32,580 nt of DNA from positions 1 to 32,580 of the forward strand of contig DYSN01000036.1 of assembly GCA_020718205.1 (NCBI GenBank). The letters run 5' to 3'. The DNA is from Draconibacterium orientale. GTDB taxonomy: Bacteria; Bacteroidota; Bacteroidia; Bacteroidales; UBA12170. Every line of letters begins with the position of its first letter. Positions within the stretch are counted from its first letter, which is position 1. Of the stretch, positions 1 through 32,580 are shown in pieces. The notes beneath the pieces were generated by a model. It was not told the origin of the DNA and searched no databases. It saw only the letters and a list, made by a program, of their open reading frames with translations. The translations under genes were made by a program, and so were the position numbers.

Positions 1-143
1 GTAAACTCAGACCCAGAGTTCAAAAAAGTTGAGTTTTCTTGCTGACACTAAATAGTTGGATTTTTTAATATGATTAAAAGAAGGACCATAAACGGTAAAT
101 AACTGTTGTAGGTAAAAAGATCATTAAAAATAGGGGGAGGGCA

Positions 144-944
144 ATGAAAAAGTTGGTTCTTATTACAGGGGCTGCTGGAGGGTTGGGAAAATCTTTAACA
201 GGGGTTTTTCATCAGAAGGGATGGAATGTGATTGCTACTGATGTTGTGCCCATAGAGCAGGACGACAACAGGGCTATTTCTGGTATCCGGAGTTTTGAAA
301 TGGACATTACCAGCAATGATTCTGTAAATGAAGTTTACAGATGTTTAAAAGCTGAAAATACGACCATTCAACTCATCATTAACAATGCCGGTATTGACCG
401 GTATTTTTCTTTTAGTGAAAAACGGGTGGAAAACTTTCAAAAAGTTTTTGAAGTAAATGTCTTCGGGGCTTATCGGGTCAATCAGATTTTTCTCCCGATA
501 CTGCAAAAACCGGGAGGCCGGATTGTTCACATTGGCAGCGAAAGTCTGAACATTACCGTTCCTTTTATGCCCTATCCACTATCAAAAAAGTTGCTTGAAG
601 GATACGCACGGGTTCTCAGACAGGAATTAAAATTTTTGGGAATAGATGTTACGGTAGTACGTCCGGGCACTATTGATACCCTATTGCTTGAGCAGGTGCG
701 ACAGCTCAAAGCAGAAAATGGGGATCTCCTTTTAAGTAAACAATTCAATAAATTTTCTACTAAAGCCGGAATGGAAATCGGTAAGGCTATTTCTACCGTA
801 ACAGCAGCAGAATTTGTTTATAAAATTTCAGTGATTCCCCGGCCTCGCCATCTATATCGAATCCACAACAACCTGAAACTTCGGATTGCTGCTTTTTTAC
901 CTTTCAATATCATGGAAAATCTGATCCATGACCGACTTTCCTGA
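144..944 (+). CDS. Short-chain dehydrogenase/reductase (SDR) family oxidoreductase
   Basis: This is a classical-type NAD(P)-dependent SDR of 266 residues, a usual family length. The N-terminus holds the Rossmann nucleotide loop GAAGGLG (residues 9-15), followed by NNAG (80-83), the helix Asn (N105), a Ser pair (132/134) and the catalytic YxxxK (Y144, K148). The substrate cannot be told from sequence; hydroxysteroid or sugar-alcohol type activities are common in this family. The last 50 residues carry a run of basic and hydrophobic residues that could touch a membrane, which is inference. A purine-rich stretch (GGGGGAGGG) just before the ATG could serve as a ribosome binding site. The gene is convergent with gltX, with only 6 bases between them and no visible terminator. 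Confidence 0.85.
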   Translation: MKKLVLITGAAGGLGKSLTGVFHQKGWNVIATDVVPIEQDDNRAISGIRSFEMDITSNDSVNEVYRCLKAENTTIQLIINNAGIDRYFSFSEKRVENFQKVFEVNVFGAYRVNQIFLPILQKPGGRIVHIGSESLNITVPFMPYPLSKKLLEGYARVLRQELKFLGIDVTVVRPGTIDTLLLEQVRQLKAENGDLLLSKQFNKFSTKAGMEIGKAISTVTAAEFVYKISVIPRPRHLYRIHNNLKLRIAAFLPFNIMENLIHDRLS

Positions 945-950
945 ATACAA

Positions 951-2477
951 TTAATCCAATTTGTTCAGTCCTGATTCAATTCTGGATAAAAATTCAGACT
1001 TACCCAAAATCTCAATAATATCCATAATTCCAGGACCCTGATTTGATCCTACCATCAATAAACGAAGGGGGGTCATTAGCATTCCCATCTTAATTTCCCT
1101 ACACCGGGTAAAAACCGTTGCAGCTTCATGTAGCTGTTTTTCGGTAAATTCAACAAAAGATGAAACTTCCTTTGCAAAATCCCGGACTATAGCGCTTGTT
1201 GGTGGCTGCCATATCTTGGTTACTGACAGTTCATCATACGTTTGAGGAGCCTGAAAAAAGAACCATGAATTTTTCCATAAATCACCAACCAGAATAGCAC
1301 GATCCCGGGTTAAAGAAAGAACCTTTAAAATATAGTCGTCCGGGGATGAAACAGAATGCTCTTTTAAAAGATTTTTTGTAAGTATAAGTAATTCAACCAA
1401 TGGTTTTTGAGAAAGATATTGATGATTAAACCATTTGGCTTTTTCCGGATCAAATTTCGAACCGTGTTTCCCCACTTTTTCTAAAGAAAAAGTGTTGATT
1501 AATTCAGGCATTGAAAAAAGTTCTTTTTCTGTTCCCGGGTTCCAGCCAAGCAACGCAAGCATGTTAATGAATGCCTCAGGCAAATATCCATCTTCCCGAT
1601 ACCCGTGGAAAATTTCATTACTAACGGGATCGGTATATGCAAGAGGAAAAACAGGAAAACCAAGGCGATCTCCGTCCCGTTTACTCAACTTACCATTACC
1701 ATCGGGTTTCAGGATTAAAGGTAAATGGGCAAATTGGGGCATGTTTTCTTCCCAACCAAAGAATCTATAAAGAAGTAAATGCATGGGCGCTGATGGCAAC
1801 CATTCTTCACCCCGGATCACATGGGTTATTTTCATGAGGTAGTCATCCACAACATTGGCAAGATGATACGTTGGAAATCCGTCCGATTTGAAAAGAACCT
1901 TATCATCAAGAGTACTGGTATGAACTTTCACTTCACCCCGGATAATATCTTTAAAAATTACAACTTCATCTTCTGGAATACGAATACGTATTACAAAAGG
2001 ATCCTGATTTTTAAGCCGTTCTGTAACCTCTTTAGGGGACAAACTGAGGCTGTTTTTCAGGTGAGGTCTCGATTGATAGCTATATTGAAACTGGCCAGAA
2101 CCAACTTCCTGGGCTCGTCTGCGCATTTCGTCCAGTTCTGCCGGAGAATCAAAAGCATAATAGGCATGGCCACGGTCAATAAGTCGTCCAATGTAGGTTT
2201 TGTACACCGATAACCGGTCCGATTGGCGATAAGGTGCGTAAAGACCTCCTTTATGGATATCCTCATCAAAGGTAATTCCGCACCAAGAAAGAGAATCAAG
2301 GATATATTGTTCTGCCCCTCCGACCAATCGTTGTCGGTCGGTATCTTCAATACGGAGGATAAAAGATCCGCCATGTTGGCGGGCAAATAGGTAGTTGAAT
2401 AAAGCTGTTCTGACCCCTCCGAGATGTAAAGGACCCGTGGGACTTGGGGCGAAGCGGACACGAATTTTTTCCGGCAT
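951..2477 (-). CDS. gltX: Glutamate--tRNA ligase
   Basis: Glutamyl-tRNA synthetase charges tRNA-Glu with glutamate in the cytoplasm. The class I signature is at the N-terminus (FAPSPTGPLHLGG, residues 9-21, the HIGH equivalent). The KMSKS equivalent is KLSKRDG at about residue 263. The C-terminal anticodon-binding half is complete, giving about 508 residues, normal for Bacteroidota GltX. The frame is open upstream to another ATG at 2504. I chose 2477 because the protein then begins with the conserved MPEKIRVRFAPSPTG and because a TACATTTG -7 element lies at 2502-2509, so the upstream ATG would sit in the promoter. The gene is monocistronic as seen here and divergent from the DUF4175-like gene. 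Confidence 0.95.
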   Translation of the reverse strand: MPEKIRVRFAPSPTGPLHLGGVRTALFNYLFARQHGGSFILRIEDTDRQRLVGGAEQYILDSLSWCGITFDEDIHKGGLYAPYRQSDRLSVYKTYIGRLIDRGHAYYAFDSPAELDEMRRRAQEVGSGQFQYSYQSRPHLKNSLSLSPKEVTERLKNQDPFVIRIRIPEDEVVIFKDIIRGEVKVHTSTLDDKVLFKSDGFPTYHLANVVDDYLMKITHVIRGEEWLPSAPMHLLLYRFFGWEENMPQFAHLPLILKPDGNGKLSKRDGDRLGFPVFPLAYTDPVSNEIFHGYREDGYLPEAFINMLALLGWNPGTEKELFSMPELINTFSLEKVGKHGSKFDPEKAKWFNHQYLSQKPLVELLILTKNLLKEHSVSSPDDYILKVLSLTRDRAILVGDLWKNSWFFFQAPQTYDELSVTKIWQPPTSAIVRDFAKEVSSFVEFTEKQLHEAATVFTRCREIKMGMLMTPLRLLMVGSNQGPGIMDIIEILGKSEFLSRIESGLNKLD

Positions 2478-2501
2478 ATAAGAACCTGAATTAGTGAAAA
2501 A

Positions 2502-2509
2502 CAAATGTA
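2502..2509 (-). promoter_or_regulatory. Candidate Bacteroidota -7 element for gltX (TACATTTG)
   Basis: Read on the minus strand the octamer TACATTTG matches the Bacteroidota sigma-ABfr -7 consensus TAnnTTTG exactly. It lies 24 bases upstream of the chosen gltX start. A TTG that could act as a -33 core is at 2532-2534, with a 22-base spacer. The match is visible in the sequence; promoter function is inferred. Confidence 0.5.
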
Positions 2510-2551
2510 ACCATTCTTAGGGTTGCTACACCAACTTGGGGGGGATATTCG

Positions 2552-2559
2552 TACTTTTG
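2552..2559 (+). promoter_or_regulatory. Candidate -7 element for the DUF4175-ybeY-mnmG run (TACTTTTG)
   Basis: TACTTTTG matches TAnnTTTG exactly and is followed by CA, a common continuation in this phylum. It lies 69 bases before the ATG at 2629. No well-spaced -33 TTTG is evident. A run of seven G (2538-2544) lies just upstream, where the spacer would be. Confidence 0.5.
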
Positions 2560-2628
2560 CAGAATATTTTATATTAAATATAAAAACGGGGATGTTTTTA
2601 ACATATCGTTTAGAAACTGACTAAATAA

Positions 2629-5600
2629 ATGGAAAACGATCAACTACTGATTAAAAAGCTGGACCGGTTTATAAAAAAATTCTACCGGAACAAACTTATT
2701 AAAGGAATACTTTTTTCGATTGCATCACTGGGGGGGATATACCTGGTACTCATTTTTATTGAGTATTTATTTCATTTTAATCAGATCGTCAGGGCCGCCT
2801 TTCTTATTGCATATATCTCTACAACCTTATTCTTTTTGGTACGATTTATAATGATACCGGTTTTTCAATTATTAAGATATGGTAAAATTATAAGTTATGA
2901 TCAGGCTGCTGCAATTATCGGCGAACACTTTGTGGAGATAGAAGATAAATTATTGAATACGCTTCAGTTGATTAGGGCCAATAAAAGAAGTGAGGAAAAA
3001 TCGCAACTGCTGGTAGCCAGTATAGATCAAAAAATTGAAAGGTTAAAAGTAATCCAATTTTCAAGTGCAATTAATCTGCGTAAAAATCTAAAGTATTTGA
3101 AATATGTGGGGATTCCTATCATTTTATTAATGATGCTTGCACTGATCTCACCAAAACTAATTTCTGAACCAACAAGAAGGATTGTCCGATTTAATACAAA
3201 TTTTGTTGAACCACCAAAATTCCGGTTTGAAATTTTAAACAAGGAACTAACCGTATTACAACAAGATGATTATTTATTAAAAATTAAAGTAAAAGGCGAA
3301 GAGCTTCCCGGTGAGGTTTACCTGATGAGCGGCGGCATGAATTATAAAATGATAAAGGAAAAGGCAAATTTGCATTCCTATACCTTTAAATCATTGCAAA
3401 CTGATATTGTTTTTCAACTTAAAGGAGGAAATATTTTATCCGAGGAGTACAAGATCAGGGTATATCCAAAACCCATCATTCTGAATTTTGATCTTACGGT
3501 GGATTATCCAAAGTATGTTAACAAACCAACTGAAACATTCGAAAATATAGGAGATGTTTCTGTCCCGGAAGGGTCTGGTATTAGATGGACCTTTTATACG
3601 AAGGATGTCAAAGAGATACGTGTTACCTTTTTGAATGAAACCACGTCTCTTAAAAAGTCAGAGGGAAATAAGTTTTCTCTTGACCGACGTTTTCTATCGT
3701 CGGATTCATACAACATTGTACCAATAAATAATTATTCAACCAATTCGGATTCATTATTTTACAAAATATCGGTAATCAAAGATGGTTACCCGTCTATCGT
3801 CGTTAATCAGGAATCCGATTCGGCTCTTCGATACATGGTTTTTTTCCAGGGTGTCATTAAAGATGATTACGGTTTTACTAAATTACTGTTCAGCTATAAA
3901 ACGCGTTATGAAACCGATACAGCCATTATCCGGCAGCAACAGGTTAACATTCCCGTTATGGCCATGCTTAACAACCAGAATTTCTATTATACCATGGATT
4001 TATCAACCTTGAGTTTTGGGAAAGGAGAACAAATATCCTATTATTTTGAAGTTTGGGATAACGATGGAGTTAATGGACCGAAATCGACGCGAACGGAAAT
4101 TCAAATGATATCGCCGCCAACCTTGGAGGAAATAGAAGCGCTAACTGAAAAAACGGAAGAAAAAATTGAAAAGTCTTTTAAAAAGGGATTAAAGAAATCT
4201 GAAGAATTAAAGAAAGAGGTGGAAGATTTAAGCAGGAAAATGGTTGAAAAGAGTACCCTGACCTGGCAAGAAAAAAGGAAAATGGAGGAGATCTTGAGAT
4301 CACAGGAATCGATACTTAAGAATATTGAAAATATAAAAAAGGAGAATCTAAATAATATTGAAAATGAGAATAAATATCTGAATACAAGTGAAAGGATCCT
4401 TGAAAAGCAACTCGAATTGAATAGATTAATGGATCAACTCCTTACGGATGAGATGAAGAAAATCATGGAGGAGATGAAAAAGCTGTTGAATGAACTGGAT
4501 AAGAATAAGCTTAGTGAACTTATCGAGAAGATGAAGCTTACAAATACTGATATTGAAGAGCAGCTCGACAGGAACCTTGAATTATTTAAACAAATTGAAT
4601 TTGACAGAAAGGTTGAGAAATTGGTGAATAACCTGAGGGAAAACGCGGATGAACAGGAAAAGTTAGCTGAAAAGAGCAAGATTGAGAAAAACGCTGATGG
4701 CTTACTGGAAAAAGAACAAAAGAAAATCAGAAACAGATCTGATACGATTCAAAGTACGCTTAAAAAATTGGACGAAGAAAGTAAAAATGTTGAAAATAAG
4801 CCGGATATGGAAAAGGCTCTTGATATGCAAGACTCTATTGGAAAAAAGTTAGAGCAGATTGAACGCAATATGAAGGAAAAAAAATCAAAGGATAATGGAA
4901 AAGAGCAGAGGGAAGCTGCGGAGCAGATGAAGGAGCTGGCTATGGAGATAGAACAATCTATGCAGGAGGATGAAATGGAGCAGGCTGAAGAAGATGCAGA
5001 AATGATTCGGATGATTCTTGAAAATCTCATACGACTATCCTATGAGCAGGAGGAACTGATAAAGACAACGCAGGTAATTTCAAAAACTGATCCTAAATAC
5101 AATGGGGTTATTGATCAACAAAAAGGAATGAACGATAAATTAAAAGGAAGTGAAGATTCTCTCAATGAAATAGCAAAACGTCAAATAATGCTGCAACCGA
5201 TTATTTCAAGGGAAATTTCGGCGCTTAGAGGTAATATTGGTTTAGCGATAGAATCAATGAATAACAGAAATATTAAGACGGCTGTTGCTCAGCAACAATT
5301 AGCGATGACTGCTATAAACAATTTAGCATTGTTATTGAGCGAGTCGTTAGAAAAAATGAACCAGCAAATGGATATGAGTATGTCTGGCAAGGGAAAAAAG
5401 AACGCTTGTAAAAAGCCTGGAAAATCAGACGGAAAAGGGTCGATGAAAAATTTGAATAGCCTTCAGCAAAAGCTTGGAGAGCAATTGGACCAATTAAAGA
5501 ACGGAATGGAAAAGGCTAAGAAAGATGGGAAAGGGAACAAATTGAGTGAAACATCGATGAATAAGCAAATTGCAAAATTAGCTGCCCAGCAGGAGGCCAT

Positions 5601-5982
5601 ACGCAATGAGATGCAGAAATACAGGGATGATCTTCAGGAAAAAGGAGTTAATGAAAGCGGTTCACTTAAAGAGGCCATGAGAAATATGGAATTGAATGAA
5701 ACCGATTTGATAAATAAAAGAATTACCCAGGAGACAATAAAACGGCAACAAGATATTACAACCCGGATGCTTGAATCGGAAAAAGCGGAACAAATGAGGG
5801 AACGGGAAGAAAAGAGAGAATCAAATGAAGCAAAAAATGCAAGTTATGGTAACCCTTTTTCAGAATTTAAGTATAAGGAAAAAAGGAGGTCTGACCAGGA
5901 ACTGCTTCAATTGATATTCCCAGGGCTAAATCCTTTTTTTAAAAGTAAAGTAAACGATTACATGTTAAAACTTAATTGGTGA
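2629..5982 (+). CDS. DUF4175-like large membrane-anchored coiled-coil protein
   Basis: This 1117-residue protein of unknown function resembles the DUF4175 proteins of Bacteroidota. It has two close N-terminal membrane segments (about 22-48 and 53-77), a cytoplasmic-looking linker, and a third membrane segment (about 159-174). A beta-rich extracytoplasmic region follows to about residue 490. From about 500 to 1090 it is a very long Lys/Glu/Gln/Met-rich coiled coil (for example repeated EEMKKLL and EQMKELA patterns), ending in a short hydrophobic tail. The architecture suggests a scaffold or tether reaching from the inner membrane into the periplasm; that is inference. It heads a tight rightward gene run, 1 base before the next ORF. 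Antisense Ser-rich ORFs here are shadows of the Lys/Glu codons. Confidence 0.75.
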   Translation: MENDQLLIKKLDRFIKKFYRNKLIKGILFSIASLGGIYLVLIFIEYLFHFNQIVRAAFLIAYISTTLFFLVRFIMIPVFQLLRYGKIISYDQAAAIIGEHFVEIEDKLLNTLQLIRANKRSEEKSQLLVASIDQKIERLKVIQFSSAINLRKNLKYLKYVGIPIILLMMLALISPKLISEPTRRIVRFNTNFVEPPKFRFEILNKELTVLQQDDYLLKIKVKGEELPGEVYLMSGGMNYKMIKEKANLHSYTFKSLQTDIVFQLKGGNILSEEYKIRVYPKPIILNFDLTVDYPKYVNKPTETFENIGDVSVPEGSGIRWTFYTKDVKEIRVTFLNETTSLKKSEGNKFSLDRRFLSSDSYNIVPINNYSTNSDSLFYKISVIKDGYPSIVVNQESDSALRYMVFFQGVIKDDYGFTKLLFSYKTRYETDTAIIRQQQVNIPVMAMLNNQNFYYTMDLSTLSFGKGEQISYYFEVWDNDGVNGPKSTRTEIQMISPPTLEEIEALTEKTEEKIEKSFKKGLKKSEELKKEVEDLSRKMVEKSTLTWQEKRKMEEILRSQESILKNIENIKKENLNNIENENKYLNTSERILEKQLELNRLMDQLLTDEMKKIMEEMKKLLNELDKNKLSELIEKMKLTNTDIEEQLDRNLELFKQIEFDRKVEKLVNNLRENADEQEKLAEKSKIEKNADGLLEKEQKKIRNRSDTIQSTLKKLDEESKNVENKPDMEKALDMQDSIGKKLEQIERNMKEKKSKDNGKEQREAAEQMKELAMEIEQSMQEDEMEQAEEDAEMIRMILENLIRLSYEQEELIKTTQVISKTDPKYNGVIDQQKGMNDKLKGSEDSLNEIAKRQIMLQPIISREISALRGNIGLAIESMNNRNIKTAVAQQQLAMTAINNLALLLSESLEKMNQQMDMSMSGKGKKNACKKPGKSDGKGSMKNLNSLQQKLGEQLDQLKNGMEKAKKDGKGNKLSETSMNKQIAKLAAQQEAIRNEMQKYRDDLQEKGVNESGSLKEAMRNMELNETDLINKRITQETIKRQQDITTRMLESEKAEQMREREEKRESNEAKNASYGNPFSEFKYKEKRRSDQELLQLIFPGLNPFFKSKVNDYMLKLNW

Positions 5983-5983
5983 T

Positions 5984-6469
5984 ATGAAAAACGTATACAG
6001 GGAATTAGTCGTTGAAAACGAAAAACAAATTCCGAAAATTGAACGGTTTGTTGAAGAGATTTGTGACTATTTTAATATTAACAATGAGTATTTTGGTAAT
6101 ATTTTATTGGCTGTGACTGAGGCCACAGAAATACTTTTTGCATTGGAGGAAAGGAAGGAAAATCGAAATATTTTGATTGCATTTGATCACAACAGGACGG
6201 GACTCATCTTTAAAATAAAAGTGAAAAATGGGGTTGAAAGGACAGGGATCAGCGAGGATGAATTAGACAAAGCTATCAGAAATCATAAGTTATCGAAGGA
6301 AATCTTTATAATTAAAGCACTGGCCGATGAGGTGACCATTTCCTTGAATGGATGGAGTATTCTGTTGGTATTCTATGTGACCAGTATTAATTATGAAAAA
6401 TCACTGCAGAGAATAGAAAAATTAAAGGAATATTGGGGAAAGAAGGTACATATATCTCAAAAGAAATAA
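5984..6469 (+). CDS. Degenerate GHKL/RsbW-like ATPase-fold protein
   Basis: At 161 residues this is the size of the RsbW-like anti-sigma/serine kinase ATPase domains that sit just before ybeY in many Bacteroidota. The fold can be followed along its length: an N-terminal helix with VENEKQIPKIERFVEE, then GNILLAVTEA (residues 39-48), and a C-terminal IKALADEV (110-117). The ATP-binding motifs are not there. The N-box region after TEA reads TEILFALEE instead of a vNNAi-type motif. The position of the DxGxG box reads KNGVERTG (81-88). The GRG lid position reads KLSKE (102-106). It is therefore probably not an ATPase and may act by protein binding only. It lies 1 base after the DUF4175-like gene, and its stop overlaps the ybeY start (TAATG). 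Confidence 0.65.
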   Translation: MKNVYRELVVENEKQIPKIERFVEEICDYFNINNEYFGNILLAVTEATEILFALEERKENRNILIAFDHNRTGLIFKIKVKNGVERTGISEDELDKAIRNHKLSKEIFIIKALADEVTISLNGWSILLVFYVTSINYEKSLQRIEKLKEYWGKKVHISQKK

Positions 6470-6900
6470 TGGAAAAAAAAATTCAATTTTTTACCGAAGG
6501 AGTCAAGTTCATAATCCGGGAAAAATCAAAAATCCGATCCTGGGTTAAACAAACTATTGAATGTGAGGGATATGAACAGGGAAATTTGAATATTGTTTTG
6601 TGTAATGATCAATATTTACAGGGATTAAATCGTAAGTATCTAAAAAGCAAACTGTTAACTGACATTCTTGCCTTTAATTTTAGCGAAAATAAGCGGGATA
6701 TAGATGGAGATATATATATTAGTGTGGATCGGGTTAAAGAAAACGCACTGCTTTTTAAACAAACAATGAAGGAGGAATTAAACAGGGTTATAATCCATGG
6801 TGTATTGCATTTAATGGGATATAATGATCACAAGGAGGAAGAGGTTGTAATAATGAGAAAAAAAGAGGATTTCTACCTTGCTGAAATTCGAAAAAAATAG
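6469..6900 (+). CDS. ybeY: Endoribonuclease YbeY (rRNA maturation factor)
   Basis: YbeY is a metal-dependent endoribonuclease needed for 16S rRNA 3'-end maturation and ribosome quality control. The protein of 143 residues carries the family zinc motif as HGVLHLMGYNDH, with H110 and H114 as ligands and D120/H121 at the third ligand position. The GYxD arrangement with one extra residue is the usual Bacteroidota form. A start at 6433 is open in frame, but 6469 is preferred because it gives the normal family length and forms a TAATG junction with the upstream stop, which suggests translational coupling. The next gene is mnmG, 48 bases downstream, so two RNA-maturation genes lie together. Confidence 0.9.
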   Translation: MEKKIQFFTEGVKFIIREKSKIRSWVKQTIECEGYEQGNLNIVLCNDQYLQGLNRKYLKSKLLTDILAFNFSENKRDIDGDIYISVDRVKENALLFKQTMKEELNRVIIHGVLHLMGYNDHKEEEVVIMRKKEDFYLAEIRKK

Positions 6901-6921
6901 AATCTCTATTCCGGAGATTTT
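6901..6921 (+). terminator. Weak hairpin followed by a short T run between ybeY and mnmG
   Basis: AATCTC (6901-6906) pairs with GAGATT (6914-6919) around a 7-base loop, and the right arm runs into TTTT. The stem is only 6 bp and AT-containing, so it would be a weak terminator or attenuator at best. It lies directly before the parS site at 6921. Confidence 0.3.
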
Positions 6922-6936
6922 GTTTCACGTGGAACA
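6921..6936. promoter_or_regulatory. parS-type ParB binding site (first of two)
   Basis: TGTTTCACGTGGAACA is a 16-base imperfect palindrome centred on CACGTG. It fits the chromosomal parS consensus TGTTnCACGTGnAACA at every fixed position and differs from the palindrome TGTTTCACGTGAAACA at one base. It lies in the 48-base gap before mnmG, 12 bases upstream of the start codon, where it may overlap the leader or promoter. ParB binding here is inferred from the motif. Confidence 0.85.
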
Positions 6937-6938
6937 AC

Positions 6939-6943
6939 AGGAG
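6939..6943 (+). promoter_or_regulatory. Shine-Dalgarno-like site for mnmG
   Basis: AGGAG lies 5 bases before the ATG at 6949. Such motifs are not common in Bacteroidota, and it supports this start. Confidence 0.45.
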
Positions 6944-6948
6944 AAAAA

Positions 6949-8817
6949 ATGAAGGAATACGATGTTATCGTTGTCGGGGCAGGGCATGCCGGATGTGAAG
7001 CAGCAGCTGCTGCGGGAAATCTGGGTTCAAGAGTTTTATTGATCACCATGAATATGATGAACATGGCTCAGATGTCATGCAATCCGTCCATGGGGGGTAT
7101 CGCAAAAGGGCAAATTATTCGTGAAATAGATGCAATGGGGGGATATTCCGGAATTGTTACGGATAGAACCATGATACAGTTCAGAATGCTGAACCGTTCA
7201 AAAGGACCTGCGATGTGGAGCCCTAGGGCTCAAAACGACAGGGTTCTTTATTCAATGGAATGGAGAGCAATGCTTGAAGGTACAAAAAATGTCGATTTTT
7301 GGCAGGATACAGTAAATGGGCTTGTTGTTGAAAACAGAATAGTAAGGGGAGTAAGAACCGGATTGGGAAATGTTTTCACCTGCAAAAGTGTGATATTGGC
7401 GAATGGTACGTTTTTAAACGGAATTATACATATCGGAGAAAAAAGTTTTTCTGGAGGAAGGATAGGAGAGCGATCTGAAGACGAATTAACAAGCAACCTA
7501 ATCAAAAATGGTTTTATTGTCAAACGCATGAAGACAGGAACGCCTGTAAGGGTGGACGGACGGACATTGGATTTTAGTAAAATGGAAGAACAAAAGGGAG
7601 ACGAGAACCCTCAAAAATTTTCATTTACCAAGACGCCTGAATTGAGTAAGCAAAAAAGTTGTTACCTTACTTACACCAATACAACAGCGCATGATGTTCT
7701 CAGGACAGGATTTGGTAAATCACCCATGTATATGGGAAGGATTCAGGGCAGGGGACCCCGTTATTGCCCTTCGGTGGAAGATAAGATTGACCGGTTTTAT
7801 ACCAAGGAAAGACATCCATTATTTATTGAACCTGAAGGCTTGGATACAGTAGAGTATTATGTAAACGGATTTTCATCTTCATTGCCCCAAGAGGTGCAAT
7901 TTGATGCATTAAAAAAGGTATCGGGATTTGAAAATGCCAAATTTTTTAGGCCAGGATACGCCATTGAGTATGATTATTTTCCCCCGTTTCAATTAAAAAT
8001 TTCATTAGAGACCAAAGTCGTTGAAAATCTCTTTTTTGCAGGGCAAATCAATGGTACTACGGGATATGAAGAAGCCGCCGCACAGGGAATAATGGCTGGT
8101 ATTAATGCACACTTGAAAATTAATAATAAAAATGCATTTGTCCTGAACCGGTCAGAGGGATATATTGGAGTATTAATTGATGACCTTGTTACGAAAGGAA
8201 CAGAAGAACCATACAGAATGTTTACCTCGCGGGCCGAATACAGGATCCTGTTGCGTCAGGATAATGCCGATTTACGCATTACGCCCAAATCATTTGCCTT
8301 GGGGTTAGCCTCAAAGTCAAGGAATGATATTGTTGTTGAAAAATATCGCAAAGTTGATAATCTCATTCACTATTTGAAAACAGAAAATGTCTATCCTGAA
8401 GAAATCAATGAGATGCTTGAGAAATTGGGAACAAGTACGATTCAACAAAAGCAAAAGGTATCTACCCTATTACTGAGGCCTCAAATTTCATTGAAAGCGT
8501 TAATGAAGGGGGCCATAAAAATCCAGGATTATGTATCATCTTATGGGGGGGTGAATGAAGAAATATTGGATGAGGCAGAAATTCAGATAAAGTATGAAAA
8601 TTATATAGAAAAGGAACAAGAGGTTGCCGATAAGATGGTCTCTTTGGAAGGTATTCCACTGAGAGAAGATTTTGATTATATGAAAATCGGGGCTTTATCA
8701 TTTGAAGCCCGGGAAAAACTTATAAAAATAAAACCGCGGACTTTGGGGCAGGCAGGCAGGATCAGCGGTGTTTCGCCTGCGGATATCTCTGTTCTTATTG
8801 TTCACATAGGTCGATAA
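6949..8817 (+). CDS. mnmG: tRNA uridine-5-carboxymethylaminomethyl(34) synthesis enzyme MnmG (GidA)
   Basis: MnmG is an FAD enzyme that, with the GTPase MnmE, installs carboxymethylaminomethyl groups on the wobble uridine of several tRNAs. At 622 residues it is full length. The N-terminal dinucleotide fold reads VVGAGHAGCEAA (residues 7-18), followed by the family signature region MSCNPSMGGIAKG. The FAD-site TGTTGYEEAAAQG is in the centre, and the helical C-terminal domain ends GRISGVSPADI. The start is fixed by the conserved N-terminus. A parS-type site lies 12 bases upstream and another begins 1 base past its stop. The stop codon shares a base with the ATG of the next ORF (TAATG). Confidence 0.97.
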   Translation: MKEYDVIVVGAGHAGCEAAAAAGNLGSRVLLITMNMMNMAQMSCNPSMGGIAKGQIIREIDAMGGYSGIVTDRTMIQFRMLNRSKGPAMWSPRAQNDRVLYSMEWRAMLEGTKNVDFWQDTVNGLVVENRIVRGVRTGLGNVFTCKSVILANGTFLNGIIHIGEKSFSGGRIGERSEDELTSNLIKNGFIVKRMKTGTPVRVDGRTLDFSKMEEQKGDENPQKFSFTKTPELSKQKSCYLTYTNTTAHDVLRTGFGKSPMYMGRIQGRGPRYCPSVEDKIDRFYTKERHPLFIEPEGLDTVEYYVNGFSSSLPQEVQFDALKKVSGFENAKFFRPGYAIEYDYFPPFQLKISLETKVVENLFFAGQINGTTGYEEAAAQGIMAGINAHLKINNKNAFVLNRSEGYIGVLIDDLVTKGTEEPYRMFTSRAEYRILLRQDNADLRITPKSFALGLASKSRNDIVVEKYRKVDNLIHYLKTENVYPEEINEMLEKLGTSTIQQKQKVSTLLLRPQISLKALMKGAIKIQDYVSSYGGVNEEILDEAEIQIKYENYIEKEQEVADKMVSLEGIPLREDFDYMKIGALSFEAREKLIKIKPRTLGQAGRISGVSPADISVLIVHIGR

Positions 8818-9731
8818 TGTTTCACGTGAAACACGTTAATATGGAAACTTTGGTCGTTTGTCCGGTTTGCGGTAGTACAGCGTTGCTGCCTTTTTTACCA
8901 GTAACAGATCATTTTTTATCCAAGCAGGTATTTTTTATCCAAACATGTGTTACTTGTGGATTTAAGTTTATTAATCCAAGGCCAACCCAGAGCGAAATCG
9001 TAAAATATTATCAAACAAACGATTACATTTCTCACAATGCAGACAAAAGCGATTTGATTTCAAAAATATATAAATATGCAAGGCGATTTGCCATCAAAAG
9101 CAAATATGGTATTATAAAATCAAAAATCCATGGAACAAAAGTATTGGATATTGGTTGCGGCACAGGAGAGTTTTTAGCCTATTGTAAGCATAAAAAATTA
9201 GAAGTATTTGGTGTGGAACCAAATGAAAACGCCCGACATTATGCAATTACCAATAATAAGCTTCAGGTCTGGGAAAATCTCAATGAATTTGTTAAGACGG
9301 ATTATCATTTTTCTTGTATTACTTTATGGCATGTTTTAGAGCATGTTCATACCCTGAATGAAACCCTTGCGACAATAAAAAAGATATTAAGTGCCAATGG
9401 AGTTTTAATTATCGCTGTTCCGAATAGCAACTCATATGATGCCACATATTATCAACAATACTGGGCTGCCTATGATGTACCACGCCATCTTTCCCATTTT
9501 ACCACATCTTCTTTTACCAGATTGATTGAAAAGCATGGTTTTATTTTAAATGCAATAAAACCACAATACCTTGATGCTTTTTACATTTCTTTATTAAGTG
9601 AAAAATACAAAAGCAGCCAGCACTATTATTTAAAAGCATTTTTTCTTGGATTATGGTCCAACCTAATGGCAATTAAAAATAAAAATGGCACTTCCAGCCT
9701 TATTTATATTCTCACATCAAAAAATACTTAA
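8817..9731 (+). CDS. SAM-dependent methyltransferase with N-terminal zinc ribbon
   Basis: This is a class I SAM methyltransferase of the UbiG/Methyltransf_23 kind. A CxxC...CxxC zinc ribbon (C15, C18, C44, C47) is followed by an INPRP linker. The SAM-binding motif I reads VLDIGCGTGEF (109-119), and a post-motif LWHVLEHV is typical of the group. The acceptor is not predictable; close types modify sugars or lipids. The first possible start is an overlapping TAATG with mnmG, which makes the N-terminus MFHVKH, simply the translation of the parS palindrome. An ATG at 8841 would start 6 residues before the first ribbon Cys and may be the true start. The gene follows the DUF4175-mnmG run directly. 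Confidence 0.85.
   Translation: MFHVKHVNMETLVVCPVCGSTALLPFLPVTDHFLSKQVFFIQTCVTCGFKFINPRPTQSEIVKYYQTNDYISHNADKSDLISKIYKYARRFAIKSKYGIIKSKIHGTKVLDIGCGTGEFLAYCKHKKLEVFGVEPNENARHYAITNNKLQVWENLNEFVKTDYHFSCITLWHVLEHVHTLNETLATIKKILSANGVLIIAVPNSNSYDATYYQQYWAAYDVPRHLSHFTTSSFTRLIEKHGFILNAIKPQYLDAFYISLLSEKYKSSQHYYLKAFFLGLWSNLMAIKNKNGTSSLIYILTSKNT
8818..8833. promoter_or_regulatory. parS-type ParB binding site (second of two, perfect palindrome)
   Basis: TGTTTCACGTGAAACA is a perfect 16-base palindrome identical to the canonical chromosomal parS sequence. It lies 1.9 kb from the first site, starting 1 base after the mnmG stop and inside the first codons of the methyltransferase ORF, where it reads M-F-H-V-K-H. 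ParB binding is inferred from the exact match. Confidence 0.92.
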
Positions 9732-9838
9732 TTTTAAGCATTATAGTGATAGATCTACCCTGATTGGCACACAATGTTGACCAAACAGAGAAAGAGGCTC
9801 CTGTCGCATCTTTTGGCTTTCATTGTAATTAACTGTTT

Positions 9839-12800
9839 ATGAATAAGATAAAGGGGTTAACTGACAAGTTTATAAAAAACAGCCATTATTTCAACCTGCT
9901 GTTATCCATAGTTTTTTTTGGATCCATATTTTTTGTCAGTCATTGTACCAACCATAAATCGGATCCCGGGTATTTGGCAAACAGAATTCAGGAAAGAATT
10001 ACAGATGCAGAGGTAGATTTAAAAAGAGCAGTCAGGGATTTTTACGATGGGTTTGATACCCTGAAGAACTATCCGTCGTTTCCTTCAGATCTCTTATTTG
10101 CTTCCGATCTTGAAAAGGGAGATTTTTTCTTTTTGGTTTTTAAAAACAACCAACTGGTTTTTTGGAGTAATAATAAAGTTCCTGTTGGTGAAGATCTGCC
10201 CCGGAACCATAAGCAGAATTTTTTTATCTCCAGGTTGCAAAACGGATGGTACGCGTTTCAACAGCATCAAGAAGGATCCTATTGTTTTTTTGGAGGGTTA
10301 CTTATCCGGACGGAATATCCGCTGCAAAACAATTTCATAAAAAATGAATTTTCTACCCGGTTTAATATTCCGGATTTTATCCGGATTGAGAAGGGAAATG
10401 GCGGTTATCCGGTTTATAGTGCAGATGGCAGCTATTTGTTTTCAGTGACTACAGATACAGGTAACAAACAGGAACCAACCGGTTCAACATTTATTTTACT
10501 TCTTTTTCTTTTTGGGGCAGGATTTTTATTTCTCTTTGTTTATCAGTTGTTCCTCGGTTTTCTATGGTTGAAAAACAGGCGGGGTCTATTGCTGATCCTT
10601 TTTTCACTCACAATTCTTTGTTTGCGGGCCGCTCAGTTTTATTTTCGAGTCCCGCATCCATTATATGAATCAGGGATATTTAGCCCGGCATGGTATGCTT
10701 CATCTGCAATCATGAATTCGTTGGGAGATTTTGTTATCAATGCATTTCAATTTTTGTTTTTGACATTCCTGTTGTTCAAAAACAGGGAAATCATTAAAAA
10801 TGAAATGAAACATGGTCCGGTAATAACGTTGGTATCTGTGTTTTTTAGTGTTCTTCTTTTGGTATTCTCATTTCATACGCTTACTCATTTTGTGCAAGAT
10901 GTGATTCTAAATTCCCGTCTTCCAATGAATTTACAGGATATTGCTGCTTTAACCACATTTAGTGGGTATGGATTTTTTATTATTTGTTGTCTCTTTTTTG
11001 GTTTTTGGTTTTTATCCAATACCTTGATAATCCTAATACTTCCAGTTTCGGGTTTAAATTACAAAATCATTTTTTCAGGGGTCATTGCATTTATAGTTTA
11101 TGGAATTATTTGTCATATATCAGGAATTCAATGGCAGCCACTGACCATTCTGTTTTTAATCCTCTATATCATTATTTTATCTTATCGGTTACTGAAACAT
11201 TCAACATCCCTTAATTTTCAAACTGTTTTATTCTTCCTGTGTTTTTTTTCAGTCTATGCTACGGTCATAATAAATCAGTCCACCACAAAAAAAGAAAAAG
11301 AGAAACGCAAATTGATAGCGGTGGCTTTGGCTGCCCGTAAAAATCCAGTAACAATGGCATTGTATGAACAGATGGAACGAAAAATGGCTACAGATTCTGT
11401 TATTGTCGATGCCCTTCAGAAGTTGCGTGAAAACCAAGAAACAGACCCGGACAGTGTTGCAAAATACATCACAGGAAAATACTTTACCGATTTTTGGACC
11501 CGGTTTAATGTTCAGGTAACCTGTTGTAATACAGATAAAACATTACAGGTTCAGCCACAGGGATATCTGATCAATTGTAGTGAATATTTTCAGGATTTAA
11601 TCAATACAAACGGAGAGACCACCACGGTAAAAGAGTTCTATTTTCTGGATTATGGTTATGGGAACGAGAATTACTTAATTGTATTGACAGATGCAGGAGT
11701 ACGATCTCCGGGTGAGAAAAGGTCGTGTATATATCTTGAATTAAGTTTGAAGACCACTTATAAGGATCTCGGGTATCCTGAATTATTATTGGACAAATCT
11801 TATTTTAGCCCCTCTGATTTTTCAGAATATGCCCACGGACTATTTCGATACGACCGGCTTGTTCACGGCGTCGGGCCTTATAATTACAGAACCGATTTAA
11901 AACAATATTTTGTTTCAGCACAATCATGGCCGTTTTTTGCTTTCGACGGAATGGACCACTATTACTATCGCGTTAACAACAGTACCACCATACTGGTTAG
12001 TAAAAGCAAACCGACGCTTTTCAACCGGATTACCCCTTTCTCGTATTTGTTTATTCTTTTCTCAGGATTCGCATTTATCCTTTTTCTTGTTGGAAATTTT
12101 CGCCGGACAAACAAGTTTACCCCAAAAAGCATACGCGACCGGCTTCAACTGGCCATTACCGGTATTCTTGTATTAACTTTTATTATTATCGGTATCGTTT
12201 TGATTTTAAATATTACGAAAATCAATACCAATAAGAATGACAATATTCTTCAGGAAAAGGCATTTTCTGTTCTTACGGAAGTGCAACATCGATATTCCGG
12301 AATTACAGAATGGCAAATGCAGTCGAAAAGCACACTGAATGATTTTCTGGTTAAATTATCCAATGTCTTCTTCACGGATATTAACTTTTATGATGGTACA
12401 GGATTTTTAATTGCAACCAGCCGTCCGCAAATTTTTGAAGAAGGATTGCTTTCCCAGAACATTAACCCTTCTGCTTACCGGAAACTCCTGAAAGAAAAGC
12501 AGTCTATTTATATTCATGATGAATATATTGGCCGCCTTCACTATAGTTCTGCATATATTCCGGTTTATAACAATGACAATCAATTACTTGGATTTCTAAA
12601 CCTTCCTTATTTTTCGCGACAGGATGAACTGACAAAAGAAATATCTACAGTACTGGTGACTTTTACGAACATTTATATTTTGCTTATTCTATTTGGACTT
12701 TTTATAACACTACTGATCTCTAATTATATAATATCCCCTTTAACCTTACTTTCCAACACCATGGCCAGGTTACGGATTGGGAGGATCAATGAAAAAATTT

Positions 12801-13570
12801 CCTGGAAACATACCGATGAGATTGGTCAACTTGTGAATGAATATAACAGAATGGTTGATGCTTTAAGTCAGAGCGCAGAGCTGCTTGCACGATCGGAACG
12901 CGAAAATGCCTGGCGTGAAATGGCAAGGCAGGTGGCCCATGAGATAAAAAATCCGTTGACTCCCATGAAGTTGAGTGTTCAGTATCTTCAAAAAGCCTGG
13001 AATGAAAATGCACCGGATTGGGATCAGCGGCTGAAACGATTTACAAAAACACTTACAGAGCAAATTGATACGCTTTCTGCGATTGCTTCGGGTTTTTCGG
13101 ATTTTGCACAAATGCCACCCGAAAAGAGGGAAAACCTGAACCTTGAAACGTTATTGCCATTTGTTGTTTCACTTTATAATGATGGTTCGCCAATTCAGTT
13201 TACGCTGTCGTTAAATGCTGCAAACCCCTTTGTGTATGGGGATAGGAAACAGATGGTCCGGGTTTTTACCAATCTTATTAACAATGCAATTCAATCCATT
13301 GAAAACCCCGCCCGGGGAGTGATAAATTTTGAACTTGAAAATGAAGGGGACGATCTCATTTTCCGCCTGTCTGATAATGGATCGGGAATTCCCGAATCGA
13401 AGCATCCGTTTATTTTTCAGCCAAATTTTACAACAAAATCTGGTGGAATGGGTTTAGGCCTTGCGATTGTAAAAGGGATTGTGGAAAAAATGGGGGGGGC
13501 CATTTCATTTCATTCAGATACACACATTGGAACAACGATTATTATAAAATTTCCCCGCAATGATCAGTAG
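9839..13570 (+). CDS. Large multi-transmembrane sensor histidine kinase with NtrY-like core
   Basis: This is an orphan two-component sensor of 1243 residues. It has a first membrane segment (about 18-36), an extracytoplasmic domain, then a block of about eight membrane segments (218-480) and a second soluble region to about 725. Two more membrane segments follow (about 728-748 and 766-790), then a third sensory domain, a last segment (about 942-968) and a HAMP region. The kinase core has the phospho-acceptor in AHEIKNPLTP (H1034), N-box NLINNAIQSI, G1 DNGSGIP and G2 GGMGLGLAIV, so it is complete and probably active. The HEIKNPLTP form is that of NtrY-type kinases. No response regulator is adjacent. 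A run of eight G lies at 13492-13499 near the end. The 3' end overlaps the next gene by 11 bases. Confidence 0.88.
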   Translation: MNKIKGLTDKFIKNSHYFNLLLSIVFFGSIFFVSHCTNHKSDPGYLANRIQERITDAEVDLKRAVRDFYDGFDTLKNYPSFPSDLLFASDLEKGDFFFLVFKNNQLVFWSNNKVPVGEDLPRNHKQNFFISRLQNGWYAFQQHQEGSYCFFGGLLIRTEYPLQNNFIKNEFSTRFNIPDFIRIEKGNGGYPVYSADGSYLFSVTTDTGNKQEPTGSTFILLLFLFGAGFLFLFVYQLFLGFLWLKNRRGLLLILFSLTILCLRAAQFYFRVPHPLYESGIFSPAWYASSAIMNSLGDFVINAFQFLFLTFLLFKNREIIKNEMKHGPVITLVSVFFSVLLLVFSFHTLTHFVQDVILNSRLPMNLQDIAALTTFSGYGFFIICCLFFGFWFLSNTLIILILPVSGLNYKIIFSGVIAFIVYGIICHISGIQWQPLTILFLILYIIILSYRLLKHSTSLNFQTVLFFLCFFSVYATVIINQSTTKKEKEKRKLIAVALAARKNPVTMALYEQMERKMATDSVIVDALQKLRENQETDPDSVAKYITGKYFTDFWTRFNVQVTCCNTDKTLQVQPQGYLINCSEYFQDLINTNGETTTVKEFYFLDYGYGNENYLIVLTDAGVRSPGEKRSCIYLELSLKTTYKDLGYPELLLDKSYFSPSDFSEYAHGLFRYDRLVHGVGPYNYRTDLKQYFVSAQSWPFFAFDGMDHYYYRVNNSTTILVSKSKPTLFNRITPFSYLFILFSGFAFILFLVGNFRRTNKFTPKSIRDRLQLAITGILVLTFIIIGIVLILNITKINTNKNDNILQEKAFSVLTEVQHRYSGITEWQMQSKSTLNDFLVKLSNVFFTDINFYDGTGFLIATSRPQIFEEGLLSQNINPSAYRKLLKEKQSIYIHDEYIGRLHYSSAYIPVYNNDNQLLGFLNLPYFSRQDELTKEISTVLVTFTNIYILLILFGLFITLLISNYIISPLTLLSNTMARLRIGRINEKISWKHTDEIGQLVNEYNRMVDALSQSAELLARSERENAWREMARQVAHEIKNPLTPMKLSVQYLQKAWNENAPDWDQRLKRFTKTLTEQIDTLSAIASGFSDFAQMPPEKRENLNLETLLPFVVSLYNDGSPIQFTLSLNAANPFVYGDRKQMVRVFTNLINNAIQSIENPARGVINFELENEGDDLIFRLSDNGSGIPESKHPFIFQPNFTTKSGGMGLGLAIVKGIVEKMGGAISFHSDTHIGTTIIIKFPRNDQ

Positions 13571-14063
13571 ATTCAAGTTCAAACTTAAAAATTTAAGTTT
13601 CCGGTATTTATCCGTTGTAATGTCAAGTATCGTTCTTGTGGCGGGATGTACCTCTGAAAAATCCCATGAGTACTATCATAAATTTGAAACAAAAGCATGG
13701 CCACGTTTTCAAAACATAACATTCGAAATTCCCATCAACCGGATTGATATCTCCTATGACATCTATTTTTTTGCAGGTTTATCCAACGAATTTCCGTACG
13801 AATCAATCCCATTCAATATGGTTATGAACACTCCTTCGGGCGAAGAGCGCATCAGGGAATATGAGATGCCGGTTAAATCGAAAACGGGAAGTTTTATTAT
13901 TGATTGCAATAAAGACTCATGTCAAGGTCGGTTGCTTTTAAAAGAAGGACTTATAATGACCAAACCGGGAACATTGACCATTGAATTGGAAAATTTAATA
14001 CCAAAATTAGAAGCTGTTGGAATATCAGGAGTTGGCATCCGGGTAATTCAGTCGGGAAAGTAA
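13560..14063 (+). CDS. gldH: GldH-like gliding motility lipoprotein
   Basis: The protein has 167 residues and a lipoprotein signal: a basic N-terminus, a hydrophobic core and the lipobox LVAGC with the lipidated Cys at 30. The remainder resembles GldH, a lipoprotein required for gliding and type IX secretion in some Bacteroidota. Shared traits are the small size, an early aromatic Trp-Pro region followed by F-x-I-P, a central FPYESIPF segment and a C-terminal GISGVGIRVI ending. Identity rests on this overall pattern, so the symbol is tentative. It starts inside the end of the kinase gene (11-base overlap), suggesting coupled translation. Its last 39 bases overlap the convergent riboflavin kinase gene. 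An internal ATG at 13620 would lose the basic part of the signal. Confidence 0.6.
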   Translation: MISRFKFKLKNLSFRYLSVVMSSIVLVAGCTSEKSHEYYHKFETKAWPRFQNITFEIPINRIDISYDIYFFAGLSNEFPYESIPFNMVMNTPSGEERIREYEMPVKSKTGSFIIDCNKDSCQGRLLLKEGLIMTKPGTLTIELENLIPKLEAVGISGVGIRVIQSGK

Positions 14064-14510
14064 CTGTTTGACCTGAATTTTATCTTGACGGATTTGCTCT
14101 ATTAGCGCGTCAACGGAATGGAATTTCTTCTCATCACGAATTCGTTCCATAAAAAACACGATTAATTCTTTTCCATAAATATCTTCATGGAAATTGAAAA
14201 TATTGACTTCCAGTTTTAATTGGTTTTCATTTAAGGTTGGGCGAATACCAACATTTGCCATACCCTGGTAAACGATACCAGAAACATTGGTGAATACGGC
14301 ATATACACCACGAGCCAGCAAGAATGGTTTTTCATTTTCGAAAGCCACATTGGCAGTAGGAAACCCGAACGTTTTCCCCAGATGATCGCCATGTATTACC
14401 AATCCCCGGAGTGAGTAAGGATAACCGAGTATTTCATTGGCCTGTCGAATATCTCCCTTGATCAGGGCATGTTGAACTGGTAAAGGTATTTCACTTAAAT
14501 GCACGGTCAT
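14025..14510 (-). CDS. Stand-alone riboflavin kinase domain (RibF C-terminal half)
   Basis: Riboflavin kinase makes FMN from riboflavin and ATP. In most bacteria it is the C-terminal half of bifunctional RibF (about 310 residues). Here only about 161 residues exist. They begin at the linker (ALIKGDIRQANEILGYPY) and contain the whole kinase domain: GFPTAN (49-54) for ATP and Mg binding, the EVNIFNFHEDIYGKEL strand, and the closing FMERIRDEKKF with QIRQD. The FMN adenylyltransferase half is absent: an in-frame TAA lies 12 codons above the ATG, and only 71 bases separate it from the cytochrome gene. The frame is clean, so it may be a working monofunctional kinase; a decayed ribF is the alternative. 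The stop lies 39 bases inside the convergent gldH-like gene. Confidence 0.8.
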   Translation of the reverse strand: MTVHLSEIPLPVQHALIKGDIRQANEILGYPYSLRGLVIHGDHLGKTFGFPTANVAFENEKPFLLARGVYAVFTNVSGIVYQGMANVGIRPTLNENQLKLEVNIFNFHEDIYGKELIVFFMERIRDEKKFHSVDALIEQIRQDKIQVKQLLSRLNYPDANS

Positions 14511-14581
14511 AGTCAGATTTCTTTGCCAATTTGAAGGACCGACTTATTTTTCGTAAGTTAACCTTCAGGGAATGCCTAAAG

Positions 14582-15679
14582 TCAATATCCAAGGGTATTA
14601 AAATATTCAATGCCTGATTGAAGGATATCATGGGTATAAGGATAATTATGTACCCCGTTGCTCCGGTCGGCATACACGAGCTGGAAGTTCCAGTAAACAG
14701 CCAATGTTTTCTGAATAAAAAATTTTGGATTTGTAACAGAAATATCTCCTTTTAGTAACATATAATTTGGCGATGAAGAGAGGGTATCCAGTATATTGGC
14801 TGCAGCGAGTTTTACTTTCAATTGTTGAAACAATCCCATGATTTCGGTTTGTTTTCCATCGATATTAAAATTAGCCGCGCTTGCATGGCACTGCTGGCAG
14901 GTAACGATGTTTTGTAATGCAGGGGTATGATTATAATCGGCCATTTTCCATGTGTGACCACCAACGAGATTTCCCTGTCCATATGCCGAATGACAGGTTG
15001 AACAGGTGGTTGTATCTTTATGTGAAAAGAGTTGGCTAAAAAGAACTGTTCCAACCTCGTAAGCGCCTTTTCCTGCTATTAACAAAGCCTGTGTTGCACG
15101 GTGCGGGCCCCAGGTATTGTTGGTTATCAATACAGAATCCACCGTGCTGGTTGGATTTATCAAGGCGGGGTTGGGAGCTGTGGCCTGATGACAGCGTCCA
15201 CAGAGATTTGAAGAACCGCCATTTGTACTCAGGTTGATGGTCACTGTAGAATCGAAACGGGCCCTGAAAGGTGAAATTGTCCGTAATTCCCAATCCAAAT
15301 ACGAATAGGTTGTATGTATTTTATGACAGGTACGGCAATTTACAGGAGCAGCATCATATATCGGGGATGAGGTTACAAATTGCCCTGTTGAAATACATTC
15401 AGTAAACCCCTGACTGGCATGACATGGGGCACAATCCCTTTGCGGGCCAACCCAGGTGGCGCTGCCTGTTGCGTGTTGTGAGCTGTTATACTGAAAAATC
15501 CGGGTAACCAGCGAGTCGTTCCAACTGTGACATTGTATGCAATTGGAGTTTGCATCTATTCCATTGGTCCCGTCTGCGCCCGGGCGGCCCTGGGGGCCTT
15601 CTTTTGTACAAGAGGGCAGGGGAGATAATGCAAGGCACAACAACAATCCTGTAACAACAAGCCCAAATTGGTTTTTCAT
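14582..15679 (-). CDS. Six-heme cytochrome c lipoprotein with collagen-like linker
   Basis: The protein has 365 residues from the ATG at 15679. The signal ends in LSPLPSC (lipidated Cys 24), so it should be an outer or inner membrane lipoprotein facing outside the cytoplasm. A short Gly-x-y tract (GPQGRPGADGTNG) follows, then six CxxCH heme sites: CIQCH, CAPCH, CRTCH, CGRCH, CSTCH and CQQCH. It would transfer electrons outside the cytoplasm; its partner and acceptor are unknown and no other respiratory gene is adjacent. The frame is open to a GTG at 15721 that overlaps the asd stop, but 15679 puts a proper signal peptide at the N-terminus. It is downstream of asd on the same strand with a 38-base gap. 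Confidence 0.85.
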   Translation of the reverse strand: MKNQFGLVVTGLLLCLALSPLPSCTKEGPQGRPGADGTNGIDANSNCIQCHSWNDSLVTRIFQYNSSQHATGSATWVGPQRDCAPCHASQGFTECISTGQFVTSSPIYDAAPVNCRTCHKIHTTYSYLDWELRTISPFRARFDSTVTINLSTNGGSSNLCGRCHQATAPNPALINPTSTVDSVLITNNTWGPHRATQALLIAGKGAYEVGTVLFSQLFSHKDTTTCSTCHSAYGQGNLVGGHTWKMADYNHTPALQNIVTCQQCHASAANFNIDGKQTEIMGLFQQLKVKLAAANILDTLSSSPNYMLLKGDISVTNPKFFIQKTLAVYWNFQLVYADRSNGVHNYPYTHDILQSGIEYFNTLGY

Positions 15680-15717
15680 ATACTGATAATTTTTAGTGTC
15701 CCGTTTGACGGCATTTT

Positions 15718-16704
15718 TCACATGAATGTTGAACGCAGGTAAGAAGCAATCTGTACGGCATTGGTTGCCGCTCCTTTACGGAGGTTGTCGGCTACAATAA
15801 AAAGGTTCAATGAATTTGGCTGACTGTCATCACGGCGGATCCGGCCTACAAAAACATCATCTTTCCCTTTTGCCTCCAGGGGCATGGGATAAATATTGTT
15901 TTTAATATTATCGCGGATGGTTATACCCGGCATATTCTGTAAAAGACGATAGACATCCTGAATATTAAAATCCGATTCAAATTCGAGGTTGACCGCTTCT
16001 GAATGACCTCCGATGACAGGGACCCGGACAATGGTTGCGGTAATCAGAATGGATGGATCTCCCAGGATTTTTCGAGTCTCATCCACCAGCTTCATCTCTT
16101 CGGTAGTGTAACCGTTTTCAAGAAAATCGCCGCCATGGGGAAAAAGATTTAGGTCGATGGGATATGGATATGCCATTTCGCCTTTAATTCCTTTCCTTTC
16201 ATTTTCAAGTTGACGAACAGCCTTTGCCCCGGTACCCGTTACCGACTGGTATGTTGATATCACCATCCGGCGAATCCGATAAGCCTTATGAAGAGGGGCA
16301 ATGGCCAATACCAGCTGAATGGTAGAGCAGTTGGGATTGGAAATAATTTTATTAAAAGGGTTTAATTCCGTTGCATTGATTTCAGGAACAATCAACGGGA
16401 TATCATCCTCCATTCGCCAGGCAGATGAATTATCAATAACGGTTGTCCCGGATGCAGCATAGATAGGCGCCCATTCTCTTGAAGCGTTGGCCCCTGCAGA
16501 AAATATTGCAATATCCGGTTTTTGTGAGATGGCCTGAAGATGGTCTAGAATGGAATATTGTGTTCCCCGGAAATGTAAAAGCTTTCCCACGGAATGATTG
16601 GAAGCAACCGGAATAAACCGATCGAAAAGAAACCGGTGTTCATCCAGTACTTTTAAAATTTCTCGTCCAACCAAGCCGGTAACGCCAATGACAGCCAGTC
16701 TCAT
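15718..16704 (-). CDS. asd: Aspartate-semialdehyde dehydrogenase
   Basis: The enzyme reduces aspartyl phosphate to aspartate semialdehyde with NADPH, the branch point to lysine, diaminopimelate, threonine and methionine. The N-terminus has the dinucleotide motif GVTGLVG (7-13). The catalytic Cys is in SNPNCST (C126) and a conserved catalytic His in IGGHSEA. At 328 residues the length is normal. The frame is open to an ATG at 16740, but MRLAVIG at 16704 is the conserved family start. A TATCTTTG -7 element at 16722-16729 also places transcription start below the longer start. It is divergent from the lamin-tail gene. Confidence 0.95.
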   Translation of the reverse strand: MRLAVIGVTGLVGREILKVLDEHRFLFDRFIPVASNHSVGKLLHFRGTQYSILDHLQAISQKPDIAIFSAGANASREWAPIYAASGTTVIDNSSAWRMEDDIPLIVPEINATELNPFNKIISNPNCSTIQLVLAIAPLHKAYRIRRMVISTYQSVTGTGAKAVRQLENERKGIKGEMAYPYPIDLNLFPHGGDFLENGYTTEEMKLVDETRKILGDPSILITATIVRVPVIGGHSEAVNLEFESDFNIQDVYRLLQNMPGITIRDNIKNNIYPMPLEAKGKDDVFVGRIRRDDSQPNSLNLFIVADNLRKGAATNAVQIASYLRSTFM

Positions 16705-16721
16705 AAGCCGGAATTTTTTCA

Positions 16722-16729
16722 CAAAGATA
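16722..16729 (-). promoter_or_regulatory. Candidate -7 element for asd (TATCTTTG)
   Basis: Read on the minus strand, TATCTTTG matches TAnnTTTG exactly and lies 17 bases before the chosen asd ATG. The -33 region has no strong TTTG. The match is visible; promoter activity is inferred. Confidence 0.5.
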
Positions 16730-16739
16730 ATCGAAAACA

Positions 16740-16758
16740 ATGTGATAAAGACTCACAT
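16740..16758. promoter_or_regulatory. Palindrome ATGTGA-N7-TCACAT, Crp/Fnr-like operator candidate
   Basis: A 6-base inverted repeat with a 7-base spacer lies just upstream of the asd -7 element in the divergent asd/lamin-tail region. The arms are those of Crp sites, but the classic spacer is 6 bases, so the resemblance is partial. Confidence 0.3.
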
Positions 16759-16869
16759 CGATGAAGTACGAGATTAAGAATTCCGAAAAATTCAATGGGA
16801 GCGGAGAAAAAATCTTTCCAGGGTAGTATTACTTTTCTGTTTTTTCAGGATTAAGCAAAAAAAGGTATA

Positions 16870-19455
16870 ATGAAAATGTTTTTTTTATTACTCGGGCTCA
16901 TTCCGGTATTTGGATTTCCTCAGATGACGGATGGTTTTTCGGATGGTAATTTTACCGAAAACCCTCCCTGGTGTGGCGACGTAACTCACTTTGAAATAAA
17001 TAGTTCTTTGCAATTACACCTGCGATCATCCGGGACCGATACATCCCTATTATTTACCCCCAATGGTTGTATCCGTGATACTGAATGGAATTTCTGGATG
17101 AAGTTATCATTCAATACTTCGACAAATAACTATGCCCGGATATATTTGACATCCGACACGTTTAATTTACAGACAGCCCGGGGTTATTTTATCCAGGCAG
17201 GTGGGACCGACGACACCATTTCCATCCTAAGGCAGGAGGGATTAACGGTTGAAAAACTATACAGCCTGAAAATGTATAGAATGAATCACAGTACCAATAC
17301 CCTGTATTTTAAAATCAAACGGGATGTGCCCGGCAATTGGACGGTTCAAATTGATACGGCCTGTGGAAACAACTATTTTACAGATGGGCACTTTTTTGAC
17401 AACACCCTTGACACCAGTAGATGGTTTGGGGTTTATTGCCGTTATACTTCGAGTAATTCAACAAAATTTTACTTTGATAATTTTTATGTTGGCCCTATTC
17501 TATACGACACAGTAGCTCCCACTGTGAAAGCGCTTGAGGCAATAAATAATCAAAAAATCAGGATCACATTTTCAGAACAAATTTTCCCCGAGGGTATTAC
17601 AAACAACAACCATTTCAAAATGCTTCAAAGCAACCAGTTTCCGGATTCTGTTATTCAGGATTCACAGCAACCGGCCAGGGTTGATCTTGTATTCCCGAAC
17701 CCTTTGCATGAGGGACAGCTGGAAACATTGCTTATACAGGGGGTCAAAGACATGTCGGGGAATATGATATCAGATACGTTGGTTTCTGTCTCATATTATC
17801 GTGTTAAGGCGCACGATATCCTCATACACGAAATTCTTGCCGATCCTGAACCGATTGTTGGGTTACCTGATGGGGAATTTGTCGAATTATGGAACCGGGC
17901 CCCATTTCCCATTAATTTAGAAGGGTGGAGTTTCAAATTTAGCAGTTATATGAAAGTATTCCCTTCCATTGTTATTCAACCGAATGCCACTTTATTGATC
18001 GTAAAGGATTCGTCATATTTAAAATATGGAAATTGTGTTTTTCTTTTTACATCTTCTTCTTCCTTATCCAACAGCGGTACAACATTGATATTGAAAGATC
18101 CTGATCAACATATCATCCATTCGGTACCCTATAGCCCGGAATGGTTCCGTGTCCCTTTTAAGTCGGATGGGGGGTGGTCACTGGAGATGATTGACCCACT
18201 GAATCCGTGTGGATGTGATAAAAACTGGGATGGTTCAAAACATAATTTGGGCGGTACGCCGGGGGAACCAAATTCGATCTATACAGAAAATCCCGACCAG
18301 GTCGATCCCTCTATTACACGTGCTTTACTTTTGGATTCGAATCATCTTCGGGTTTTTTTTTCAGAAACCATTGACACTCTTTCTGTTACGGATTCAAATT
18401 GTTGGAAAATTGAGCCGGGGGTATTTCATCAGAACCGGATGTTGTTTTCCGATCCATCGTATCAGTCGGTAGTATTGCATTTTTCGGGTACAATTTTTTC
18501 CAAACAGATTTATTTCCTGAAAACAGAATGTCCGGTTAAGGATTGTGCCGGAAACGAATCGGATACAAGCAAATCGGTAAGGTTTTCATGGCCCGTTGCC
18601 ACTGAAGAACGCGATGTAATTATCAATGAATTATTATCTGATCCGGTTTCCGGTGGATCAAGGTTTGTGGAACTTTATAACCGGTCGGAGAAAGTAATTG
18701 ATCTAAAAACGCTGGTTCTTTCTTTTGGGGGTGTTGAGCAGGGTATTCCCCTTGAAGCAACACCTTTGTCCAATGAAGGTTATTTGATGTTTCCCGGAGA
18801 TCATCTCGCCTTCACGGTTTCTCCGCGAAACATCTTAGGGGACTATAATTCCCCTTTCCCGGATGGTATTATTATGGTGCCAGATCTACCTGTTTTTGAT
18901 GAAGATTCGGGGACAATAATGCTTGCCCGAAAAGAGGATTTGGCGCTTATTGATGTTGTTCATTATCAAAAAGAGATGCACTATCCTTTATTGATAACAC
19001 GGGAGGGTGTTTCACTGGAACGATTGAACCCCGACCGGTCTTCTGAGGATAAAACCAACTGGCATTCTGCCGCAGAAAACGTTGGATATGCTACACCGGC
19101 TTATTTGAATTCCCATGGTTCCGGATCGTTGATAGATGAGGAAGAGATCAAGGTGACCCCGGAGATTTTTTCGCCCGATAATGATGGTTTGAACGATATT
19201 GTTAATATTGAATTTAGCATCCATGAAACGAATATTACCGGCACTGTTTCAGTTTATGATTCCAGGGGCAGGCGGATCGTCGTATTGGCGAATAATGTAT
19301 TGCTCTCTTCCCGTGAAATATTTTCCTGGAATGGTATGACCGTTGAACGGCAGAAGGCCCCTATGGGCTATTACATCATTATTGCTGAAATGATAAAACC
19401 GGATGGTACCGTGATCAGAAAAAAAGCAACTACTTTTCTCAGCGGGAGACTTTAA
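16870..19455 (+). CDS. Secreted lamin-tail domain protein with FlgD-like C-terminus
   Basis: An 861-residue exported protein. A signal peptide (MKMFFLLLGLIPVFGFPQ region) is followed by a beta-rich N-terminal domain to about 212, a Big_5-like domain beginning DTVAPTV (about 215-313), and a lamin-tail domain (about 315-430, with IHEILADPEP and GEFVELWNR). A second Big_5-like domain starts DPSITRALL (about 477-575) and a second lamin-tail domain follows (INELLSDP, FVELYNR). The end is FSPDNDGLNDIVNIEF with a FlgD-like fold (VYDSRGRRI, FSWNGM, GYYIIIAE), the form found on Bacteroidota surface proteins linked to gliding and type IX secretion. Function is unknown; an adhesin or wall-bound role is inference. 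Its stop overlaps that of the convergent comF-like gene by 4 bases. Confidence 0.82.
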   Translation: MKMFFLLLGLIPVFGFPQMTDGFSDGNFTENPPWCGDVTHFEINSSLQLHLRSSGTDTSLLFTPNGCIRDTEWNFWMKLSFNTSTNNYARIYLTSDTFNLQTARGYFIQAGGTDDTISILRQEGLTVEKLYSLKMYRMNHSTNTLYFKIKRDVPGNWTVQIDTACGNNYFTDGHFFDNTLDTSRWFGVYCRYTSSNSTKFYFDNFYVGPILYDTVAPTVKALEAINNQKIRITFSEQIFPEGITNNNHFKMLQSNQFPDSVIQDSQQPARVDLVFPNPLHEGQLETLLIQGVKDMSGNMISDTLVSVSYYRVKAHDILIHEILADPEPIVGLPDGEFVELWNRAPFPINLEGWSFKFSSYMKVFPSIVIQPNATLLIVKDSSYLKYGNCVFLFTSSSSLSNSGTTLILKDPDQHIIHSVPYSPEWFRVPFKSDGGWSLEMIDPLNPCGCDKNWDGSKHNLGGTPGEPNSIYTENPDQVDPSITRALLLDSNHLRVFFSETIDTLSVTDSNCWKIEPGVFHQNRMLFSDPSYQSVVLHFSGTIFSKQIYFLKTECPVKDCAGNESDTSKSVRFSWPVATEERDVIINELLSDPVSGGSRFVELYNRSEKVIDLKTLVLSFGGVEQGIPLEATPLSNEGYLMFPGDHLAFTVSPRNILGDYNSPFPDGIIMVPDLPVFDEDSGTIMLARKEDLALIDVVHYQKEMHYPLLITREGVSLERLNPDRSSEDKTNWHSAAENVGYATPAYLNSHGSGSLIDEEEIKVTPEIFSPDNDGLNDIVNIEFSIHETNITGTVSVYDSRGRRIVVLANNVLLSSREIFSWNGMTVERQKAPMGYYIIIAEMIKPDGTVIRKKATTFLSGRL

Positions 19456-20141
19456 GCTCTTGTAAAGGCAATGCATGCCACACTTATGTTGCAATCCGGG
19501 ACCGCACTGAGAGCCTGGACGCAAGATTCAACCGTAGCGCCCGTTGTTATTACATCGTCCACCAGAAGCAGATGTTTTCCTTGCAGCGAAGCCGGGTCGC
19601 TGATTGTAAACACTTCACGCACATTCCGGTACCGGTTAAACCGTGATTTTTTCGTTTGGGTTTCTGTTGTTTTTATCCGGAGAAGGGCATGGCTGTTGAC
19701 AGGAAGGTTCATGGATTCAGCGAGCCCGGTAGCAAAACGTTCGCTTTGATTATATCCCCTTTGTTTACGTTTTGTTTTATGCAATGGTACCGGAACGATA
19801 GTCTGGATAGACTGATATAATGGGACGGAAGACAATTGACGGCCAAACCGGATTCCCAGATAGACGCCCACGTCGCCTCTACCTTTATATTTGAGTTGAT
19901 GAATTAAATGTTGCACCTTTCCCCCTTTATTGAAATATAAAAATGCTGTAGCGTTTTCAACAACGACCCTTCCCCAGAAAGTTTTACAAAGGGGGTTATC
20001 GTTATCAAGATGAAAATTGGTCCGTGGTAAATGATAATCACATAAATGACAAATGATATCTTCATTTTTCCATAAACTGTTACCGCAACACAGGCAGATT
20101 CTTGGAAAAATCAGCGAAATAAAATCTTCAAGCAAATTCAT
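19452..20141 (-). CDS. ComF family phosphoribosyltransferase-like protein
   Basis: This 229-residue protein has the ComF layout. An N-terminal zinc finger CLCCG...CHLC (C16/C19, C31/C34) is followed by FLYFNKGGKVQHLIHQLKYKG, the PVPLHKTKRKQRGYNQS segment, and the phosphoribosyltransferase loop LLLVDDVITTGAT near the C-terminus. ComF/GntX proteins take part in DNA uptake or transformation in some bacteria, while in Bacteroidota their role is largely untested. The gene is convergent with the lamin-tail gene; the two stops share TTAA. Upstream on the minus strand TACTTTTT (20173-20180) is a one-mismatch -7 element. Confidence 0.88.
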   Translation of the reverse strand: MNLLEDFISLIFPRICLCCGNSLWKNEDIICHLCDYHLPRTNFHLDNDNPLCKTFWGRVVVENATAFLYFNKGGKVQHLIHQLKYKGRGDVGVYLGIRFGRQLSSVPLYQSIQTIVPVPLHKTKRKQRGYNQSERFATGLAESMNLPVNSHALLRIKTTETQTKKSRFNRYRNVREVFTISDPASLQGKHLLLVDDVITTGATVESCVQALSAVPDCNISVACIAFTRA

Positions 20142-20234
20142 GGTTTTTTACCTCTTAATCGGGGTTACAATAAAAAAGTAACACGGTTGTCGGATATTTT
20201 TTTTAATCCTGCCCGGATATTAAAAAATTTCCTG

Positions 20235-20242
20235 TAGGTTTG
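20235..20242 (+). promoter_or_regulatory. Candidate -7 element for the ABC protein and rnr (TAGGTTTG)
   Basis: TAGGTTTG matches TAnnTTTG exactly and is 19 bases before the ATG at 20262, implying a very short leader. No clear -33 element is seen. Confidence 0.4.
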
Positions 20243-20261
20243 AATAATATTACCTGTTGCC

Positions 20262-21992
20262 ATGAATACTTCTGATTTACTTGAAGTTGTTGATTTGTCT
20301 GTTGGTTTTATGTCAGATGGACAGGAGCATGTAGTTGCAGATCATGTCTCTTTTAATTTGAATAAATCTCAGACGTTGGCAGTTGTTGGGGAATCCGGTT
20401 CAGGCAAAACAATAACTGCATTGGCCATCATGCGGTTGATCCCTTGTCCTCCCGGGAGGATAATACAAGGATCGGTGATCCTTCGCAAGAACGGTTATTC
20501 GGGAACAGATCTTTTACAAATGAACGAGCAGGAGATCCAAAGGTTGCGTGGAAAAGAGATTTCAATGATTTTTCAGGAACCCATGACCTCTTTAAATCCG
20601 GTTTATACCTGTGGAAACCAGATTGTTGACGGGTTAAGGGTTCATTTCAAACTAACCCGGAAAGAGGCGTATGAAAAAGCGCTGGATTTATTTAATGAAG
20701 TGTTGTTGCCACGTCCCAAAGAGATTTTAAAAGCGTATCCTCATCAATTATCCGGGGGGCAAAAGCAGCGGGTAATGATTGCAATGGCCATTTCATGCAA
20801 TCCAGGGATCCTTATTGCTGACGAACCAACAACGGCGCTTGATGTAACCGTTCAGAAGGCCATTCTTGAATTATTGAAAAGGTTACAGGCCAGTCGTGAC
20901 ATGAGTATTTTATTTATTACACATGATTTGGGACTTGTTTCTGGTTTTGCCGACCGGGCCCTGGTGATGAACAAAGGAAAAATTGTTGAATCGGGGCCTG
21001 TGCATGAATTATTTCATTTTCCAAAGCATCCTTACACGCGTGGATTAATGGCTTGCCGGCCTCCTCTTAATAAACGGTTGGTCCATTTACCAACGCTTGA
21101 AAGTATTGTTCAGACGAATCTGATTCAGCAGGAAGCAGAAATAACCATGCAGCAGCGTGAATGGGCGCATAGAAAAATTTACAGTCAGGAACCGATTCTT
21201 GTATTTGAACGGGTTTCAAAAAGGTACCGCTTGCCGGGCGGGGGTTTATTTGAACGGAAATGCAAGGAATTATTTGCAATTGAAGAGGCACGGTTTGATG
21301 TTTATCCAGGTGAGACGCTGGGTGTAGTTGGAGAATCGGGTTCCGGGAAAACCACCTTAGCCCGGGTTGCCCTTAATTTAATTCCTGCTTCCGCAGGACG
21401 GATTTTATACCGCGGTACCGATATTTCCCTGGTGACTGATCGAACAATGAAAAAATTCCGGAAAGAATTACAAATTATTTTTCAGGACCCTTATTCATCC
21501 TTAAATCCGAGAATCAGTGTTGGCAGGGCCATTCAGGAACCGATGAAAGTCCATGGGTTGCATAAAAATGATGCGGGACGAAAAGAAAAAGTAATTGAAC
21601 TTCTTTCCAGGGTCGGATTAAAACCGGAACATTTTTACCGGTATCCCCATGAATTTTCTGGCGGACAGCGTCAACGGATTTGTATTGCCAGGGCTCTTTC
21701 TGTTGAACCACGATTGATTATTTGTGATGAATCGGTTTCAGCCCTCGACGTTTCGGTTCAGGCCCAGGTACTCAATTTATTGAATGATTTGAAAAAGGAT
21801 TTCGGGTTGACCTATATTTTTATATCTCACGATCTTTCTGTTGTAAAATATATGGCAGACCGAATGATTGTAATGAAAAGCGGTAACATTGTGGAAATCG
21901 GGGAAGCCGATCGGGTTTATGCCCACCCACAATCAGAATATACAATGGAATTGTTGAAAGCAATTCCGGGCCTGGATGCAAACAGGGTTTAG
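20262..21992 (+). CDS. Dipeptide/oligopeptide-type ABC transporter, two fused ATPase domains
   Basis: A 576-residue cytoplasmic ATPase that joins two nucleotide-binding domains of the DppD/DppF (YejF) kind. In the first, Walker A is GESGSGKT (43-50), the signature is LSGGQKQR (163-170) and Walker B is ILIADEPTTALD. In the second, Walker A is GESGSGKT (357-364), the signature is FSGGQRQR (465-472) and Walker B is LIICDESVSALD, where Ser replaces the usual Pro after the catalytic Glu. Both sites look active. It should power import of peptides or similar solutes through partner permeases, none of which are in this window. rnr follows after 30 bases, probably on the same transcript. Confidence 0.92.
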   Translation: MNTSDLLEVVDLSVGFMSDGQEHVVADHVSFNLNKSQTLAVVGESGSGKTITALAIMRLIPCPPGRIIQGSVILRKNGYSGTDLLQMNEQEIQRLRGKEISMIFQEPMTSLNPVYTCGNQIVDGLRVHFKLTRKEAYEKALDLFNEVLLPRPKEILKAYPHQLSGGQKQRVMIAMAISCNPGILIADEPTTALDVTVQKAILELLKRLQASRDMSILFITHDLGLVSGFADRALVMNKGKIVESGPVHELFHFPKHPYTRGLMACRPPLNKRLVHLPTLESIVQTNLIQQEAEITMQQREWAHRKIYSQEPILVFERVSKRYRLPGGGLFERKCKELFAIEEARFDVYPGETLGVVGESGSGKTTLARVALNLIPASAGRILYRGTDISLVTDRTMKKFRKELQIIFQDPYSSLNPRISVGRAIQEPMKVHGLHKNDAGRKEKVIELLSRVGLKPEHFYRYPHEFSGGQRQRICIARALSVEPRLIICDESVSALDVSVQAQVLNLLNDLKKDFGLTYIFISHDLSVVKYMADRMIVMKSGNIVEIGEADRVYAHPQSEYTMELLKAIPGLDANRV

Positions 21993-22022
21993 ATGGAGTA
22001 CCAAACAATAATCCGATAACAA

Positions 22023-24182
22023 ATGGCAAAAAAGAAAAACAGTCTGAGTGGAAGTGAAAAAAACACGTTTGTTCAGACGGTGCTGGATATTTTCCGGAAA
22101 AACCCTGCCGGGGCATTTAATTACAAACAGGTCGCAAGCAAATTGGGAGTTATTGACAGGGCATCGAAAGATTTGGTGCGCCTGATCATTGATCAATTAT
22201 ACATGAACAAAGAACTGGTTCAGGCAAAACGGGGTAAATACCGGATCAACACGCAGGATTCAGTTCTCCGGGAAATGGTCAAAACCTCGATAACCGGAAA
22301 AGTTGACATGAAGCAAACCGGGAAAGCGTATGTAATACCGGAAGACAAAACAGAGGATGTTTTTATCTCTGCCACCAATACAAATCACGCCCTTCACGGG
22401 GATGTTGTCAAGGTTTTTCTTTTTCCTGTCAGAAAAGGTCATAAAAGAGAAGGAGAAATAATTGAAATTTTGCGACGGAATAAAAGGCAATTTGTCGGGA
22501 TCATTGAGAGCTCTAAAAATTTTGCTTTTCTTACACCCGACAGCTCGACGATGCCGGTAGATCTGTTTATTCCGGCCTCGAAATTAATGGGAGCAAAAAA
22601 AGGGCAGAAGGTGGTTGCAATAATTACGGAATGGCCTGCTCAGTCGGCCAATCCATTTGGTGAAGTAATCCGGGTTTTAGGAAAGCCGGGAGAAGATTTG
22701 GTTGAAATGCAATCCATTTTGGCTGAAATTGATTTCCCATTATCATTTTCTCCGGTTGCGGAAAAGGAAGCGGCCATATTTCCGGCAAAAATTCCGGAAA
22801 GTGAGGAACAAAAGAGAAGGGATTTCAGGGAAACATTTACAATAACGATCGACCCGGAAGATGCAAAGGATTTTGATGATGCAATATCTCTGGCATTAAT
22901 GAAAAACGGGCATTGGGAAGTGGGTGTTCATATTGCCGATGTTTCCTATTATGTAAAACCCGGTTCGGCCATTGATCAGGAAGCCAAAGAAAGGGGAACT
23001 TCGGTTTATATGGTGGGGCGGACGATTCCGATGCTCCCGGAGCGGCTTTCCAATGAATTGTGTTCTTTGAAGCAGGGGGAAGACCGTCTTTGTTTTTCGG
23101 CTGTATTTGAAATGGATGAAATGGCGAAAATTTATTCTGAATGGTATGGTAAAACGATGATCCATTCCAATCGAAGATTTTCATATGAAGAGGTTCAGAA
23201 GATTATTGAAACAGGGGAGGGTGAATTTGAAAAAGAAATTTCGGTTTTCAATAAAATTGCAGTGAAGTTACGCGATCTTCGTTTTCAAAAGGGATCTTTT
23301 AATTTTGAGACCCAGGAGGTACGGTTCAGGCTCGATGAAAAAGGACGGCCGTTGGATATTTTTATCAGGGAGATGAAAGATTCAAATAAACTGATCGAAG
23401 AGTTTATGTTGCTTGCAAACCGCAAAGTTGCGGAGCATGTGGGGAAGAAAAAAGAAAATCAAACAGCAAAAACCTTTGTTTATCGTGTTCATGATACTCC
23501 AAACCCTGAAAAACTTGAAACATTCACACAATTTTTAGAACGGATTGGGTTTAAGCTTAAAATCAGTTCAAAAAAGTCGCTTGCAGATTCTTTTAATAAA
23601 TTATTTCAGGATATTAAAGGTACTGGTGCAGAGAACATGATTGAGACCATTGCCATCCGGACCATGTCGAAAGCCTATTATACAACCAACAATATTGGCC
23701 ATTACGGGTTGGCTTTTTCATATTATACCCACTTCACATCACCCATCCGGCGTTACCCTGACCTGATGGTCCATCGGTTGTTGTTTGATGATATGCATCA
23801 TTTACCAGGCGCTCAGAAAGAGCTGATTGAACCGGTTTGTGAGCATGCATCGGAAATGGAACGAAAAGCGGTCGATGCAGAGCGGATGTCGGTAAAATAC
23901 AAACAAGCAGAGTATATGTTGGATAAGATAGGGAAGGAATTTGATGCGGTTATTTCGGGGGTTAGCAAATGGGGTATTTTTGCCGAGATTACAGGAACCA
24001 AGTGTGAAGGAATGATCCGGTTACGCGATTTGGATGATGATTACTATTTTCTGGATGAAGAAAATTATCAGATCATTGGACAACGACGAGGCCATCGGTT
24101 TAAACTGGGTGATAAAATAAGAATCCGGGTGAAACGGATAGATCTTGCGCGGAAGCAGATCGACTATGATTGGGTTTGTTGA
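22023..24182 (+). CDS. rnr: Ribonuclease R
   Basis: RNase R is a processive 3'-to-5' exoribonuclease that degrades structured RNA. The 719-residue protein has an N-terminal winged helix (FNYKQVASKLGV), cold-shock type domains, then the RNB catalytic domain with DPEDAKDFDDA. D277, D283, D285 and D286 match the metal-binding aspartates of E. coli RNase R. A YTHFTSPIRRYPDLMVHR segment follows, then a C-terminal S1 domain ending VKRIDLARKQIDYDWV. It is shorter than the E. coli enzyme because it lacks a long basic tail. It lies 30 bases after the ABC gene and ends 3 bases from the convergent LytTR regulator gene. Confidence 0.95.
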   Translation: MAKKKNSLSGSEKNTFVQTVLDIFRKNPAGAFNYKQVASKLGVIDRASKDLVRLIIDQLYMNKELVQAKRGKYRINTQDSVLREMVKTSITGKVDMKQTGKAYVIPEDKTEDVFISATNTNHALHGDVVKVFLFPVRKGHKREGEIIEILRRNKRQFVGIIESSKNFAFLTPDSSTMPVDLFIPASKLMGAKKGQKVVAIITEWPAQSANPFGEVIRVLGKPGEDLVEMQSILAEIDFPLSFSPVAEKEAAIFPAKIPESEEQKRRDFRETFTITIDPEDAKDFDDAISLALMKNGHWEVGVHIADVSYYVKPGSAIDQEAKERGTSVYMVGRTIPMLPERLSNELCSLKQGEDRLCFSAVFEMDEMAKIYSEWYGKTMIHSNRRFSYEEVQKIIETGEGEFEKEISVFNKIAVKLRDLRFQKGSFNFETQEVRFRLDEKGRPLDIFIREMKDSNKLIEEFMLLANRKVAEHVGKKKENQTAKTFVYRVHDTPNPEKLETFTQFLERIGFKLKISSKKSLADSFNKLFQDIKGTGAENMIETIAIRTMSKAYYTTNNIGHYGLAFSYYTHFTSPIRRYPDLMVHRLLFDDMHHLPGAQKELIEPVCEHASEMERKAVDAERMSVKYKQAEYMLDKIGKEFDAVISGVSKWGIFAEITGTKCEGMIRLRDLDDDYYFLDEENYQIIGQRRGHRFKLGDKIRIRVKRIDLARKQIDYDWVC

Positions 24183-24185
24183 TGG

Positions 24186-24917
24186 TCAGGATAGTTTTTT
24201 GCGTTCAATAAGTTCAAAAAAGGTTTTATGATATGTTTCGCTTACAGGAATATATTTATCTCCGATTTTTATCCGGTTTCTTTCGATGGATTCAATTTTA
24301 TCGAGCGCTACAAAAAATGATTTGTGAACACGGCAAAACTGGGGTTCATGGAGTACTTCTTCCAGTTTTTTTGCATTCATAAGGGTCATAATCCGCCGGG
24401 TTTTTGTTACAATCCGCCAATAGTCGCTCATCCCTTCAACATACAGCACATCATTATTTTCAATTCGTTCCATGCGAGTTTCCGTTTTAACAAAGAAGAA
24501 AGGACTTTCGGCGGATGTCATTTTTTTTGTGTCTGCGGGACTGGGAATATTCGATTCCATCTGCATCCGTTCACAGACTTTGTTTACCCCTTTGATAAAG
24601 CGTTCAAAAGATATGGGTTTAAGCATATAATCAACCACATCAAGTTCAAATCCCTGAAGTGCATAATTATCATATGCCGTTGTAAAAATCACATAAGGTT
24701 TGTTTTTAATGGCATTCAGCAATTGAATACCGGTTAATTCTTCCATTTGGATATCCAGGAAAATCAGATCTGTTTTATTGGTCCTGAGATATTCGATAGA
24801 CTCAACCGCATTGACAAATATTTGTGTAAGGTTGAGAAAAGAGACTTTCGAACAATAATCCTTGATGATTTCCAATGCCAGGGGTTCATCATCGATGGCA
24901 ATACAATTGATTTTCAT
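24186..24917 (-). CDS. LytTR-family response regulator
   Basis: A 243-residue two-component regulator of the LytR/AlgR family. The receiver domain has the acidic pair D9/D10, the phospho-acceptor D55 in LIFLDIQM and Lys in YMLKPISF. The C-terminal LytTR DNA-binding domain runs from about 140 (FFFVKTETRMERI) to the end (CRVHKSFFVALDKIESIERNRIKI). The gene lies 88 bases downstream of a LytS-type kinase on the same strand, which is its likely partner. The targets are unknown. The ends of this gene and rnr are convergent, 3 bases apart. Confidence 0.92.
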   Translation of the reverse strand: MKINCIAIDDEPLALEIIKDYCSKVSFLNLTQIFVNAVESIEYLRTNKTDLIFLDIQMEELTGIQLLNAIKNKPYVIFTTAYDNYALQGFELDVVDYMLKPISFERFIKGVNKVCERMQMESNIPSPADTKKMTSAESPFFFVKTETRMERIENNDVLYVEGMSDYWRIVTKTRRIMTLMNAKKLEEVLHEPQFCRVHKSFFVALDKIESIERNRIKIGDKYIPVSETYHKTFFELIERKKLS

Positions 24918-24965
24918 TGGATCCTGTTTTTATTTAACGATTTGATAGTGAAGTTTATATTATTT

Positions 24966-24989
24966 TAAGGGGAATGTATGATCCCCCCT
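24966..24989. other. Hairpin between the kinase and regulator genes
   Basis: AAGGGG (24966-24971) can pair with CCCCTT (24984-24989), or GGGGA (24968-24972) with TCCCC (24981-24985), in the 88-base gap between the kinase and regulator genes. Neither strand has a T run after the stem, so it is not a standard terminator. It could tune regulator expression relative to the kinase. Confidence 0.35.
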
Positions 24990-25005
24990 TGTATGGATGT
25001 TTTAT

Positions 25006-26034
25006 TTACGTGTACAATATTAATAAAACAGAATATAATTCTTTATTTTGATTGATTTCAAGTTTATGGTGGCCTGGATAAATAAGTTCAAGCCTGCGAC
25101 GGATATTTTGGAGACCAATTCCTTTTATCTGATCTTTATTGGCAGTATCCGTTTTTCTGAGATAATTAACCACTTCAAACTGGATCCATTGTTTATCAGC
25201 GTAAAGATTAATTTTAATCCCAGGGACTGCACAATTTTTACAACCATGTTTAAATGCATTTTCAACGAAAGGGATTAAAAGCATGGGGGCAATCGTGTGG
25301 TTTTCGCAGGTGCCTGCAATGGTCAGATCGACGAATCCTTTGGGATGTAAACGAAGATTTTCAAGTGCGATAAAGCTTTTCAGATATTCTATTTCTTTTT
25401 CGAGCGGGACCACATCTTCCGTTGCATCATATAGCATATATCGCATGATGGCCGACATTTTCATGACCGCTTCCGGGGCGTCTTCTGATTTGGTATAAAC
25501 CAGCGAGTATATATTGTTCAGGGTATTAAATAAAAAATGAGGTTTTATCTGTGATCTCAGCAAGGCCAACTCGCTGGCCTTTGTCTGGAGGATTAGTTCA
25601 GATTTTAGTTTTTGACTTTCATACCATCGGATTGCAAGTTGAACAAGCAGTGCGTAAATCCCATAAATGATAACCAGGCGCATTGAATTAAACCACCAGA
25701 CATGATTAACAATCAGGGGTCCCTCCATATTCACATGATGGCTCCCGATATATTTCCAAAAAAGATATTCCAGCCCTATCCGCATTGGAATAAGGGTGCA
25801 AAAAGAAAAAACCAGTAATAAGGTCGGTAACAGTTTCTTTTTTTTATTAAAAACAAACCCGATTAAAAAGTAAAGTGTATAGAAAGTTAAGAAGCTGGTA
25901 ACAGGATAGATTGTGAAATCTTCGTATGGATGATATTTGTCGCCTCCACCCCTTAATGCAATTCCAAAGAGGATCTGATTGAACATGTAAACCCAAAAAG
26001 CAAGATGAACCAGTATTTTGTATTTCAGCCTCAT
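25006..26034 (-). CDS. LytS/YpdA-type sensor histidine kinase
   Basis: A 342-residue inner-membrane kinase. Four membrane segments occupy the N-terminus (about 6-27, 43-62, 69-93 and 111-135). The His_kinase domain begins LALLRSQIKPHFLFNTLNNIY with the phospho-acceptor His at 166. The ATPase domain has the N-box PFVENAFKHG and ends with GIGLQNIRRRLELIYP, so the protein is complete. The sensor part has no separate extracytoplasmic domain, as in many Bacteroidota LytS-like kinases. It precedes the LytTR regulator gene on the same strand. It is paralogous to the kinase at the right edge of the window (31702-32544). Confidence 0.92.
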   Translation of the reverse strand: MRLKYKILVHLAFWVYMFNQILFGIALRGGGDKYHPYEDFTIYPVTSFLTFYTLYFLIGFVFNKKKKLLPTLLLVFSFCTLIPMRIGLEYLFWKYIGSHHVNMEGPLIVNHVWWFNSMRLVIIYGIYALLVQLAIRWYESQKLKSELILQTKASELALLRSQIKPHFLFNTLNNIYSLVYTKSEDAPEAVMKMSAIMRYMLYDATEDVVPLEKEIEYLKSFIALENLRLHPKGFVDLTIAGTCENHTIAPMLLIPFVENAFKHGCKNCAVPGIKINLYADKQWIQFEVVNYLRKTDTANKDQIKGIGLQNIRRRLELIYPGHHKLEINQNKELYSVLLILYT

Positions 26035-26070
26035 ATCAACGAAATTACCGTACGAAAATAAGAATAAATA

Positions 26071-26127
26071 TACCTGATGTAAAGGGCTTTGTCAAAGTAT
26101 TCGACGGAATCCTTAATTTATCAGGTA
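26071..26127. promoter_or_regulatory. Inverted repeats in the divergent kinase / secreted-protein region
   Basis: The 209-base gap between 26035 and 26243 has an 8-base inverted repeat, TACCTGAT (26071-26078) and ATCAGGTA (26120-26127). Between its arms is a smaller palindrome, CTTTG-T-CAAAG (26087-26097). The region serves two divergent genes, so a regulator site is possible but unproven. Nothing else was recognised in this gap apart from TATCTTTA (26201-26208), a one-mismatch -7 element for the secreted protein. Confidence 0.3.
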
Positions 26128-26243
26128 GTTTCATTAAAAAAACCGGTAAAATAATTCAATCGGCACATTTTTTTATTAAAGGACCAACAGAAAAGTTATT
26201 TATCTTTAGATGCCAAAGAAAAAAACGATTAAATCATTCAGAA

Positions 26244-29162
26244 ATGAAAACTCTTTCCATTTTCCGGTTATTTTTTCCAGGTTTATTAGCCATTTTTACA
26301 ACCTCTTGTTTTATTCCGGCAACAGGTCAATCAAAAGGAACCTGGTCCATTGTAGCCTCTTACACCATTCCAGGAAAAGCCTCGGGATTGGCCTGGGATG
26401 GGACATCGGTTTTTTTTGGGATTTATGGTTTAAACGGGGACAAGGTATATAAGTTTGATCCCCTTACCGGCAATTCTACTTTACAGTGTGGTGGCCCTTT
26501 TGAAGACGCGTATGGGTTGACTTTTAAAAGTCCCAACCTGGTTACTATTAATCAGCCATCTTCTTCTTCACAGCCATCACAAGCGCTTGAATTCAATTTG
26601 TCCGGGGAACAGGTTTCGAGCCTCACCCTTCCCGATCACTACATGTCAGGTGTTGCCTGGGATAATGGAACATATTGGGTATGTACCTACTACCCGGATC
26701 CGGGGATGATTTATCATATCGACGGACAGGGGGCTATTCTCTCTCAGTTTATCCCTCCCAACAACCAACCCTGGGATATTTGTCTTCAAGGGTCGGATCT
26801 TTGGATTGCAGATTATTATGGGAACATGCTCTATAAAGTTACTTCAACGGGTACACTTCTTGAAAGCCATCCAACCCAGATCGACCGGCCGTCCGGTATT
26901 GTTTTTGATGGCACATACTTATGGTATTGTGATGGACCGCTTGGAGGCAACAGTACCCTTTATAAAGTTGATCTAGGAGGTTCCGGGACCCCGGTTATTG
27001 ACATTCCGGTTACAAGTTATGATTATGGCGTTACAACCATGGGTGATTCGGCCACATGGAATTGCATGGTCGTTAATTCAGGGGATGCCGATCTTGAAAT
27101 TTCAGCCATTATGATTGCTCCGGACGAACCCATTTCAACAACGTTTGTTTTACCGTGTTTAATAACCCCGGGGGCATCGGTGAATATTGATTTTCAATAT
27201 TCACCGGTGGTTCCCGGATTGCTTGACGCAGAGGTTCATGTTTTATCGAATGATCCGATAACCCCGGAAGTTTCGTTAACTTTAACCGGCAATGCTGTTT
27301 TTCCTGGTCCGCATATGGAAATAGGCACAGTGGTGCATGACTGGGGCGAAAAGAGGGCTGGTGCATATTCACGCTGGTTTCTTTCAGTTTCAAACAATGG
27401 CGACCAGCCCCTGGTTATTGACGCATTGAATATAACAGACGATCATTTTATGGTGGATGGATCCATCGTGGTCCCCTTGACGATTGAAACGTTACAAACC
27501 AATAATATCGGGATATGGTTTCATCCAGGTGAAGGAATATCTTATTCCGGGGTATTGGAAATCGGTTCGAACGACACCTCTCAGAATCCTTTTATGGTTA
27601 ATTTATCCGGTACCGGAAGGGATACGGTTTATCCGGTGGGGACAATGCTGTGGAGTTATTTAATAACAGGGGGGACTGATGTCAGTCCCAAAGCCATTCA
27701 CCCTATTCAGGATATTACCGGAGATGGGATCGATGAAGTAGTTGTAGGATCAGAAGATAATCATATTCGTTGTTTTAACGGTAATGCATCGGGAGAGGGG
27801 GATATTTTGTGGGAGACAGAAGTACCTACAGGCGCCGTATATTCCCAGAACGACCTGGAGGTTATTATGGATATTGACATGGATGGTTATCAGGACGTTA
27901 TTGCCGGCCTTGCCTGGGGTGACCGCTCCATTACAGCATTTTCGGGAAAGACAGGAGGGGTGCTCTGGAAACACGACACGCATGAATATGGTGATGGGGG
28001 TTGGGTTTATCAGGTTGATGTCTTGTATGATTATAACGATGATGATTTTCCTGATGTTCTCGCTGCGACGGGGGACGATGGAAACGGAACGGGACCACGG
28101 AGGGTTTACTGTCTGAGTGGAAAAACCGGGGTTAGTATCTGGGAGGACCAAACAGGGGGTCCTGTGTTTTCTGTCATTGGCGTGGAAGATTTTACCGGCG
28201 ATGGGGTCCCAGATGTTGTTTGCGGGGCATCAAATTCAAATGAAACAGAGGGTAAAGTTTACGGGATTAATGGTTATAGCGGGTCTACCCTATGGACACA
28301 AAGCACCCCGGGGACTTCGGTATGGGCCTTGATGCAGGTTGATGACATAAATGGGGATGGTAAAAAGGATGTTTCAATCGGTGATTTTTCGGGAAATGTG
28401 ATAATGTTAAATTCTGTAACAGGGAGTCAACTTCATCAACTTGATATTGGCAATGTGCTTATATTAAGGTTTGAGTACATGGAGGATGTGAACATGGATG
28501 GTCATCCCGACATTCTGGTTGCCCATAGTGGTCCTCAGGCCATCATGATAAACGGTTATACCTGTTCCAATATATGGTCAAAACCGCTTGTTGACAAATC
28601 ATGGTCGGTGGGCAACATTGGTGATATCAATCAAGATGGTATTAATGATGCCATTATTGGGACATTATACTCTGATAACAGGGTATATTTTATAGATGGT
28701 GTTTCCGGGGCTGTTATACAGTCGGCTGATGCAATCAGTGCCGTTGATGCCATACATGCCATTCCGGATATTGTCGGGGATGGCACCATGGAGATGGTCT
28801 ATGGGGGCCGGGATGGGGCTATCGAGTGTCTTTCGGGAGGATATGGCCCTTCTGTAGGAATAGCGACAAAACCATTCCATTCATCCGAAGTTAAAGTTCG
28901 GATTTTCCCAAATCCTTTTTCAAGCCAATTGAACTTTTCTGTTGATTTGCCGGTAGCATCGGGGATCCAAATTTCCCTTTACAACACCTATGGGGAAAGG
29001 ATTTGTTTTTTACCCGAAAGTCATTATTTTGCAGGGCGACATGATATTGTCCTCTCTCCGGACCGGATGTTTGGCGGCGAGTTGAAGCCAGGCCTTTATT
29101 ATGCTGAGGTCCTGGCCGGGGGCATTAAAAAGCGGCTAAAAGCCGTCTGCCTGTATAAGTAA
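26244..29162 (+). CDS. Secreted multi-propeller protein with FG-GAP repeats and type IX sorting domain
   Basis: A 972-residue exported protein. After a signal peptide (first ~28 residues) comes a propeller-like region (about 30-245) with repeated GLAWDG, GVAWDN and GIVFDG turns. Two ASPM/Hydin-like immunoglobulin domains follow (about 250-460; GDADLEIS, GDQPLVID). Eight FG-GAP/VCBS-type calcium loops of the form D-x-x-x-D-G or close variants start at about residues 490, 543, 596, 649, 701, 748, 794 and 842. The end has the type A sorting signal shape (FPNPFSSQLNF, LYNTYGERI, GLYYAEV). It is probably secreted by type IX and anchored or released at the surface; ligand and role are unknown. It is divergent from the LytS kinase and convergent with the S46 peptidase. 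Confidence 0.85.
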   Translation: MKTLSIFRLFFPGLLAIFTTSCFIPATGQSKGTWSIVASYTIPGKASGLAWDGTSVFFGIYGLNGDKVYKFDPLTGNSTLQCGGPFEDAYGLTFKSPNLVTINQPSSSSQPSQALEFNLSGEQVSSLTLPDHYMSGVAWDNGTYWVCTYYPDPGMIYHIDGQGAILSQFIPPNNQPWDICLQGSDLWIADYYGNMLYKVTSTGTLLESHPTQIDRPSGIVFDGTYLWYCDGPLGGNSTLYKVDLGGSGTPVIDIPVTSYDYGVTTMGDSATWNCMVVNSGDADLEISAIMIAPDEPISTTFVLPCLITPGASVNIDFQYSPVVPGLLDAEVHVLSNDPITPEVSLTLTGNAVFPGPHMEIGTVVHDWGEKRAGAYSRWFLSVSNNGDQPLVIDALNITDDHFMVDGSIVVPLTIETLQTNNIGIWFHPGEGISYSGVLEIGSNDTSQNPFMVNLSGTGRDTVYPVGTMLWSYLITGGTDVSPKAIHPIQDITGDGIDEVVVGSEDNHIRCFNGNASGEGDILWETEVPTGAVYSQNDLEVIMDIDMDGYQDVIAGLAWGDRSITAFSGKTGGVLWKHDTHEYGDGGWVYQVDVLYDYNDDDFPDVLAATGDDGNGTGPRRVYCLSGKTGVSIWEDQTGGPVFSVIGVEDFTGDGVPDVVCGASNSNETEGKVYGINGYSGSTLWTQSTPGTSVWALMQVDDINGDGKKDVSIGDFSGNVIMLNSVTGSQLHQLDIGNVLILRFEYMEDVNMDGHPDILVAHSGPQAIMINGYTCSNIWSKPLVDKSWSVGNIGDINQDGINDAIIGTLYSDNRVYFIDGVSGAVIQSADAISAVDAIHAIPDIVGDGTMEMVYGGRDGAIECLSGGYGPSVGIATKPFHSSEVKVRIFPNPFSSQLNFSVDLPVASGIQISLYNTYGERICFLPESHYFAGRHDIVLSPDRMFGGELKPGLYYAEVLAGGIKKRLKAVCLYK

Positions 29163-29179
29163 TTGAGCAAGGGACAAAT

Positions 29180-29216
29180 AAAAAAGAGGACGGCCTTTTA
29201 GGGAGCCCTCTTTTTT
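29180..29216. terminator. Bidirectional intrinsic terminator
   Basis: AAAAAAGAGG (29180-29189) pairs perfectly with CCTCTTTTTT (29207-29216) around a 17-base loop. The A and T runs on the two flanks make it usable from either strand. It sits between the convergent propeller-protein and S46 peptidase genes. Confidence 0.8.
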
Positions 29217-29232
29217 CTTAGCAGGGTAAATT

Positions 29233-31428
29233 TTATTTAACCAGTGTCAGTTCGTTGATCAGGTTTGTTGCCCCGGCAAATTTATCGATAATAAAGAGGA
29301 CATAACGGATATCAACGTTGATGGTTCGTTGCATATCGGGTTCAAACATAATATCTCCACTCATTGCCTCCCAGTTGCCGTCGAATGCAAGGCCGATCAG
29401 TTGGCCATCTCCATTGATGACCGGGCTTCCGGAATTTCCCCCGGTGATATCGTTTGTTGTCAGAAAACAAACGATCATCTCCCCGTTTTCCCCATAAGGA
29501 CCATAATCTTTGGTTTTGTAAAGTTCTTTCAGTTTTTTGTCAACGATAAATTCATCGTTGGTTGGATCTTCTTTTTGCATGATGCCTTTCAGGGTAGTGA
29601 TGTAGTTGTAGTGAACGGCGTCGGCCGGATAATAATCGAGGACGCTTCCATAGGACATCCGCATGGTTGAATTGGCATCGGGATACCTGACCAGACCGGG
29701 GTTCATTTGGCGCAGGCCATCAATAAACAGACGGTTTGAAACACTCAGGTTGGTCCGTGTTTTCCCGAATGCGCCTGCATTTTTACCCATGGCTTCTGCC
29801 ATTGATTGAGCCAATTCCCAGCCGAGGTCTTTTTTAAACACTTTCAAGCTTGGTTTATCAACAAATGCATTGGCTTTATCGGGTGTTGCAAAAATGGATT
29901 TGGCATAAACATCTTTTGCATAAGCGACGAAGTCGTTTTTATAATCTTTTTCAATTTTTGTAAAGATTCCGGGAAGTTCGTCTTTAGGCACATCTGTGGC
30001 ATACATCTGAAGCAGTTCAGCCAGTGTGTTTTGTTCAATGGTTTGATCAAATTCTTTAAAATGGGATTTGACATCTGATTTTAAGCCGTTCTGGATTTCT
30101 TTCAGGGCTGCTTTATTTTTCTTTTCCAGGGCGCTTTTCATTTCATCAAAGCCATTGGCCATCTGAACAACGTTAAGCCCCATCCCGCCAAGGTTGGCAT
30201 AGAAAAATGGAACAGCCACTTTTTTCATGCTTTCATAATTGATTTTCAGATCATCCAGAACTTTTCCATACTTTTTCCGGAGGGCAGGATCTTTGCTGTA
30301 CCAAGAAATGAAATCATTCTCAATGGTTTTCTTTTTATCTTCGACATTGTTACGGATCAGCATGCGGGACTGACCAATAAAATTTTTCCATGTATTGGCA
30401 ATACCGGCATAGTTGGCGGCATATGCGATTTTTACAGCCTTGTCAGCGTTCATGCGTTCTTTCATAATCTCCAGTTCTTTGCCGAAAATTTTGATGATGA
30501 CAGGATAGAACACGCTCAGGTTATAATCAATGCCATAAGAGGTAAGATATCGGGAGGTATTCCCGGGGTATCCCCAAATCATTGCAAAATCATCTTTTTT
30601 AATCCCTTTCAAACTGATTGGCAGGTGGTATGGGGCCTGAAGCGGGATGTTTTTTTCGGAATAGGAAGCAGGATTTCCTTCCGGGTCGGAATAGACGCGG
30701 AGAATGGTAAAATCGCCGGTATGGCGTGGCCACATCCAGTTATCGGTATCGCCGCCAAATTTTCCAATGGATGATGGGGGGGCCCCCACCAGTCGAACGT
30801 CTTTATAAGTTTTAAATACGAAGAGGTAATATTCATTTCCTCCATAAAACGGTTTCACAGAGACCTCATATTTACCGTTTTCTTCGGCTCGTTTTTTCAT
30901 CCGGGAGGAGATTTCTTTAATTTTATTGGCACGGTCACTTTCCTTGAGGGTATCTGATAAGAGAGGGATTATGGAGTCGCTCACGTTTTCGATGCGTTGT
31001 AAAAAAGAGGCGCACATCCCTTCGTTTGGTAATTCTTCATTGTTTGATTTTGCCCAGAAGCCGTTGGTAAGATAATCATGTTCAGTAGAACTCTGTTCCT
31101 GAACGGCCCCAAAACCGCAATGATGGTTGGTAAACAACATTCCCTGTCCGGAAACCATTTCGGCGGTACAGAAGAAGCCACCGTTGGCTCCTCCATTGGA
31201 TAAACCTACAATGGCATCTTTAAGGCTATTGTGGTTGATGCTGTAGAGTTCGTCGGCAGTTAAATGAAGTCCCATTTTTTGCATATCCACATAGTTGAGC
31301 CGTTCCAGCAAGAGTGGCAACCACATCCCTTCGTCGGGAGGGTTTTCGGCGTAAGTAATGGGACCTGCTGCCAGGGAAATCAGCAGCGTGAGGATAAACA
31401 TTTTCATTTTTAACAATCGTGTTTTCAT
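29233..31428 (-). CDS. S46 family dipeptidyl-peptidase (DPP7/DPP11 type)
   Basis: An exported serine exopeptidase that removes dipeptides from peptide N-termini, a key nutrition step in peptide-using Bacteroidota. From the ATG at 31428 it has 731 residues with a signal peptide ending near TYAENPP. The catalytic His is in TNHHC (H103), Asp in the DTDNWMWPRHTGDF region and Ser in GGNSGSP (S666). The residue 18 after the Ser is Gly (G684), matching Gly673 of DPP7 rather than Arg673 of DPP11, so a preference for hydrophobic rather than acidic P1 residues is inferred. The frame is open to 31488, but the added residues are not part of a signal peptide. A TACTTTTG element (31504-31511) lies upstream. 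Confidence 0.9.
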   Translation of the reverse strand: MKTRLLKMKMFILTLLISLAAGPITYAENPPDEGMWLPLLLERLNYVDMQKMGLHLTADELYSINHNSLKDAIVGLSNGGANGGFFCTAEMVSGQGMLFTNHHCGFGAVQEQSSTEHDYLTNGFWAKSNNEELPNEGMCASFLQRIENVSDSIIPLLSDTLKESDRANKIKEISSRMKKRAEENGKYEVSVKPFYGGNEYYLFVFKTYKDVRLVGAPPSSIGKFGGDTDNWMWPRHTGDFTILRVYSDPEGNPASYSEKNIPLQAPYHLPISLKGIKKDDFAMIWGYPGNTSRYLTSYGIDYNLSVFYPVIIKIFGKELEIMKERMNADKAVKIAYAANYAGIANTWKNFIGQSRMLIRNNVEDKKKTIENDFISWYSKDPALRKKYGKVLDDLKINYESMKKVAVPFFYANLGGMGLNVVQMANGFDEMKSALEKKNKAALKEIQNGLKSDVKSHFKEFDQTIEQNTLAELLQMYATDVPKDELPGIFTKIEKDYKNDFVAYAKDVYAKSIFATPDKANAFVDKPSLKVFKKDLGWELAQSMAEAMGKNAGAFGKTRTNLSVSNRLFIDGLRQMNPGLVRYPDANSTMRMSYGSVLDYYPADAVHYNYITTLKGIMQKEDPTNDEFIVDKKLKELYKTKDYGPYGENGEMIVCFLTTNDITGGNSGSPVINGDGQLIGLAFDGNWEAMSGDIMFEPDMQRTINVDIRYVLFIIDKFAGATNLINELTLVK

Positions 31429-31503
31429 ACGTTTTTTGTTAGTCAAATGTGAATGGGTAATATACAATATTTGATTTGGAACGGACACTTCCGATCATGG
31501 GGA

Positions 31504-31511
31504 CAAAAGTA
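31504..31511 (-). promoter_or_regulatory. Candidate -7 element for the S46 peptidase gene (TACTTTTG)
   Basis: Read on the minus strand, TACTTTTG matches TAnnTTTG exactly and gives a leader of about 70 bases to the ATG at 31428. No good -33 TTTG was found. The rest of the 31429-31605 gap shows nothing recognisable except TATATTTT (31551-31558), a weak -7 match facing right. Confidence 0.45.
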
Positions 31512-31701
31512 GTGACAATTTTAAAGAACCTCCCATTTTTTAGATGAACCTATATTTTTCTCGGTAACTGTTGGGTTTTTTCGGATAAAATAAAACAGAG
31601 GATGCATGGTAAATTCTTTTATTCAACCGGTTTTTTGTATGTTATATCAAAAAAGATTGATAATTTTCCAATCAATTCTCAATTTTGCCAAAAACATAAC
31701 G

Positions 31702-32544
31702 ATGGGTTTGAAGATGGTTTTTAAAGGACTGATCAGGAAAAGTAAAAAGTATTCTTTTATTCCACATATTTTATTCTGGATAATCAGTATTGTTCTATTC
31801 ACGGTTGCCCTGGTTTATACAAGGGGCGATTTTAATATTCAGGATATTGATATCCCGATGGCTACCAATATCCTTATTACCATAATGTTTCTTGCAATTT
31901 CGGTATATATCAACCTTTTATGGCTCATTCCCGTTTTTTTTAACCGAAGGAAATATGGGTTGTTTTTTATCCTTGAAATGGTTAACATTCTGTTATTTAT
32001 ATTACTCAATTTTGTCGTTTCCTATTTTTTTGAAGGAGGGCAGCACCCCAATTTTTTCTCAGAAGTTTTTGCAGAGTTGATCCTTGTTTTATTATTTCTG
32101 GTTGTTTCGACCATGCTCAAGTTGATGCGAGATTCGGTCCATTTGCAGGATGTGGAATTACGGATTAAAGAGGTTGAAAAACAAAAGGTTGAAGCTGAAT
32201 TAAAAGTCCTGAAAGCTCAGATTAACCCACATTTTTTTTTCAACACGTTGAACAGTCTTTATTCACTGACTCTTGACAAATCGGAAAAGGCCCCGGAGTT
32301 GATTTTAAAGCTTTCTGACCTGATGCGATTTGTGATCTATGAATCAAAAGATGATCTGGTTCCCATGAGCAAGCAAATCGATTTTTTTTATAATTACATC
32401 TATCTTGAGCGTTTGCGAATGGACGAAAGCCTTGTGCTGGATTTTAAGGTCACGGGAAAAAATTTACAAAACAAAACAGCGCCATTGTTATTTATTGCAT
32501 TTATTGAAAATGCGTTTAAGCATGGACATAGATTTTCACGGTAA
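31702..32544 (+). CDS. LytS-type sensor histidine kinase, truncated in the ATPase domain
   Basis: A second four-membrane-segment LytS/YpdA-like kinase. The membrane part begins at IPHILFW, then the His_kinase domain has KAQINPHFFFNTLNSLY (phospho-acceptor His 177 from this start) and the conserved MRFVIYES and YIYLERLRM regions. It reaches the ATPase N-box FIENAFKHG and then reads only HRFSR before a TAA. The paralog at 25006-26034 continues for some 80 residues past this point, so the G1 and G2 boxes are missing. No other frame in the last 50 bases resumes the family sequence. It may be a disrupted gene, an insertion junction or an assembly edge. A start at 31606 is also open; 31702 was chosen because it matches the paralog's N-terminus. 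Confidence 0.8.
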   Translation: MGLKMVFKGLIRKSKKYSFIPHILFWIISIVLFTVALVYTRGDFNIQDIDIPMATNILITIMFLAISVYINLLWLIPVFFNRRKYGLFFILEMVNILLFILLNFVVSYFFEGGQHPNFFSEVFAELILVLLFLVVSTMLKLMRDSVHLQDVELRIKEVEKQKVEAELKVLKAQINPHFFFNTLNSLYSLTLDKSEKAPELILKLSDLMRFVIYESKDDLVPMSKQIDFFYNYIYLERLRMDESLVLDFKVTGKNLQNKTAPLLFIAFIENAFKHGHRFSR

Positions 32545-32580
32545 ACAACCGACCGTATATTACGAATAAGAGGCTCCCTC

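Follow-up and report, generated by a model that had tools for sequence, protein, structure and literature searches.

The window analysed here is a stretch of 32,580 nucleotides, in which a gene for an RsbW-like protein is located between the genes for a DUF4175 protein and for YbeY (Table 1). The original prediction had described this reading frame as intact and separated from each neighbour by one base. The frame was found to be open along its whole length, coding for 161 amino acids. The spacing stood on the upstream side, where a single spare base follows the DUF4175 stop codon (5980-5982), and failed on the downstream side, where the RsbW-like stop codon and the ybeY start codon share the base at position 6469 (TAATG). 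Further along the window, an open reading frame of 1243 amino acids (9839-13570) resembles, by eye and from its translation, a multi-transmembrane sensor histidine kinase.

Table 1. Genes of the RsbW-ybeY-mnmG locus in the window and segments of the RsbW-like protein.
Feature	Positions	Strand	Observation or basis
DUF4175 membrane coiled-coil protein	2629..5982	+	Pfam PF13779, 9.8e-20; usual upstream neighbour
RsbW-like gene (putative pseudo-ATPase)	5984..6469	+	ATG start, 161 codons and stop; open reading frame and translation, predicted fold, syntenic orthologues
Residues 18-47, helices ahead of the former N-box (NNEYFGNILLA.TEA)	6035..6124	+	Column entropy of 0.40 bits in 23 degenerate copies, lower than in any other region compared
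Codon 50	6131..6133	+	Ile, Leu, Val or Met in 29/29 degenerate copies, Asn in 8/8 intact sisters
Residues 80-86, former DxGxG box	6221..6241	+	Variable, low-confidence loop; pLDDT below 50 at residues 86-88
Residues 97-106, former ATP lid (consensus EIRKHKLSR[DE])	6272..6301	+	Re-conserved; within helix 93-106 of the model
Residues 107-116, retained IFIIKALADE segment	6302..6331	+	Alignment
Residues 133-157, C-terminal helical extension (SSxNYEKSLxRIxxLKEYW)	6380..6454	+	Helix 134-160 in the model
ybeY	6469..6900	+	Pfam PF02130, 5.6e-29
mnmG (gidA)	6949..8817	+	Pfam PF01134, 3.8e-155; next in the conserved gene order

Searches of NCBIfam and of the PDB sequences with the window protein gave no relevant match. 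Its score with the Pfam profile HATPase_c_2 (PF13581) was 17.1 bits, below the gathering cut-off of 27.4, compared with 78.9 bits for the intact protein of a sister genus (L086). Weak matches to DUF2854 (Pfam), sepiapterin reductase (NCBIfam) and a sliding clamp (PDB sequences) are unrelated and were ruled out by synteny, profile and fold. Syntenic orthologues were matched in 36 of the 60 relatives' genomes searched, the window's own genome being counted among them; they can be aligned along the length of the window protein and most of them carry intact motifs. When the profile of the degenerate proteins was compared with that of the intact ones by hhalign, the match reached 99.94% (E-value 7e-37) over 161 columns with 28% identity. 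An AlphaFold2 model of the window protein, built with 29 sequences, is of moderate confidence (mean pLDDT 78.8, pTM 0.74). The comparison of a predicted structure with RsbW and SpoIIAB, proposed along with the original prediction, was carried out on this model, and the best PDB matches were RsbW, UsfX and SpoIIAB with both Foldseek and VIA-align. The VIA-align Z scores with structures of this type range from 12.2 to 14.9, with 14.9 for RsbW (6m37_C; rmsd 1.8 over 112 aligned residues), 13.2 for UsfX (8ih8_D) and 13.1 for SpoIIAB (1th8_A). Profile and fold confirm that the window protein is a true RsbW/SpoIIAB homologue with a predicted Bergerat-type alpha/beta fold; its identification as RsbW-like was correct, and the opposite outcome, a protein unrelated to the GHKL family, did not occur.

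The alignment with the intact syntenic orthologues revealed that the N-box asparagine is replaced by Ile50, that VKNGVER occupies the position of the DxGxG box, the aspartate and both glycines being absent, and that the GxG of the lid has become Ser104-Lys105-Glu106. Glu46, the YFGNILLA helix and IKALADEV are kept. The three losses are located where the original prediction had placed them, the two segments that it described as preserved (GNILLAVTEA and IKALADEV) are retained, and no intact nucleotide pocket was found at the level of the motifs. The search in the family f100 covered 43 genomes, of which 37 gave a match. The asparagine, the DxGxG box and the GxG are all absent in register from 29/29 proteins, coming from the genera g196 (7), g207 (15) and g210 (6) and from the window, whereas all motifs are present in 8/8 copies from the sister genera g151, g208, g209 and g211. 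A ninth sister copy (G427), left uncounted because of a run of N, has intact motifs by eye. The loss is not a chance event, since the same-group proteins lack the motifs in register and those of the sister genera possess them; a loss private to the window contig is ruled out by the same loss in the f100 relatives. At the former lid, charged residues are conserved in 29/29 degenerate copies, with arginine or lysine at position 105 and glutamate or aspartate at position 106. The degenerate type is represented by 28 named records, all of them metagenome-assembled genomes; the names of lakes (e.g. Pavin) appear in the titles of several. One record titled Alphaproteobacteria (L134, SACF01000001.1) bears a Bacteroidales degenerate locus and is likely a mislabelled assembly.

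The bin from which the window comes (G000) contains two RsbW-ybeY-mnmG loci, that of the window (contig C306) and a second one (L031, contig C120) in which the motifs are intact. The copy of C120 clusters with the genus g1, that of the window with the family f100, and the contamination of the bin is listed as 6.23%. The window contig is thus probably a contaminant of the bin. Judging from the identity of its RsbW-like protein with the 15 copies of g207 (47-64%, at least 57% for 12 of them), it most likely originates from an organism near this genus. The idea that the intact copy of C120 compensates for the window copy in the same cell was rejected as an artefact of binning, in view of these different groupings. 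A second RsbW-ybeY-mnmG locus, degenerate in a different manner, was also noticed in another bin (L127, G436:C114), where it is probably a contaminant contig as well.

The loss of three catalytic motifs in a gene whose start and stop codons touch or overlap those of its neighbours could be that of a decaying gene, kept open only by its position between two genes that are needed. This explanation is disfavoured and we consider it hardly credible, because the dN/dS ratios are far below 1 in the closest pairs (0.077 and 0.032), a full-length copy is found in 28 further genomes of f100 and new conserved segments have appeared. For the eight pairs with dS below 2, the median dN/dS was 0.22 and the maximum 0.36, most other pairs being near or past saturation. 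The mean divergence of the degenerate protein relative to that of YbeY was 0.71 in g207, 0.56 in g196 and 0.95 in g210, compared with 0.99, 0.94, 0.91 and 1.33 in four intact groups, so that it diverges less than YbeY in two of the three genera (g207 and g196). These ratios indicate that the altered protein is under purifying selection, in agreement with the original prediction of a pseudo-ATPase that is kept. For g210, in which the divergence of the protein is close to that of YbeY, relaxed constraint may apply instead of a new function.

The distribution of conservation has changed along the protein. Between 8 intact copies and 23 degenerate ones (g196, g207 and the window), the entropy rose from 0.67 to 1.58 bits at the former N-box and from 0.72 to 2.50 bits at the former G-box (residues 80-91), where variability exceeds that of every other region compared, and it fell from 1.80 to 0.60 bits in the core of the lid, these numbers being indicative given the unequal sizes of the groups. 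One could imagine a rebuilt, non-canonical pocket that has kept an affinity for a nucleotide or some other small ligand, since the model retains the fold and the charged residues conserved at the former lid could touch a ligand. In GHKL proteins, the Asn, Asp and Gly residues hold magnesium and the phosphates; all of them are gone here and the loop of the G-box is the most variable part, which makes such a pocket quite unlikely.

The state of the motifs was then surveyed in Bacteroidales. Among 206 mapped loci, 26 were dropped as having no ybeY within the distance limit (G427 is one of them, the run of N fusing its frames); the survey yielded 163 rows with the gene adjoining ybeY, or 162 without one duplicated row (G398x). 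All six key residues are kept in 100 of these copies and five in 7, whereas three are kept in 2 and two or fewer in 53. With degenerate defined as three or fewer of the six, 55/162 copies are degenerate and 107/162 intact, with hardly any intermediates; the survey was seeded from matches to the window protein and this share is therefore not an unbiased frequency. An alignment-free search for the three motif patterns found none in 51/55 degenerate copies and a single one in each of the other four, and the DxGxG pattern is absent from the whole sequence in 55/55. The degenerate copies belong to 12 families (f4, f14, f33, f40, f50, f52, f77, f80, f84, f100, f103 and f117), to which the window copy (placed with f100) and a single copy whose family is unknown are to be added; both states occur within f50 and f100.

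When YbeY was combined with the N-terminal part of MnmG, the resulting tree (144 rows, after exclusion of 19 rows with fewer than 100 MnmG residues) required 11 changes of state, of which 5 are forced by well-supported branches. A smaller quick tree with a better model gave 14 changes, at least 3 of them forced. These changes are read as losses because the regain of all motifs is implausible. A single ancient loss was rejected (p-AU 0.0031) with 37 rows, 19 degenerate and 18 intact, chosen after the larger tree had been seen; the grouping of the degenerate rows of f100 and f50 alone was not rejected (p-AU 0.085). The same loss of the ATP site thus seems to have occurred several times in Bacteroidales. 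The C-terminal helical extension is present in 55/55 degenerate and in 59/107 distinct intact copies, and the copies devoid of it, 48 distinct ones in 49 rows, are all intact. It is the mark of one clade, with one origin, which covers 66% of the tree length. For losses placed at random along the branches, the probability that all lie inside this clade is about 0.13 for five losses and about 0.02 for ten. The extension is a possible precondition for the loss of the ATP site, these values being suggestive only.

No STAS antagonist or sigma-factor gene was found at the window locus, the neighbours being DUF4175, ybeY and mnmG. In a search of 18 genomes for STAS and SpoIIE, most of the f100 genomes examined were found to encode, away from the ybeY locus, a SpoIIE phosphatase-HATPase as a separate protein with STAS as its neighbour. 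The degenerate protein could form a heterodimer with an intact RsbW-type protein present in its cell, tuning partner switching, as might Mycobacterium smegmatis RsbW3, a heterodimer being proposed for a kinase-negative RsbW in the consulted sections of PMC7693655. This is very unlikely, because neither STAS nor SpoIIE gave a match in the degenerate genome G413 (98% complete), where the best match to HATPase_c_2, in an open frame of 557 amino acids, has an E-value of 2.1e-7. STAS and SpoIIE matches are equally absent from the intact genomes G001 and G428 (96% complete each), and the absence of both from these three genomes indicates that partner switching is not needed.

The neighbouring genes were considered as a source of partners. 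YbeY, an rRNA maturation nuclease, is the constant neighbour, although adjacency to ybeY was a criterion of selection, so that this constancy is partly built in and is not enough on its own to identify YbeY as the partner. DUF4175 is found upstream of 51/55 degenerate and 77/107 intact copies, the other intact copies being preceded by an M23/EnvC-like protein (18), DUF4494 (6, all in f1) or something else (6). The gene before RsbW-ybeY varies in this way with the Bacteroidales lineage (DUF4175, M23/EnvC-like, DUF4494; L036:993-2192, L021:2034-3224, L014:2088-2684). The last 40 or so residues of the DUF4175 protein (5850-5982 in the window) form, in most lineages, a conserved tail of the type LLKTVPPxLKPFYKxKVNEYF, which is rewritten in the degenerate genera of f100. 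Binding to this upstream protein, with a role in the envelope and perhaps in division, would be compatible with its frequency before degenerate copies and with the altered tail; moreover, a DUF4175 protein, AdvA, is described as a division protein of Acinetobacter in the portion of PMC7481262 consulted. In the family f117, all of whose copies are degenerate (4/4), no DUF4175 was found upstream, and the degenerate copies of f33, f52 and f84 coexist with a tail of the ancestral type, so that we hold this partner to be unlikely. YbeY is put first, as a tentative choice.

Taken together, these results favour, with a probability of about 0.65, a nucleotide-independent adaptor, derived several times from the ybeY-linked RsbW-type ATPase of Bacteroidales. 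An ancestral RsbW/SpoIIAB-type ATPase linked to ybeY would have become a pseudo-ATPase, keeping the Bergerat-type fold without the residues that bind the nucleotide, and would now act as a binding module independent of nucleotide. We infer this binding role, and also that the former lid, frozen as a conserved helix, forms with the C-terminal extension an interface for a constant partner. This would most likely be YbeY, whose gene overlaps, or its complex, and in second place the DUF4175 envelope protein. In the intact lineages the binding of ATP would regulate the contact with the partner, and in the degenerate ones the contact would be constitutive. The original prediction of a pseudo-ATPase retained for binding can therefore be followed, from the sequences, for a homologue that lacks the normal nucleotide-site residues and is kept by selection, the binding itself being the conjectural part. 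A broader proposal, which we regard as rather doubtful, is that the earlier C-terminal helix took over binding and thereby enabled the repeated passage from ATPase to nucleotide-free adaptor, with the former lid as the contact surface; in that case the protein would serve, so far unrecognised, as a cofactor either of the rRNA maturation linked to YbeY or of a connection of ribosome maturation with the envelope.

RsbW-type proteins are usually treated as ATP-driven switches. Here a member of this type is found in a housekeeping locus (RsbW-ybeY-mnmG), apart from partner-switching genes, and its ATP site appears to have been dropped repeatedly while the gene was kept. This suggests that the lasting job of the ybeY-linked RsbW in Bacteroidales is binding and not catalysis, and the degenerate copies would be natural separation-of-function variants for finding this job and the partner. 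For roughly one in three of the copies examined, annotation as RsbW or HATPase would be misleading. A literature search on DUF4175, on RsbW or anti-sigma factors with ybeY in Bacteroidota and on pseudo-RsbW or GHKL proteins without ATP binding retrieved no paper on a ybeY-linked pseudo-RsbW.

With RsbW, SpoIIAB and UsfX, the window protein shares the fold, the helix before the N-box and the ALADEV segment. It differs from them by the loss of the N-box asparagine, of DxGxG and of the GxG lid and by the extra C-terminal helix, and its gene has no adjoining RsbV/STAS or sigma-factor gene; by its motifs, it is not an RsbW kinase. The locus is common to the intact ybeY-linked proteins of Bacteroidales, those of the sister genera also sharing the length class and the extension, but these proteins keep at least five of the six key residues. 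In the sections of PMC7693655 consulted, M. smegmatis RsbW1 and RsbW3 are reported as RsbW homologues without kinase activity on RsfB that act by protein contact, and the likeness lies in these two traits; they are part of the SigF partner-switching system. According to the parts of PMC11746154 consulted, several lineages have given up the GHKL part of the Top6B-like partners of Spo11 and kept the complex. There the whole GHKL domain is missing in some lineages, whereas the window protein keeps the predicted fold and has lost the ATP site alone, and it falls within the known kind of pseudo-enzymes of the GHKL fold.
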